Shown here: positions 1-64,000 of the stretch, one piece after another | How the letters are laid out: each line of letters opens with the position of its first letter | How positions within the stretch are numbered: the first letter of the stretch is position 1 | Assembly: GCF_014773545.1 (NCBI RefSeq) | Contig: NZ_SDDV01000001.1 | Span: 62,001-126,000, forward strand | Length of the DNA stretch: 64,000 nt | Direction: 5' to 3' | Origin: Hydrogenophaga sp. | GTDB taxonomy: Bacteria > Pseudomonadota > Gammaproteobacteria > Burkholderiales > Burkholderiaceae_C | The notes under the pieces: model-generated | What the model saw: only the letters and a program-made list of their open reading frames with translations | Databases searched by the model: none | Told to the model about the DNA's origin: nothing | Translations under genes and position numbers: made by a program

Positions 1-447
1 TTCGCGCATGGCCACCACCAGCGCCGGGTCACGCCGGGCAAACATGCGCTCAGCCACGTCGAACAAAAACATGCGTGCCGTGACCAGCGAGCGCTTTCCA
101 TCAAAGGTGTCGGCGGCCCCACGCACGGGCTGCGCAGGGTGGGCCGGTGGTTTTTCCCCGGCTGGCGATGGAACGCTTGGCGTGCTGGCCGTGGCGGCAG
201 GCACTGGCTGTGTCTTGCCCTTGGCGCTGGCTGGGGTTTGCGGCGCAGGAATCCGCACTGGGGCCAGGTAACCCTGGTTGAGCAGCGCGTGGATCAGTGT
301 GGCTTCGGCCTGGACCAGGCTGGCCAGTTCGGGGCCGGTTTTCTTGCCGTCGGCCAGCAGCAAGAGCGCGCGTTCTTTCAGCCCCAGCGTGCGCTGGCGT
401 GAGCTCAACTCGGCTACGGCCTTGTCGGTTTTGAGAAGGTACTCCAT
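1..447 (-). CDS. Hypothetical protein, C-terminus cut by window edge
   Basis: An open minus-strand frame runs from ATG at 447 through position 1 without a stop (149 codons visible). The N-terminus (MEYLLKTDKAVAEL...) is predicted helical and contains a stretch (LGLKERALLLLADGKKTGPE) that looks like a winged-helix or helix-turn-helix start. A long low-complexity Pro/Ala linker follows, then a more ordered part (DTFDGKRSLVTARMFLFDVA). The frame stays open upstream to 502, so GTG at 450 is an alternative start. I do not recognise the family. A DNA-binding or regulatory role is only a guess from the N-terminal pattern. It is divergent from aroC. Confidence 0.6.
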   Translation of the reverse strand, partial: MEYLLKTDKAVAELSSRQRTLGLKERALLLLADGKKTGPELASLVQAEATLIHALLNQGYLAPVRIPAPQTPASAKGKTQPVPAATASTPSVPSPAGEKPPAHPAQPVRGAADTFDGKRSLVTARMFLFDVAERMFARRDPALVVAMRE

Positions 448-691
448 CACATCCGGACACCCGAGTGCCCGCTCCAGTTCTTCATCTGTATCAAGAGCGG
501 TTCAGTGTGGCCGATGTCTGTGACACTTGTGCGATGCGAGGCGCCAGCGGCGACGCCAGCGCGCGCTGAGAGCCGCACGCGCTGGGCGCCCGTCTGGGCC
601 GGGTGTCTGGCCTGGGCGTGCGCGCAGCCCGCTGCTGCCGCCGACGCGCAGGCGCCGACTGCTGCGCGCGCTATCCCGGATAATCGCGGGC
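448..691. promoter_or_regulatory. Divergent intergenic region, possible aroC promoter
   Basis: This 244-bp gap lies between the left hypothetical gene and aroC. GATAAT at 679-684 fits a -10 box but sits only 7 bases before the aroC ATG, and there is no Shine-Dalgarno sequence before that ATG. The aroC transcript could therefore be leaderless or nearly so. No convincing -35 element or other gene is visible. The aroC frame is open through much of the gap, but the sequence there does not resemble chorismate synthase. Confidence 0.3.
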
Positions 692-1792
692 ATGAGCGGC
701 AACACCCTGGGTACTTTGTTTTGTGTCACCAATTTTGGTGAATCTCACGGTCCGGCCATTGGCTGCGTGATCGACGGTTGTCCACCCGGCCTGGACTTGT
801 GCGAGGCCGACATCCAGGTTGACCTGGATCGCCGCCGCCCTGGCACATCCAAATATGTGACGCAGCGCAAGGAACCCGACGCAGTGGAAATTCTCTCTGG
901 CGTCTACCAGGGCCAGACCACCGGTACGCCGATTGCGCTGCTGATTCGCAACACCGATCAGCGCAGCCACGACTACGGCGACATCGCGCAGACTTTCAGG
1001 CCCGGCCATGCCGACTACAGCTACTGGCAAAAATACGGCATTCGCGATCCGCGCGGTGGCGGCCGCAGTTCGGCGCGCCTGACGGCGCCCACGGTGGCCG
1101 CCGCTGCGGTGGCCAAGAAGTGGCTGCTGCAAACATACGGCACCCGCTTTGCCGCTTGCCTGACGCAGTTGGGCGAGCTGCCGCTGGCGTTCGAAGGCTG
1201 GCAGCACGTGCCGAATAACCCGTTTTTTGCTCCGCTGGCTGACGTCTCGGCACTGGAGGATTATCTGAGCGCGCTGCGCAAAAGCGGCGACTCGTGCGGC
1301 GCGCGCCTGCGCGTGGTGGCGCAGCAGGTGCCCGTTGGCCTGGGCCAGCCGCTGTACGACAAGCTCGACGCCGACATCGCCCGCGTCATGATGGGACTCA
1401 ACGCCGTCAAGGGGGTCGAGATCGGCGCCGGTTTCGCCAGCGTCAGCCAGCGCGGCAGCACGCACGGCGATGCGTTGACGCCGGATGGTTTCGTGGGCAA
1501 CAACGCCGGTGGCGTGCTCGGTGGCATCAGCACCGGGCAAGACCTGGAGGTGGCGCTGGCGATCAAACCGACCCCCTCGATTCTGATTCCGCGCCCCAGC
1601 ATTGACCTGTCCGGCCAGCCCAGCGAGATCATCACCAAGGGCCGGCACGACCCCTGTGTCGGCCTGCGCGCCGCACCGATTGCCGAGGCCTTGCTGGCGC
1701 TGGTGCTGATGGATCATGCGCTGCGCCAGCGTGCGCAGTGTGGCGACGTGCGCGTGCCCACGCCCGACATCGCAGCGCTGTCGCGCCGCTGA
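692..1792 (+). CDS. aroC: Chorismate synthase
   Basis: Catalyses the last shikimate-pathway step, conversion of 5-enolpyruvylshikimate-3-phosphate to chorismate, with reduced FMN as cofactor. The 366-aa protein is normal family length. Signatures include [14 protein letters not shown] at the N-terminus, [23 protein letters not shown] and the C-terminal [17 protein letters not shown]. The open frame extends upstream to 527, but homology begins at [20 protein letters not shown], so ATG 692 is chosen. An MFS permease gene follows 18 bases later, and aroQ and aroE lie nearby on the other strand, making a loose shikimate cluster. Confidence 0.97.
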
Positions 1793-1810
1793 TGCTGCGC
1801 CTGCTGGCCG

Positions 1811-2998
1811 TTGTTCGGCAGCACTTTCGCCGTGGTCAAACGCCGTCAACTGCTGCCTTTTGCAGCCCTTTCGGCGAGCTACTTCGCGCACATCGGATTT
1901 TTCAACCCCTATTTGCCGCTGTGGCTGGATGAACTCGGTTTTGGCCTGCTGGCGATCAGCGTGCTGGTCTCGGTGCCGTCGGCGACGCGCCTGTTCGCGC
2001 CCTACCTCTGGGGTTCGCTGAGCGATTACACCGGCCAGCGCGTGTGGCTGCTGCGCTACTGCGCCACGCTGGCCTTGTTGCTGTCGCTGGGCCTGTGGTT
2101 CGAACCTGGTGGCGTCGCGCTGTTCGTGCTGCTGCTGCTCATGTTCAGCCACACCAGCGCCATGATGCCCATGAGCGAGGCGGCGCTGGCGCACCTGGTC
2201 AGTCAGGACGGGGTTTTTGATGCGCGGCGTTACGGCCGCGTGCGTCTGTGGGGCTCCTTGGGTTTCTTGCTCACCGTGGTCGCCGCCGGTTGGTGGTTTG
2301 AGCGCTTTGGGCTGTCTGATTTTCCTGCCTGGACGCTGGCTACGCTGGCCGCCGTGCTGCTTTGCGTTTGGCTGCTGCCCGATGTGCGCGAGGCCGCGCA
2401 GCACGAATCCAGTCAGCCCAGCGTGTGGCCGGTGCTGCGCCGGCCGCCGGTGCGCTGGTTTTTTCTGGCCTTGTTCTTTCACCTGCTGGCGCACATCGTC
2501 ATCTACGTTTTTTTCTCGCTTTATCTCGATTCACTGGGTTACAGCAAAGTGGTGATCGGCCTCATGTGGGCGTTTTCGGTGCTGATCGAGATCGCCTGGT
2601 TTTTCAGCCAGGCGCGCTGGTTGCCGCGCCTGTCACTCAGTGGCTGGCTGGTGCTGGCGGCCGTGCTGACGGCGCTGCGCATGGGCCTGACCGCCGGACT
2701 GCCGCTGGTGTGGCCGTTGTTGCTGCTGGCGCAGGCCCTGCACGCGATCACTTTTGCTGCACACCACACGGTCTGCATCGCCTTGCTTTCGCAGCATTTT
2801 CCGGGGCGCCTGCGCGGGCGTGGACAGGCGCTCTACACCGTGTTCGGCTACGGTCTGCCGGGCGTGTTGGGTGGCCTGGGAGGCGGCTTGCTGGCATCGG
2901 TCTACGGCTTGGCCAGTGTGTTCTGGCTGGGTCTGGTCTGCGCGCTGCTGGCCCTGGCTTGCACGCTGCGCTTGCGTGGGCTGACGCGCGCAGCGTGA
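1811..2998 (+). CDS. MFS transporter, phenylpropionate permease (PPP)-like
   Basis: A 395-aa integral membrane protein with about 12 hydrophobic segments. It starts with a conserved-looking first helix (SASYFAHIGFFNPYLPLWL) and has an MFS loop 2-3-like stretch (LWGSLSDYTGQRVW). The 'small MFS_1-like' family that includes HcaT and nucleoside-permease-like carriers fits best. The substrate cannot be read from sequence. It starts 18 bases after aroC and is probably co-transcribed with it. The start is uncertain: TTG at 1811 or GTG at 1832, neither with a clear ribosome-binding site. Confidence 0.8.
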   Translation: MFGSTFAVVKRRQLLPFAALSASYFAHIGFFNPYLPLWLDELGFGLLAISVLVSVPSATRLFAPYLWGSLSDYTGQRVWLLRYCATLALLLSLGLWFEPGGVALFVLLLLMFSHTSAMMPMSEAALAHLVSQDGVFDARRYGRVRLWGSLGFLLTVVAAGWWFERFGLSDFPAWTLATLAAVLLCVWLLPDVREAAQHESSQPSVWPVLRRPPVRWFFLALFFHLLAHIVIYVFFSLYLDSLGYSKVVIGLMWAFSVLIEIAWFFSQARWLPRLSLSGWLVLAAVLTALRMGLTAGLPLVWPLLLLAQALHAITFAAHHTVCIALLSQHFPGRLRGRGQALYTVFGYGLPGVLGGLGGGLLASVYGLASVFWLGLVCALLALACTLRLRGLTRAA

Positions 2999-3019
2999 GC
3001 GCCAGAGCGGCCCAGGCCG

Positions 3020-3478
3020 CTAGGGCGCGCCGTATTTGCGCACCAGACCCTCGATGGCCAGTGCGTAGCCGTGTACGCCAAAACCGATCACGATGCCGGC
3101 TGCCGCCGGCGAGACCCAAGAGTGCTGGCGAAAGCTCTCGCGCGCGTGCACGTTGGAGATGTGGCACTCAATCACTGGCAGACCGGCGACGGCTTGAATG
3201 GCGTCGAACAGGGCAATCGACGTGTGGGTCAAAGCGCCCGGGTTGAACACGCAGCCCAGCGCCGCGCCGGCCTGGTACAGGCGGCCGTAGTCGTGAATTT
3301 TGTCAATCAGAGCGCCTTCCCAGTTGCTCTGAAAACACTCGGCGGCAAAGCCCAGTCGGCTCGCCGTGGCCTGGCACAGCGCCTCCAGTTCAGGCAACGT
3401 GGTGTTGCCATACAGGGCGGGTTCGCGTGTGCCCAGCAGGTTCAGATTCGGGCCATTGAGGATCAGGATTTTTTTCAT
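3020..3478 (-). CDS. aroQ: 3-Dehydroquinate dehydratase, type II
   Basis: Dehydrates 3-dehydroquinate to 3-dehydroshikimate, shikimate-pathway step 3. At 152 aa it matches the type II dodecameric family. Seen in the sequence: [17 protein letters not shown] with the lid-loop catalytic Arg and Tyr, [24 protein letters not shown] and [14 protein letters not shown] with the catalytic His. It is convergent with the upstream MFS gene (21-base gap) and lies downstream of aroE on the same strand, so aroE and aroQ may be transcribed together. Confidence 0.96.
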
Positions 3479-3540
3479 CGTAAAACTAGCTCCGGTTGAA
3501 ACCGCGCTCTTGAGGGCGGTGCAAAGCTTGGCTCAGCCTC

Positions 3541-4377
3541 TCAAACCAGCGGCACGCTCAGACGCGCTATCACCGGCCGGGTCTGCGGGCGCACGCCGCG
3601 CCACCATGCAAACGCCTCGGCCGCTTGCTCGACCAGCATGCCGACGCCGTCGGCGAGTTGGTGTACGCCGGCGGCGCGGGCCTGTCGCAAAAAAGGCGTC
3701 AGCCCCTGGCCGTAGACCAGTTCGTAGGCCAGCGCGTCGGCTGCGAACAAATGGGCTGGCAAGGGCAGGGCGGCGTGCGACAGGCCGGTCGAGGTGGCGT
3801 TGAGCACCAGGTCAAACACCTCGCCCGCCAGCTCATCGAAGCCACCGGTTTGCAGCTCGACGTGGGCGGCAAAGTCGCGCTTGAGGCGGTGCGCCTTGTC
3901 GGCGCTGCGGTTGGCCACGGCCAGCAGCGCCGGCCGTTGCGCCGCAAGCGGCAAGATGGCGCCGCGCGCAGCTCCACCCGCGCCCAGCAACAGCACGCGC
4001 TTGCCCGCCAGCGAAAAACCCAGGTTGCACTGGATGTCGTTTACCAGCCCGACGCCGTCGAAGTTTTGCGCCCAGATGCGATCGCCCTCGAACTTCAGCG
4101 CGTTGGCTGCACCCGCTGCGCGTGCGCTCTGGAGCGCGTCGCTGGCGAGGGCCAGCGCTTGCAGCTTGAAGGGCAGCGTCACGTTGACGCCGCGCCCGCC
4201 CTGAGCGCGAAACGCCAGCACGGTGGCGGCAAAGCCGTGCAGCGGGGCTTCGATGGCGCTGTACGCCATGATTTGGCCGCTGGCTTGCGCAAACGCGGCG
4301 TGAATCTGCGGCGACTTGCTGTGGCCAATGGGGTGGCCGATGACGGCGTAGCGGTCCGGGGTGCAGGTGGCGGGCAT
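3541..4377 (-). CDS. aroE: Shikimate dehydrogenase (NADP+)
   Basis: Reduces 3-dehydroshikimate to shikimate with NADPH. The 278-aa protein shows the shikimate-binding motif (GHPIGHSKSPQIHAAF), the catalytic lysine segment NVTLPFK, the catalytic Asp in NFDGVGLV, the Rossmann glycine loop LLGAGGAARGA, NATSTGLS, and DGVGMLVEQAAEAF near the C-terminus. The frame extends 32 codons further upstream to 4473, but that part is low complexity. ATG 4377 (MPATCTPDRYAVIGHP) gives the usual family length. It is followed by aroQ. Confidence 0.96.
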   Translation of the reverse strand: MPATCTPDRYAVIGHPIGHSKSPQIHAAFAQASGQIMAYSAIEAPLHGFAATVLAFRAQGGRGVNVTLPFKLQALALASDALQSARAAGAANALKFEGDRIWAQNFDGVGLVNDIQCNLGFSLAGKRVLLLGAGGAARGAILPLAAQRPALLAVANRSADKAHRLKRDFAAHVELQTGGFDELAGEVFDLVLNATSTGLSHAALPLPAHLFAADALAYELVYGQGLTPFLRQARAAGVHQLADGVGMLVEQAAEAFAWWRGVRPQTRPVIARLSVPLV

Positions 4378-4536
4378 GGGTGGGCGTTGCGGCAGGGTGG
4401 AAAAAGACCCATTGTCGCTGGCCGGTGGAGGTCGGAGCGCTTGCGGCCTTGTCTCACGAGGCATGAGCCGCAAGGCGGGGGCGAGTCTGTGTATGGGTCC
4501 ATGTCATGACGCCGCGTCGTTTTGCAGACAGGGTTT

Positions 4537-4542
4537 AAAATG
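4537..4542 (+). promoter_or_regulatory. Candidate -10 box for the sulfur-module repressor gene
   Basis: TAAAAT lies 80 bases upstream of the CsoR-family start, in the divergent gap next to aroE. No good -35 element is visible. The assignment is by pattern only. Confidence 0.25.
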
Positions 4543-4621
4543 CCCCGACCCACACCCTTGTGCCGGCTGCGCCTCGGCGCTGGGCGCGCTGCATCCAGTC
4601 GACACCAGTTCATCATCCCCC

Positions 4622-4867
4622 ATGACCACCGTCCACGACCCCAAACGCAAACGAGCATTAGTGTTGCGACTCAAGCGCGTAGAGGGGCAGTTGCGCGGTG
4701 TCCAGAACCTGATCGAAACCGGTGCCGATTGTGAAAAAGTGGCCCAGCAACTGACAGCGGCGCGCAAGGCCCTGGACAAGTCCTTCTACGCCATGGTCGG
4801 CTGTATCATCGCGCAAGGCGACCTGCCGCCGGACGATATTGCCGACATGTTGGCGCGTTTTTCCTGA
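4622..4867 (+). CDS. CsoR/FrmR-family transcriptional repressor, possible sulfide/persulfide sensor
   Basis: An 81-aa all-helical protein with the family core LRLKRVEGQLRGVQNLIE. Such proteins bind promoter DNA as tetramers and release it on metal, formaldehyde or persulfide binding. The conserved first cysteine is present (Cys37), but the usual His and second Cys of copper-type members are absent. The only other cysteine is Cys61. The gene ends 19 bases before a persulfide dioxygenase-rhodanese gene, so by analogy with CstR and related sulfur-responsive repressors it probably controls that gene. The open frame extends upstream to 4361, but ATG 4622 begins the homologous part. Confidence 0.8.
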   Translation: MTTVHDPKRKRALVLRLKRVEGQLRGVQNLIETGADCEKVAQQLTAARKALDKSFYAMVGCIIAQGDLPPDDIADMLARFS

Positions 4868-4886
4868 TGCAGAGGTACAGGTTGGC

Positions 4887-6026
4887 ATGAATCCAATCCA
4901 GCTCTTTGATGCCGACTCCAGCACCTACACCTATGTGCTGTTCGACCCGCACACGCGCGCGGCGCTCATCATCGACCCGGTGGACGAGCAGCTTGAACGC
5001 GATCTGGCTGCGCTGCGCGAGTACGGACTCAAACTGGTCTGGGCGCTGGAAACCCATGCCCATGCCGACCACATCACCAGCGCGGCCAAACTCGCCGAGC
5101 TCACCGGCTGCCAGACCGCGGCTCCGCAGGGTTGCGGCATTGGCACTGCGAGCGTGCAGCTGCAACACGGCGCGGCGCTGCGCTTTGGAGGTCAAACGCT
5201 GCAGGCCCTGCACACGCCGGGTCATACCGCCGGCAGCATGAGTTTTCTCTGGCAATCCCCGGACGCTGCTCACGTCTTCACCGGGGACAGCTTGCTCATC
5301 AACGGCTGCGGTCGCACCGACTTTCAGTCGGGTAGCGCCAAGGACCTGTATCACAGCATCACCCAGGTGTTGTTTGCCCTGCCCGATGCCACCACCGTCT
5401 GGCCCGGGCACGACTACCAGGGGCGCAGCCACTCCAGCATCGGGCGCGAAAAGGCCAACAATGCCCGTCTGGCGGGCAAGACCGAGGCCGAATTCGTGGC
5501 CCTGATGGATGCGCTGAATTTGCCCAAACCGCGCCGGATCGACGAAGCCGTGCCGGCCAATCTCAAGTCTGGCATCCGGCACGACGCCGACGGTGCCTGG
5601 CTGCTGCAGCCGCGCCCGGCGCAGGGCGTGCATCAGGGCAGCTACGCCGGCGACGTGACGCCCCAACTGGCCTGGCAGTGGGTGCAGTCAGGCCAGGCGC
5701 TGCTGGTGGATGTGCGCACCGACGCCGAGCGTGAGTGGGTCGGTTCTGTCCCCGGCGCGCAGGCGCTGCCCTGGAAGACTTGGCCTGGTATGGTGCCGAA
5801 TCCCGCCTTTGACGAGGGCTTGCGGCAAGCGGGTGCCGCAGGCAAAAAGCTGCTGCTGCTGTGCCGCAGTGGTGTGCGCTCGATCGCCGGCGCCAAGCGG
5901 GCCACCGAACTTGGTTTGCAGGCCTACAACATCCTGGAAGGCTTCGAGGGCGACCTCGACGCCAGCGCGCAGCGTGGCCACAGCGGCGGCTGGCGCTACC
6001 ACGGCCTGCCCTGGCGGCAGAGCTGA
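4887..6026 (+). CDS. Persulfide dioxygenase fused to a C-terminal rhodanese
   Basis: A 379-aa two-domain enzyme. Residues about 1-235 form an ETHE1/Blh-type metallo-beta-lactamase fold with the ligands [35 protein letters not shown] and [10 protein letters not shown]. This domain oxidises glutathione persulfide to sulfite. Residues about 270-379 are a rhodanese domain ([10 protein letters not shown]; active-site loop [10 protein letters not shown] with the persulfide-forming Cys), which exchanges sulfane sulfur with thiosulfate or glutathione. This is the PRF type of fusion known from Burkholderiales. A ribosome-binding-like AGAGG precedes ATG 4887. Its role is detoxification or use of sulfide-derived sulfur, probably under the upstream repressor. 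Confidence 0.92.
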
Positions 6027-6078
6027 GGCAGCGCGTTGCTGCCTGTATGGATGTGTTGAACGAACAAGCTCTGCGCGC

Positions 6079-6849
6079 ATGAGATTTCTGGCTCTCGACG
6101 TGGGCAACACCCGTCTGAAATGGGCTTTGTACGAAGCGCCCCGCCCCAGCGCGCGTTTGCTCGCGCACGGGGCTCAGTTTCTGGAAAACATCGACAAGCT
6201 CGCGGACGGCGACTGGCGCGGACTGCCGGTACCGAGTGCGCTGCTGGGCTGCGTGGTCGCTGCTGACGCTGTCAGGCGCCGGATCGAAGACCAACTCGAG
6301 ATGTGGGACGTGGCGCCGCAGTGGGTGGTCTCCAGCAGCGCCGAGGCGGGACTGGTAAATGGCTACGATCATCCGGCCCGGCTCGGCTGCGACCGCTGGG
6401 TCGCAATGATTGGTGCGCGCCAGCGTTTGCTCTCGCGCGGTCCGGCGCGGCCTTGCGTGGTGGTGATGGTGGGCACAGCGGTAACGGTGGAGGCGATCGA
6501 CGCCAGCGGCCGCTTTCTGGGTGGCATCATCCTGCCCGGGCACGGCATCATGCTGCGCGCGCTCGAGTCGGGCACCGCCGGGCTGCACGTGCCCACGGGT
6601 GAGGTGCGCGACTTTCCCACCAACACCAGCGACGCACTCACCAGCGGTGGCACTTTTGCCATTGCCGGGGCGGTGCAACGCATGGTGGAAAACCTGCGCC
6701 GCCACTGTGCCGGCGAGCCGGTGGTTTACATGACCGGAGGCGCCGGTTGGAAAATGGCGCCTAGTATGTCGATGCCGGTGGAACTGGTCGAGAGCCTTAT
6801 TTTTGACGGTCTGCTGGAAATTGCGCAGCAGCGGCTGGGCAGGGGCTGA
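6079..6849 (+). CDS. coaX: Type III pantothenate kinase (Baf-like)
   Basis: Phosphorylates pantothenate, the first step of coenzyme A synthesis. The 256-aa protein belongs to the ASKHA fold family, with the phosphate loop [12 protein letters not shown] at the N-terminus, [11 protein letters not shown], and [19 protein letters not shown] followed by [12 protein letters not shown]. The upstream frame is open back to 5710 inside the previous gene, but homology starts at ATG 6079 ([12 protein letters not shown]). It lies 52 bases after the persulfide dioxygenase gene on the same strand. Confidence 0.93.
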
Positions 6850-6917
6850 ACGGTTTGCCTGGCCCTTGAGTTACAGTCGAACGCGCCGCCAACGGCCATT
6901 TTGAGCAGAAAATCCCC

Positions 6918-7172
6918 ATGTCCGACCTTCAAACCCGTTTTGATGCCGCCACCGCCCATGCCAAAGGCCTGAGCGAGCGCCCTGACAATGCCACGCTGCT
7001 CAACATCTACGCGCTCTTCAAGCAAGCCACAGCAGGTGATAACGTGGACCAGAAACCAGGCTTTTCCGACCTGGTCGGGCGCGCCAAATGGGACGCCTGG
7101 AACCGGCTCAAGGGCACACCGGGCGCTGCGGCGATGCAGCAATACATCGATCTGATCGAGTCCTTGCGCTGA
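6918..7172 (+). CDS. Acyl-CoA-binding protein
   Basis: An 84-aa four-helix ACBP with the two family signatures LNIYALFKQATAGDN and RAKWDAWNRLKGTP, which contain the Tyr and Lys residues that contact the CoA moiety. It buffers and carries acyl-CoA esters in the cytoplasm. It follows coaX by 68 bases and precedes an M20 hydrolase gene. Confidence 0.95.
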   Translation: MSDLQTRFDAATAHAKGLSERPDNATLLNIYALFKQATAGDNVDQKPGFSDLVGRAKWDAWNRLKGTPGAAAMQQYIDLIESLR

Positions 7173-7254
7173 GGCAGCAGTCGGCCGCAGGGGCGGGCAG
7201 CCGCCGAGACTGGTTTTGGCTACGATGCGCTTTTGAACTTTGCGAGGCCCAAGC

Positions 7255-8460
7255 ATGCAACTGATCGAATCCCTTGTGGCCCAGGCGGCAGGCATTGCGG
7301 CGCTGCGGCGCGACATACACGCCCATCCCGAGCTGTGTTTCGAGGAGCTGCGCACCGCCGAACTGGTGGCGCAAAAGCTCGGTGACTGGGGCATCGAGGT
7401 GCACCGTGGACTGGGCCGCACCGGGGTGGTGGGTGTCGTGCGTGGGCGCGACGCCGGGGCCTGCGGCCGCGCCATCGGCTTGCGTGCCGACATGGACGCC
7501 TTGCCGATGCAAGAGCACAACCACTTTGCCCACGCCAGCCGGTACGCCGGCAAAATGCACGCCTGCGGCCACGACGGCCACACCGCCATGCTGCTGGCGG
7601 CGGCGCAGCACTTGGCCGCCCAGCGCGATTTTGACGGCACGGTCTATCTGATCTTTCAGCCCGCCGAAGAGGGCGGTGGCGGCGCACGCGAGATGATTCG
7701 GGACGGTTTGTTCGAGCGCTTTGCGATGGAGGCGGTGTTTGGCATGCACAACTGGCCGGGCTTGCCGGTCGGCAGCTTTGCCGTCAGTCCCGGTCCGGTG
7801 ATGGCGTCGAGCAATGAATTTCGCATCGTCATCCAGGGCAAGGGCGCGCACGCCGCGCTGCCACACAACGGCATCGACCCGGTGCCGGTGGCCTGCCAGA
7901 TGGTGATGGCGTTTCAGACCATCATCACGCGCAACAAAAAACCGGTGGAAGCGGGGGTGATCTCGGTCACCATGATCCACACCGGCGAGGCCACCAACGT
8001 GGTGCCCGAGCGCTGTGAAATCCAGGGCACGGTGCGCACCTTCAGCAACGAACTGCTCGACCTGATCGAGCACCGCATGGGCGAGGTGGCGCAGCACACC
8101 AGTGCCGCCTTCGGTGCCAGCTGTGAATTTCAGTTTCAGCGCAACTACCCGCCCACCATCAACCACCCGCAGCCCAGCGCATTGGCGCGCACCGTGCTGA
8201 TCGACCTGCTGGGCAGCGAGCAGGTGTTGCCGCAAGAGCCCACCATGGGCGCGGAAGACTTTGCCTACATGCTGCAGCAGCGCCCTGGCTGTTACGTGTT
8301 CATCGGCAATGGCGAGGGCGCGCACCGGGGCGCTTACTCAGGCGGCGGGCACGAGCTGGGCCCGTGTACCTTGCACAACCCGCATTACGACTTCAACGAC
8401 GAGCTGATTCCGCTCGGCGCGACGTACTGGGTGCGCTTGGTGGAGCGCTGGCTGGGCTAG
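7255..8460 (+). CDS. M20-family amidohydrolase (hippurate hydrolase/IAA-amino acid hydrolase type)
   Basis: A 401-aa metallohydrolase that cleaves N-acyl amino acids. Typical segments are DIHAHPELCFEE, GLRADMDALPM, MHACGHDGHTAMLL, FQPAEEGGGGAREMI, the dimerisation-domain motif GKGAHAALPH, and PTMGAEDFAYML with a C-terminal metal ligand. ATG 7255 (MQLIESLVAQ) is preferred to TTG 7240. A TACGAT at 7221-7226 could be a -10 box. The exact substrate is not evident. The transposase remnant begins immediately after its stop codon. Confidence 0.9.
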   Translation: MQLIESLVAQAAGIAALRRDIHAHPELCFEELRTAELVAQKLGDWGIEVHRGLGRTGVVGVVRGRDAGACGRAIGLRADMDALPMQEHNHFAHASRYAGKMHACGHDGHTAMLLAAAQHLAAQRDFDGTVYLIFQPAEEGGGGAREMIRDGLFERFAMEAVFGMHNWPGLPVGSFAVSPGPVMASSNEFRIVIQGKGAHAALPHNGIDPVPVACQMVMAFQTIITRNKKPVEAGVISVTMIHTGEATNVVPERCEIQGTVRTFSNELLDLIEHRMGEVAQHTSAAFGASCEFQFQRNYPPTINHPQPSALARTVLIDLLGSEQVLPQEPTMGAEDFAYMLQQRPGCYVFIGNGEGAHRGAYSGGGHELGPCTLHNPHYDFNDELIPLGATYWVRLVERWLG

Positions 8461-8464
8461 TGCA

Positions 8465-8974
8465 TCGTCCCCAAATAGGTTTCATTGCCGCATCAGTCAG
8501 GCGCTTTTTACCGGCAACGACGGTATCGATCCAGCGTGCGCTGCCACAGGTGCAGATGTGCCAGCCCCAGACAGGCGGACTCATCGGCATCCACCACCAG
8601 CAACGGATGGATAAAGAAGCCCAGATCGCTGCCATTGCCGAGCGTGCCCAAGCCGCTCACCCGGTTGGCGTGGCGTTGAAAGTTGATCTCGCTGCTGTCC
8701 TGAATAGCCAACACATGCCGACCACGACTGCGCATGCCAATATCGGCACACGCACCATCGATCAATTCCTCGACGCTCACGCGCGGATTAGCCAAAAACC
8801 GGCCAAAGCGAACCTCTCCCGCACGATTCCCACCCAGTTGCCGCAGACAAACTTGCTGCGCGCCCACCAGCCGCTCATGCAGTTCCGCTGCCGTTTTTTT
8901 AAGCGCGCATCGCCAAAATCTCCCAAGGCATATCGCTCGTCTCGCACCTCTTGCCGTTTCATTTCCATGGCCAA
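8465..8974 (-). pseudogene. Remnant of a Tn5/IS4-family transposase
   Basis: Minus-strand pieces in different frames together match the N-terminal part of Tn5-like DDE transposases. The first, from ATG 8974, reads MAMEMKRQEVRDERYALGDF then GDARLKKR. A one-base shift at the A-run near 8899-8905 leads into ELHERLVGAQQVCLRQLGGN, RFGRFLANPRVSVEELID, HVLAIQDSSEINF and LGLAHLHLWQRTLD. A second shift near 8525 leads into DTVVAGKKRLTDAAM. Only about 170 of the usual roughly 450 residues remain and the catalytic C-terminal half is missing. It is therefore a dead fragment of a transferred element. Clear terminal inverted repeats were not found. Confidence 0.75.
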
Positions 8975-9063
8975 AACCTCCGTAGGTAAACCCTATCTGC
9001 GCAGGCATTGTTCGTGCCAGAGATGTGTGCATGCGGTAGCCCACTGGGAGAGGGTGGGGGTGA

Positions 9064-10689
9064 TCAATCAGGCGGCGTGATCGGTGCTGCCGGGCCTGGT
9101 AGGCTGGGGTGCGGCAAGTCAGGTGGCGCTGGGCGCGCCGCTTGCAGGCCCCGTTCCCAGGCCGCCAGCCAGTGCGGCAGGCTGAGCGCCGGGTCGGTGC
9201 CCAGGCCGCGCAACACGCAGCCGCCGGCCGCACCGCTGCGGGCGGTCTGCGCCAGTTGTTCGGGCGTCAGAATGCCGCCAATTGCCAGCACCGGCGCCGG
9301 CGCCATGTGTGCCCACCAGGCCAGGTTGTCTTGCCCTTGCGGGTGCCAGGGCATGTCTTTGCTGCGGGTGGGCCAGACCGGGCCGCAGGCAATGGCGTCG
9401 GGCAGCAAGGCGGCGGCGCGGCAGAGTTCCCACAGGCTGTGCGTGCTCAGGCCCAGCGCCACACCGTCGGCGCGCGCCTGCGCCAGCCGCGCGCGGTCGG
9501 CGGCGCTCAGCGCCAGCAGGTCTTCTTGCCCCAGGTGCAGCGCGCGTGCGCCTTGCTCGAGTGCGAGCTGCCAGTGGTCGTTGATGTACAGCGTGGCTTT
9601 GTGCGTCTGCGCAGCGGCCTGAGCGGCGCGGATTTCGCCGCTCAGGTGTTCGATCCAGGCCGGGTCGGTGGCGGCCAGGCCTGCGGGCCGTTTGATACGC
9701 AGTTGCAGCGTGCGCACGCCTGCGCTCAGGCATTGGCGCACCCGCTGCGCGCTGTCGACGATGGCGTAGACGCCGGGCGACTGGGCGCGCTGGCGCTGCG
9801 GCCAGTCGGTCGGCGCCGTCGGCTCCAGCGACAGGCGCGGCAGCAGCGTCGGGTCGGTGCCAAAACCGGCGCTGGCGCAGACCGGCCCGGCGCCCTGGCC
9901 GAGCGGGTAGGACTGACGCAGCGCGTGGGTGCTCAGCATCTTGGCCAGCACGGCGGCGTCGGCGCTGACGAAGCCCAGCGCCAGCGCGGCCGCCAGCGCG
10001 CTGGCAAAAGTGCAGCCGCTGCCGTGGTGGTGCACGCTGGCCACGCGCGGCAGGCTGAGCCAGCCGCTGGCGTGCGGGCTGTGCAGCCAGTCGTTGGCCA
10101 ACCGCTCGGCAGCGTCGCCGCCGGTGATGCAGACGCTTGCTGCGCCCAGGGCTTGCAGCGCCAGCGCCTGTTCGGGCACGCTTGACGTGTCTGCGTCGGG
10201 CAGGCCGAGCAGGGCTTGGGCTTCGCGCCGGTTCGGCGTGATGACGCAGGCGCGCGGCAGCAGCTCGTCGCGGTAGACGCGCAGCAGTTCTTTGTCGGCA
10301 AAGGCCGCGCCGGTGCTGGCGCGCAGCACCGGGTCCAGCACCAGCGCCACCGGTGCGCGCTGGCGCAGCCGGTCCAGCGTGCGCGCCAGCGCGCGTGCGT
10401 TGGCGGCGCTGCCGAGCAGGCCGGTCTTGATGACGCGCGGCGGCAGGTCGTGTGCCAGCGCGTCGAGCTGGGCTTGCAGCACGCTGGCGTCGAGCGCGTG
10501 CACCAGCGTGACGGCCTGGCTGTTTTGCGCTGTGATGGCGGCGGGTACCGGGCACAGATGGACGCCCAAGGCGTGCACGGCGCGCGCATCGGCGGCCAGA
10601 CCGGCGCCACCGCCGCTGTCGGTGCCGGCCACGCTCCAGACGATCGGGGGCGATGAGGGCAGTGAGGGCAGTGAGGGGGTGGGAAACAT
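9064..10689 (-). CDS. thiDE: Fused hydroxymethylpyrimidine (phosphate) kinase and thiamine-phosphate synthase
   Basis: A 541-aa bifunctional protein. Residues about 15-270 are ThiD (VWSVAGTDSGGGAGLAADAR, ITAQNSQAV, PVLRASTGA, HHHGSGCTFASALAAALA), which makes HMP-PP. Residues about 310-530 are ThiE (YAIVDSAQRV, TLYINDHWQLALEQGARALH, GLSTHSLWEL, IACGPVWPTRSKDM, VLAIGGI), which joins HMP-PP to thiazole phosphate. It is the last gene of the thiamine operon, 35 bases after thiG. The N-terminus encodes a short SLPSLPSSPP repeat from a TGCCCTCAC-type DNA repeat. No strong ribosome-binding site precedes the ATG. Confidence 0.95.
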   Translation of the reverse strand: MFPTPSLPSLPSSPPIVWSVAGTDSGGGAGLAADARAVHALGVHLCPVPAAITAQNSQAVTLVHALDASVLQAQLDALAHDLPPRVIKTGLLGSAANARALARTLDRLRQRAPVALVLDPVLRASTGAAFADKELLRVYRDELLPRACVITPNRREAQALLGLPDADTSSVPEQALALQALGAASVCITGGDAAERLANDWLHSPHASGWLSLPRVASVHHHGSGCTFASALAAALALGFVSADAAVLAKMLSTHALRQSYPLGQGAGPVCASAGFGTDPTLLPRLSLEPTAPTDWPQRQRAQSPGVYAIVDSAQRVRQCLSAGVRTLQLRIKRPAGLAATDPAWIEHLSGEIRAAQAAAQTHKATLYINDHWQLALEQGARALHLGQEDLLALSAADRARLAQARADGVALGLSTHSLWELCRAAALLPDAIACGPVWPTRSKDMPWHPQGQDNLAWWAHMAPAPVLAIGGILTPEQLAQTARSGAAGGCVLRGLGTDPALSLPHWLAAWERGLQAARPAPPDLPHPSLPGPAAPITPPD

Positions 10690-10724
10690 GTGCAGTGCGT
10701 CAGGCGAGCGCGCGGCGCGCCCGT

Positions 10725-11555
10725 TCAGTCGATCAGGAACGGCCGTCCGCTCACCGGCGTGCTGGCCACCGCCATGTCTTGCGCGGCCATCACACCGGCT
10801 TCGAAGGCGCAGCGGCCGGCTTCGATCGCCAGACCGAAGGCGCGCGCCATGCGCACCGGATCGCGCGCCTGTGCGACGGCCGAGTTCAGCAGCACGGCGT
10901 CGAAGCCGAGTTCCAGTGCGGCCGCCGCGTGCGAGGGCGCGCCTATGCCGGCGTCCACCACCAGCGGCACGCCGGGCAGGCGCGCGCGCAGCGTGCGCAG
11001 TGCAAACGGGTTGAGCAGGCCCTGGCCGGAACCAATCGGCGCGCCCCAGGGCATCAGCACCTGGCAGCCCACATCCAGCAGCCGCTGGCAGCTCACCAGG
11101 TCGTCGGTGCAGTAGGGGAAAACGGCAAAACCGTCTTTGATCAGTTGCGCCGCAGCTTCCAGCGTGCCCCAGGGGTCGGGTTGCAAGGTGTGCTCGTCGC
11201 CCACCACTTCGAGCTTGATCCAGTGCGTGCCGTAGATCTCGCGTGCCATCTGCGCCAGCAGCACCGCTTCGCGCGCGCTGCGGCAGCCGGCGGTGTTGGG
11301 CAGCAGGCGCGCGCCCTGCGCCTGCAGCGCCTCGCGCACGCTGGCGATAAAGCCGTTGTCGGCGCTGCCGGCACCCAGTGTGCGCTTGAGGCCGACCGTG
11401 ACGACTTGCGTGCCGGCAGCGGCGATGGCGTCCTGCAGCACCTGTGGCGAAGGGTAGCCGGCGCTGCCGAGCAGAAAACGGCTGCTCAGTTCGGTGCCGT
11501 AAACGCTCCAGGGGCTGCGGGTCGGGGTGGCGGGATGTGCTCTGGCTGGCGTCAT
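10725..11555 (-). CDS. thiG: Thiazole synthase
   Basis: Forms the thiazole phosphate of thiamine from deoxyxylulose-5-phosphate, dehydroglycine and ThiS-thiocarboxylate. The 276-aa TIM-barrel protein contains [80 protein letters not shown] and [14 protein letters not shown] frame upstream to 11573 exists, but ATG 11555 sits 7 bases after a GGAGG overlapping the thiS stop region and is preferred. It follows thiS directly, as expected for partners. Confidence 0.96.
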
Positions 11556-11559
11556 GTCC

Positions 11560-11814
11560 TCAGCCTCCGACAATGGCTTGGAAAGTCAGCACCTCGTCGC
11601 CGGGGTGCAGCAGGGTGGACGCGCGCGCGGCGCGTGGCACGAAGCAGCCGTTGACGGCGCTGGCCACAGCGTTGGCTTCGAAGCCGTGTTGTTCCAGCAG
11701 GTCTTGCAAGCACAACGGCGCCGGGCAGGGCAGCGGCGCGCCATTCAAACGCAGCGTTGCTCCGGCTGGCAGCGGCGCGGGCGGGGCCATACGGTGGGCG
11801 GCGTGCTCAGACAT
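11560..11814 (-). CDS. thiS: Sulfur carrier protein ThiS
   Basis: An 84-aa ubiquitin-fold protein ending in the required Gly-Gly (TFQAIVGG), whose C-terminal carboxylate becomes the thiocarboxylate sulfur donor for ThiG. The core [20 protein letters not shown] and [20 protein letters not shown] fit the family. The N-terminal 17 residues are an extra extension. ATG 11814 overlaps the 3' end of thiO by 8 bases, suggesting translational coupling. Confidence 0.93.
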
Positions 11815-12967
11815 GGACGCTGCTTTGCCCAATGGGGGTCGGCAGGCCGCAGCGCTGCAAGGCGTCGTCCACCAGCGCGGGCGCAATCAGCCAGCCGTGC
11901 CGGAACAAGCCGTTGATGCGCAGCAGGCCCGGTTCGACCTGGGTGTGCGGGTGGTTGTCGGGCAGGGCCGGGCGCAGATTGGTCTCCAGATGCACGATGC
12001 GCGCCTCGGCCAGTTCGGGCAGCACGCTGTGCGCGGCCGTCATCAGTTCGACCGCGCTGCGCAGGCTGACCGGCGAGCGGTCTTCGCTCTCGATTTCGCT
12101 CGCACCGATGACGATCATGTCGCCCGGGCGCGGGACGATGTAGACCCGGTGGCGCGGGTGCAGCAGACGCGCCGGACGCGCCAGCGCCACGCCCGGCGCG
12201 TGCAGCCAGAGCACTTCGCCGCGCACGCCGCGCACCGGCAGGTCGGGCCGGGCGCCGCTGCCGCGCACGTCGACCGCCAGCTCGAACGGCTGGCTGCTGC
12301 CGTCGTCGAGCTCCAGCGTGCCGGCGCGCACGCGCGCCACCGATCGGCCCCAGTGCCAGTGCACCTGGGGTGCGGCTGCGCACAGCGCCGGCAGTATCTG
12401 CTGCGGCAGAATCTGTCCTTCGCCGGGCAGCAGCCAGGCGTGCAGCTCGCCCGCCAAGGCCGGTTCGAGTGCGGCCAGCGCGGCCCGATCCAGTGCTTGC
12501 GGGGCGGAATGGGGATGATCGGGATCGGCCCCGGATGTGGTCGGTGAAATGGGAATCTGACCCCAATGGTCCCCATGGCCTTGCAGGCGCGCCAGCACGC
12601 GCTGCGCTGCGCCCAGATCGCTGCCGTGGGCCAGCAGCAGGCTGCCCAGGGCGCGAAAGTAGATCGGGGTGCCGGGAGGCCGGTTCAGGGCCGGGCTGCT
12701 GCTCGCCGCGTTGAGTTGGCTGCTGATGTCGCGCCAGCGCCGGATCGAACGCCAGCCCAGGTGGGCGATTTCCGGGCCGGCGTTTTCCAGTTCGGCCAGC
12801 GGGCTGAGCATGCCGGCGGCGGTGAAGCCGGCTGCGCCCAGGCCGTCGCTGCGCGCCTGCGGACCGGGCGCCGGGTCGTACACGCTGACCTGGTGGCCGG
12901 CGTGGCTGAGTTCAAAGGCCAGCAGCCGCCCCAGCACCCCGGCGCCGGCAATGCCGATCGATGCCAT
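11807..12967 (-). CDS. thiO: Glycine oxidase ThiO
   Basis: An FAD-dependent oxidase that turns glycine into dehydroglycine for the thiazole ring in aerobes. The 386-aa protein has the dinucleotide-binding start SIGIAGAGVLGRLLAFELS, GLGAAGFTAAGMLSPLAEL, LPGEGQILPQQILPAL, VRGVRGEVLWLHAPG, VYIVPRPGDMIVIGASEIE and NGLFRHGWLIAPALVDDAL. An unusual segment (GQIPISPTTSGADPDHPHS, residues about 135-155) looks inserted. It starts 3 bases after the thiC stop. Confidence 0.94.
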   Translation of the reverse strand: MASIGIAGAGVLGRLLAFELSHAGHQVSVYDPAPGPQARSDGLGAAGFTAAGMLSPLAELENAGPEIAHLGWRSIRRWRDISSQLNAASSSPALNRPPGTPIYFRALGSLLLAHGSDLGAAQRVLARLQGHGDHWGQIPISPTTSGADPDHPHSAPQALDRAALAALEPALAGELHAWLLPGEGQILPQQILPALCAAAPQVHWHWGRSVARVRAGTLELDDGSSQPFELAVDVRGSGARPDLPVRGVRGEVLWLHAPGVALARPARLLHPRHRVYIVPRPGDMIVIGASEIESEDRSPVSLRSAVELMTAAHSVLPELAEARIVHLETNLRPALPDNHPHTQVEPGLLRINGLFRHGWLIAPALVDDALQRCGLPTPIGQSSVHV

Positions 12968-12970
12968 GGT

Positions 12971-16017
<3,047 letters not shown>

Positions 16018-17121
16018 ATGTCGCAAAATTCCTCGCCGATTCAGACCCCCGAGCCCATTCCGGCCGGTCAGCCGCTGCCGCACCGCAAGGTCATTCGCAG
16101 TTGGATGATCCCCATTTCTGCGCGGCGGACCCCGCTGGCGGTGTTTTTGCTGCTGCTGGATTGGGTCATTTTCGCCGCTCTGATGGTCGGCACGGTGCTG
16201 CTGACGCCTTGGTGGGCCAAGCTCTTGTGCGGCCTGGCGGCTGGTTTCTGGATCGGGCGCCTGTTCATCATCGGCCACGACGCCTGCCACCAGAGCTACA
16301 CCCCGCACCGCAAGCTCAACCGCTTGCTCGGGCGCATTGCGCTGCTGCCCTCGCTCACCCCCTACAGCCTGTGGGAAGTCGGGCACAACGTGGTGCATCA
16401 CGGCTACACCAACCTCAAGGGGGTTGATTTCGTCTGGGCGCCCTTGACCAAGGCCGAATACGAGGCGCTGTCTCCATCGCGCCGTGTGCTCGAGCGCATC
16501 TACCGCAGCGGCTGGGGGCCGGCGCTGTATTACCTGATTGAAATGTGGTGGCTGCGCATGTTTTTTCCGCGCAAAACCTATATGGGCACGCAGCGCAAAG
16601 AATTCATTTGGGACGGCTTGTTCGTTAGCGTCAGTGCGGCGCTCTGGATCGCGGCGCTGGTGGCTGCGGCCTATGCCAGTGGCCAGTCGGTCTGGGTCTT
16701 GCTCGGTTTTGGTTTTGTGCTGCCCTTCCTGTTCTGGAACGCCATGATCGGTTTTGTGGTCTACGTGCACCACACCCACACCGCCGTGCAGTGGCACGAT
16801 GACAAAGCCGTCTGGGCCAAGGCCGCCCCCTTCGTCTCCACCACCGTACACCTGACCTTCCCCCTGCGCATCGGCGGCCTGCTGCACCACATCATGGAGC
16901 ATACGGCGCACCATGTGGACATGAGTATTCCGCTCTACAAGCTCAAGAGTGCGCAAAAACTGCTGGAAGACACGTTGCCCGGACGCATCATCGTGCAAAA
17001 ATTTTCTTGGCGCTGGTATTTCGATACCGCACGCAAGTGCAAACTCTACGATTTCACCCGGCGTTGCTGGACCGACTTTCAGGGCCGCCCGACCAGCGAC
17101 TGCAAGCCTGCGGCGGCCTGA
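16018..17121 (+). CDS. Membrane fatty acid desaturase
   Basis: A 367-aa di-iron membrane desaturase that introduces double bonds into acyl chains. The three histidine clusters are visible: GHDACHQ, HNVVHHGYTN and a C-terminal HHIMEHTAHHVD. About four transmembrane helices surround them (for example LAVFLLLLDWVIFAALMVG and VLLGFGFVLPFLFW). The closest family is the Delta12/omega-type (FADS-like) group, and regiospecificity cannot be read. ATG 16018 begins the conserved region; the frame extends to 15967. Confidence 0.9.
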   Translation: MSQNSSPIQTPEPIPAGQPLPHRKVIRSWMIPISARRTPLAVFLLLLDWVIFAALMVGTVLLTPWWAKLLCGLAAGFWIGRLFIIGHDACHQSYTPHRKLNRLLGRIALLPSLTPYSLWEVGHNVVHHGYTNLKGVDFVWAPLTKAEYEALSPSRRVLERIYRSGWGPALYYLIEMWWLRMFFPRKTYMGTQRKEFIWDGLFVSVSAALWIAALVAAAYASGQSVWVLLGFGFVLPFLFWNAMIGFVVYVHHTHTAVQWHDDKAVWAKAAPFVSTTVHLTFPLRIGGLLHHIMEHTAHHVDMSIPLYKLKSAQKLLEDTLPGRIIVQKFSWRWYFDTARKCKLYDFTRRCWTDFQGRPTSDCKPAAA

Positions 17122-17143
17122 GCACCAGGCCTTGCCATTTTTT

Positions 17144-17172
17144 AGCAAGCGCTGCTCTGGCAGCGCTTTGCT
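17144..17172. terminator. Hairpin between the desaturase and helicase genes
   Basis: AAGCGCTGC at 17147-17155 pairs with GCAGCGCTT at 17160-17168 around a 4-base loop. A run of T precedes it on the plus strand, so A-rich flanking pairs with T-rich on the other strand. It probably ends or attenuates desaturase transcription, although a classical T-tail after the stem on the plus strand is poor. Confidence 0.4.
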
Positions 17173-17224
17173 GCTTGTTCGGCGCTCGGCTTGCACAGAC
17201 AATCGCGGGCCAATCCTAAGTTAA

Positions 17225-18676
17225 ATGACCCAATCTTTTTCCGAACTCTCACTTTCCCCTTCGCTGGCGCGCGCCGTGGCCGAAATGGGTTACATGACCA
17301 TGACGCCGATCCAGGCGCAGGCCATTCCCGTGGTCTTGCAAGGACGTGACGTCATGGGTGCGGCCCAGACCGGCACCGGCAAGACCGCCGCCTTCTCGCT
17401 GCCGCTGCTGCAGCGCTTGCTCAAGCACGAAAACGCCTCCACCTCACCGGCGCGGCATCCGGTGCGTGCGCTGGTGTTGCTGCCCACGCGCGAACTCGCC
17501 GACCAGGTGGCCGAGCAGATCGCGCTCTACGCCAAGCACACCCAGTTGCGCAGCACGGTGGTGTTTGGCGGCATGGACATGAGGCCGCAGACCGCCGAAC
17601 TGAAAAAAGGCGTCGAGGTGCTGGTGGCCACGCCGGGGCGTTTGCTCGATCACATCGAGGCCAAGAACTGCGTGCTCAACCAGGTCGAGTACGTGGTGCT
17701 CGACGAAGCCGACCGCATGCTCGACATCGGCTTTCTGCCCGATCTGCAGCGCATCTTGTCGCACCTGCCCAAGCAGCGCACCACGCTGCTGTTCTCGGCC
17801 ACTTTTTCAACCGAGATCAAGCGTCTGGCCAACAGCTACTTGCAAGACCCGGTGACGATCGAGGTGGCGCGCTCCAACGCCACCGCTTCCACCGTCGAGC
17901 AGCATTTTTACCGGGTAGAAGACGACGACAAGCGCAGCGTGCTCAAACAGGTGCTGCAAGAGCGCGGCATCAGGCAGGCTTTTGTGTTTGTCAACAGCAA
18001 GCTGGGTTGCGCCCGGCTGGCGCGCTCGCTCGAACGCGAAGGCCTCAACACCACCGCACTGCACGGCGACAAAAGCCAGGACGAGCGCTTAAAGGCATTG
18101 GAAGCGTTCAAAAGCGGCGCGGTCGATTTGCTGGTCTGCACCGACGTGGCCGCGCGTGGCCTGGACATCAAGGACGTGCCAGCGGTTTTCAATTTCGACA
18201 TTCCATTCAACGCCGAAGACTATGTGCACCGCATCGGCCGCACCGGCCGTGCCGGGGCTTGCGGCTTGGCGGTGTCGTTCGTGAGCGGGCGCGACGCGCG
18301 CTTGATGACAGATTTGGAGCATCTGCTGGGCAAGAAACTCGAACTCGAGGCGCTCGAATTCGAGGCTGACCGTCGTCCGGCCGGTCGTTTCAACGACGGC
18401 CAGCGCGTCTGGCAGCAGCCGCCAGACGCGCCCGTTCGGCCGCCGCGTCTGGCGCGCAGCGACTCGCGTGCGGGCGCCCCAGCCGCACGCGCGGCCAAAA
18501 CGCCGGCGGATCCGCTGTTCGATCAAGCTTACGAGCCCCGTTCGGACGCCGCAGAGCCGCCCGCCTGGGAGGTCACGCAAAAGTCGGCGGCGCGCTCGAT
18601 TTCTCCCAACATCAGGTCACGCAAGAAGGTGCCGGCCCTGTTCAAGAGCCCGGTGGCCGAGTTGCCGCAAGGCTAA
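17225..18676 (+). CDS. rhlE: DEAD-box ATP-dependent RNA helicase, RhlE type
   Basis: A 483-aa RNA helicase involved in ribosome or RNA remodelling. Motifs in order: Q motif (PIQAQAIPVVLQGRD), I (AQTGTGKTAAF), Ia (PTRELADQV), Ib (TPGRLLD), II (LDEADRML), III (FSATF), and VI (VHRIGRTGRAG). A basic, disordered Arg/Pro/Ala-rich tail follows residue about 385, as in RhlE proteins. The start at ATG 17225 is supported by the conserved FSELSLSPSLARAVAEMGY segment. Confidence 0.93.
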   Translation: MTQSFSELSLSPSLARAVAEMGYMTMTPIQAQAIPVVLQGRDVMGAAQTGTGKTAAFSLPLLQRLLKHENASTSPARHPVRALVLLPTRELADQVAEQIALYAKHTQLRSTVVFGGMDMRPQTAELKKGVEVLVATPGRLLDHIEAKNCVLNQVEYVVLDEADRMLDIGFLPDLQRILSHLPKQRTTLLFSATFSTEIKRLANSYLQDPVTIEVARSNATASTVEQHFYRVEDDDKRSVLKQVLQERGIRQAFVFVNSKLGCARLARSLEREGLNTTALHGDKSQDERLKALEAFKSGAVDLLVCTDVAARGLDIKDVPAVFNFDIPFNAEDYVHRIGRTGRAGACGLAVSFVSGRDARLMTDLEHLLGKKLELEALEFEADRRPAGRFNDGQRVWQQPPDAPVRPPRLARSDSRAGAPAARAAKTPADPLFDQAYEPRSDAAEPPAWEVTQKSAARSISPNIRSRKKVPALFKSPVAELPQG

Positions 18677-18716
18677 AGACCGACCAGCACGCCGACGCAG
18701 GCAGCCGCCTGATCGG

Positions 18717-18751
18717 GAAGACCTGTGCCGCACAAGCAGCGGCTGGTCTTC
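18717..18751. terminator. Hairpin between convergent helicase and apaH genes
   Basis: GAAGACC (18717-18723) pairs with GGTCTTC (18745-18751), with an inner CCGC/GCGG pairing. It sits in the 95-bp gap between convergent genes, where a bidirectional terminator is expected. There is no clear T-run. Confidence 0.35.
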
Positions 18752-18771
18752 AGCCCGCGCGCACCCCACAC

Positions 18772-19590
18772 TCACGTCGGCGCGCAAGAGACCGAAATCA
18801 GTTCGGTCTGCTCGACTGAATGCCCCAGGCGCGCCGCCGTCAGGCGTCCACCCCAGACGCAAGCGCTATCCAGCGGCAACACGTCGCCCCGATCGATCGC
18901 GCCCAGCGTTGACCAGTGGCCAAAAGCCAGCGGCACCCCGGCAGTTTTGCGCCCGGGCACGTCGAACCAAGGCATGAAGCCGCTCGGCGCAGCATCTGCG
19001 CGGTCTTTGCTGCCGAATTCCATCACCCCTTGGGCGCTGCAAAAACGCAGCCGGGTCAGCGCATTGACGATCACGCGCAGGCGCTCGCTGCCACACAGCC
19101 GCTCATTCCATCGATCGGGCTGATTGCCGTACATCTGGCGCAGAAAGTCGATCCAGTCCGCACTGCACAGCGCCTCCTGCAGTTCCTGCGCCAGCGCTAC
19201 CGTCTGCGCGGCGTCCCACTGCGGCAGCACGCCCGCGTGCACCATCAGCCAGCCGTGTTCGAACCAGGCCAAGGGGCGCCGGCGCAGCCAGTCGAGCAGG
19301 CGCAGTCGATCAGGCGCGTGCAAGATCTCATCCAGCGTGTCGCTCCGATGCGGTTTGCGCACACCGTGCGCGCTGGCCAGCAGATGCAGGTCGTGGTTGC
19401 CCAGCAGGCACTGGGCCGCGCCTTCGAGCGCCATCAACCGCCGCAGCACGGCCAGCGAGTGCGGGCCCCGGTTGACCAAGTCGCCCAGCAGGTAAAGCGT
19501 GTCGCGACTGGGAGAAAAAGCAAGGGTGTCGAGCAGGCGCGCCAGCGCTTGGTCGCAACCCTGCACGTCACCCACCGCGTAAACAGCCAT
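18772..19590 (-). CDS. apaH: Symmetrical bis(5'-nucleosyl)-tetraphosphatase
   Basis: Hydrolyses Ap4A to two ADP and also removes Np4-type RNA caps. The 272-aa metallophosphoesterase shows GDVQGCDQAL, LLGDLVNRGPHSL, LLGNHDLHLLA and MVHAGVLPQWD, with the metal-binding Asp, Asn and His residues. The length is normal. It is convergent with the helicase gene and lies upstream of cbbR on the same strand side. Confidence 0.95.
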   Translation of the reverse strand: MAVYAVGDVQGCDQALARLLDTLAFSPSRDTLYLLGDLVNRGPHSLAVLRRLMALEGAAQCLLGNHDLHLLASAHGVRKPHRSDTLDEILHAPDRLRLLDWLRRRPLAWFEHGWLMVHAGVLPQWDAAQTVALAQELQEALCSADWIDFLRQMYGNQPDRWNERLCGSERLRVIVNALTRLRFCSAQGVMEFGSKDRADAAPSGFMPWFDVPGRKTAGVPLAFGHWSTLGAIDRGDVLPLDSACVWGGRLTAARLGHSVEQTELISVSCAPT

Positions 19591-19636
19591 AGGTCGATTG
19601 TCGGTGCAAGTGCTGTCCGATCAAGCGCCTGTGTCT

Positions 19637-20551
19637 TCAGGCGCGGGGGTCTGCGACCGGCCGGTGCTGATGCAGCCAGGTTTTGAATGCCAATGCGGCG
19701 GCGCACAGGCGCTTGCCGCGCGGGTAGACCACATGCCAGCGGCGAATCAGCGGAAAGCCCTGCACGTCGAGCAGCACCAGTTCACCCAGCGCCAGTTCAG
19801 ACGACACGGTGGTGCGTGAGAGCACCGCCAGCCCGAGTCCGCCGGCGACGGTTTGCTTGATGGCTTCATTGCTGCTGATTTCAAGCCGATTCTTCAGCGT
19901 CACCTGTTGACTGGCAAAAAACCTCTCTGCCGTCAGGCGTGTGCCTGAGCCGGGTTCGCGAAAGATAAAAGGTTGATGCATCAGCCGCTGCGGCGAAATG
20001 TTTTTTTGCCCTGCCAGCGCGTGCCCGGGGGGTGCCACCAGCACCAGCGGATTGTCGGCAAAGTCCTCGCACACCAGGTCCATTTGCTCAGGTGCTTGCC
20101 CCATCACGTACAAGTCGTCCTGGTTGTGCGCCAGCCGCTGCAACAGCAGCTCGCGGTTGCCGACCTGCATGGCGACGTCGATGCCCGGATGCGCGGCGCA
20201 AAAGCTACCCAACAGCTTGGGCACGGTGTATTTCAGCGTGGTCAGAATGGCGATTTTCAGGCTGCCGCGCTCCACCCCCTGCAGCGCGTCCAGGTCTTGT
20301 GCCAGCCGCTCCAGGCGCGCATCGATGTCGTGGCAGGCATCGGCCAGCGTCTGGCCTGCGGCAGTGAGAAAGATTTTTTTGCCCAATTGCTCAAACAGCG
20401 GTTGCCCCACCGTCTGCGACAACTGTTTGACCTGCAAGGACAGGGTCGGCGGCGACAGGTGCAATGCCTCGGCGGCGCGGGCAAAGCTGCAATGGCGCGC
20501 CACGGTCAGAAAAATACGCAACTGGTGCAAGGTGGCGTGGCGCAGGTTCAT
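19637..20551 (-). CDS. cbbR: LysR-type regulator CbbR (carboxysome operon)
   Basis: About 304 aa. The N-terminal winged helix (LHQLRIFLTVARHCSFARAA, LHLSPPTLSLQVKQLSQTVG) is followed by a co-inducer domain with the CbbR-typical LKIAILTTLKYTVPKLLGSF, AMQVGNRELLLQRL and FREPGSGTRLTAERFF. CbbR activates cbb genes in response to metabolites such as RuBP or NADPH. It is divergent from cbbL with a 155-bp AT-rich gap, the classical arrangement. ATG 20551 is taken; an in-frame ATG at 20563 is possible. Confidence 0.93.
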   Translation of the reverse strand: MNLRHATLHQLRIFLTVARHCSFARAAEALHLSPPTLSLQVKQLSQTVGQPLFEQLGKKIFLTAAGQTLADACHDIDARLERLAQDLDALQGVERGSLKIAILTTLKYTVPKLLGSFCAAHPGIDVAMQVGNRELLLQRLAHNQDDLYVMGQAPEQMDLVCEDFADNPLVLVAPPGHALAGQKNISPQRLMHQPFIFREPGSGTRLTAERFFASQQVTLKNRLEISSNEAIKQTVAGGLGLAVLSRTTVSSELALGELVLLDVQGFPLIRRWHVVYPRGKRLCAAALAFKTWLHQHRPVADPRA

Positions 20552-20563
20552 CAGTGCGATCAA

Positions 20564-20718
20564 CAGTTGATAAAAATAAAACCTAACGTTTTGAATATTT
20601 TACTTTTAATAATGCTGTCGCTCTATCAGAATCCACGTCAGTTCAGCGCACATCCACCCAAGCAGGGCGCACTGGGCGCACCACTGCAATCGATCTGTCT
20701 GTAATTTCAGGAGCGAAA
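20564..20718 (+). promoter_or_regulatory. cbbR-cbbL divergent control region
   Basis: The gap is strikingly AT-rich between 20565 and 20615, unlike the flanking GC-rich DNA. It holds several TNA-spacer-TNA half sites of the kind CbbR uses, for example around CCTAACGTTTTG and TTTTACTTTTAATAATG. TAATAAT at 20607-20613 could be the cbbL -10. An AGGAG ribosome-binding site (20708-20712) precedes the cbbL ATG. Operator positions are inferred by eye. Confidence 0.55.
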
Positions 20719-22140
20719 ATGGCCGTTAAAACCTACAACGCCGGTGTCAAGGAGTATCGCCAGACCTACTGGATGCCCGAGTACGCCCCGCTGGACACCG
20801 ACATTCTGGCGGTGTTCAAAATCACGCCGCAAGCCGGCGTGGATCGGGAGGAGGCCGCTGCTGCGGTGGCCGCTGAATCGTCCACCGGAACCTGGACCAC
20901 GGTGTGGACCGACCTGCTGACCGACATGGACTATTACAAAGGCCGTGCCTACCGCATTGAGGACGTGCCGGGCGACGATAGTTGCTTTTATGCCTTCATC
21001 GCCTACCCGATCGACCTGTTCGAAGAAGGTTCGGTGGTCAACGTGTTCACCTCGCTGGTGGGCAACGTGTTCGGCTTCAAGGCGGTGCGCGCGCTGCGTC
21101 TGGAAGATGTGCGCTTCCCGATTGCTTACATCAAGACCTGCGGCGGTCCGCCGCACGGCATCCAGGTCGAGCGCGACCTGATGAACAAGTACGGGCGTCC
21201 GCTGCTGGGCTGCACCATCAAGCCCAAGCTGGGCTTGTCGGCCAAGAACTACGGGCGTGCGGTGTATGAATGTCTGCGCGGCGGACTGGATTTCACCAAG
21301 GACGACGAAAACATCAACAGCCAGCCCTTTATGCGTTGGCGCCAGCGCTTCGACTTCGTGCAAGAGGCCACCTTGAAGGCCGAAGTCGAAACCGGCGAGC
21401 GCAAAGGCCACTACCTGAACGTGACCGCACCGACGCCTGAAGAGATGTACAAGCGCGCCGAGTACGCCAAGGAAATTGGCGCACCCATCATCATGCACGA
21501 CTACATCACCGGCGGCTTCTGTGCCAACACGGGCTTGGCCAACTGGTGCCGCGACAACGGCATGCTGCTGCACATTCACCGCGCCATGCACGCGGTGATC
21601 GACCGCAACCCGCAGCACGGCATTCACTTTCGCGTATTGACCAAAATTCTGCGTCTCTCGGGAGGCGACCACTTGCACACCGGCACCGTGGTCGGCAAGC
21701 TCGAAGGCGATCGCGCCTCCACCCTGGGCTGGATCGACTTGTTGCGCGAATCCTTTGTGCCGGAAGACCGCTCGCGCGGCATCTTCTTCGATCAAGATTG
21801 GGGCTCTATGCCTGGCGTCTTTGCTGTGGCCTCGGGTGGTATTCATGTCTGGCACATGCCGGCGCTGGTCAGCATCTTCGGCGACGATTCGGTGCTGCAG
21901 TTTGGTGGCGGCACACTCGGCCACCCCTGGGGCAACGCCGCTGGTGCCTGCGCCAACCGCGTGGCCTTGGAAGCCTGCGTGCAAGCGCGCAACGAAGGCC
22001 GTCAGTTGGAGAAAGAGGGCAAGGACATTCTTGGCAACGCTGCTGCGAGCAGCCCCGAACTCAAGATCGCCATGGAGACCTGGAAAGAGATCAAGTTTGA
22101 GTTCGACACCGTGGACAAGCTCGATCTGTCCCACAAGTGA
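20719..22140 (+). CDS. cbbL: RuBisCO large subunit, form IA
   Basis: The catalytic subunit of ribulose-1,5-bisphosphate carboxylase/oxygenase, 473 aa. The carbamylated lysine motif [11 protein letters not shown], the loop 6 motif [12 protein letters not shown] and the active-site segment [11 protein letters not shown] are all present. The start [20 protein letters not shown] is typical of carboxysomal form IA enzymes. It begins the cso operon; cbbS follows after 48 bases. The protein is packed inside the alpha-carboxysome through CsoS2. Confidence 0.99.
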
Positions 22141-22188
22141 TAGAGACTCACCGGCCCATTGCAACCCTCTCTTGTTAAGGAAACCGAC

Positions 22189-22515
22189 ATGGCTGTCCAA
22201 GCGTATAAATCGTCCCAGAAGTACGAAACTTTCTCCTACCTGCCGGCCATGACGGCCGAACAGGTGCGCCGTCAAATCGCCTACTCGATCAGCCAGGGCT
22301 GGAACCCGGCGGTCGAGCACACCGAAAAGGGCACCGCTGCCACCAGCAACTTCTGGTACATGTGGAAGTTGCCGCTGTTCGGTGAGCAATCGGTGGATGC
22401 CGTGCTGGCTGAACTGGATGCCTGCCATCGCGAGTTCCCGACCCACCTGGTGCGCGTCGTGGCTTACGACAACTACTCGCAAAGCCAGGGCATGTCCTTC
22501 GTCGTTTATCGCTGA
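22189..22515 (+). CDS. cbbS: RuBisCO small subunit, form IA
   Basis: A 108-aa small subunit that caps the L8 core. Recognisable segments are [47 protein letters not shown] and [22 protein letters not shown] 22189 has an AAGG ribosome-binding site; an upstream in-frame start at 22159 is less likely. Together with CbbL it forms the carboxysome cargo. Confidence 0.98.
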
Positions 22516-22532
22516 GCCACAGACGGCAGCAA

Positions 22533-22557
22533 GCCGCCACCCGCCACCCGCCACCCG
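22533..22557 (+). repeat. CCGCCAC triplicate between cbbS and csoS2
   Basis: Three direct copies of the 7-mer CCGCCAC stand in the 58-base cbbS-csoS2 spacer. They may form part of the processing or translation-tuning region that sets RuBisCO to CsoS2 ratios. This function is inferred. Confidence 0.5.
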
Positions 22558-22573
22558 CGCAAGAGGTAAAAAA

Positions 22574-24892
22574 ATGACCACAGCCGATGCACCTGTCGAC
22601 CACCTCACCCTGTCAGGACGGGCGCTGGCCCTGATGCGGCGCCAGGCGCTGGCCATGCGCGGCAAGACGGGTGTGGTCAAGGCGGCGCATGTGCGCGCGT
22701 CGGCTGCGCTGCCAGCGCGCGCGCTCACTCCCAGTGCGCTTCGATCGGAAGCAGCCTGCGCTGTGGTGGCGGCGGCATCGACGCCATCTGTTGTGCTGCT
22801 GCGGCCAACGGAAAATGCGGCGCGGCTGCGCCGTCAGGCCTTGAGCCAGTCGGGCAAGTCGGCCTTGCCGCTGCCATCCACGGCGGCGCGTTCGCTGCCC
22901 GGGCGTCCACAGCCGGTGTCGCTGCCGCTGCCGGTGAGTTCCTGCGACTGTGCGGGCCGTGGCAGCGCAGTCTGTGGCCAGACGCAGGTCGAGCAGGCAG
23001 CGTCGGCGTCGGCGTCGCCAGCCCCTGCGCAAGCTGCTGCGCCCGCGCCGCAGACCCGAACCATCCGGGCGCTGGCACGCGCGCGCCGCGCTGCCATGTC
23101 CAGCGACGGCAAGATCGGTCAACGGCGTGTGGCGCAGGCCACCAAGTTGGTGGCGGTGCTGCCGCAGCAAGACTGGCAATTGGCAATCGACAAAGGTGCC
23201 ACCGGGCGTCAGGTGGCGATGCAGCGGCGTCTGGTGCGCGCCGTGGCGGGTGCCAGCCAAACGACTTCTGAATCAACCCGACCCAGCGGGCGCGTGCGCA
23301 GCAAACAGCCAGCCGCTGCCGTGCCGCCCAAAGTGGGGCAGGGCACGACGCTGTCGGGGCAAACCGTCAGTGGCAGCCTGGTCGACGCCAGCAGCAAGGT
23401 CACGGGCAACGAAAGCGGGCTTTGCCGCAACGTCACCGGCACCGAATACCTGGGGGCAGAGCCGTTCGAGACGATCTGCGGCACGCGGCCCGAAGCGGGT
23501 CCGGCCAAGGTCGGCGTCAGCAGCACCTGGCGTGAGCAAAAAATCACCGGCACCGAAGTCGGCCGCAGTGCTGCAGTCACCGGTGACGAAGTCGGTGCCT
23601 GTCGCGGCATCACCGGCACCGAATACCTGGCGCGCGAGCATTTCGAGGCGGTCTGCGCGAGCGTACCCGAGCCCGCGCCGCGCAAAGTCAGCGTGATGTC
23701 GTCGCACGGCGGCCAGCGCGTCTCGGGCAGCGAGCTTGGTCTTTCCAGCAAAGTCACGGGTGACGAGGCCGGCGCCACACGACTACTCACCGGCAGTCAG
23801 TACATGCATATCGATGGCGCGCGCGGCGTCAGCGTCGGCAAGGTCGCCGTGTTGCAAACCGGCGCCGGCAGCACCGTTACCGGCACGGAGATGGGCCGCA
23901 GCCCAAAGCTCACCGGTGACGATCGCGGCGCCTGCCGTTCCGTCACCGGTACCGAATACATAAGCACCCAGCAACTGCAAGCGGTGTGCGAATCCAGCAC
24001 GCCAGTGGCGCCGATCGCCAAGGTCGGTCAAGACCAGACCTGGCGCGGCCAGAGCATCACCGGCAGCCACGTCGGCCGTGCCGACAAAGTAACCGGCGAC
24101 GAATACGGCGCCTGCGCCCCGATCAGCGGCACGCCCTATATCGGCCGGGGCCAGTACCAGGCTTTTTGTTTGCCAACCGAACAGGCCGGGCAGCAGGCGC
24201 GGCTGCGCACCGAGGCGATGATTCCAGCCGCTGCCGTCACCGGCGATCGTCCCGGTGCGGGCGGCTCGGCGATGACCGGCGACGCACGCGGCGCCTGCGG
24301 CTCGGTCAGTGGAACCCCTTATGTCGGACGCGACAACGCGCCAACACAGTGCCCGCCCAGCAGCAGCCGCTACGTCACGCGAGCACGCCCACCGCAGCCC
24401 AGGGTGCAGATGCCGACGCCGCAAGATTTCAGCATTCAATCGCCGGCGCGTCAGGCGCGCGAGCGCGGCGCCGTGACCGGTTCTGTCTTTAGCAACCAGC
24501 GCATCACCGGCCCGGTCAACAAAGCCGGCGGCCTGATCACCGGCACACCCGAGTTTCGCCACAGCGAAGCGATGCCTGCTGCGAGCGCCGCGCCGATCGA
24601 GCTGCCGGTGGCGGCTGCCAGACGCCTCACCGGTGAAGGCAGCCAGGCCGGCTCGCGCGTCAGCGGCGATGCCTGGCAGTCTTCGGGGCGCGTCACCGGC
24701 ACCGAAGGCGCGTCTTCCTTGCGGCGCAATCCTTCGCAAAAGGGCCAGGCGCGCGGTCCCGCCATGGGCATGAACGCCCAGCAGTTTCGTGACGTCGAGC
24801 GCAGCGAACAGCCGCAAAGCCGCATCACCGGCTCATCGGGCAACACCGCCAAGGGCGCGGCTGTGACCTTGTCGGGCGGCGCGCGCGGCTAA
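22574..24892 (+). CDS. csoS2: Carboxysome assembly scaffold CsoS2
   Basis: A 772-aa intrinsically disordered scaffold linking RuBisCO to the shell. The N-terminal region (1-210) has four basic helical RuBisCO-binding repeats (RALALMRRQALAMRGKTG, LRRQALSQSGKSAL, LARARRAAMSSDGKIG, MQRRLVRAVAG). The middle (about 250-600) has six repeats built on VTGDExGAC...VTGTEY with paired cysteines, the third lacking them. The C-terminal region has ITGP/ITGTPE/VSGD elements and ends in the conserved peptide RITGSSGNTAKGAAVTLSGG. AGAGG precedes ATG 22574. A possible -1 frameshift site is at 24162-24168 (see findings). Confidence 0.97.
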   Translation: MTTADAPVDHLTLSGRALALMRRQALAMRGKTGVVKAAHVRASAALPARALTPSALRSEAACAVVAAASTPSVVLLRPTENAARLRRQALSQSGKSALPLPSTAARSLPGRPQPVSLPLPVSSCDCAGRGSAVCGQTQVEQAASASASPAPAQAAAPAPQTRTIRALARARRAAMSSDGKIGQRRVAQATKLVAVLPQQDWQLAIDKGATGRQVAMQRRLVRAVAGASQTTSESTRPSGRVRSKQPAAAVPPKVGQGTTLSGQTVSGSLVDASSKVTGNESGLCRNVTGTEYLGAEPFETICGTRPEAGPAKVGVSSTWREQKITGTEVGRSAAVTGDEVGACRGITGTEYLAREHFEAVCASVPEPAPRKVSVMSSHGGQRVSGSELGLSSKVTGDEAGATRLLTGSQYMHIDGARGVSVGKVAVLQTGAGSTVTGTEMGRSPKLTGDDRGACRSVTGTEYISTQQLQAVCESSTPVAPIAKVGQDQTWRGQSITGSHVGRADKVTGDEYGACAPISGTPYIGRGQYQAFCLPTEQAGQQARLRTEAMIPAAAVTGDRPGAGGSAMTGDARGACGSVSGTPYVGRDNAPTQCPPSSSRYVTRARPPQPRVQMPTPQDFSIQSPARQARERGAVTGSVFSNQRITGPVNKAGGLITGTPEFRHSEAMPAASAAPIELPVAAARRLTGEGSQAGSRVSGDAWQSSGRVTGTEGASSLRRNPSQKGQARGPAMGMNAQQFRDVERSEQPQSRITGSSGNTAKGAAVTLSGGARG

Positions 24893-24899
24893 GGGGACT

Positions 24900-26390
24900 G
24901 TGGTGAATACGTACAAACGCCTTGCCGCCCTGCGCCGTGGTGCTGTCCTGCGCCCGTCGGCAGGCCTGGACAACCCGGCCTGCGTCATGGGCTCCGAGCA
25001 GGCGTGCGAGCACACGCTGGTCGATCGAGACCTCAACCAGCGCCTGTTCACCTATGAGATGCAGGTGCGCGGTCGCTTTGCCCCGATCATCGAGCTGCTC
25101 AAGGACTTGTCGGCGATGCAACACGAAGCCGATTTCATCGCCCGCGCGCAGCAATTGGCACAGCAGCGCCTGGGCTACAGCCTGCCGGAGCCGTTGCTCG
25201 GCGTGGCCTGGGTCAATGGTCTGGATTTGCGTGCGCTGCATTCGCATTGCATTTTTCGCAGCTTCAAAGCGTGCATAGAGCACGCCGAGGCTGATCAGGC
25301 GCCCTGGATCGAGCGCATGGCTATCGATCAGGCTTTTTTGCACGCCTGCGCTTATCACACGGTCGACGTCAGTCCCTGCTCGGACGGCCGCTTGCAGGGC
25401 CTGCTGCCCTTTGTCTTGCGCATGGCTTCGCACGATTCGATTGGCGTCAAAGCGTATGCGGGCGCGCTGTTCGATATCGAACTCGACCTGGCCGACTGGA
25501 CCCGGCGCGAACTCGAGCGACTCAGCGGCGCCTTGCCGGGAGCGCAAGACGGTGACTACCTGAAAATCGCGGTCTATCACTACAGCACGTCCGACCCCTG
25601 CTTGCAAGGCTGCGCGGCGCACGGCAGCAGCGACGAGCAGGCTATGCAGGCTGCGGCCACGCGCTTGCAGGGTTTGCGTGCCGCCGTTGACAACACCTTT
25701 GGCCAGGGGGCGGCACCGCAGACGCTGTTGATCGGCGTGGACACCGACACCGACGCGATTTTGGTCCATCTGCCTGATGAGCATTCAGCGCACAGCGCGC
25801 TGCGCAGCGTCGACAATGTGCAGGTGTTTCGCGAGACGCTGGGCCTGCCGGCGCCGCAGGCGCGCCAGGCGATTGCGCGCGCGGTCGAGGCGGCAGCCGG
25901 CGGCCACAGCCTGCGCCCGGGCATGCGCCATCTGGTCGAACGCCTGCTGGAGGCCAATCTGTCGCAGATCGAATACGTGATTCGACACCACGCCGGGCGC
26001 TACACCATCATTGGCCACAACGAGCGCCTGATCTGTGCCGGCGAAGCCGTGAGCGAAGTGCAGTTGCGCAACAAGTTTTATTTTGCCCATCTTGACACCG
26101 TCGAAGAAGGTGCGGCCGACATGGACGTCGGGATCAAGATTTTCAACGCGCTCAACGTCAGCCGCGGCCTGCCGGTGCCGGTGCTGGTGCATTTCAATTA
26201 TCGCGCCCGGGTGCCGGGCGCACGCGAGCGTGCCTTGCAGCGCTGCTGGCGCGTCAAAGCCGCGATCGAGTCGCGTTACGCCGCCTTGCATGCGCAGGGT
26301 TTGCTGCACTGCCAGATGGCATTGAGTGACCAAGACGGCAGCGAACGCTGCACCCTGATCGACGCGTCGCAAGATGTGTCGGCGCATTGA
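24900..26390 (+). CDS. csoSCA: Carboxysome shell carbonic anhydrase (epsilon/beta-like)
   Basis: Also called CsoS3. It converts bicarbonate to CO2 beside RuBisCO. The 496-aa protein has the helical N-terminal domain, then the catalytic domain with Zn ligands Cys160 (PCSDGR), His227 and Cys238 (YHYSTSDPCLQGC), with Asp162 and Arg164 as the catalytic dyad. A degenerate C-terminal domain follows (RHHAGRYTIIGHNERLI, FAHLDTVEEGAADMDVGIKI). GTG 24900 or GTG 24903 is the start, after an AAGGGGA ribosome-binding site that overlaps the end of csoS2. Confidence 0.96.
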   Translation: MVNTYKRLAALRRGAVLRPSAGLDNPACVMGSEQACEHTLVDRDLNQRLFTYEMQVRGRFAPIIELLKDLSAMQHEADFIARAQQLAQQRLGYSLPEPLLGVAWVNGLDLRALHSHCIFRSFKACIEHAEADQAPWIERMAIDQAFLHACAYHTVDVSPCSDGRLQGLLPFVLRMASHDSIGVKAYAGALFDIELDLADWTRRELERLSGALPGAQDGDYLKIAVYHYSTSDPCLQGCAAHGSSDEQAMQAAATRLQGLRAAVDNTFGQGAAPQTLLIGVDTDTDAILVHLPDEHSAHSALRSVDNVQVFRETLGLPAPQARQAIARAVEAAAGGHSLRPGMRHLVERLLEANLSQIEYVIRHHAGRYTIIGHNERLICAGEAVSEVQLRNKFYFAHLDTVEEGAADMDVGIKIFNALNVSRGLPVPVLVHFNYRARVPGARERALQRCWRVKAAIESRYAALHAQGLLHCQMALSDQDGSERCTLIDASQDVSAH

Positions 26391-26415
26391 TGCCCGCCAC
26401 GCGCAAGGTGTTTGT

Positions 26416-26673
26416 ATGAAGATCATGAGAGTCGAGAAAACGCTGGTGTCGACCAACCGCATCGATGCCTTTGGGCACCGGCCGCTGCTGGTGGTGCAGG
26501 AAAAAGCCGGCGCTGCGCGCAGCGTGGCGGTCGATCCGATTGGCTGCGTGCCGGGCGACTGGGTGCTGTGCGTGGGTTCTTCGGCCGCGCGCGACGCTGC
26601 CGGCAGCAGGGACTTTCCGTCCGATCTGACCATCGTCGGCATCATCGACCACTGGCAGGCGGAGCAGAGCTGA
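26416..26673 (+). CDS. csoS4A: Carboxysome shell vertex protein CsoS4A
   Basis: An 85-aa BMC-P (bacterial microcompartment pentamer) protein that closes the icosahedral vertices. Typical are MKIMRVEKTLVSTNRI, LLVVQEKAGAARSVAVDPIG and GDWVLCVGSSAARDAAGS. ATG 26416 is chosen over an upstream frame opening at 26374. Its stop overlaps the csoS4B start (TGATG), so the two are translationally coupled. Confidence 0.95.
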   Translation: MKIMRVEKTLVSTNRIDAFGHRPLLVVQEKAGAARSVAVDPIGCVPGDWVLCVGSSAARDAAGSRDFPSDLTIVGIIDHWQAEQS

Positions 26674-26918
26674 TGGACATCATGCGCGTCAAGGGCGAGC
26701 TGGTGTGTACGCGCCGACTGCCGGGCCTGGGATCGGTGTCGCTGCGGGTGCTGCAGAGTCAGTCGGGTGCGCTGTCGGTGGCCACCGATCCGGTCGGCGC
26801 ACCGATAGGCAAGTGGGTGTTCACCACATCTGGCAGCGCCGCGCGGCTGGCTATGAATACGTCCGATGTTTTTACTGACTTGACGATCTGCGGACTCATC
26901 GATCAATGGGATCAATGA
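26673..26918 (+). CDS. csoS4B: Carboxysome shell vertex protein CsoS4B
   Basis: An 81-aa second BMC-P pentamer, paralogous to CsoS4A: MDIMRVKGELVCTRRLPGLG, ATDPVGAPIGKWVFTTSGSA and DLTICGLIDQW. ATG 26673 overlaps the csoS4A stop codon. The following 97-bp gap is the largest break inside the shell-gene string. Confidence 0.95.
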   Translation: MDIMRVKGELVCTRRLPGLGSVSLRVLQSQSGALSVATDPVGAPIGKWVFTTSGSAARLAMNTSDVFTDLTICGLIDQWDQ

Positions 26919-27015
26919 GCTGCTGCAGGATTTTGGCGGGCGTGCGAAGGCCCTGAAACTTCGAGGCGGATGAGGTTTTGTGTTGTTTTTCTTTTTTTCA
27001 TGAAGGAGTCCTGAA
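26919..27015 (+). promoter_or_regulatory. csoS4B-csoS1 spacer, possible internal promoter or processing site
   Basis: A 97-bp spacer with an unusually T-rich plus strand (26970-27000) inside an otherwise tightly packed operon. The major hexamer gene csoS1 follows with a strong AAGGAG ribosome-binding site at 27003-27008. A separate promoter or RNA processing site would explain the high level of hexamer needed. The mechanism is not visible in the sequence. Confidence 0.3.
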
Positions 27016-27354
27016 ATGGCTGAGAACAGAGGTATTGCCCTGGGCATGATTGAAACGCGCGGTCTGGTGCCCGCCATCGAGGCGGCTGACGCCATGACCA
27101 AAGCGGCCGAGGTGCGGCTGGTCGGTCGTCAGTTCGTCGGCGGCGGCTACGTCACCGTGCTGGTGCGCGGCGAGACCGGCGCCGTCAACGCAGCGGTGCG
27201 CGCCGGTGCCGATGCCTGCGAGCGCGTCGGTGACGGCCTGGTGGCCGCGCACATCATCGCCCGCGTGCACAGCGAGGTCGAAGGCATTTTGCCGAGCGAC
27301 CCGCAGACTGAGGGCGGTGGCCGCGACGCCGAAATCACCATGACCCGCTCCTGA
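27016..27354 (+). CDS. csoS1: Carboxysome major shell hexamer CsoS1
   Basis: A 112-aa single BMC-H (hexamer) domain protein that tiles the shell facets. It shows [54 protein letters not shown] and [10 protein letters not shown]. There is a short acidic tail. Only one CsoS1 hexamer gene is present here, whereas many cso operons carry two or three tandem copies. Extra copies may lie elsewhere in the genome. Confidence 0.96.
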
Positions 27355-27372
27355 ACCCCGAACGCTGCGCCC

Positions 27373-27816
27373 ATGAACGCCGATCCGCGCACCCTGGGCT
27401 GGCTCGGTCGCGCCCTCACGCACGAACTCGGCGCTGTGCAGCAGTATCTGGCGCAGGCGGTGTTGGCCGACCTGTGGGGCGAGCAGGCGCTGGCGCAGCA
27501 ACTGCGACGTGAAGCAGACGAAGAACTGCAGCACGCGCAGCGGCTGATGGAGCGCCTGCTGCTGTTGGGCGTGGCACCGGCTGCGGGCCCTTTGGCGCCG
27601 GCGCGGCTGGGCCGACAGGTCGATGAACTGCTGCGCGCCAACCGGCAACTGGAGCTGGAAGCGGTGCGGCTGTACCAGGAGGCCTTGATGCACGCGCGCC
27701 GTGTGCGCGATGTCGATGGCGAGGCTTTGATGCAGGCGCTGCTGCAAGATGAAATAGCGCATCTGGCCGCCGTCGAGACGCTGCTTGTCAATGTTAACGG
27801 AGCACATCAGTCATGA
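27373..27816 (+). CDS. Ferritin-like (bacterioferritin-related) protein of the cso operon
   Basis: A 147-aa four-helix protein with ferritin-type metal-ligand spacing: HELGAVQQYL, READEELQHAQRL, ELEAVRLYQEAL and DEIAHLAAVETLL. Such genes are common in alpha-carboxysome clusters, but their function is not settled; redox or iron protection of the system is a guess. Its stop overlaps the start of the next gene (ATGA). Confidence 0.85.
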   Translation: MNADPRTLGWLGRALTHELGAVQQYLAQAVLADLWGEQALAQQLRREADEELQHAQRLMERLLLLGVAPAAGPLAPARLGRQVDELLRANRQLELEAVRLYQEALMHARRVRDVDGEALMQALLQDEIAHLAAVETLLVNVNGAHQS

Positions 27817-28076
27817 CCGAACTTCCCGCCGGCTGGGAGTCGCGCGGCCAGCAAGCCATCTTGTTTCGCCGCTTCGGCTTTGAGCGCTACAGCCAGACGC
27901 GCGACTTCGTCGACGCGCTGTCGGCCTTGGCGGCAGCGGGTGCAGCGCATCCGCAAAACATCAACTTTGGCGCCACCTACGTCAACGTTACCTTGGATCC
28001 GAGTGCCACGGGCGCGCTCGATGCCGAGTTGGCCGAGCGCATCAACGCCTTGTACCACCGGCCTGCCGGAGCCTGA
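27813..28076 (+). CDS. acRAF, RuBisCO assembly factor (pterin carbinolamine dehydratase-like)
   Basis: An 87-aa protein of the PCD-like fold found in cso operons and shown in the family to assist form IA RuBisCO assembly. Segments include ILFRRFGFERYSQTRDFVDA and NINFGATYVNVTL. The catalytic His pair of true pterin dehydratases (HHP/H pattern) is not intact, consistent with a non-enzymatic chaperone role. Translation is probably coupled to the upstream ferritin-like gene. Confidence 0.9.
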   Translation: MTELPAGWESRGQQAILFRRFGFERYSQTRDFVDALSALAAAGAAHPQNINFGATYVNVTLDPSATGALDAELAERINALYHRPAGA

Positions 28077-28077
28077 C

Positions 28078-28245
28078 ATGGCCACCCAGGTCACGGCAGT
28101 CATCAACCAAAAGGGCGGCGCGGGCAAGACCACGCTGGCGCTGAACCTGGCTGCCGGCCTGGTGCGGCGCGCCCCTGCGGTGTTCCCAGGTGCTGGCGCC
28201 GCCCGCGATATCGAAGTTCTCATCAACGAGGTCATCGCCGCATGA
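28078..28245 (+). pseudogene. mcdA: Remnant of ParA-type carboxysome positioning ATPase (mcdA) with large in-frame deletion
   Basis: The 55-codon frame starts exactly like ParA/McdA ATPases (ATQVTAVINQKGGAGKTTLA with the deviant Walker A motif). After LVRRAP it jumps to what looks like the extreme C-terminus ([15 protein letters not shown]). Normal McdA proteins are about 190-250 aa, so roughly 140-190 codons, including Walker B and the DNA-binding surface, are missing. The stop still overlaps the mcdB ATG (ATGA), so the operon coupling is preserved. It cannot act as an ATPase switch. Confidence 0.8.
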
Positions 28246-28487
28246 GCAACCTGAAAGACAAACTCGTGGCCAGCCTGCGCCAGGCCAAGGCCGGCCCGTC
28301 CGGCGCGACCCAAGAACCGGCGCCGCTCGTTCGCGCCCCCCAGGCGCGCGTCAAACCCCGGCCTGCGGTTGCGATCAGTCCGAGCGACGATTCCAGCGCC
28401 GGCGTGCAAGTGCAGCCGCTGCCCGTGCCGCCGCCACGCAAGCCGTCGAGCGGTTTTGCATTTCCTGATCGGGTCTGGCCCGACTGA
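28242..28487 (+). CDS. mcdB: McdB-like carboxysome positioning adaptor
   Basis: An 81-aa small, basic, Pro- and Gln-rich protein directly after the mcdA remnant. It has a short helical start ([18 protein letters not shown]), a disordered middle (PLPVPPPRK) and the C-terminal aromatic tail FPDRVWPD. An invariant tryptophan near the C-terminus is a hallmark of McdB proteins, which bind carboxysomes and normally recruit McdA. The identification rests on position, size and tail, as McdB sequences are poorly conserved. Confidence 0.7.
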
Positions 28488-28521
28488 AGCCCAGTTCAAC
28501 CGATTTCACCAGGTGCGCACG

Positions 28522-29451
28522 ATGTCCAATCATTTTTCGACCCGCAGCTACACACCGCGTCAGCCCCTTGCAGCGAGTGCCGACCAGCAGCTCGTGACCC
28601 AAGCTCCGCTGCCCTCGCAAACCCTGCTGCGCAGCGCAGCCAACGGCAGCGGCGACGCGCTGGCAGCACAGCGCGTACACAGCCAGCCTTATTACCGCGC
28701 CGTGGCCGACGAGGTCGATCTGTACGAGGCCGCTTACTCGGTGCGCATGCCCATGATGCTCAAGGGTCCGACCGGCTGCGGCAAGACCCGCTTCGTCGAG
28801 TACATGGCCTGGAAGTTGGGTAAACCGCTCGTCACCGTGGCCTGCAACGAAGACATGACCGCCTCCGACCTGGTGGGGCGCTTCTTGCTGGATGCCAACG
28901 GCACGCGCTGGCAGGACGGGCCGCTGGCGCTGGCGGCGCGCTTTGGCGCCATCTGCTACCTGGACGAAGTGGTCGAGGCGCGGCAGGACACCACGGTGGT
29001 GATCCACCCCCTGACCGATGCGCGCCGCGTGCTGCCGCTGGAGAAAAAAGGCGAGCTGCTGCAAGCGCACCCCGACTTCCAGATCGTGATCTCCTACAAC
29101 CCGGGTTACCAGTCGCTGATGAAGGACCTGAAGCAGTCCACCAAGCAGCGTTTCGGCGCGCTGGACTTCAGCTACCCCGAGCACGAGGTCGAGGCCGAAA
29201 TCGTGGCGCACGAGTCCGGCGTCGGTCTGGATGTGGCCAAGAAGCTGGTGCACATCGGCGAGCGTGCGCGCAACCTCAAGGGCCACGGTCTGGACGAAGG
29301 GCTGTCCACCCGCATGCTGATCTACGCCGGTTCGCTGATCGCGCGCGGCGTGCCGACGCTGGCGGCCTGCCGGGTGGCACTGGTGCGCCCGATCACCGAC
29401 GACGCCGACATGCGCGACGCGCTCGATGCGGCCGTGACCACCTACTTCTGA
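28522..29451 (+). CDS. cbbQ: RuBisCO activase subunit CbbQ (MoxR AAA+ ATPase)
   Basis: A 309-aa AAA+ protein that, with CbbO, remodels inhibited RuBisCO. Walker [14 protein letters not shown], Walker [14 protein letters not shown], sensor-like ISYNPGYQ and the arginine-finger region [11 protein letters not shown] are visible. A roughly 60-residue N-terminal extension ([15 protein letters not shown]) precedes the core; such an extension may aid carboxysome targeting. ATG 28522 is chosen. cbbO follows after 31 bases. Confidence 0.95.
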
Positions 29452-29482
29452 AGCCGCGCCTTCACTGCCATCCACCCGTCCC

Positions 29483-31837
29483 ATGGCGATCCACCTCGAC
29501 GACCACCCGGAGCTGCTGGCCGATCTGCCACACGGCGCGCAGGACGTGCTGCGCGCGGCCTGGAGCGAAGCGGCGCGGGTGTTTTCCTCGCGCGGGCTGG
29601 ACAACTACCTCAAGGGCGCGCTGGCGCTGCACCACCTGGGGCGTGGCGAAGAACTGGTGGTCAGCTTCATCCAGACGATGCCCGAGGTGGCGCGCGCCAT
29701 CGGCGAAGACGTGCTGCCCGACATCGTCAACTTCCTGCTCGGCATGGCGTCCAAGACTTCTGGAGCGGTGCTCGCGCTGATCGTGGGCACCGCGCCGCTG
29801 GCGGCCACCCGCCTGGGCGATGAGGAACTCTTTCGCCACTACCTGAACGTGCTGTCCATCGTGCTGGCACAGGTGCCACGCGGCCTGCGTCCGATGCTGG
29901 AGAACCTCGAGCGTCTCCTGTCCCAGCTCACGCTGGGCGGTTTGCGCCGCTGGGTGATGTGGGGGGCGCAGGCTTACAAGTCGGATTTTGAGGGGCAGGC
30001 AAAGTACTTTGCCCTGCACAGCAGCGACGCGCTGTCGGTGCTGCAGCAAGAGCGCAAGGGCACCTTGTTTGTGGATGTGCAGCGCCGCCTGAACATTTAC
30101 CTGCGTGCCATGTGGGGTCGCGACTTTTTCCTGCGCCCCACCGCCGGCGACTACGAAAACCGCGTCGGGCTCAAACCCTACATCGAGCGCTTCTGTGTTC
30201 ACATTGCCGACGCCTACGACGACTACCGCGCCCAGGGCGATGCCACGTCCGAGCAGGACGTGGTGGCCGGTCCCGAGGTCTACCGCGCCGTGGTCAACCA
30301 CTGCGCGGCGCACCTGGTGTTCACGCAGGCGCCGCTGTCGCTGCAGACGCTCAACAGCACGCAAAAGGCGATCATCGAGGTGCTGGAAGACGCCCGGGTG
30401 GAGGCGCTGGCCTGCCGGCAGTTTCCGAACATGCGCGCGGCCTGGCTGGTGTTTCACCCACTGCCCGGTTTGGGTGAACCCCAGACCGTGGGTGATTTGC
30501 TGAACCGTCTTGCGCGTGCCTTGCTTGATCCGGACTCGACCGATTCCCACCCCTGGGTGCAAGAAGGGGTGACGCTGTTCCGGGCCGAGACCGATCTGTC
30601 TGGCAACCAGACCAGTTGGAACATCGGCGTGGCGCTGGCGCACAGCCTGGGCCAGCTGGACTTGCCGGAATTCAACCCGCGCAGCGACGGCCTGCGGGCG
30701 CTCTACCGGGATGACAACCGCACCGTCTGGGCCTCCGAGGCCTACGACGAAGCCGCGGCGCTGGAGGCCACCTGGGCGCCCAAGCAGGTGCGCAAAAAGG
30801 TCAACCTGATGGAGATGGTCAACGAGACCAACAACGAATTCGCCGGCGACGACGCACAGGAAATCTGGGTGTTGCCGACCGAGTTCTATCTCGATCAGGA
30901 GGGCGTTTCCATCAACTCGCTGGAGGGGCGCGAACCCGTGGCCGACCCGGTGCACTACCACGAGTGGGACTACCAGATTCAACTGGAGCGCCCGAGCTGG
31001 GTGACGGTGCTCGAACGCCGTGCGCCGCTGGGCGAGCTGGCGATGATAGAGAAGATCGTGGACGACAACAGGCCGGTGATCTCGCGCCTGAAGTTTCTCA
31101 TCGAGTCCATGATTCCGCAGGGCATGCAACGCATCCGCCGCGTCGAAGACGGCGACGAACTCGACATCAATGCGGCGGTGCGCGCGATGATAGACATTCG
31201 CATGGGCCTGCAGCCCGACACCCGCATCATGATGCGCCACAAGCGCAGCCAGCGCGACCTGGCGGTGCTGCTGCTGCTGGACATGTCCGAGTCGTGCAAC
31301 GACAAAGTGCGCGGGCAAGACAGCAGCATCATGGACTTGTCGCGCGCCGCCACGGTGCTGCTGTCGGACGCGCTGGAGCGCATTGGCGACCCCTTTTCGC
31401 TGCACGGTTTTTGCTCCGACGGGCGGCACGATGTGCACTACCACCGCTTCAAGGACTTTGACCAACCGTTCAACGATCTGGTGAAGGCGCGGCTGGCAGG
31501 CATGAAGGGTGCCTACTCCACCCGCATGGGTGCAGCGCTGCGCCACGCCGGGGCGGCACTCAAGTTGCAGCCCAAGCGCAAGAAGGTGCTGTTCATCATC
31601 ACCGACGGCGAGCCCGCCGACAACGATGTGCGCGACCCGCAGTACCTGCGCTTTGACACCCAGCGCGCGGTTCAAGAGCTGGCGCGTGACGGCATCACCG
31701 TCTATGCGCTGAGCCTGGACCCGCACGCCGACCAGTATGTGGCGCGCATTTTTGGCGCCAAGAACTTCACCGTGATCGACCACGTCGAGCGCCTGCCCGA
31801 GAAGCTGCCGCTGCTCTACCTGGGCCTGACCCGCTGA
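29483..31837 (+). CDS. cbbO: RuBisCO activase adaptor CbbO (von Willebrand factor A)
   Basis: A 784-aa partner of CbbQ that binds RuBisCO. The C-terminal vWA domain (about 600-784) has the MIDAS motif LLLLDMSES, followed by [14 protein letters not shown] and [15 protein letters not shown]. The N-terminal two-thirds is the CbbO-specific helical region. The length is normal. It ends 8 bases before csoS1D. Confidence 0.95.
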
Positions 31838-31845
31838 AGCGAGCC

Positions 31846-32475
31846 ATGGACATCAGCCTGCGCACCTTTGTTTTCATCGACTCGCTGCAGCCGCAGCTGG
31901 CGTCGTACCTGGCCACCTCGTCCCAGGGCTTCTTGCCCATACCGGGCGACGCCTGCCTGTGGATCGAGGTCGCTCCTGGCATGGCGGTGCACCGGCTGTC
32001 GGACATCGCGCTCAAGAAGACCAATGTGCGCATGGGCGAGCAGGTGGTCGAGCGGTCTTTTGGTTCAATGGAAATCCACTACCGCAACCAGAGCGAGGTG
32101 CAGGAGGCCGGGCGCATCATGCTGGAGCAGCTCGGCGCGCAGGTGAGCGACCGCATGGCCTGCCGCATCGCCTGGAGCGAAGTGATCTGCGCCGTCACCC
32201 CCGACCACGCCACGCTGATCAACCGCCAGACGCGCAAGGGCTCGATGCTGCTGCCGGGCAAGAGCATGTTCATTCTGGAAACGGAACCGGCCGGCTACAT
32301 CGTCTACGCTGCCAACGAGGCCGAGAAGGCCGCCCACGTGACCCTGGTCGACGTCAAGGCGTTTGGCAGCTTTGGCCGCCTGACCATGATGGGTACCGAG
32401 GCCGAGGCCGAGGCGGCTGCGCAGGCAGCGCACCGCGCCATTGACCAGCTCAACCGCCAGGCGCGACACGACTGA
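31846..32475 (+). CDS. csoS1D: Carboxysome tandem-BMC trimer shell protein CsoS1D
   Basis: A 209-aa protein of two fused BMC domains (BMC-T) that forms stacked trimers with a gated pore thought to pass larger metabolites. Characteristic segments are [71 protein letters not shown] (here [17 protein letters not shown]), [20 protein letters not shown] and [16 protein letters not shown]. The closeness to CsoS1D of other alpha-carboxysomes is clear. Confidence 0.92.
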
Positions 32476-32522
32476 GGCGGGATCGCCATGCATTTCCCTT
32501 TCCACAACCCGAAGGCATAGAA

Positions 32523-33515
32523 ATGTCTGCTGGCATGTTTGCAACGCTGCTTGACCCGGCGATTCTGTTTTTCATCTTGGGCTTGTTCATCGCGACGGTG
32601 CGCTCGAATCTGGAAATACCGGCCCAGATTTCCAAGTTTCTCTCCTTGTACCTGCTCATGGCCATCGGCCTCAAGGGCGGCATGGCTTTGAGTGTGAGCG
32701 GTATCCAGCCGCACATACTGCTTGGTCTCGGGATTGCCTTGTTGATGGCGTTTCTGGTGCCTGCTTACACCTACCCGCTGCTGCGCCTGCGGACCGACGG
32801 TTACAACGCAGCGGCCATTGCCGCCACCTATGGGTCGGTGAGCGCCGTGACCTTCATTGCCGCCGGTCAATTCCTGAACAACCAGGGCGTGGAATATGGC
32901 GGCTACATGGCGGTGGCTCTGGTGCTCATGGAGTCGCCCGCCATCATCATGGCGGTGGCGCTGGCCGCCCATGCGCGTGGCCAGGCGAATTTGCACAGTG
33001 GCGCCGTCCCGGCTGCCGGTGACGCCAAGGTGTCGATGAAAAGCGTGCTGCACGAGGCCTTCACCGATGGCGGCCATCTCTTGCTGCTGGGCAGTCTGGT
33101 GGTGGGGGCTGTGGTGGGGGTCAAGGGCTACGAGCTCATGAAGCCCTTCACGGGCGACATTTTCAAAGGCTTGCTGGCCTTCTTCCTGCTGGAGATGGGC
33201 CTGCTGGTGGCGCGCCGGGTGCGTGAAATGAAGGGCATCGATCCCTTCTTCATCGGCTTTGCATTCGTCGTTCCCATGCTCAATGCCGCCATCACCATTG
33301 CCTTGGCGCACTGGGCCGGTTTGTCCGATGGAAACTCCCTGATGCTTGCGGTGCTGGCTGCCAGCGCGTCTTACATCGTTGTGCCGGCGGTGGTGCGGGC
33401 GGCGATTCCGGAGGCCAATCCGGGCCTTTATTTCAGCATGGCGCTGGCCATGACGTTTCCGTTCAACGTGATCATAGGCATTCCCCTGTATTACCAACTG
33501 ATCGCGTACCTGTAG
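32523..33515 (+). CDS. sbtA: SbtA-family sodium-dependent bicarbonate transporter
   Basis: A 330-aa polytopic inner-membrane protein with about ten transmembrane segments in two inverted halves (ILFFILGLFIATVRSNLEIP, LLMAIGLKGGMAL, GSVSAVTFIAAG, LLLLGSLVVGAVVGVKG, LEMGLLVARRVREMKG, AASASYIVVPAVVRAAIPEA). SbtA-family proteins import HCO3- with Na+, raising the cytoplasmic pool that feeds carboxysomes. It lies 47 bases after csoS1D on the same strand, and the CPII gene follows, as expected for an Sbt/PII pair. Confidence 0.92.
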   Translation: MSAGMFATLLDPAILFFILGLFIATVRSNLEIPAQISKFLSLYLLMAIGLKGGMALSVSGIQPHILLGLGIALLMAFLVPAYTYPLLRLRTDGYNAAAIAATYGSVSAVTFIAAGQFLNNQGVEYGGYMAVALVLMESPAIIMAVALAAHARGQANLHSGAVPAAGDAKVSMKSVLHEAFTDGGHLLLLGSLVVGAVVGVKGYELMKPFTGDIFKGLLAFFLLEMGLLVARRVREMKGIDPFFIGFAFVVPMLNAAITIALAHWAGLSDGNSLMLAVLAASASYIVVPAVVRAAIPEANPGLYFSMALAMTFPFNVIIGIPLYYQLIAYL

Positions 33516-33588
33516 CCGCAGGACCCGCCGCAACGAGACGCGCGACACCACACAAGCCCCACCCCATTGACGCACAGGAGATCAGATC

Positions 33589-33912
33589 ATGCGAGCCCTG
33601 GAACAGAAAAAACTGCTCACCCTCATCACGGCACACGCCTTCAAGAACATCGTCACCGAGATACTGAAGGCGCGCGAGGTGGGGGGCTACACCGTGGTGG
33701 ATGCCACCGGCGTGGGGGCCTTCGGCGTCCAGTCGGGCGCGCTCGACAGCGACTCCAACGTGCTCATTTACGTCATTCTCTCGGAAGCCCGTCTGAACCT
33801 GCTGCTGGAGGATCTGGATGCGCTGATGACCCGGTCTTACCGGATCAAGGTGATCGTGACAGACATCTCGATCCTGCCCCGCAAGAAGTCGCCCGGGGGC
33901 ACGTCGGGCTAG
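33589..33912 (+). CDS. Carboxysome-associated PII-like protein (CPII/SbtB type)
   Basis: A 107-aa PII-fold protein: KLLTLITAHAFKNIVTEIL, VGGYTVVDATGVGAFGVQSG, DSDSNVLIYVILSE and YRIKVIVTDISIL. The T-loop lacks the uridylylated Tyr of GlnB, as in SbtB and CPII. CPII from Thiomonas, also encoded in a cso operon, binds adenine nucleotides and bicarbonate. This protein probably gates the adjacent SbtA-type transporter. A strong AGGAG ribosome-binding site is at 33577-33581. Confidence 0.9.
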   Translation: MRALEQKKLLTLITAHAFKNIVTEILKAREVGGYTVVDATGVGAFGVQSGALDSDSNVLIYVILSEARLNLLLEDLDALMTRSYRIKVIVTDISILPRKKSPGGTSG

Positions 33913-33944
33913 GCGGTCGCTGCCCAGCGCGCTGGTTCAGGAAA

Positions 33945-34775
33945 ATGCCCATGGACATCAACTCCACCACCAAGAAGCTGCTCTTCAACACGATCCGTGT
34001 CGACACCGTGCTGGAGGACGGCAGCGAAGGTTCGGGCACGGCGTTCGTGGTCAGCCACGCCCATGCGCGGGGCCATCACAGCTTCATCGTCACCAACCGG
34101 CATCTGGTGGACGGCGTGCGCAGCGGCGGGCTGGTGTTCACCCAGAAGCGCGACGGACAGCCGTGGCTGGGCCAGCGCTTCCAGCTCAACATCGACGATT
34201 TCCCCCAAGCCTGGTTCGGCCACCCCGACCCGGCGGTGGACCTGGCCATCATCCCGATGCGTCCGCTGGAGCAGGCCGCCAACAACCAAGGCGTCGAGCT
34301 CTACTACCAGGCCATCGACAGCCGGCTGGTGCCCGACGAAGCCGCCACCCGTGCGCTGGACGCGCTGGAAGAGGTGTTGTTCGTGGGCTACCCCAGCGGG
34401 GTCTGGGACCAGGTCAATCTGATACCCATCCTGCGCCGCGGCACCACCGCCACCCCGATGGCGCTAGACTTCGAGGGCCGGGCCGAGTTCCTGATCGACG
34501 CTGCCGTCTACCCCGGCTCCAGCGGCAGCCCGGTGTTTGTTTACCTGAGCGACGCACAACGCCCGGGCCAGAGCGCAGGCAAGAAGTTCCTGTTTGTTGG
34601 TGTGGTCGCAGCGGTGTTTTTCCGTGAAGAGGCCAACCACCTGGTGGCCGCTCCCGTGCCGGCCCATAAGCACGGCCTGGTGATGAGTTCGGAGATGATT
34701 GACCTTGGCCTGGTGATCAAGTCGCAGGCGGTGGTCGATCTCATCAACGCCTATCTGGGCCGCTGGATCGAATAA
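33945..34775 (+). CDS. Trypsin-like serine protease, cytoplasmic
   Basis: A 276-aa chymotrypsin-fold peptidase with the complete triad: His in VTNRHLVDG, Asp in DPAVDLAIIPM and Ser in YPGSSGSPVF. There is no signal peptide or transmembrane segment, so it should act in the cytosol. It lies 32 bases after the CPII gene in the carboxysome/transport gene string. A substrate among the neighbouring proteins (transporter, PII or shell) is possible but unproven. ATG 33945 or 33951 is the start, after AGGAAA. Confidence 0.82.
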   Translation: MPMDINSTTKKLLFNTIRVDTVLEDGSEGSGTAFVVSHAHARGHHSFIVTNRHLVDGVRSGGLVFTQKRDGQPWLGQRFQLNIDDFPQAWFGHPDPAVDLAIIPMRPLEQAANNQGVELYYQAIDSRLVPDEAATRALDALEEVLFVGYPSGVWDQVNLIPILRRGTTATPMALDFEGRAEFLIDAAVYPGSSGSPVFVYLSDAQRPGQSAGKKFLFVGVVAAVFFREEANHLVAAPVPAHKHGLVMSSEMIDLGLVIKSQAVVDLINAYLGRWIE

Positions 34776-34782
34776 AGACGAC

Positions 34783-35085
34783 ATGAAAGAAAAAATCAAC
34801 TACTGCGGTTTCAACCAAGACAGCCACGGCATCACCTTGCTGGGCCGGGTGGTGCTCGACGCCTGGTTGTTTGAACTGCTGCCGCGCAGCGAAGACTGCA
34901 GCGGCTGGGACTTGACGCGCATGCAGATGCTGTCCGACCGGGTGCAGGCCAGCTGGGAGCCGCACGCCCACCTGCCGAGCCGGCTGCCTGCGCCCTTGCA
35001 GCAGCGCCACCGAGAGCTGTACGCCTGGGCCACCGAGCGGGCGCGCCAGCGCGGCTGGAACCCCGAGCTGGCGGACGACGAGTAA
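34783..35085 (+). CDS. Conserved-looking small protein of unknown function
   Basis: A 100-aa soluble protein (MKEKINYCGFNQDSHGITLL, VVLDAWLFELLPRSEDCSGW, ending PELADDE). It starts 7 bases after the protease stop and is surely co-transcribed. It is rich in charged and aromatic residues with two cysteines and no membrane segment. I do not recognise its family. Position alone suggests a link to the protease or the inorganic-carbon module. Confidence 0.75.
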   Translation: MKEKINYCGFNQDSHGITLLGRVVLDAWLFELLPRSEDCSGWDLTRMQMLSDRVQASWEPHAHLPSRLPAPLQQRHRELYAWATERARQRGWNPELADDE

Positions 35086-35142
35086 GCCGGGCGTCTGGCC
35101 TGGACGGCCCGGCGCCGCAGCACCGATGGGCGGCCTGGGCTG

Positions 35143-35307
35143 CTAGTGCAGTGTTGTGTGCTTGATGGAACAAATAAAACCGATGGATTTTTGACCCTGA
35201 TTAGGCGCAAACCACAGCCATAGTTTCACTATGGCGCGGATTTGCAACGACATCAGGGGCGAAAAGACGCGGTTTTATGTTCCAGATAGCGCGCAACACT
35301 GCACTAG
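35143..35307. mobile_element. 165-bp inverted-repeat element (MITE-like)
   Basis: The whole segment is an imperfect palindrome. The outer 14 bases, CTAGTGCAGTGTTG at 35143 and CAACACTGCACTAG ending at 35307, are perfect inverted repeats. The inner arms share GGAACA, ATAAAACCG, TTTT, CCCTGAT and GCAAA blocks, meeting at a central CCATAGTTTCACTATGG stem-loop. There is no coding capacity. It could be a non-autonomous transposable element or a large bidirectional terminator. Its right end supplies the TAG stop codon of the neighbouring cbbR. Confidence 0.75.
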
Positions 35308-36239
35308 ACCGCCAGCTTGAGCAGCTTGCCGTACTTGTCGGCCAGATGGCCTTCGGCGCGCTCGAGCATGAAGTAGCGAAACGCCTCGGCGGCTGGCGAG
35401 AGCAGCTTGGACTGGGTGTGCACCACGTTCCAGGCGCGCACGATAGGCGTGCCGCTGACGTCCAGCGTCGCAATCAACTGGTGCTCCAACTCCAGCCCCA
35501 TGGTGTGCAGCGACAGAAAACTGATGCCCAGACCGGCCATGACGGCCTGTTTAATGGTCTCGTTGCTCGCCGCCTCCATTATCACGCGCGGTTCCAGGTG
35601 CGATTTCTGCAAAAAATTCTCCATCGCTGCGCGCGTGCCCGAACCGCGCTCGCGCACAATGAAACCGTACGGGCGCAGATCGTCGACCCTGGGGCTTCCC
35701 AGTTTGAGCAGCGGGTGTTCGGTCGATGCCACAAACATATGCGGGTGCGCCGCAAACGGCTCGGCGCGCGTGGCCAGCTCGGTCGGCGGTCGGCCCATGA
35801 CGGCGATGTCAACCTCGTTGCCTTGCAGCATCTGTATCAGTTGCTCGCGGTTGCCTACTGCCAGCCGCAGTTCGATGCCGGCGTGTTCGCTTTGAAACTG
35901 CGCCAGCAGCCGGGGTAGAAAATACTTGGCGGTGCTGACCATGCCTATGGTCAGCGTGCCCACTTCCAGCCGCTGCAGGCGTGCCGCCGCGTCTTCGGCG
36001 TCTTTCAGCGTGGCCAGCAGCTTGCGCGCGTAGACCAGCATGTACTCGCCCACCGTGGTCAAGGCCACCTGGCGGCCGTTGCGCTCGAACAGCGGCAGCC
36101 CCACATGGCCTTCGAGTTCTTTGACCTGCATCGTCACCGCCGGTGGCGTCAGGTGCAGTGCCTCGGCGGCGCGGGCAAAGCTCAGGTGTCGGGCGACCTC
36201 AGTAAAAACCCTGAGCTGGCGGAATGTGGTGTTCTTCAT
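35304..36239 (-). CDS. cbbR: LysR-type regulator CbbR (Calvin-cycle operon)
   Basis: A 311-aa second CbbR: TFRQLRVFTEVARHLSFARA, LHLTPPAVTMQVKELEGHVG, TIGMVSTAKYFLPRLLAQF, RLAVGNREQLIQMLQGNEVD and FIVRERGSGTRAAMENFL. It is typical of activators of cbb operons. It is divergent from cbbY with a 111-bp AT-rich gap. The two CbbR proteins are clearly distinct paralogues, so the two cbb operons may respond to different signals or cross-regulate. The stop codon lies inside the MITE-like element end. Confidence 0.94.
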   Translation of the reverse strand: MKNTTFRQLRVFTEVARHLSFARAAEALHLTPPAVTMQVKELEGHVGLPLFERNGRQVALTTVGEYMLVYARKLLATLKDAEDAAARLQRLEVGTLTIGMVSTAKYFLPRLLAQFQSEHAGIELRLAVGNREQLIQMLQGNEVDIAVMGRPPTELATRAEPFAAHPHMFVASTEHPLLKLGSPRVDDLRPYGFIVRERGSGTRAAMENFLQKSHLEPRVIMEAASNETIKQAVMAGLGISFLSLHTMGLELEHQLIATLDVSGTPIVRAWNVVHTQSKLLSPAAEAFRYFMLERAEGHLADKYGKLLKLAV

Positions 36240-36350
36240 TCAGTAAAAGCTGAATCGAGAGTAAAAAAAACTTAAATTTACCTTATTATGTCTGGCTTCT
36301 ATAGTTCATAAAATGCCCCGTTACCGCAGGCAATCAAAAAGGTTGGAGAC
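36240..36350 (+). promoter_or_regulatory. cbbR-cbbY divergent control region
   Basis: AT-rich DNA with LysR-type half sites (AGTAAAAGCTGAAT, and TTAAATTTACCTTA around 36272-36286). TAAAAT at 36309-36314 is a reasonable -10 for cbbY, with only a weak TTATGT at 36286-36291 as the -35. This fits an activator-dependent promoter. Exact operator limits are inferred. Confidence 0.5.
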
Positions 36351-37079
36351 ATGCTGGAGGCCTTGATTTTTGACGTCGATGGCACGCTGGCCGACACGGA
36401 AAGCGTGCACCTGGCGGCATTCAACCACGCCTTTGCGCAAGAGGGGCTGGACTGGCGTTGGGACGTCGAGCAGTACACCGACTTATTGAAAATCTCTGGT
36501 GGCAAGGAGCGCATACTGCACTACTGGCGTCTGCTCAGTCCTGGCCTGACCGAGGTCGACGCCGGGGCGCTGGGCGCCAGCATCGATCGTCTGCACCAAG
36601 TCAAGACCGCCTGGTACGAGAACGCGGTCAACAACGGCGCGGTGATCATGCGCCCTGGTGTGCTGGCACTCATGAATGAGGCGCACAGCCAAGGTCTGCA
36701 GCTGGCGATTGCCACCACCACTTCGCCGGTCAACATCGCTGCACTGCTGCGCCGCGCCATCGGGCCAGACTGGCGCAGCTATTTTCTGGCCATTGGCGAC
36801 GCTTCTTCAGCACCGCTCAAAAAACCCCACCCGCAGGTCTATCTGCAGGTGCTCGCCAGCATGGGATTCGGCGCTGCCGATTGCATGGCGTTTGAGGACT
36901 CGCGCAATGGTCTGCGCGCCGCTATGGCGGCCGGGCTGGCTACCGTCATTACGCCCAACAGCTTCACCGCTCAGGACGATTTCGGCGGCGCGCTGCGCGT
37001 CGTGCCAGACCTCGGTCAGGTCAATCTGGCGCGCCTGAAGGAGTGGCACGCGAACAAAAAATTCAGCGTCAAACGCTGA
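36351..37079 (+). CDS. cbbY: CbbY-type HAD phosphatase
   Basis: A 242-aa haloacid-dehalogenase hydrolase (FDVDGTLADTESVHL, ATTTSPVNIAALL, KKPHPQVY, FEDSRNGLRAAMAAGL). CbbY enzymes dephosphorylate xylulose-1,5-bisphosphate, a misfire product that inhibits RuBisCO, returning xylulose-5-phosphate to the cycle. It is the first gene of the Calvin-cycle operon, divergent from cbbR. Confidence 0.92.
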   Translation: MLEALIFDVDGTLADTESVHLAAFNHAFAQEGLDWRWDVEQYTDLLKISGGKERILHYWRLLSPGLTEVDAGALGASIDRLHQVKTAWYENAVNNGAVIMRPGVLALMNEAHSQGLQLAIATTTSPVNIAALLRRAIGPDWRSYFLAIGDASSAPLKKPHPQVYLQVLASMGFGAADCMAFEDSRNGLRAAMAAGLATVITPNSFTAQDDFGGALRVVPDLGQVNLARLKEWHANKKFSVKR

Positions 37080-37133
37080 CTGTCTGGCCTGTCGCGTCAT
37101 TTTCTTTATGTTCCATACCTACCCGTTCTTCCC

Positions 37134-37823
37134 ATGACAAGCATCCGCCTTGCGCCTTCCATTCTTTCGGCCGACTTTGCGCGACTGGGCGCCGAGGTGC
37201 GCGCCATTGAGACCGCTGGTGCCGACTTGGTGCACTTTGACGTGATGGACAACCATTACGTGCCCAATCTGACCATCGGGCCGCTGGTGTGCGAGGCGAT
37301 CCGGCCGCATGTCAAGATTCCGATTGACGTACACCTGATGGTTGAACCGGTGGACGCGCTGATTCCGCTGTTTGCCAAGGCCGGCGCCAACATCATCACC
37401 TTTCACCCCGAAGCCAGTCGCCACGTTGACCGCACGCTGCAACTGATTCGAGACCACGGCTGCAAGGCTGGTCTGGTGCTCAATCCGGCCACGCCGCTGC
37501 AATGGCTCGATCACGTCTGGGGCAAACTCGACATCGTGCTGCTGATGAGCGTGAACCCGGGTTTTGGCGGGCAGAAATTCATCCCTGCGACGCTGGACAA
37601 GCTGCGCGCGCTGCGCCAACTGATCGATGCGCACCAAGCCAGCGGCGGCCAGCCGATCTGGCTCGAGGTCGACGGCGGCGTCAAGGTCGACAACATCGCC
37701 GACATTGTGCGTGCCGGTGCCGACACCCTGGTGGCGGGCAGTGCCGTGTTCGGTGCGCCCGACAACGACGGCGGCTACAAAACCGTGATGAAACAGTTGC
37801 GCAGCAATGCGCGCAACGTCTGA
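37134..37823 (+). CDS. rpe: Ribulose-phosphate 3-epimerase
   Basis: Also cbbE. Interconverts xylulose-5-phosphate and ribulose-5-phosphate. The 229-aa TIM-barrel protein carries [72 protein letters not shown] and [10 protein letters not shown], including the metal-binding His and Asp residues. It lies 54 bases after cbbY. Confidence 0.97.
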
Positions 37824-37864
37824 GTCCCGATGTCCTGCCAGTTCTCTTGTTGCGAGAAGCCACC

Positions 37865-38962
37865 ATGCTGCTATCCCATCACTCCACCCTGACCCAGTTT
37901 CTGATCGAAGAGCGGCGCCGCCACCCAACGGCCAGCGGTGATCTCAATGCGCTGATTCTTGACGTCGCGCTGGCGTGCAAGGCGATTGCACGCACTGTGG
38001 CCCTAGGCGAGATCGGCGGCGTGCTGGGCAACCAAGGCGACGGCGCTGCCGCCAGCGTCAACGTGCAGGGAGAAACGCAGAAAAAACTCGACGTGGTCAG
38101 CAACGAGGTGTTCTTGCAGCGCACCGAATGGTCGGGCCTGCTGGCCGGCATGGCGTCCGAGGAAATGGAGCTGCCGTACCAGATTCCAAGCCAGTACCCG
38201 CGCGGCAAGTATCTGCTGGTGTTCGACCCGCTGGACGGGTCGAGCAACATCGACGTCAACGTCTCGGTCGGCAGCATTTTCTCTATCCTGCGCGCGCCAG
38301 CGGACGTGGTCGAGAGCGGGCGTGACGTCACCGAGGCCGATTTTTTCCAGCCCGGCGCCCAGCAATGCGTGGCCGGCTACGCGCTCTACGGCCCGACCAC
38401 CATGTTCGTTCTGACCGTTGGCAACGGCGTCAACGGCTTCACGCTCGACCCCAACCTGGGCGAATTCATGCTGACGCACCCGCGCATCCAGGTGCCGCCC
38501 GACACGCAGGAGTTTGCCATCAACGCCTCCAACGCCCGCTTCTGGGAAGCACCCGTCAAACGCTATGTGGACGAATGCCTGGCCGGCAAAACCGGCGCGC
38601 GCGGCAAGGATTTCAACATGCGCTGGATCGCCTCGATGGTGGCCGAGGCGCACCGCATTCTGATGCGCGGAGGCGTCTTTCTGTACCCGCGCGACAACAA
38701 AGACCCAAGCAAGCCCGGGCGCCTGCGGCTGCTGTACGAAGCCAACCCGGTCGGCCTGCTCATGGAGCAAGCCGGTGGCCGTGCCAGCACCGGGCGCGAG
38801 CCGATGATGGACGTGATACCCACTTCGCTGCACCAGCGCATCGGTCTGGTGTTCGGCAGCAAGAACGAGGTCGAGCGCATCGAGCGCTACCACCGCGAAC
38901 CTGCGGCCTGCAAGGACGACGCGAACCCGCTGTTCGTCGAGCGCAGTCTTTTCAGAGATTGA
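37865..38962 (+). CDS. fbp: Fructose-1,6-bisphosphatase, class I
   Basis: Also cbbF. Hydrolyses fructose-1,6-bisphosphate to fructose-6-phosphate in RuBP regeneration. The 365-aa protein has [36 protein letters not shown] with metal ligands, [33 protein letters not shown] and [14 protein letters not shown]. The frame is open upstream to 37502 inside rpe; ATG 37865 is the real start. Confidence 0.96.
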
Positions 38963-39026
38963 TCAGGCTACTTGTTTTTCCGCTCGAACGGAGTCCATCG
39001 ATTCCCGGCATCCCAGGAGACACACC

Positions 39027-39911
39027 ATGTCAGAACGACACCCCATCATCGCCATCACCGGCTCCAGCGGCGCCGGCACGTCCACCGTGACGCGCACGTT
39101 CGCCAACATTTTCCGGCGCGACGACATCAGCGCGGCCATCATCGAAGGCGATAGCTTTCATCGCTACGACCGCAAGGAAATGAAGCGGCGCCAGGCCGAT
39201 GCAGAGCAATCGGGCAACCTGAACTTCAGCCATTTCGGCAGCGACAACAACCTGTTTGGCGAACTCGAAGCGCTGTTTGCCAGCTACGCCAAAACGGGCC
39301 GCGGACGCTCGCGCAAGTACCTGCACAACGAGGAGGAGGCCGCGCCGTACCAACAGGCGCCGGGCACCTTCACCGACTGGGAAGACCTGGCGCAGGACAC
39401 CGACATGCTGTTCTACGAGGGCTTGCACGGTGCGGTGGTGACGCCAGAACACAACGTCGCGCAACACGCCGACTTGCTCATTGGCGTGGTGCCGGTGATC
39501 AACCTGGAGTGGATCCAGAAGCTCTACCGCGACAAGAACATGCGCGGCTACAGCACCGAGGCAGTAACCGACACCATTTTGCGCCGCATGCCCGACTACG
39601 TGAACTACATCGTGCCGCAGTTCGGGCACACGCACGTCAACTTTCAGCGCGTGCCTATGGTCGACACCTCCAACCCCTTCATCGCGCGCGACATTCCGAC
39701 CGCCGACGAGAGCATGGTGGTGATTCGCTTTGCCAAGCCCAAGGGCATCGACTTTCAGTACCTGCTGAACATGATTCATGACAGCTACATGAGCCGTGCC
39801 AACACCATCGTGGTGCCCGGCGGCAAGATGGAGCTGGCCATGCAGCTCATCTTCACCCCCTTCATCTGGCGCATGATGGAGCGCAAGAAAAGGGCGATGG
39901 GACTGGCTTGA
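39027..39911 (+). CDS. prk: Phosphoribulokinase
   Basis: Also cbbP. Phosphorylates ribulose-5-phosphate to RuBP, a step unique to the Calvin cycle. The 294-aa class I (bacterial) enzyme shows the P-loop [65 protein letters not shown] and [14 protein letters not shown]. It has an AGGAG-type ribosome-binding site. A repeat-filled gap follows before tkt. Confidence 0.97.
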
Positions 39912-39949
39912 ATCTTTGATCTGCGCTGCTTCGCGCGGGCCCCATCCCC

Positions 39950-40018
39950 CCCTTCGACAGGCTCAGGACAGGCCCTTCGACAGGCTCAGGACAGGCCCTT
40001 CGACAGGCTCAGGACAGG
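39950..40018 (+). repeat. Three perfect 23-bp tandem repeats
   Basis: Three identical consecutive units begin CCCTTCGACAGG and end CTCAGGACAGG (39950-39972, 39973-39995, 39996-40018). The 17-base core CCTTCGACAGGCTCAGG occurs again in reverse orientation at 45151-45167, so this belongs to a dispersed REP-like family. Confidence 0.9.
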
Positions 40019-40024
40019 CTAAGC

Positions 40025-40093
40025 TTCCCCCATCGGGGGAAGGAACGAAGGCAAGAGCCTCCCCGAATGGCTCCCTCCCCCGCTGGGGGAGGG
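40025..40093. repeat. Two G/C-rich REP-like palindromes
   Basis: TTCCCCC (40025-40031) pairs with GGGGGAA (40035-40041), and CCCTCCCCC (40073-40081) pairs with GGGGGAGGG (40085-40093). Both have 3-base loops and no T-tail. They resemble dispersed extragenic palindromes of beta-proteobacteria, and they could also block RNA decay or polymerase. Confidence 0.65.
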
Positions 40094-40161
40094 CAGGGGT
40101 GGGGGCCCGCCAGCAGACACCTCACCCAGAACCCGAACCGCCCAATCTCCAAAGGTCAACG

Positions 40162-42183
40162 ATGAACAACCCCTCTCCCGAACTCGCCCGCCAGATGGCC
40201 AACGCCATCCGCATGCTCGCCGTGGACGCGGTGGAAAAAGCCAAGTCCGGCCACCCTGGCGCGCCCATGGGCATGGCCGACATTGCCGAGGTGCTGTGGA
40301 ACCGACACCTCAAACACAACCCGGCCAACCCGCACTGGAGCGACCGCGACCGCTTCGTGCTGTCCAACGGCCACGGCTCGATGCTGATCTACGCGCTCTT
40401 GCACCTGAGCGGCTACGAGCTGCCGGTGCAAGAGCTGAAGAACTTCCGCCAGTTGCACAGCAAGACCGCCGGCCACCCCGAGGTGGGCATCACCCCCGGG
40501 GTGGAAACCACCACCGGCCCGCTCGGCCAGGGGCTGGCCAACGCGGTCGGCATGGCGCTGGCCGAGAAGCTGCTTGCGACCGAATTCAACCGCGAGGACG
40601 AAGAGGGCAGCCACTACATCGTCGATCACCACACCTATGTCTTCCTGGGCGACGGCTGCATGATGGAGGGAATCAGCCACGAAGCCTGCGCGCTGGCCGG
40701 CACGCTGCGCCTGTCCAAGTTGGTGGCGTTCTACGACGACAACGGCATCTCCATCGACGGCCACGTCGAAGGCTGGTTCACCGACGACACGCCCAAGCGC
40801 TTCGACGCCTACGGCTGGCACGTGATCCCCAACGTGGACGGCCACAACCCGGTGGCCATCGAGGCCGCACTGATCGAAGCCAAGAAGCAGGGCGCGCGCG
40901 CCGATGGAAAACCCACGCTGATCTGCTGCAAGACCGTGATCGGCATGGGCTCGCCCAACAAGGCCGGCACGCACGACGTGCACGGCGCCGCGCTGGGCGC
41001 CACCGAGGTGCAGGCCACGCGCGACGCGCTGGGCTGGACATCGGCCCCGTTCGAGATCCCGGTCGACGTGGCCGAGGCCTGGAACGCCCAGGCCCGCGGT
41101 GCCGCCGCCGAGCGCGCCTGGCGCGACCGCTTCGAAGCCTACCGCGTGCAGTACCCGCTGGAAGCCGCCGAGTTCGAGCGCCGCATGGCCGGCGATCTGC
41201 TGCCCGCGTTTGCCCAGCAACTGCCCGCCGTGCTGGAGGCCATCGCCGCCAAGTCCGATGCTTTCGCCACCCGCAAGGCCAGCCAGAACGCGCTCGACCT
41301 GCTGGCGCCGCTGGTGCCCGAATTCTTCGGCGGCAGCGCCGACCTGACCGGCTCCAACCTCACCAATTTCAAGGGTTGCGTGAAGGCCGGGCGCGACGCC
41401 TGGGGCAACCACCTGAGCTACGGCGTGCGCGAATTCGGTATGGCCGCCATCATGAATGGCATCACGCTGCACGGCGGCTACATCCCTTACGGCGGCACCT
41501 TCCTGACGTTCAGCGACTACAGCCGCAACGCCATCCGCATGGCCGCGCTGATGAAGCAGCGCGTGATCCACGTCTTCACCCACGACTCCATCGGCCTGGG
41601 CGAAGACGGCCCGACACACCAGTCGGTCGAGCACGTGCCCAGCCTGCGCATCATCCCCGGCCTGGACGTGTGGCGCCCGGCCGATGGCCTGGAGACCGCC
41701 GTGGCCTGGGCCTGCGCCATCGAGCGCAAGGGCGGCCCAAGTGCCCTGTGCCTGTCGCGCCAGAACCTGCCGCGCCTGAGCGATGCAAGCATGGTCGAGC
41801 AGATCCGCCAGGGCGGCTATGTGCTGGCCGAGGGCGCCAACCCCCAGGCCGTGATCCTGGCCACCGGTTCCGAGACCTCGCTGGCGATGCAAGCCCATGC
41901 GGCGCTGGCTGCCGAGGGCATCAGCACCCGCGTGGTCTCCATGCCCTGCAGCAACGTGTTCGACCGCCAGCCCAAGGCCTACCAGGACATGGTGTTGCCG
42001 CTGTCGCTGCCCACGGTGGCGGTGGAGGCCGCGCACCCGGATTTCTGGCGCAAGTACGTGGGCCGCACCGGCGTGGTGATTGGCATCGCCACGTTCGGCG
42101 AATCGGCACCCGCGAAAGACCTGTACACCCACTTCGGCATCACGTCGGCGGCGGTGGTGGCGGCGGTCAAGGGGGTGTTGTGA
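40162..42183 (+). CDS. tkt: Transketolase
   Basis: Also cbbT. A thiamine-diphosphate enzyme that moves two-carbon units between sugar phosphates in the Calvin and pentose phosphate cycles. The 673-aa protein has [59 protein letters not shown] (the TDP motif), [17 protein letters not shown] and a C-terminal [18 protein letters not shown] 40162 is used, and the stop overlaps the gph start (TGATG). Its TDP requirement links it to the thiamine operon in this window. Confidence 0.97.
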
Positions 42184-42875
42184 TGAGCGCCTACCCGTAC
42201 GACCTGATCCTGTTCGACCTCGACGGCACGCTGATCGAGACCGCGCCGGAAATCGCCGACGCGGTCAATGACACGCTCGCGCATTTCAGCCGACCACCGG
42301 TGAGCCAGCAGCAGGTGAACGATTGGATCGGCCACGGCACGCGCGAGCTGCTGATCCAGGCACTGGCTTTTGTCGACCAGACAACGGCCGATGCGGTGCG
42401 CCACGCCGACAGCTTCAAACCCATCGAAGCCGAATTCGGCCGGCACTACCAGGCGCGCTGCGGCACCCGCAGCCACCTCTACCCGCATGTGCGCGAAACG
42501 CTGCACACGCTGCGCGCGGCGGGCGTGAAGCTGGCGGTGGTGACCAACAAGGAGGGCCGCTACACACAAACCGTGCTCGACGCGCACCAGATGGCGCCGC
42601 TGTTTGACCGCGTGATCAGCGGTGACACCTTGCCGGTGAAAAAGCCCAACCCCGCCGCCATCGACGACTGCCTGCAGCGTTTCGGTGTGGCACGCGAACG
42701 CGCGCTGTTCGTGGGCGATTCCAGCATCGACGTGGCCACCGCGCGCAACGCTGGTATCGCCGTCTGGGTGCTGCCCTACGGCTACAACATGGGCCAGCCC
42801 ATCGAGAGCTGCCACCCGGACCGCGTGATTGCCGACTTCACGGCGCTGACCCCAGGCCTGATCAGCGCCACCTGA
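42183..42875 (+). CDS. gph: Phosphoglycolate phosphatase
   Basis: Also cbbZ. Removes phosphate from 2-phosphoglycolate made by RuBisCO oxygenation. The 230-aa HAD protein has LILFDLDGTLIETAPEIADA, WIGHGTRELLIQAL, VVTNKEGRYTQTVL, KKPNPAAIDDCL and FVGDSSIDVATARNAG. Its ATG overlaps the tkt stop, so translation is coupled. Confidence 0.95.
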   Translation: MSAYPYDLILFDLDGTLIETAPEIADAVNDTLAHFSRPPVSQQQVNDWIGHGTRELLIQALAFVDQTTADAVRHADSFKPIEAEFGRHYQARCGTRSHLYPHVRETLHTLRAAGVKLAVVTNKEGRYTQTVLDAHQMAPLFDRVISGDTLPVKKPNPAAIDDCLQRFGVARERALFVGDSSIDVATARNAGIAVWVLPYGYNMGQPIESCHPDRVIADFTALTPGLISAT

Positions 42876-43913
<1,038 letters not shown>

Positions 43914-43928
43914 TTTGGAGAACACAGC

Positions 43929-45122
43929 ATGAAATTCCTTCGATTCTCCGACCTCTGTGCCCAGGGCCAAGCCCGCCGCAAACGCGTCTTCATCCGTGCC
44001 GACCTGAACGTGCCGCAGAACGACGCGGGCGAGATCACCGAAGACACCCGCATCCGCGCCAGCATCCCGGCGATCCAGATGGCGTTGGACGCCGGGGCTG
44101 CCGTCATGGTGACCAGCCACCTGGGCCGCCCGACCGAAGGCGCGTTCAAGCCCGCCGATTCCCTGGCCCCGGTGGCCGCGCGCCTGGGCCAGCTCATGGG
44201 TCGTTCGGTGCGCGTGGTGGCCCACTGGGTCGATGGCGACTTCGCGGTCGCGCCCGGCGAGGTGGTGCTGTTGGAGAACTGCCGCCTGAACGTGGGCGAG
44301 AAGAAGAACAGCCCCGATCTCGCCAGGAAGCTGGGCGCCCTGTGCGACATCTTTGTGCACGACGCCTTTGGCACCGCGCACCGCGCCGAGGGCAGCACCT
44401 ACGGCATCGCCGAAACAGCCCCGATCGCCTGCGCCGGGCCGCTGCTGGCGGCCGAGATGGACGCCATCGGCAAAGCCCTGGCCAACCCGAAGCGCCCGCT
44501 GATCGCCATCGTCGCTGGTTCCAAGGTCTCAACGAAACTCACCATCCTGCAATCCCTGGCCAGGAACGTGGACGGCCTGATCGTGGGCGGCGGCATCGCC
44601 AACACCTTCATGCTCGCGGCCGGTCTGAAGATCGGCAAAAGCCTGGCCGAGCCGGACCTGGTCGGCGAAGCACGGGCGGTGATCGACGCCATGAAGGCGC
44701 GTGGCGCGGCGGTGCCGATTCCCGAAGACGTGGTCTGCGCCAAAACCTTTAGCGCCGATGCGGTGGCCACGGTGAAAGCTGCCACCGAGGTGGAAGACGA
44801 CGACCTGATCCTGGACATCGGCCCGAAGACCGCCGCGAAACTCGCCGAGCAACTGAAGAAAGCCGGGACGATTGTCTGGAACGGTCCGGTGGGCGTGTTC
44901 GAGTTCGCCGCATTCGAGAACGGCACGCGGGTGATTGCGCAGGCGATTGCCCAGAGCAACGCCTTCAGCATCGCCGGCGGTGGCGACACGCTCGCCGCCA
45001 TTGCCAAGTACGGCATCGAGAAACAGGTGGGCTACATCTCCACCGGTGGCGGTGCCTTCCTGGAAGTGCTGGAGGGCAAGACGCTGCCAGCGTTTGAAGT
45101 GCTGGCGCGCCGTGCGGCCTGA
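43929..45122 (+). CDS. pgk: Phosphoglycerate kinase
   Basis: Also cbbK. Phosphorylates 3-phosphoglycerate with ATP. The 397-aa protein shows [94 protein letters not shown] and [15 protein letters not shown]. It starts 15 bases after gap. Confidence 0.97.
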
Positions 45123-45141
45123 CGAAACGACCCCCTGTTTT

Positions 45142-45213
45142 TCCGTTCGCCCTGAGCCTGTCGAAGGGCTTGGCGCACATGCCGCCATGGGGCTTCACAG
45201 GCTCAGCCCGAAC
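45142..45213. repeat. REP-like long palindrome between pgk and fba
   Basis: CCGTTCG and the following CCTGAGCCTGT at the left pair with ACAGGCTCAG and CCGAACGG at the right, around a loop of about 35 bases. The left arm contains the exact reverse complement (45151-45167) of the 17-base core of the tandem repeats at 39950-40018. There is no T-tail. It may set the pgk to fba expression ratio or simply be a mobile repeat. Confidence 0.7.
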
Positions 45214-45251
45214 GGACTTGCTATTTTCAACACAACACCCCAAGGAACACC

Positions 45252-46319
45252 ATGGCCCTCATCTCCCTACGCCAGTTGCTCGACCACGCCGCCGAGCACA
45301 ACTACGGCCTGCCGGCCTTCAACGTCAACAACCTGGAGCAGGTGCAGGCCATCATGCAGGCGGCCCACCAGGTGAACAGTCCCGTGATCCTGCAAGGATC
45401 GGCGGGCGCGCGCGCCTACGCGGGCGAGCCCTTTCTGCGCCACCTGATCGCGGCAGCGGTCGAGATGTACCCTCAGATTCCAGTCTGCATGCACCAGGAC
45501 CACGGCGCCACGCCAGCGATTTGCTTTCGCTCGATTCAATCGGGCTTTAGCTCGGTGATGATGGACGGCAGCCTGCTGGCCGACGGCAAGACGCCCGCGA
45601 GCTACGAATACAACGTGGCGACCACCCGCCAAGTGGTGGACCTGGCGCACGCCTGCGGCGTGTCGGTGGAGGGTGAACTCGGTTGCCTGGGCTCGCTGGA
45701 AACCGGCAAGGCCGGTGAAGAAGACGGCCACGGCGCTGAGGGCGTGTTGGACCACTCGGCTTTGCTCACCGACCCCAATGAGGCGGCGGACTTCGTGAGC
45801 AAGACCCAGGTCGACGCGCTGGCGATTGCCATCGGCACCAGCCACGGCGCCTACAAGTTCAGCAGCAAGCCCAGCGGCAAGGTGCTGCGCATCGACCGGG
45901 TGAAAGAAATCCACCAGCGCATCCCCAACGTGCACCTGGTGATGCACGGTTCCAGCAGTGTGCCGCAAGACTGGCTGGCCATCATCAACCAGTACGGCGG
46001 CGACATGGGCCAGACCTACGGCGTGCCGGTGGAGGAAATCGTCGAAGGCATCAAAAACGGCGTGCGCAAGATCAACATCGACACCGACCTGCGCATGGCC
46101 AGCACCGGAGCCATTCGCAAGCACCTGGCCGAAGACCGCAAGAACTTCGACCCGCGCAAGTTTTACAAAGAAGCCACCAAGGCGATGCAGGCGATTTGCG
46201 CGGCGCGCTACGAGGCCTTTGGCGCCGCCGGCATGGCCAGCAAAATCACCCAGGTGCACAGCCTGGAGACGATGCAGAAGCGCTACGACAAAGGCGAGCT
46301 GGCCGCGCGCGTGGCTTGA
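45252..46319 (+). CDS. fba: Fructose-bisphosphate aldolase, class II
   Basis: Also cbbA. A zinc enzyme that condenses triose phosphates to fructose-1,6-bisphosphate, and probably sedoheptulose-1,7-bisphosphate. The 355-aa protein has [34 protein letters not shown] with Zn and catalytic residues, [38 protein letters not shown] and [19 protein letters not shown]. It is the last enzyme gene of the Calvin-cycle operon. Confidence 0.97.
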
Positions 46320-46430
46320 ATAAGTGACGAGCTGCTCAGAGGAGCCGTGTCGCGTAAAAAATTCGATTCTGCAGGCCGGCGTCGAAGTTGTCGATCCTCA
46401 TGTATTTCAATTTAGCAAAGGAGTTGTATC

Positions 46431-46718
46431 GTGACAAAAGACCTCAAGTTGGTGACTATTTTCTCCGAGTCGGTGCTGGAAAGAAAGATTCTCAATGATC
46501 TGGAGCAGCTCGGTATCAAGGGTTATACCGTGTCTGATTGCCGTGGGCGTGGTACGCACGTGTCCACCAATATGATCGCTGCCGCCAGCCCGAACATTCG
46601 GATCGAAATCATGTGCGAGCACGACGTGAGTCTGCACGTGGCCGGTCTGTTGACGGAGAAATACGAGAAAAATTTCGGCTTGCTGATTTTCTCGCGCCCG
46701 ATTGATCTGTTGAATTAA
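46431..46718 (+). CDS. Short PII-like protein (SbtB type)
   Basis: A 95-aa PII-superfamily protein: KLVTIFSESVLERKILNDLE, LGIKGYTVSDCRGRGTHVST, NIRIEIMCEHDVSLHVAGLL and NFGLLIFSRPIDLL. The T-loop is short and lacks the modified Tyr. GTG 46431 has a strong AAAGGAG ribosome-binding site. It precedes the second SbtA-type transporter gene, reversing the order of the first pair. It probably binds adenine nucleotides and controls that transporter. Confidence 0.88.
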   Translation: MTKDLKLVTIFSESVLERKILNDLEQLGIKGYTVSDCRGRGTHVSTNMIAAASPNIRIEIMCEHDVSLHVAGLLTEKYEKNFGLLIFSRPIDLLN

Positions 46719-46732
46719 GTTTGCGTCAATTG

Positions 46733-46773
46733 TGCTGCGCCCGGCTATGCGGCGCAGCAGCTTTTGTTTTTTT
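46733..46773 (+). terminator. Intrinsic terminator-like hairpin between PII-like and transporter genes
   Basis: TGCTGCGCC (46733-46741) pairs perfectly with GGCGCAGCA (46751-46759), followed by GCTTTTGTTTTTTTC. The stem, loop and T-run are those of a Rho-independent terminator. It stands 14 bases after the PII-like stop and 122 bases before the transporter ATG, so the transporter is either on its own promoter or reached by readthrough. Confidence 0.8.
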
Positions 46774-46895
46774 CTTGTTCTTTGCGCTGGCTTGGTCAGC
46801 TCGGTGGGGCGCTTTCCTGCGCGCTTGAACGCTGTTGCTTGACAAGTCTTGCCTCGTCATGCGCGCGGCCAGTTTTTTACTTCGAAGGAAGTGTC

Positions 46896-47906
46896 ATGGA
46901 CTTTATTTTTGATTTTCTGGCCCGGTTTGTCTCTCAGCTCACCACGCCGGCACTCGGTTTTTTGTTTGCCGGCGTGTTGCTGGCGGCGGTTGGCAGCACC
47001 TTTCGCATTCCAAGGGCGATTTATCAGTTTTCGATTTTCATGTTGCTGATGAAAATTGGCCTGGGGGCCGGCATGGCGATTCGCGACGCCGACCTGGCTG
47101 CCATGGCCTTGCCGGCGCTGTTCTCCGTCATCATTGGCGTGGCGGTGGTGCTGATTGGCAACTTCACGCTGGCGCGCTTGCCGGGTGTGAAAAAAGATGA
47201 CGCCATTGCCACCGCCGGCTTGTTCGGCGCCGTCAGCGGCTCGACACTGGCCGCCGGCATGTTGGCCCTGGATCAGGCCAAAATCGCTTTTGAACCGTGG
47301 GTGATTGCGCTCTATCCGTTCATGGACATCCCGGCACTGGTGTTCGCCGTGGTGCTGGCCAACGTCTATTTGATGAAGGAAAAATCGGTCGATGCGCAAA
47401 AGGGTTTGAAGATCTGGCCCATCATCCAGGAAACCTTGACTGGTTTTGCCATCTCGGTGTTGCTGGCTGGTGTGGTGCTGGGTATGTTCATCAACGTGCA
47501 GCCGGTCTACGAGCAGTTCTTCGATCCGCTGTTCGTCGGCTTCATCAGCATCCTGATGCTGACCCTGGGCATGGACGCCTACTTCAAGCTGAAAGACTTG
47601 CTCAAGGTCGCGCACTGGTACATTTTCTACGCCTTCTTGGCCCCGTTCATTCACGGCTTGCTGGCTTTTGGTCTGGGCTATCTGGCGCATATCTGGGTGG
47701 GCTTGAGCCCGGGCGGCGTGATTTTGCTGGCGGTGATAGCGGCTTCCAGCTCCGACGTGTCGGGTCCGCCCACCTTGCGTGCCGGCATCCCCAGCGCCAA
47801 CCCTTCGGCCTACATCGGCACGTCGACCGGCATTGGAACGGTGGTGGCGATTGCCTTGTGCATTCCTTTCTTCATTGCATTGGGCGTCAATGTTTTTAAT
47901 CTGTAA
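46896..47906 (+). CDS. SbtA-family bicarbonate transporter, second copy
   Basis: A 336-aa membrane protein with about ten segments: ALGFLFAGVLLAAVGSTFRI, MLLMKIGLGAGMAIRDADL, AGLFGAVSGSTLAAGML, LLAGVVLGMFINVQPVYEQF, LMLTLGMDAYFKLKDL and IAASSSDVSGPPTLRAGIPS. It is clearly related to, but well diverged from, the transporter at 32523-33515. ATG 46896 has a GAAGGAAG ribosome-binding site. It likely imports bicarbonate with different affinity or regulation. An SbtA-like exchanger of another anion is possible. Confidence 0.88.
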   Translation: MDFIFDFLARFVSQLTTPALGFLFAGVLLAAVGSTFRIPRAIYQFSIFMLLMKIGLGAGMAIRDADLAAMALPALFSVIIGVAVVLIGNFTLARLPGVKKDDAIATAGLFGAVSGSTLAAGMLALDQAKIAFEPWVIALYPFMDIPALVFAVVLANVYLMKEKSVDAQKGLKIWPIIQETLTGFAISVLLAGVVLGMFINVQPVYEQFFDPLFVGFISILMLTLGMDAYFKLKDLLKVAHWYIFYAFLAPFIHGLLAFGLGYLAHIWVGLSPGGVILLAVIAASSSDVSGPPTLRAGIPSANPSAYIGTSTGIGTVVAIALCIPFFIALGVNVFNL

Positions 47907-48150
47907 CGCCACCAGAATTGCTTGCCTGCGCTGCTTTGTTGGTATGCTCGGGTGCCTGTCTGGGTTCGGATGCTGCGGCGCGCGCTGACGTGCGAGCGGG
48001 CAAGCTGCAGCGGCAGCTGCTTCGCCCCGGCGCAGGCACAACGCAAGCCGGGGCGCCTGGATGGCCGCAGCGCTTGCGGCACAATGCGCTGGTCCCGTCG
48101 CGGCCCGCAAGTGCCGCGTTCCCAGCTTTTTTTTGCGAGGCACGTCCATC
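47907..48150 (+). other. Intergenic region before ssb
   Basis: A 244-bp GC-rich gap. An ORF can be drawn through it in the ssb frame (from 48061), but it does not resemble a known domain. GGCACAATGCGC around 48076-48087 contains a CACAAT that could be the ssb -10. Nothing else is recognised. Confidence 0.3.
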
Positions 48151-48648
48151 ATGGCATCGGTCAACAAAGTCATTCTCGTCGGCAACTGCGGCCGCGACCC
48201 TGAAATTCGCTACCTGCCGTCGGGTCAGGCGGTGGCCAACGTGAGTCTGGCGACGTCGAGCCGCCGCAAGGACAAGAATACAGGCGAGACGGTCGAGGAC
48301 ACGCAGTGGCACCGCATCACTTTTTATGACCGCCTGGCCGAAATCGCTGGTGAATACGTCAAGAAAGGCCGTCCGATTTATGTCGAAGGGCGGCTGAAAT
48401 ACGGCACTTATGTCGACAAAGCCAGCGGGGTGGAAAAAAACACCGTCGACATCATCGCCACCGAACTGCAGTTGCTCGGTGGTCGGGAGGGTCAGGGTGG
48501 GGGTGACGAGGGCGGCGGCGCTTATGCCCCGCGCGCGGCCAGCGCGCGACAGTCACCCGCGCGCGCGCCGTCGGCTCCTGCGCCGGCGGCCGCGCCGGCG
48601 CGGCCAGCCAGCAGCTTTGACGACTTGGACGACGACATTCCTTTTTAA
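48151..48648 (+). CDS. ssb: Single-stranded DNA-binding protein
   Basis: A 165-aa SSB: OB fold at 1-112 (MASVNKVILVGNCGRDPEIR, SRRKDKNTGETVEDTQWHRI, YVEGRLKYGTYVDKASGVEK), a Gly/Ala/Pro-rich linker, and the acidic partner-binding tip DDLDDDIPF. ATG 48151 is chosen over an in-frame ATG at 48061. It binds ssDNA in replication and repair. Confidence 0.97.
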   Translation: MASVNKVILVGNCGRDPEIRYLPSGQAVANVSLATSSRRKDKNTGETVEDTQWHRITFYDRLAEIAGEYVKKGRPIYVEGRLKYGTYVDKASGVEKNTVDIIATELQLLGGREGQGGGDEGGGAYAPRAASARQSPARAPSAPAPAAAPARPASSFDDLDDDIPF

Positions 48649-48740
48649 CACCTGCCGGCCCTTAGACTGCAAGCAGCGCGGCCCCTGGAGCAGCACGCAC
48701 CCCAGGGGCGCGCCGGTGCATCCGCTGGTCAAGCCGCACC

Positions 48741-50108
48741 ATGCCTGCCATGAACGATTCAAGTTCAATGCCAAGCCTTCCCCAGCCGGCTTCTATGTTG
48801 CCGCCCGATGACGCGTTGCGCGAGCTGCTGCACAACGAGTTGCACGCGCGCCCGCTGGCGCGCATTCGGTTGCCCGCGCTGGTGGTTTACGTGGCGGTGC
48901 TCAACGAAGGCGTCAGCCGCGAACAGGAGTGGCAGCACTTGTGCCGTCTGCCGGGGCAAGAACAACTGCCGCTGGCGTTGTTGCACGAGAATTTTCTGCG
49001 CCTGCGCCTGGGTGGCCACACGCTCAAGTGGGAGCGTCACACCGAATTCACCCGCTACGCCAGCGTGCAGCCCCTGCCCGATGGCACCGGCCTGGGCAGC
49101 CATGAGCCGGAGTTGCTCGCGGCGCTGGCGACACCGGCGGGGTGGTGGCGCGATATTCCAGGCCGTACCGTGGCGGCCATCAAGCTGGTGCTGTTGCAAG
49201 CCGAGTTGCCGCAGCCACACCCGGCCGAACAGGCCGAGTTGATGGCATCGGCGCAGCAGTGGTTCGGTGGCCGCACCGTGGTGGCATCACAACTGGGCGG
49301 TGGTCATTCGTGGGCCCTGACCGATTTTCGCATCGACCTCTGTGGCTTTGAGCGCATGTTGGTGCTCACCCCGGCAGGCACAAGCGAAACCCGTGCCGGG
49401 CGCATTGCGCATCGGCTGCTCGATCTGGAGACTTACCGCCTGATGGCGCTGCGTGGTCTGCCGGTGGCCAAGACACTCTTGCCCATGCTGGCACAGGCAG
49501 AAACCCGCCTTGCCACCATCACCGCCGAGATGGAGAGCAAGGCCAGTTCCGAGCAGCAACTGCTGGACCAATTGGTGACGCTGGCCGCCAGCGTGGAGCG
49601 CGCCACGGCCGAAACCGCATTTCGTTTCGCCGCCAGCCGGGCCTACGACGCGCTGGTGCAGCAGCGCCTGGGTGAGTTGCGGGAGCTGCCGATTCCGGGC
49701 ACCCAAACCATCGGCGAATTCTTGCGTCGGCGCTTCTCACCCGCCCTGGCCACGGTGGCCGCTAGCGCACAGCGGCTGGAGTTCTTGTCGGCGCGCGTCT
49801 CGCGCACCAGCGCTTTGCTGCGTACGCGGGTTGACATCGTCACCGAGGCGCAAAACCAGCAACTGCTGGAAAAGCTCACGCGCGGGCAGGAAATGCAGCT
49901 GCGCCTGCAAAGCACGGTGGAAGGGCTGTCGATCGCCGCCATTTCCTATTACGTGGTCAGCCTGCTGCTGTACCTGGCAAAAGCAGCCCAGGCGGCAGGG
50001 GCACCGCTGAACCCGGAAATCGCCACCGGTGCCTTGATTCCTCTGGTGCTTTGGGGGGTGTGGCGCACCACGCGGCGCATTCACCAAAAGCTGCGCGTGC
50101 CGCACTGA
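48741..50108 (+). CDS. DUF3422 family membrane-anchored protein
   Basis: A 455-aa protein. Residues 1-390 are soluble and conserved (LRELLHNELHARPLARIRLP, LKWERHTEFTRYASVQPLPD, GRTVVASQLGGGHSWALTDF). A helical stretch precedes two C-terminal transmembrane helices (IAAISYYVVSLLLYLAKAA, IATGALIPLVLWGVW) and a basic tail. It matches DUF3422, an uncharacterised family of proteobacteria. There may be 18 residues before the conserved part; ATG 48741 or 48750 is the start. Confidence 0.85.
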   Translation: MPAMNDSSSMPSLPQPASMLPPDDALRELLHNELHARPLARIRLPALVVYVAVLNEGVSREQEWQHLCRLPGQEQLPLALLHENFLRLRLGGHTLKWERHTEFTRYASVQPLPDGTGLGSHEPELLAALATPAGWWRDIPGRTVAAIKLVLLQAELPQPHPAEQAELMASAQQWFGGRTVVASQLGGGHSWALTDFRIDLCGFERMLVLTPAGTSETRAGRIAHRLLDLETYRLMALRGLPVAKTLLPMLAQAETRLATITAEMESKASSEQQLLDQLVTLAASVERATAETAFRFAASRAYDALVQQRLGELRELPIPGTQTIGEFLRRRFSPALATVAASAQRLEFLSARVSRTSALLRTRVDIVTEAQNQQLLEKLTRGQEMQLRLQSTVEGLSIAAISYYVVSLLLYLAKAAQAAGAPLNPEIATGALIPLVLWGVWRTTRRIHQKLRVPH

Positions 50109-50134
50109 GGTGCAGAAGTGGGCTGCGCTGGCGT

Positions 50135-51265
50135 TCAGTCGCCGCCCAGCGCGCTGCGGATGACGCCGCCGCCCAGGCAGACCTCGCCGTCGTAGAGCAC
50201 GGCACTTTGGCCCGGTGTCACGGCCCATTGTGGTGCGGCAAAGCGCAGCGCAAAGCCCGGCTCACCCTCGGCCTCGAAGCGGCAGGGTGCGTCGGTCTGC
50301 CGGTAGCGTGTCTTGGCGCTCAGATCGACCGCCGTCGGCACCTGGCCCGCGACCCAGCTGGCGTCTTGTGCATGCAGCGCGCTCGAGAGCAAGCAGGCGT
50401 GGTTGTGCCCTTGCACCACCCACAGCGTGTTGTTTTGCATGTCTTTGCGCGCCACGAACCAGGGCAGGTGCAGGCCGTCGGTTTCGGGGTGCGGCGGAGC
50501 AGTCATTTTTTTAACGCCGCCAATACCCAACCCCTGACGTTGACCCAGCGTGTAAAAACTCAGACCCACGTGTTGGCCGATGATGCGGCCGTGCGGGTCT
50601 TTGATCGGGCCGGGTTCCTTGGCGATGTAGCGGTTCAGAAAATCACGGAACGGCCGCTCACCGATGAAGCAAATGCCGGTTGAATCTTTCTTTTTCGCAT
50701 TCGGCAGACCGATTTGTGCAGCGATGCGCCGCACCTCGGTCTTGGGCAGCTCACCGACCGGGAACAGCGTTTGACCGAGCTGCGCCTGGTTCAGACGGTG
50801 TAAAAAATAGCTCTGATCTTTCAGCGCGTCCAGGCCCTTGAGCAGCTCGTAGCGGTCGCGGCTTTCGTTGTGACGCACGCGCGCGTAATGCCCGGTGGCT
50901 ATTTTCTCGGCGCCCAGGCGAACGGCGTGGTCCAAAAAAGCTTTGAACTTGATTTCGGCGTTGCACAGCACGTCGGGGTTTGGCGTGCGCCCGGCCAGAT
51001 GCTCGCGCAAAAACTCGGCGAACACACGGTCTTTGTATTCGGCCGCAAAATTGACGTGTTCGATCTCAATTCCCAGCACGTCGGCCACACTGGCAGCGTC
51101 CAGCCAGTCCTGCCGACTCGAGCAGTAGGCGCTGTCGTCGTCGTCTTCCCAGTTCTTCATGAAGATGCCGACCACCTCATATCCCTGCTCCTTGAGCAGG
51201 TGCGCGCTCACCGCCGAGTCCACGCCGCCGCTGAGCCCCACCACCACGCGCTGTTTGCTTGTCAT
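50135..51265 (-). CDS. mnmA: tRNA-specific 2-thiouridylase
   Basis: Places sulfur at C2 of the wobble uridine in tRNA Lys, Glu and Gln. The 376-aa protein has the PP-loop [20 protein letters not shown], the two catalytic cysteines in [13 protein letters not shown] and [11 protein letters not shown], and ATGHYAR. ATG 51265 ([10 protein letters not shown]) is preferred to the upstream frame start at 51349. Confidence 0.97.
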
Positions 51266-51429
51266 AGGGGAATTATCCGCGTGGCCGGGTGTGCTCGCCG
51301 GGCCGGCGGGGCATCGTGCAAATCGATGGTTGATGGCGACCAATGCCATCGAACGATCGCTGGCTCGCTTGCGCTTACATTGGCGTCATATGCGGGTGCA
51401 ACGGCCCGCACAAACCCAGGAACCCGATC

Positions 51430-52212
51430 ATGACCCGCTGGCCCACGTTGTTCATCTCACACGGCGCGCCCACTTTTGCGCTCGAACCCGGCCGGGCCGG
51501 TGCGGCGCTCAGCGCTTTGGGTCAGAAGTTGCAGCGCCCGGCCGCCGTGCTGGTGGTCTCGCCGCACTGGAGCACGCGCCATCCACGCGTGGCCAGCAGC
51601 GCCGCGCCCAAGACCCTGCACGATTTCGGTGGCTTCTCGCCTGCGCTCTACCAATTGAACTACCCGGCGCCTGGCCACCCGCTGCTGGCGGCGCGCGCCG
51701 TCGAACTGCTGCGCGCGGCCGCTTGGTCTGCCGAGCCCGACGACCGGTGGGGTCTGGACCACGGCGCCTGGGTGCCGCTGCTGCACCTGTATCCACAGGC
51801 CAATGTGCCGGTGTTTCAGGTCTCGCTGCCGGTGTGGCTGGACGGCGCGCGCGCCTACGCCCTGGGCCAGGCGCTGGCGCCGCTGGCGTTGGAAGGCGTG
51901 CTCATCGTCGGTTCGGGCAGTTTGACGCACAACCTCTATGACGTGCGCTTTGACGCCCCAGCGGCCGAGGTACAAGCCTATGCGGTCGAGTTCACCGCCT
52001 GGATCGAGCAAACGCTGCGCCAGCGCGACCATGCGCGCTTGCAGCAGGTCATGACGCTGGCACCACATGCCGAGCGCGCCCACCCGAGCGCCGAACACCT
52101 GTGGCCGCTGCTGCTGGCCGCCGGTGCGGCAGGGGTGCAGGCGGCGGCAACACGCATCGACGGCGGCATCACCCACGGCGTGCTGTCCATGGATGCCTAT
52201 CGGTTTGACTAA
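51430..52212 (+). CDS. Extradiol ring-cleavage dioxygenase, LigB/DODA (YgiD) type
   Basis: A 260-aa protein: LFISHGAPTFALEPG, VVSPHWSTRHPRV, DFGGFSPALYQLNYPAPGHP, RWGLDHGAWVPLLHLYP and LIVGSGSLTHNLYDV, with the metal-binding His residues of the class III dioxygenase fold. E. coli YgiD opens the ring of DOPA in vitro; the physiological substrate is not known. It is divergent from mnmA. Confidence 0.9.
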   Translation: MTRWPTLFISHGAPTFALEPGRAGAALSALGQKLQRPAAVLVVSPHWSTRHPRVASSAAPKTLHDFGGFSPALYQLNYPAPGHPLLAARAVELLRAAAWSAEPDDRWGLDHGAWVPLLHLYPQANVPVFQVSLPVWLDGARAYALGQALAPLALEGVLIVGSGSLTHNLYDVRFDAPAAEVQAYAVEFTAWIEQTLRQRDHARLQQVMTLAPHAERAHPSAEHLWPLLLAAGAAGVQAAATRIDGGITHGVLSMDAYRFD

Positions 52213-52399
52213 CTTGCGTTCTGAGGCGAGCCGCCGCTTGCAGTGAGTCGCCCCGATGACGTAAATTTGGTCGTCGGCCCAGCACCACCGTCCGCTCAGT
52301 AGCCCGAAAGCCGACCTGTAATTGATCGCGTGATCGCGCGCTTCGGGCTGGCTTGCATGGGGGATTGGCTGGATTGGCTTGCTGTGGCAGACTTGGCCG
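52213..52399 (+). other. Intergenic region before arfB
   Basis: A 187-bp gap with no recognised gene. The GATTGGCTGGATTGGCTT duplication at 52362-52380 is a small direct repeat. No clear promoter is seen. Confidence 0.3.
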
Positions 52400-52813
52400 A
52401 TGAAGTTTTTCGCTCCCTCAGTGAGTGCGGCCGAAGTCGAATTCACCGCCATCCGCGCCCAGGGTTCGGGTGGGCAGAACGTCAACAAGGTGTCGAACGC
52501 GGTACACCTGCGCTTTACCGTTCGTACTTCGTCCTTGCCGCAAGACATTCAGGCGCGCCTGCTGGCCTTGAGCGACCAGCGCATCAGCGCCGCAGGCGTG
52601 ATTGTCATCAAGGCGCAAAGCAGCCGCAGCCTGGAGCACAACAAAGCCCAGGCGCTGGCGCGTTTGCAAGACCTGGTCGACCGTGCCGCGCGCGTGCCCA
52701 AGCGCCGCCTGGCCACACGGCCGACGCTGGGTTCTGAGCAACGGCGCTTGCAGGGAAAGGCCAAGCGCGCCGATATCAAGTCGCAGCGCTGCCGGGTTGC
52801 AGGGGTCGACTGA
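52400..52813 (+). CDS. arfB: Alternative ribosome-rescue factor ArfB (peptidyl-tRNA hydrolase)
   Basis: A 137-aa protein with the GGQ motif in AQGSGGQNVNKVSNAVHLRF and the basic C-terminal tail (KRRLATRPTLGSEQRRLQGK) that enters the mRNA channel of stalled ribosomes. It releases peptides on non-stop ribosomes. ATG 52400 (MKFFAPS) is preferred to 52379. It is convergent with a small minus-strand ORF. Confidence 0.93.
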   Translation: MKFFAPSVSAAEVEFTAIRAQGSGGQNVNKVSNAVHLRFTVRTSSLPQDIQARLLALSDQRISAAGVIVIKAQSSRSLEHNKAQALARLQDLVDRAARVPKRRLATRPTLGSEQRRLQGKAKRADIKSQRCRVAGVD

Positions 52814-52996
52814 TCAAGGTGTTGCGGCAATTTGCCTGTCGAGCGCGCGCTGCAGCAAGAGCCGGCGGGTGCGCTCTGCCAGACGGTCCGATTCAGCCTG
52901 GAAACCGCAGGTAGCGCTGTCACCCAGAAGGCGCGTCTGCGCGTGGGTACAAAAGTGAGTGTCCATGCGGCATTCCAAGCGGAAATCAGCGCTCAA
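52814..52996 (-). CDS. Possible small protein of unknown function
   Basis: A 60-aa ORF (TTG 52996), or 50 aa from ATG 52966: MDTHFCTHAQTRLLGDSATC, then GFQAESDRLAERTRRLLLQR. The mixed Cys/His N-terminus followed by an amphipathic helix looks protein-like rather than random, and the frame fills the gap between convergent arfB and the NudJ-like gene. There is no strong ribosome-binding site. It may be a real small gene on the same strand as the Nudix gene. Confidence 0.4.
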   Translation of the reverse strand: MSADFRLECRMDTHFCTHAQTRLLGDSATCGFQAESDRLAERTRRLLLQRALDRQIAATP

Positions 52997-53011
52997 CTGC
53001 GGTTTTTAGGC

Positions 53012-53497
53012 TCAGTCGGCCCGCGCCAGCACCGAGCTGTCGGTCTGCATCAATTCGAGCGGATAGCGCTGGCCGCTCAAGTGGTCTTGCACGCAGCGCA
53101 GCAGCAGCGGGCTGCGATGGCGTGCGCTGCTGGCGTGGAGTTCGTCGGGCGTGAGCCAGAGTGTGCGCACGATGGCCGGATCGAGGGAGCGGCCGCTTTC
53201 GGGCGCGCCGAGATCGCCGCAAAAGGCAAAGCGCAGGTAGCTGATGTCTTCACCCGTTCCGTCGCGCTGCAGGCGCCAGAGGTAGACGCCGACCAAGGCG
53301 GTGGGCGTGAAGCTGTGGCCGGTTTCTTCCAGTGTCTCGCGTGCGACGGCCTGGGCCGGGCTCTCGAAGGGTTCGAGGTGGCCGGCCGGGTTGTTCAGGC
53401 GCAGGCCTTCGGGCGTGTGTTCTTCCACCAGCAGGTAGCGGCCGCCGCGCTCTATGATGGCGGCCACGGTGACGCTGGGTTTCCATCGGGTGTCCAT
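53012..53497 (-). CDS. nudJ: Nudix hydrolase, NudJ-like phosphatase
   Basis: A 161-aa Nudix protein with the box GHLEPFESPAQAVARETLEE (GX5EX7REUXEEXGU pattern) after KPSVTVAAIIERGGRYLLVE. NudJ acts on HMP-PP, a thiamine precursor, and nucleoside di- and triphosphates. In gamma-proteobacteria nudJ often adjoins mnmA, and here the two genes are only about 1.7 kb apart. A GTG start at 53521 would add 8 residues. Confidence 0.8.
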   Translation of the reverse strand: MDTRWKPSVTVAAIIERGGRYLLVEEHTPEGLRLNNPAGHLEPFESPAQAVARETLEETGHSFTPTALVGVYLWRLQRDGTGEDISYLRFAFCGDLGAPESGRSLDPAIVRTLWLTPDELHASSARHRSPLLLRCVQDHLSGQRYPLELMQTDSSVLARAD

Positions 53498-53624
53498 GGG
53501 CGCATTATCTTGAATTGTCACGGCGAATCAGGCGCAGGGGTCGTGCGGTCGAGTGGGGTGCCCGGCGGCTTTCAGGTAAGCTTGCACACAATTCATCTTT
53601 TGTTGCGCGAGTGAGGAGAACTTT

Positions 53625-54758
53625 ATGCTGATTGGCGTACCCGCTGAGACCACGGTGGGCGAGACTCGGGTGGCTGTCACCCCAGAGACGGCGAAAAAAT
53701 TTCTGGCGCAGGGCCACACACTGCGGGTGCAAAGTGGCGCAGGTGTGGCCGCCAGTGTGCCCGATGCCGCCTACGCGGCGCTGGGTGTTCAGATGTGCGA
53801 CGCAGCCGGCGCTTTCGGTTGCGATCTGGTGCTCAAGGTGCGTGCACCGCTGGAGAACGAGCTCGCCCTCATGCGGCCCGGCGCCGCCGTGGTGGGCATG
53901 CTCAACCCGTTTGACGCGCCCGGCCTGCAACGCCTGGCGGCGGCCCAATTGACCGCGTTTGCCCTTGAGGCCGCACCGCGCAGCACGCGCGCGCAAAGCA
54001 TGGACGTGTTGTCTTCGCAGGCCAACATCGCTGGTTACAAGGCCGTCATGCTGGCGGCTAACGCCTACCAGCGCTTCTTTCCCATGCTGATGACGGCAGC
54101 CGGCACGGTCAAGGCCGCGCGCGTCGTCATTCTTGGCGTTGGCGTGGCGGGCTTGCAGGCGATTGCCACCGCCAAGCGTCTGGGCGCCGTGATCGAGGCC
54201 TCCGACGTGCGTCCCAGCGTGAGAGAGCAGGTCGAATCGCTGGGCGGCAAGTTCATCGACGTGCCGTATGAAACGGCCGAGGAAAAAGAGGCCGCCGAGG
54301 GGGTAGGTGGTTACGCCCGACCGATGCCGCCGGGCTGGCTGGAGCGTCAGAAAGTCGAAGTGGCCAAGCGCGTGGCGCAGGCCGACGTGGTGATCTCGAC
54401 CGCGCTCATCCCTGGCCGTGCTGCGCCGACGCTGATCACCGAAGAAATGGTCAAAAGCATGAAGCCTGGTTCGGTGATCGTAGACCTTGCGGCCGGCAAA
54501 GGCCCGCAAGGCGTGGGCGGCAATTGTCCGCTGACCGAAACCGACCGCAGCGTGCTCAAGCACGGCGTGCTGTTGATTGGCCACAGCAACCTGGCCGCGC
54601 TGGTGGCGGCCGACGCTTCGGCCCTGTACGCGCGCAACGTGCTCGACTTTTCCAAGCTCATCATCAACCAAGACCGTGCGCTGCACCTAGACTTGCAAGA
54701 TGACATTGTGGCGGCCTGCCTGATGGCGCATGGCGGCGAGGTCAAGCGCGCTCAGTGA
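53625..54758 (+). CDS. pntAA: NAD(P) transhydrogenase subunit alpha, part 1
   Basis: A 377-aa soluble NAD(H)-binding domain I of the proton-translocating transhydrogenase: MLIGVPAETTVGETRVAVTP, RSTRAQSMDVLSSQANIAGY, VVILGVGVAGLQAIATAKRL with the acidic EASDVRP, VVISTALIPGRAAPTLITEE and DLAAGKGPQGVGGNCPLTE. In E. coli this is fused to the membrane part; here it is split, as in many proteobacteria. The complex uses proton motive force to make NADPH. Confidence 0.95.
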   Translation: MLIGVPAETTVGETRVAVTPETAKKFLAQGHTLRVQSGAGVAASVPDAAYAALGVQMCDAAGAFGCDLVLKVRAPLENELALMRPGAAVVGMLNPFDAPGLQRLAAAQLTAFALEAAPRSTRAQSMDVLSSQANIAGYKAVMLAANAYQRFFPMLMTAAGTVKAARVVILGVGVAGLQAIATAKRLGAVIEASDVRPSVREQVESLGGKFIDVPYETAEEKEAAEGVGGYARPMPPGWLERQKVEVAKRVAQADVVISTALIPGRAAPTLITEEMVKSMKPGSVIVDLAAGKGPQGVGGNCPLTETDRSVLKHGVLLIGHSNLAALVAADASALYARNVLDFSKLIINQDRALHLDLQDDIVAACLMAHGGEVKRAQ

Positions 54759-54833
54759 ATCGGCGCTCCGCGGTCTGGCCCCGCGCTGCCTCGATGAGAA
54801 ATTCCAACCCTTGACGCTGATTCGGAGCAACAT

Positions 54834-55160
54834 ATGGAAATCGTATCCCCCACCATCATCAACCTGATTATTTTCGTGCTGGCTATTTACGTCGGCTATC
54901 ACGTGGTCTGGAACGTGACCCCGGCCTTGCACACGCCGCTGATGGCGGTCACCAACGCCATCTCGGCCATTGTCATCGTCGGCGCCATCCTGGCCGCTGC
55001 GCTGACCGAAACCGCTCTGGGTCAGATCATGGGCGTGCTGGCTGTTGCGCTGGCGGCGGTCAATGTGTTTGGCGGCTTTCTCGTCACCCGGCGCATGCTC
55101 GAGATGTTCAAGAAAAAAGAACGCAAACCAGCCGCCAGCGCGGATGGGGTCAAGTCATGA
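54834..55160 (+). CDS. pntAB: NAD(P) transhydrogenase subunit alpha, part 2
   Basis: A 108-aa membrane subunit with three to four helices (TIINLIIFVLAIYVGYHVVW, ISAIVIVGAILAAALTE, IMGVLAVALAAVNVFGGFLV) and a basic tail (MLEMFKKKERKP). Together with PntB it forms the proton channel. It lies 75 bases after pntAA. Confidence 0.94.
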   Translation: MEIVSPTIINLIIFVLAIYVGYHVVWNVTPALHTPLMAVTNAISAIVIVGAILAAALTETALGQIMGVLAVALAAVNVFGGFLVTRRMLEMFKKKERKPAASADGVKS

Positions 55161-55216
55161 GCGCAGCGCAGAACCACTTGCGGCTCGCCGAAATGAATCT
55201 GGGATTAAAAAAATGA
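55157..55216 (+). CDS. Possible 19-codon coupling ORF before pntB
   Basis: ATG 55157 overlaps the pntAB stop and opens a 19-codon frame (MSAAQNHLRLAEMNLGLKK) whose TGA overlaps the pntB ATG at 55213. Such a chain of overlapping starts and stops suggests translational coupling. A functional peptide is unlikely. Confidence 0.3.
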   Translation: MSAAQNHLRLAEMNLGLKK

Positions 55217-56634
55217 GCATGAACCTCGTCACGCTGCTGTACCTGGTCGCTTCGGTCTGTTTCATCCAGGCTTTGAAGGGGCTTTCGCACCCGACCTCGT
55301 CGATACGCGGCAATCTTTTTGGCATGGTCGGCATGGCGATTGCCATCCTGACCACCATTGCGCTGGTGATCAAATTGGCCGGTGGCATCGCCGCTGGCAT
55401 GCCGCTGGTGCTGGGGGGGCTGCTGGTGGGCGGCGTACTCGGCACGCTGATGGCCAAGCGGGTCGAGATGACCAAAATGCCTGAGCTGGTGGCCTTCATG
55501 CACAGCATGATTGGCATGGCGGCGGTCTGCATCGCGGTGGCGGTGGTGGCCGAACCCTGGGTGTTTGGCATCACCGAGCGCGGCGAGCCGATTCCGTTTG
55601 GCAACAAATTCGAGCTGTTCCTGGGTGCGGCCATTGGCGCCATCACCTTCAGCGGCTCGGTCATTGCCTTTGGCAAGCTGTCGGGCAAGTACAGGTTCCG
55701 GTTGTTCCAGGGCGCACCCGTGACTTTTTCCGGGCAGCACACGCTCAACCTGGTGCTGGGCATCATTACCGTTGCGCTGGGCGTGTACTTTTCCTTCACC
55801 GAGAACTGGACCGCATTTTTCATCCTGATTGCGATCTCGTTCGTGCTCGGCGTGCTCATCATCATTCCGATTGGTGGCGCCGATATGCCGGTGGTGGTGT
55901 CCATGCTCAACAGCTATTCGGGCTGGGCTGCGGCCGGCATTGGCTTCAGTTTGAACAACAGCATGCTGATCATCGCCGGTTCGCTGGTCGGCAGCTCGGG
56001 TGCGATTTTGAGCTACATCATGTGCAAGGCCATGAACCGCTCGTTCTTCAACGTCATTCTGGGCGGCTTCGGCGGTGAGACAGCGGTTGCTGCCGGCAAG
56101 GCCGAGCAGCGGCCAGTGAAAAGCGGCAGCGCCGACGACGCGGCCTTCGTGCTCGGCAACGCCGAGACGGTGGTCATCGTGCCCGGCTACGGCCTGGCGG
56201 TGGCGCGCGCTCAGCACGCGGTCAAGGAGTTGGCGCACAAGCTGAGCGAGAAGGGCATCACGGTGAAATACGCCATTCACCCGGTCGCCGGGCGTATGCC
56301 GGGCCACATGAACGTGCTGCTGGCCGAGGCCGAGGTGCCGTACGACCAGGTGTTCGAGATGGAGGACATCAACGGCGAATTCGGCCAGGCCGACGTGGCG
56401 ATCATTCTGGGTGCCAACGACGTGGTGAATCCGGCCGCGCTGCAAAAAGGCAGCTCGATCTACGGCATGCCTATTCTCGAGGCTTACAAAGCCAAGACCG
56501 TCATCGTTAATAAGCGTTCCATGGCCGCTGGCTACGCCGGGCTGGACAACGAGCTGTTCTACATGGACAAGACCATGATGGTGTTTGGCGATGCCAAGAA
56601 GGTGGTCGAGGAGATGACCAGGGCCATCGAGTAG
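55213..56634 (+). CDS. pntB: NAD(P) transhydrogenase subunit beta
   Basis: A 473-aa protein. The N-terminal half has about eight to nine transmembrane helices (LVTLLYLVASVCFIQALKGL, FSGSVIAFGKLSGKYRF, IIPIGGADMPVVVSMLNSYS). The C-terminal NADP(H)-binding domain III has VVIVPGYGLAVARAQHAVKE, HPVAGRMPGHMNVLLAEAEV, IILGANDVVNPAA and KRSMAAGYAGLDNELFY. It completes the transhydrogenase operon that supplies NADPH for biosynthesis. Confidence 0.96.
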   Translation: MSMNLVTLLYLVASVCFIQALKGLSHPTSSIRGNLFGMVGMAIAILTTIALVIKLAGGIAAGMPLVLGGLLVGGVLGTLMAKRVEMTKMPELVAFMHSMIGMAAVCIAVAVVAEPWVFGITERGEPIPFGNKFELFLGAAIGAITFSGSVIAFGKLSGKYRFRLFQGAPVTFSGQHTLNLVLGIITVALGVYFSFTENWTAFFILIAISFVLGVLIIIPIGGADMPVVVSMLNSYSGWAAAGIGFSLNNSMLIIAGSLVGSSGAILSYIMCKAMNRSFFNVILGGFGGETAVAAGKAEQRPVKSGSADDAAFVLGNAETVVIVPGYGLAVARAQHAVKELAHKLSEKGITVKYAIHPVAGRMPGHMNVLLAEAEVPYDQVFEMEDINGEFGQADVAIILGANDVVNPAALQKGSSIYGMPILEAYKAKTVIVNKRSMAAGYAGLDNELFYMDKTMMVFGDAKKVVEEMTRAIE

Positions 56635-56921
56635 GCGGCCTGTCCTGCGCTGTGGCTGTCTCACAGACGCTCCAGCCACACCAGGCTGGGCGGCGGCTGC
56701 GTTGCCGCTCTACACTCGGGCCTGTGATGGCCGCTCTCTTGCATCAAAGACAAACGCCGGTTGGAGACATCCTCCCTCAGGGGGGCAGCGGGAGGCGGGC
56801 GCGGCGTGAGCTTTTCTGTGCTGTTGCGCCCGATCCGTGCGGGCGTGGATTGAAACAATCAGACCCCGGCACCAGCGGCGCACCGCGCTGGCTGGCGGCG
56901 CTGTCGGCGCTGTGAGCAGCG
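56635..56921 (+). other. Intergenic region with hairpin and lone CRISPR-like repeat
   Basis: A 287-bp gap. GTGGCTG (56652-56658) pairs with CAGCCAC (56673-56679) just after pntB and may help end transcription. A lone CRISPR-like repeat occupies 56823-56856. No gene is recognised. Confidence 0.5.
56823..56856 (+). CRISPR. Solitary CRISPR-repeat-like sequence (type I-C-like), no array
   Basis: A 34-base segment begins GTTGCGCCCG, has an inner hairpin (CGCCCG with CGGGCG), and ends GTGGATTGAAAC, the classic 3' tail of type I-C and related repeats. There is no second copy within spacer distance on either side and no cas gene in the window. It is either an isolated repeat left from an array or a chance match in GC-rich DNA. 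Confidence 0.55.
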
Positions 56922-57581
56922 ATGGTCACGAAGGCGCCCCGTCGAACCGCTGAGCGCATTCTTGAGCTCACACTGGAGCGCTTCAATCGCTTGGGCGAGC
57001 CCAACGTATCGACCACGCTGATTGCGGCCGAACTCGGCATCAGTCCGGGCAATCTTTACTACCATTACCCGGCCAAGGAAGAGCTGATCAACGCCTTGTT
57101 CGGGCGTTTTGAAAGTGCGCTGGCGCACTTGTTGGCCACCGCTGACGGTGTGCGCAACGTGGAGGACGCCTGGGTCTTTTTGCATTCCTTGTTCGAGACG
57201 ATCTGGGCTTACCGCTTTCTCTACCGCGACCTCAACGATTTGCTGTGCAAGAACCGTTTGTTGGAGACGCATTTTCAGGCGGTGTTGAAAAACAAGACCC
57301 GCGCCATGCGCCACCTGTTGGCTGGCTTGAGCCGCCACGCGGCACTCGACATCGATGCCGCGGCGGTGGAGCCGACGGCGCGCTGCATGGTCGTGCTGTT
57401 GACCTATTGGCTGAGCTTCGAATACGTGCGCGACCCGCGCCGCGCCCTCGAGCCCGAGCACGCCCAGCAGGCCATGTTGCGCGGCGCAGAGCACGTGCTC
57501 AGTCTGTTGCTGCCCTACCTGCGGAGCGAACAACGCCAGCACTTGCAGCAGCTCTCGGCGGCCTACAAGACGCCGGGCTGA
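56922..57581 (+). CDS. TetR-family transcriptional regulator
   Basis: A 219-aa protein with an N-terminal helix-turn-helix ([40 protein letters not shown]) and a long helical ligand domain. The HTH context ([13 protein letters not shown]) is typical for TetR regulators in beta-proteobacteria. The target genes are not evident; argB downstream has its own promoter-like site. The ligand is unknown. Confidence 0.88.
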
Positions 57582-57611
57582 AACCGCAACCCATGTGCTC
57601 ATGCGCCCAGC

Positions 57612-57617
57612 CTACAA
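57612..57617 (+). promoter_or_regulatory. Candidate -10 box for argB
   Basis: TACAAT lies 35 bases before the argB ATG, a good distance for a -10 box. No clear -35 is seen in the GC-rich sequence before it. Confidence 0.35.
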
Positions 57618-57651
57618 TTTCGCGCCAACCCCGATACTTGGATTCTGCCCC

Positions 57652-58560
57652 ATGAACCACAAGCACTGCGCCGTTTCTCTTGACCACATTCAGCCGCGCG
57701 AGAAAGCCGAAATTCTTGCCCAGGCGCTGCCCTATATTCGCCGCTTTCACGGCAAGACCATGGTCATCAAATACGGCGGAAACGCCATGACAGACCCCGC
57801 TTTGCAGCAGGATTTTGCCGCTGACGTGGTGCTGCTCAAGCTGGTCGGCATCAAACCGGTGGTGGTGCACGGCGGCGGGCCGCAGATCGAGACCCTGTTG
57901 CAGCGCCTGGGGAAAAAAGGCCAGTTCATCCAGGGCATGCGCGTGACCGACGCCGAAACCATGCAAGTCGTCGAGTGGGTGCTTGGCGGCCAGGTGCAGC
58001 AAGACATCGTCGGTTTGATCAACGCCGCTGGCGGCAAGGCGGTCGGTCTGACCGGGCGCGACGGGGCCATGATCCGGGCCCAGAAGCTGCGACTGACCGA
58101 TACGCAAGACCCCAGCCTGGAGCACGACGTTGGCTTGGTCGGCGACATCGTCAGCATCGACCCCGGCGTCGTCCAGGCCTTGCAAAACGACGCCTTCATA
58201 CCGGTCATCAGCCCGATTGGCTTTGGCCAGCACAACGAGAGCTACAACATCAACGCCGACGTGGTGGCGGCCAAGCTGGCGATGGTGTTGCAGGCTGAAA
58301 AGCTGCTCATGCTGACCAACATCCCGGGCGTGCTCGACCAGCAGGGGCAGTTGCTGAGCGAGCTCACGCCGCGCCGCATCGACGAGCTGTGCGCCGACGG
58401 CACCATCTCCGGCGGCATGTTGCCCAAGATCGCCGGCGCCCTGGACGCGGCCAGGAGCGGCGTCAACGCGGTGCACATCATCGACGGCCGGGTGCCGCAC
58501 GCGCTCTTGCTCGAGGTGTTGGGCAAGCAGCCGCTGGGCACCTTGATCCGTTCGCACTGA
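57652..58560 (+). CDS. argB: Acetylglutamate kinase
   Basis: Phosphorylates N-acetylglutamate in arginine synthesis. The 302-aa amino-acid-kinase fold has [90 protein letters not shown] and an N-terminal helix of the hexameric, arginine-inhibited type. ATG 57652 is preferred to an upstream frame start at 57595. Confidence 0.97.
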
Positions 58561-58582
58561 GCCACGCCGCTCGGGTGTTCAT

Positions 58583-58609
58583 TGCTGCGCCGTGCTGCAC
58601 GGCGCAGCA
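58583..58609. terminator. Perfect 12-bp hairpin after argB
   Basis: TGCTGCGCCGTG (58583-58594) pairs perfectly with CACGGCGCAGCA (58598-58609) around a 3-base loop, 22 bases after the argB stop. There is no T-tail, so it may be a Rho-assisted end or a 3' RNA stabiliser. The stem shares TGCTGCGCC/GGCGCAGCA with the terminator at 46733. Confidence 0.55.
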
Positions 58610-58668
58610 GCGGGCGAGATAGTTACGAATAAATTTTGGCCAGGGGCGCCGCAGGCCGGATTTTCGGT

Positions 58669-58694
58669 AAAAATAGCACGGTCGTTCTATTTTT
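58669..58694. promoter_or_regulatory. Probable TetR operator palindrome before the fatty-acid genes
   Basis: AAAAATAG (58669-58676) and CTATTTTT (58687-58694) are perfect inverted repeats flanking ACGGTCGT, giving a 26-bp near-perfect palindrome with a single mismatched pair. It lies 31 bases before the TetR ATG at 58726, so autoregulation of the TetR gene and possibly of the downstream beta-oxidation genes is likely. Confidence 0.65.
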
Positions 58695-58725
58695 TCGGTG
58701 GTTTATTTTTCCCTGTTCTACCCGC

Positions 58726-59430
58726 ATGAATGCATCCACTCGCTGTGTTCTCCCGAGTGACGCGCCCGCAGACGGCCGTGCAGTGCGCCGGCGTGCGATC
58801 AAGCCGCTGCAAAAGGGGCAGCAGACCCGCTGCGCCATCGTTGAAGCGGCGCTTGGTCTGGCGACGCAGATCGGCCTTGAAGGTCTGTCCATCGGCGCGC
58901 TGGCCGCTCTCATGCACATGAGCAAGTCGGGTGTGTTTGCCCACTTTGGTTCACGCGAGGAGTTGCAGGTTTCGGTGGTGCGCGAATACCACGTGCGTTT
59001 CGAGGCCGAGGTGTTCTACCCCGCCTTGAGCGCGCCGCGCGGGCTGCCACGTCTGCGCGCACTGTTTGATAACTGGATGCAGCGCACCTCGGTCGAAATC
59101 GATTCGGGTTGCATCTACATCAGCGGCGCAATCGAGTTCGAGGAGCGTGCCGGGCCGGTGCGTGAAGCCTTGGCGGCTTCGGTCAACGCCTGGCTGGCGG
59201 CGCTGCGCCACGCGGTCGGTCTGGCCGTCGCGCAAGGTCACCTGGACGCCGCCACCGACGGCGAGCAAATGGCGTTTGAAATGCACGCCTTGATTCTTGC
59301 GCTGCACTACGAAGCCCGGTTTTTGCGCCATCACGATGCGCTGCGCCGCACCCGTAGCGCTTTTGAAGGCCTGGTGCAACGCCACGCCAACGCCGCTTTT
59401 GTCCGGGTCGATGCGCTGGCGTCGGCTTGA
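58726..59430 (+). CDS. TetR-family regulator, probable fatty-acid regulator
   Basis: A 234-aa protein with an HTH at about 45-90 (CAIVEAALGLATQIGLEGLS, IGALAALMHMSKSGVFAHFG), a TetR pattern common in regulators with an extra C-terminal domain (YISGAIEFEERAGPV). It is 36 bases upstream of an acyl-CoA dehydrogenase gene and has a palindromic operator in its own leader. It probably represses the beta-oxidation genes until acyl-CoA or a related ligand binds. Confidence 0.88.
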   Translation: MNASTRCVLPSDAPADGRAVRRRAIKPLQKGQQTRCAIVEAALGLATQIGLEGLSIGALAALMHMSKSGVFAHFGSREELQVSVVREYHVRFEAEVFYPALSAPRGLPRLRALFDNWMQRTSVEIDSGCIYISGAIEFEERAGPVREALAASVNAWLAALRHAVGLAVAQGHLDAATDGEQMAFEMHALILALHYEARFLRHHDALRRTRSAFEGLVQRHANAAFVRVDALASA

Positions 59431-59466
59431 ACTTTTTTCCCCGTCGTTTCATTCCAGGAGTTTTCC

Positions 59467-61272
59467 ATGCCTGTTTACAACCCGCCGCTGCGCGATATGC
59501 AGTTCGTGATGCACGAAGTGCTCAAGGTCACGGACGATTTCAAGACCATGCCGCAGCACGCCGAGGTTGATGCCGACACCATCAACGCGGTGCTCGAAGA
59601 AGCCGGCAAGTTTGCCTCCGAGGTGATTTTCCCGCTCAACATCAGCGGCGATACCGAGGGCTGCACGCTGGACCAGCGCACGCATGAAGTCAAGACGCCC
59701 AGCGGTTTCAAAGAGGCATATCAGCGCTACGTCGACAACGGCTGGGCGGCGCTGAGTTGTGACCCAGCCTACGGCGGCCAGGGTCTGCCGCTGGTGCTCA
59801 ACCAGTGCCTGTACGAAATGCTGAATTCGGCCAATCAGTCCTGGGCCATGTACCCGGGCCTGACGCACGGCGCCTACGCCTCGCTGCACACCCACGGCAC
59901 ACCCGAGCAGAAGGCGACCTACCTGGCCAAAATGAGCAGCGGCGAGTGGACTGGCACCATGTGCCTGACCGAACCGCACTGCGGCACCGACCTGGGCCTG
60001 ATGCGCAGCAAGGCCGAACCGCAGCCCGACGGTAGCTACACAATCAGCGGCAACAAAATTTTCATCAGCGCCGGCGAGCACGACATGGCCGCCAACATCA
60101 TCCACCTGGTGCTGGCACGCTTGCCCGATGCGCCGCCCGGCATCAAGGGGGTGAGCCTGTTCGTGGTGCCGAAGTTTCTGGTCAACGTCGACGGCAGTCT
60201 GGGCGCGCGCAACAGCGTCTACTGCGGTGGCCTGGAGCACAAGATGGGCATCCACGGCAACGCCACGGCGCAGATCGTGCTCGACGGCGCGGTAGGCACC
60301 CTGGTGGGCCAGCCGCACAAGGGCATGCAGGCCATGTTCGTGATGATGAACGCCGCCCGCCTGGGCGTGGGCAACCAGTCGCTCGGCCTGACCGAGGTGG
60401 CCTACCAGAACGCGCTGGCCTACGCCAAGGACCGCATCCAGATGCGCAGCCTCTCCGGCGTCAAGGCCAAGGACTTGGCCGCAGACCCGATCATCGTGCA
60501 CCCCGATGTGCGCAAGATGCTGCTGACCGCCAAGGCCTACGCCGAAGGCGGCCGCGCCCTGGCCATGTTCTGTTCGGTGCTGCTGGAGAAGGTGCACAAG
60601 CACCCCGACGAGGCCGTGCGCAAGGAGAGCGACGAACTGTTGTCATTGCTCACGCCCATCACCAAGGCCTTCCTGACCGACAACGGCTACCAGGCGGCGA
60701 CGATGTGCCAGCAGGTGTTCGGTGGTCACGGCTACATCAAGGAATGGGGCATGGAGCAGTTCGTGCGCGACGCCCGCATCAACATGATTTACGAAGGCAC
60801 CAACACCATCCAGAGCCTGGACCTGCTGGGCCGCAAGGTGCTGGGCAACAACGGCGCCACGCTCAGGAAATTCGGCAAGCTGGTCGGCGCGCTGGTGATG
60901 GAAGAGGGCGTCAACGAGAAGATGGCCGAGTTCATCAACCCGCTGGCGCTGCTGGGCGAGCAGATCACCAAGTTCACCATGGAGATCGGCTTCAAGGGCT
61001 TGCAGAACCCCGACGAGGTGGGCGCCGCAGCGGTGGACTATTTGCGCGTGGCCGGGCATCTGGTGTTCGGCTACTTCTGGGCCCGCATGGCGCAGGTGGC
61101 GCTGCAGCAGATCGCCGCTGGCAATACCGACCCGTTCTATGTGGCCAAGCTGCAGACGGCGCGCTTTTACTTTGCCAGGCTGTTCCCCGAGACCGCCACG
61201 CTGATGCGCACGGCGCGCAGCGGAGCCAAGGTCTTGATGGACACCGACGCGGCGCTGGCCGCAACCGTGTGA
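59467..61272 (+). CDS. Acyl-CoA dehydrogenase (FadE-like, with C-terminal extension)
   Basis: A 601-aa FAD enzyme for the first step of fatty-acid beta-oxidation. The N-terminal helical part is MPVYNPPLRDMQFVMHEVLK, the middle has MCLTEPHCGTDLGLMRSKAE and GNKIFISAGEHDM, and the C-terminal part has QVFGGHGYIKEWGMEQFVRD, IYEGTNTIQSLDLLGRKVL with the catalytic Glu, and a roughly 130-residue extension. It precedes a FadB/FadN-like gene by 10 bases. Confidence 0.94.
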   Translation: MPVYNPPLRDMQFVMHEVLKVTDDFKTMPQHAEVDADTINAVLEEAGKFASEVIFPLNISGDTEGCTLDQRTHEVKTPSGFKEAYQRYVDNGWAALSCDPAYGGQGLPLVLNQCLYEMLNSANQSWAMYPGLTHGAYASLHTHGTPEQKATYLAKMSSGEWTGTMCLTEPHCGTDLGLMRSKAEPQPDGSYTISGNKIFISAGEHDMAANIIHLVLARLPDAPPGIKGVSLFVVPKFLVNVDGSLGARNSVYCGGLEHKMGIHGNATAQIVLDGAVGTLVGQPHKGMQAMFVMMNAARLGVGNQSLGLTEVAYQNALAYAKDRIQMRSLSGVKAKDLAADPIIVHPDVRKMLLTAKAYAEGGRALAMFCSVLLEKVHKHPDEAVRKESDELLSLLTPITKAFLTDNGYQAATMCQQVFGGHGYIKEWGMEQFVRDARINMIYEGTNTIQSLDLLGRKVLGNNGATLRKFGKLVGALVMEEGVNEKMAEFINPLALLGEQITKFTMEIGFKGLQNPDEVGAAAVDYLRVAGHLVFGYFWARMAQVALQQIAAGNTDPFYVAKLQTARFYFARLFPETATLMRTARSGAKVLMDTDAALAATV

Positions 61273-61282
61273 AGGAAAACCC

Positions 61283-63682
61283 ATGAATAGATTTCAAGTA
61301 AAAAAAGTCGCCGTGCTCGGCGCGGGCGTGATGGGCGCGCAGATCGCGGCACATCTCGTCAACGTCAAGGTGCCGGTGGTCCTCTTTGACCTCCCTGCGA
61401 AAGAGGGCGCCAAAAACGGCATCGTCACCCGCGCGATCGAGAACCTGAAAAAACTCAAGCCCTCGCCGCTGGGCGTGGCCGCTGACGCCGACCTGATCGG
61501 TCAGGCCAACTACGAGGAGCATCTGGAACAGCTGCGCGGCTGCGACCTCATCATCGAGGCCATCGCCGAGCGCATGGACTGGAAGCTCGATCTCTACCGG
61601 AAGATCGCCCCGTTCGTCGCCGAGCACGCCATCGTGGCCAGCAACACCTCGGGCCTGTCGATCACCCAGCTGAGCGAGGGCCTGCCCGAGGCGATCAAGC
61701 CGCGCTTTTGCGGCATCCACTTCTTCAACCCGCCGCGCTACATGACGCTGGTGGAGCTGATCAACACGCCGAGCACCGAAGCCCAGATCCTCGATCACCT
61801 CGAAGCCTTTGTCACCAGCGGCCTGGGCAAGGGCGTGGTGCGCGCCAGGGACACGCCCAACTTCATCGCCAACCGCATCGGCATCGCCGGCATGCTGGCG
61901 ACCATGAAGGAGGTGGACAACTTTGGCCTGACGTATGACGTGGTCGACGATCTGACCGGCAAGCGCCTGGGCCGCGCCAGCAGCGGCACCTTCCGCACCG
62001 CCGACGTGGTGGGCCTGGACACCATGGCCCACGTGGTCAGGACGCTGCAGGACAACCTGAACGAGCAGACCGATCCGTTCTACGGCAGCTTCGGCACGCC
62101 GCCGGTGCTGGCCAGGCTGATCGAGCTGGGCAACCTGGGCCAGAAGGCCAAGGCCGGCTTCTTCAAGAAGGTGGGGCGCGACATCCTGCGCTTCGACCTG
62201 GACAGCGAGGACTACGTGCCCGCCGGTGAAAAGGCCGACGAGGTCTATGGCCGCATGCTCAAACGCCCGGCGGCCGAGCGCCTGAGGCTGCTGCGCGACA
62301 GCGAAGGGCCGCAGGGGCAATTTTTGTGGGCGATTTTGCGCAACGGTTTTCACTACGCCGCCGTGCACTTGGGCCAGATTGCCGAAACCGCGCGCGACGT
62401 GGACCAGGCCATGCGCTGGGGCTTCGGCATGAAGCAGGGCCCGTTCGAGCTCTGGCAGGAAGCCGGCTGGCTGGAGGTGGCGAAGATGGTCCAGCAGGAC
62501 ATCGCCGAAGGCAAGGCGCTGAGCAAAGCACCGCTGCCCGACTGGGTGTTCAAAGGTCCGGTGGCTGACGCGGGTGGCGTGCACACCGCACAGGGTTCGT
62601 GGAACCCTTCCAAGGGGGTGTTCGAAGCCCGTCGCTCGCTGCCGGTCCATGCGCGCCAGCACTTCCCCGAGCTGCTGCTGGGCGAGGCCGGGCCGAAGTT
62701 CGAAACGGCGGGCACCACCCTCGAAGAGAACGACAGCCTGCGCACCTGGACGCTGGACGGCCTGGTGCTGATCGCCAGCATCAAAACCAAGATGCACGCC
62801 ATCAGCCCCGAGGTCTGCGAGGGCCTGATGGCTGCGGTGGACCTCGCGGAGAAGGAATACCAGGGCCTGGTGATCTGGTCCGGCGACGAGCCCTTCAGCG
62901 CCGGTGCCGACCTGCAGGCCATGCTGCCGGCCTTCATGGCCGTGGGCGTGGCCGCCATCGAAGACGCCGAAGGCTTCATGCAGCAGGTGATGCTGCGCCT
63001 GCGCTACGCCAGCGTGCCGGTGGTGTCGGCCGTGCGCGGCCTGGCACTGGGTGGCGGCTGTGAGCTGGCGCTGCACAGCGCGCGCCGCGTGCTGCACATG
63101 GAAAGCTATGTCGGCCTGGTCGAAGTCGGCGTGGGCCTGGTGCCCGGCGCCGGGGGTCTGACTTACATCGCGCGCCGCGCGGCCGAGAACGCCGAAACCT
63201 CGACGGCCAAGGACCTGCTGCCGTTTCTGAGCGAGGGCTTCACCGCCGCGGCCATGGCCAAGGTCGGCACCAGCGCCATCGAATCGCGCCAGCTCGGCTA
63301 CGTGCTGCATTCCGATGTGATCGTGCCGCACAAAGACGAGCTGCTGTTCGTCGCCCTCAACGAAGCGAAAGCCATGTTTGCGAGCGGCTACCGCGCGCCG
63401 CACAAGCGCCTGTTCCCGGTCGCCGGACGCGACGGACGGGCCACCATCCTGGGCAGCCTGGTCAATATGCGCGACGGCGGCTTCATCAGCCCGCACGACT
63501 TCCACATCGCCGCGTTGATCGCGGGCGTGGTGACCGGCGGCGACGTCGAGGCGGGCACGCTGGTGAGCGAGGAATACCTGATGACGCTGGAGCGCCGTGC
63601 GTTCTGCTCTTTGATCGTGCACCCGAAGACGCAGGAGCGGATTCTGGGCATGCTCAACACCGGCAAACCGGTGCGCAACTGA
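61283..63682 (+). CDS. 3-Hydroxyacyl-CoA dehydrogenase/enoyl-CoA hydratase (FadN/FadB-like)
   Basis: A 799-aa bifunctional beta-oxidation protein. The N-terminal NAD-binding domain (VKKVAVLGAGVMGAQIAAHL, RFCGIHFFNPPRYMTLVELI, RDTPNFIANRIGIAGMLATM) is the 3-hydroxyacyl-CoA dehydrogenase. The C-terminal crotonase domain has FSAGADLQAMLPAF and ALGGGCELALHSARRVLHME with catalytic Glu residues. The order dehydrogenase-then-hydratase matches FadN. It is co-transcribed with the acyl-CoA dehydrogenase gene. Confidence 0.93.
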   Translation: MNRFQVKKVAVLGAGVMGAQIAAHLVNVKVPVVLFDLPAKEGAKNGIVTRAIENLKKLKPSPLGVAADADLIGQANYEEHLEQLRGCDLIIEAIAERMDWKLDLYRKIAPFVAEHAIVASNTSGLSITQLSEGLPEAIKPRFCGIHFFNPPRYMTLVELINTPSTEAQILDHLEAFVTSGLGKGVVRARDTPNFIANRIGIAGMLATMKEVDNFGLTYDVVDDLTGKRLGRASSGTFRTADVVGLDTMAHVVRTLQDNLNEQTDPFYGSFGTPPVLARLIELGNLGQKAKAGFFKKVGRDILRFDLDSEDYVPAGEKADEVYGRMLKRPAAERLRLLRDSEGPQGQFLWAILRNGFHYAAVHLGQIAETARDVDQAMRWGFGMKQGPFELWQEAGWLEVAKMVQQDIAEGKALSKAPLPDWVFKGPVADAGGVHTAQGSWNPSKGVFEARRSLPVHARQHFPELLLGEAGPKFETAGTTLEENDSLRTWTLDGLVLIASIKTKMHAISPEVCEGLMAAVDLAEKEYQGLVIWSGDEPFSAGADLQAMLPAFMAVGVAAIEDAEGFMQQVMLRLRYASVPVVSAVRGLALGGGCELALHSARRVLHMESYVGLVEVGVGLVPGAGGLTYIARRAAENAETSTAKDLLPFLSEGFTAAAMAKVGTSAIESRQLGYVLHSDVIVPHKDELLFVALNEAKAMFASGYRAPHKRLFPVAGRDGRATILGSLVNMRDGGFISPHDFHIAALIAGVVTGGDVEAGTLVSEEYLMTLERRAFCSLIVHPKTQERILGMLNTGKPVRN

Positions 63683-63684
63683 CC

Positions 63685-64000
63685 ATGAAGCCGACCGAGG
63701 CCGACGTGACTTACCCCCTCTCCCGCGTGCGGGAGAGGGTTGGGGTGAGGGCGCACGCCAAGGAGAAGGCGCGTGAATTGCGAGGTCAGATGACCGATGC
63801 CGAGAGCCTGTTGTGGCAACACCTTCGTGGTCGGCGCTTCCAGGATTTCAAGTTCCGCCGTCAGCGCCCGCTGGGTCCGTACATCCTGGACTTTGTGTGT
63901 CTGCAGGCGGGGTTGGTGATCGAGATCGACGGCGGCCAGCACGTTGAACAGGAAGCCTATGACCAGACGCGGACTGCGTTCATCGAAACCCAAGGCCACA
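63685..64000 (+). CDS. DUF559 endonuclease-like protein, C-terminus cut by window edge
   Basis: An open frame from ATG 63685 runs to the window end (105 codons): ELRGQMTDAESLLWQHLRGR, FQDFKFRRQRPLGPYILDFV and LVIEIDGGQHVEQEAYDQTR. This is the DUF559/Vsr-type endonuclease fold, with the core Asp in the DFV strand and the Glu/Asp in EIDGGQH. The first 25 codons are read out of a REP-like repeat (PLSRVRERVGVR), so the true start may be further in, such as ATG 63790. The function is unknown. Confidence 0.85.
   Translation, partial: MKPTEADVTYPLSRVRERVGVRAHAKEKARELRGQMTDAESLLWQHLRGRRFQDFKFRRQRPLGPYILDFVCLQAGLVIEIDGGQHVEQEAYDQTRTAFIETQGH
63715..63740. repeat. REP-like palindrome at start of the DUF559 gene
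   Basis: CCCTCTCCCGC pairs with GCGGGAGAGGG around a short loop, followed by TTGGGGTGAGGG. This is a widespread extragenic palindrome family of proteobacteria, and it is often found directly in front of DUF559 genes. Confidence 0.7.

Follow-up and report, generated by a model that had tools for sequence, protein, structure and literature searches.

A 55-codon remnant of the alpha-carboxysome gene mcdA, left by a large in-frame internal deletion, precedes an intact type-1 mcdB

The 55-codon reading frame at 28078-28245 of the analysed stretch of DNA (64 kb, called the window below) was confirmed by sequence comparison as a remnant of alpha-carboxysome mcdA carrying a large in-frame internal deletion, which removed about three quarters of the gene and spared the overlapping mcdB. 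The reading that we favor, at a probability of roughly 0.6, is that the positioning ATPase has been lost, that McdB is kept for a role independent of McdA, and that the remnant persists by serving the translation of mcdB.

The window comprises bases 62001-126000 of a 331,748-bp contig in a genome of 2.21 Mb (19 contigs, 99.98% complete). An alpha-carboxysome locus occupies window positions 20719-31837 in the order cbbL, cbbS, csoS2, csoSCA, csoS4A, csoS4B, csoS1, a ferritin-like gene, acRAF, the 55-codon frame, mcdB, cbbQ and cbbO, so that the genes by which such a locus is recognized (cbbL, cbbS, csoS2, csoSCA, csoS4A/B and csoS1) are found together (Table 1). No Rfam element reached the gathering threshold within 26000-29500.

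Table 1. Positions within the window of the mcdA remnant, its parts and the neighboring carboxysome genes
Feature	Positions	Strand	Basis
cbbL, RuBisCO large subunit	20719..22140	+	Pfam/NCBIfam searches
csoSCA, shell carbonic anhydrase	24900..26390	+	Pfam/NCBIfam searches
csoS1, major shell protein	27016..27354	+	NCBIfam BMC_CsoS1 above cut-off
acRAF, pterin-dehydratase-like RuBisCO assembly factor	27813..28076	+	Pfam Pterin_4a; name by gene order
mcdA remnant, 55 codons	28078..28245	+	Alignment with relatives; Pfam AAA_31/CbiA at residues 4-35
Retained 5′ part, codons 1-35, with Walker A KGGAGKTT as codons 12-19	28078..28182	+	Profile match, McdA positions 2-36
Junction codons 36-37 (Phe-Pro), belonging to neither side	28183..28188	+	Alignment
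Retained 3′ part, last 18 codons of mcdA	28189..28242	+	Tail profile test
GAGGT, likely mcdB Shine-Dalgarno, within the mcdA tail	28228..28232	+	Sequence; same-place matches in relatives
mcdB, 81 aa, type-1 N-terminus, C-terminal RVWPD	28242..28487	+	Sequence, type-1 profile
cbbQ, AAA ATPase	28522..29451	+	Named by gene order; GvpN/CobS-like NCBIfam matches below cut-off
cbbO	29483..31837	+	Named by gene order; no NCBIfam match

The initial annotation had read this frame as mcdA with a large in-frame deletion beside an intact mcdB and had proposed a comparison with the same locus in relatives, and that comparison bears the reading out. In six related loci in which acRAF precedes it (L045-L049 and L019; L047 and L048 are identical across mcdA), mcdA is 211 codons long and ends in an ATGA overlap with the next gene, so that 156 codons (468 bp) are missing in frame from the window gene. 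The remnant starts 1 bp past the acRAF stop and ends, directly before and overlapping mcdB, in the shared ATGA at 28242-28245; frame and overlap are thus preserved, as had been described. Full-length mcdA is also carried by seven further loci of the family (L056-L062), which were recruited with the remnant as query at 1e-8 or better (8/399 genomes, the window's own included).

Both ends of the remnant were assigned to McdA by profile. The N-terminal part scored 44.9 bits on one McdA profile and 41.4 bits on another (both over positions 2-36), the second being the broad McdA profile, on which the best reversed control among 333 frames scored 2.2 bits. The ParA N-terminus and Walker A reported earlier are present residue for residue (INQKGGAGKTT, with the signature lysine of KGGxGKT; Pfam AAA_31 and CbiA). 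The tail by itself was not reported by the McdA profile searches and was hence scored separately on a profile built from the C-terminal 18 residues of 70 intact McdA proteins, where it obtained 36.2 (leave-one-out quantiles of the intact tails: 5%, -4.3; 25%, 27.8; median, 39.5). This score was reached by none of the 94,269 other 18-mers of the window and, among 1041 window peptides preceding a stop, by the remnant tail only (next best, 8.4); the tail is therefore taken to be McdA-derived, and the 15-20 terminal residues that had been estimated come to 18. The full ATPase fold of ~211 residues is absent, the remnant scoring 34.6 bits on NCBIfam ParA_partition (cut-off 180) and an intact relative 196.5 bits.

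The same deletion was found in a second sequence. When the 55 residues were searched against about 5.8 billion proteins, a 55-residue protein (P0001) was recovered that is identical to the remnant at 54/55 positions and is encoded on a separate public contig of 35,311 bp. The sole difference is Met for Leu at position 22, where Met is found in 5/6 relatives with the acRAF locus and in 3/4 intact proteins of another alignment. A McdB identical to that of the window at 77/81 positions (P0124) belongs to a cluster of 4 sequences whose longest contig is 35,311 bp and, judging by this equal size, P0001 and P0124 would lie on one contig.

An assembly collapse between repeats, which the initial annotation had allowed for and under which the real mcdA would be full length, was ruled out as a candidate on the grounds of P0001 and of the repeat search. 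The region is GC-rich (67% in the mini-mcdA, 65% in the window), but the second sequence is non-identical, stands on a contig of another size and shows the same junction at the protein level, and exact direct repeats of at least 11 bp were absent from 27601-28900; a collapse is accordingly given next to no weight. The suggestion of a strain-specific loss held as to the loss and proved too narrow as to the strain, because at least two non-identical sequences have the deletion. No full-length McdA with the two ends of the window's remnant was present among the 120 matches listed of 1510 homologs of a relative's McdA, the best of those 120 agreeing with the window's end residues at 39/46 positions. 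As to junction microhomology in the window lineage, repeats of 6-8 bp lie near the edges in 3/4 relatives and none in one, and none of the edge repeats of the four relatives yields the observed 468-bp cut.

The search of the window's own genome for a full-length McdA, another step proposed with the first description, was run with a relative's McdA as query and returned none; five places were matched, namely the remnant and four other ParA-type genes. A relocated or second McdA was rejected on this result, with a slight probability left for an mcdA copy that the assembly lacks. It was also considered that another ParA-type ATPase might have taken over as the partner of McdB, so that carboxysomes are still positioned. 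This is improbable. The type-1, ParA-binding N-terminus of McdB is retained and the genome encodes other ParA-type proteins, the best of which has 205 residues and is related to the ParA_partition family (below the family cut-off), but this protein is just 28% identical to McdA and has no McdB-like neighbor. It is matched at 1e-30 or better in 61/67 genomes of the genus, the window's own among them, against 5/67 for the mcdA N-terminus at 1e-11 or better, with two weaker matches to the latter in carboxysome loci (G018 and G019); because of this difference, the 205-residue ParA is probably a housekeeping protein that was not made for carboxysomes. A ParA encoded elsewhere, as had been envisaged, thus finds no McdA-like candidate, the nearest small ParA being ordinary in the genus.

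McdB proteins of type 1 are said, in the part of PMC8262871 that was available, to be encoded always downstream of mcdA, and orphan McdB proteins to be of type 2 and to have no charged N-terminus. In H. neapolitanus, the first 20 residues of McdB, lysine 7 above all, bind McdA (PMC12204374, in the portion available). The window McdB has a charged N-terminus of this McdA-binding kind (basic residues at 5, 7, 13 and 16), which scored 33.5 on a type-1 N-terminus profile (leave-one-out over 70 true type-1 proteins: median 30.3, 5% quantile 6.6, minimum -5.6), and a C-terminal tryptophan (FPDRVWPD). The lack of a charged N-terminus that marks type 2 is therefore not found in it, and the upstream mcdA that goes with type 1 is present as a remnant only, with no full McdA found in the genome. 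The dN/dS of McdB was 0.22 and 0.28 against two relatives and 0.24 between two intact systems, values that are rough with dS near 2; by this measure McdB looks maintained.

Remnants of mcdA upstream of a retained type-1 mcdB were found in two further genomes, which widens what the initial annotation could see; both belong to a single genus of a different family within the order (locus L085 in G656 and L102 in G797), and mcdA is intact in L079, L106 and L092 of that genus. In L085, the acRAF-mcdA spacer runs into the last 12-14 mcdA codons. In L102, the mcdA start and Walker A are gone and about residues 26-52 and the last 18-19 are both kept, so that two cuts took place. Near-repeats at these junctions, GTGGCG and GGGTTGGCG, were identified by eye from the DNA alignment. 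The remnants score low on the profile yet above the 2.2 control (6.5 bits in L085; 17.8 and 5.2 bits in L102), and their DNA aligns with the intact mcdA genes of the sister loci. On the type-1 profile, the McdB N-termini scored 29.6 in L085 and 26.1 in L102. Another McdA was not found in G656, where the only ParA matched at 35% and has no McdB-like neighbor, nor in G797, where nothing matched at 1e-10. These two loci are like the window in keeping a type-1 mcdB together with the mcdB ribosome-binding tail behind remnants of mcdA, and unlike it in their cuts and in having lost the Walker A part that the window keeps. As read from these alignments, mcdA is excised in at least two lineages with mcdB spared, and the shapes of the cuts indicate that there were probably three separate excisions.

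What all three share is the end of mcdA, which includes the ribosome-binding stretch of mcdB: GAGGT in the window, GAGGAGGT in L085 and GAGGAAGT in L102. Matches of at least 5 nt to the Shine-Dalgarno sequence were present in the last mcdA codons in 60/68 loci with an mcdB-mcdA overlap, versus 3/68 at a control position 24 nt upstream. The stretch is weaker in the closest relatives (CACGAGAT), and given this its importance is not uniform. The end of mcdA thus appears to double as the translation start region of mcdB, and it would be for this reason that all three remnants keep it.

To place these loci, genomes with CsoS2 were collected from the order (44 among 399) and from the class (72 among 369), the window's own genome being included in both, and up to 20 kb were fetched around each CsoS2 gene (43 + 71 loci). 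With 12 loci (L108-L119) picked for an McdA-like N-terminus and with the window, 127 loci were obtained, of which the 109 having an ORF with the Trp-Pro-Asp McdB end formed the counted set; among the 18 uncounted loci, many are cut by contig ends and two have McdA but no Trp-Pro-Asp McdB. Full McdA, scored within 1500 nt before the mcdB end, was present upstream in 80/109 loci and absent from 29/109 (present in 68/97 when the 12 picked loci are excluded). Remnants of mcdA occurred in 3/29 loci without the full gene, namely the window, L085 and L102; the other 26 gave no mcdA fragment scoring above 3 bits, although a tail standing alone might escape detection. Of these 26 orphan McdB proteins, 24 have N-termini that scored 20.9 or less on the type-1 profile (below 10 in 22 cases), and as far as these scores go the 26 loci agree with the orphan type 2 already described; the lowest-scoring true type-1 proteins fall within the range of the orphans, and L196, with an uncertain start, is borderline on this profile. 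Six cso loci of the order (L069, L076, L080, L087, L094 and L099) hold an orphan mcdB with no mcdA remnant detected, and no McdA-like protein above 37% identity was found elsewhere in those six genomes. L136 (G1181) may hold a further damaged mcdA: near 14892-15800 its mcdA is divided between two frames (210 and 75 bits), unless a sequencing error accounts for the split.

A Walker A part with a short tail cannot act as McdA, given the ParA fold. After the internal in-frame deletion, which at least two non-identical sequences carry, the product would be unable to dimerize with ATP or to bind the nucleoid, because only these parts are left; on the known ParA mechanism, the spacing of carboxysomes by the McdAB ratchet would then be gone. 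The intact mcdB would be kept for a carboxysome task that needs no McdA. The anatomy of the locus and the two other genomes suggest that the remnant persists because the Shine-Dalgarno of mcdB lies in its last codons and the start of mcdB overlaps its stop, for which reasons the tail end could not be lost without losing McdB. The retained mcdA start may also hand ribosomes on from acRAF, a coupling that the gene arrangement makes possible.

The main doubt about this reading concerns McdB, which may have been retained for a function or may simply not have been lost yet. Under plain decay, McdA would have been lost recently, by chance or without payoff, McdB would be without a task and await its own loss, and the remnant would have no role. 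We consider this rather unlikely, although several observations agree with it: the McdA-binding N-terminus is still on McdB, as after a recent loss; an in-frame cut is a one-in-three chance anyway; and the dN/dS of the remnant N-terminus was 0.27, 0.31 and 0.14 against three relatives versus 0.05 between two intact genes, all based on few changes. It is harder to reconcile with mcdB and its ribosome-binding stretch having been spared in three genomes with different cuts, with mcdB being open in both non-identical sequences, and with the dN/dS of McdB, which is not raised. The retention of the type-1 N-terminus would be unexpected if McdA were long gone and McdB worked alone; it agrees with a recent loss or with a different ParA as partner.

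A function of the 55-residue peptide itself, such as competition with McdB or with another ParA, is very improbable; nothing was found that speaks for the new role that the initial annotation had suggested for it. The frame is indeed open in two non-identical sequences with 54/55 residues the same, but the single change falls in the retained helix, at Met22, where 5/6 intact relatives have Met, and 1 change in 55 is not clearly fewer than 4 in 81 in McdB; moreover, L085 keeps the tail only, without Walker A. A peptide without Walker B and the dimer interface is not known to have ParA activity.

The window resembles the alpha-McdAB systems of type 1 (Halothiobacillus neapolitanus and relatives) in its place in the cso locus, gene order, charged McdB N-terminus, C-terminal tryptophan and overlap of mcdB with the mcdA stop. 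It differs from them in an mcdA shortened from 211 codons to 55, whose product cannot work as an ATPase. With the orphan alpha-McdB of type 2 (PMC8262871, available part) it shares a cso-locus mcdB without an adjoining full mcdA; those orphans have no charged N-terminus, and the 26 orphan loci surveyed yielded no mcdA remnant, whereas the window has both. Alpha-cyanobacteria, which that part of PMC8262871 describes as lacking McdAB, likewise have carboxysomes without McdA, but McdB is absent there and kept in the window. Work on S. elongatus, where mcdB mutants fare worse than those of mcdA, has been used to argue that the role of McdB goes beyond McdA, and the same source, in its available part, mentions orphan McdB and treats the function of McdB apart from McdA as an open question of the carboxysome field (PMC8406218). 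Orphan McdB is thus already known; what is new is a type-1 McdB left behind by repeated mcdA excision, of which no description was found in the literature searched, a set that was available in part and does not take in the main alpha-McdAB survey.

The window, L085 and L102 genomes are exceptions to the rule, stated in the accessible part of PMC8262871, that an mcdA precedes every type-1 mcdB. In them, nature has deleted mcdA and left the type-1 partner in place, which makes them test cases for McdB alone, allowing a comparative test of which parts of McdB are still conserved without McdA and a cell test of where carboxysomes are located in a wild type that lacks McdA. The stranded type-1 McdB points to where a function independent of McdA may be sought. 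Tentatively, and with less confidence than the reading favored above, type-1 McdB may have a conserved job that needs no McdA, with mcdA excised repeatedly and the cut bounded by the end that holds the mcdB ribosome-binding stretch; McdB would then act alone or with a borrowed ParA, in an organization unlike the McdAB ratchet.

Two further features of the locus were noted. Against the relative in L109, dS was ~2.2 for acRAF and mcdB and 0.38-0.44 for the mcdA N-terminus, cbbQ and cbbO; this contrast across 27813-28487 versus 28522-31837 may reflect a mosaic locus or small-gene noise. Downstream of cbbO lie a BMC-domain gene (31846-32475; CcmP/CsoS1D-like, scoring under the CcmP cut-off), a gene for an SbtA-type bicarbonate transporter (PF05982, 32523-33515) and, behind the latter, a 107-residue ORF without an NCBIfam match (33589-33912), which we take to be possibly SbtB.
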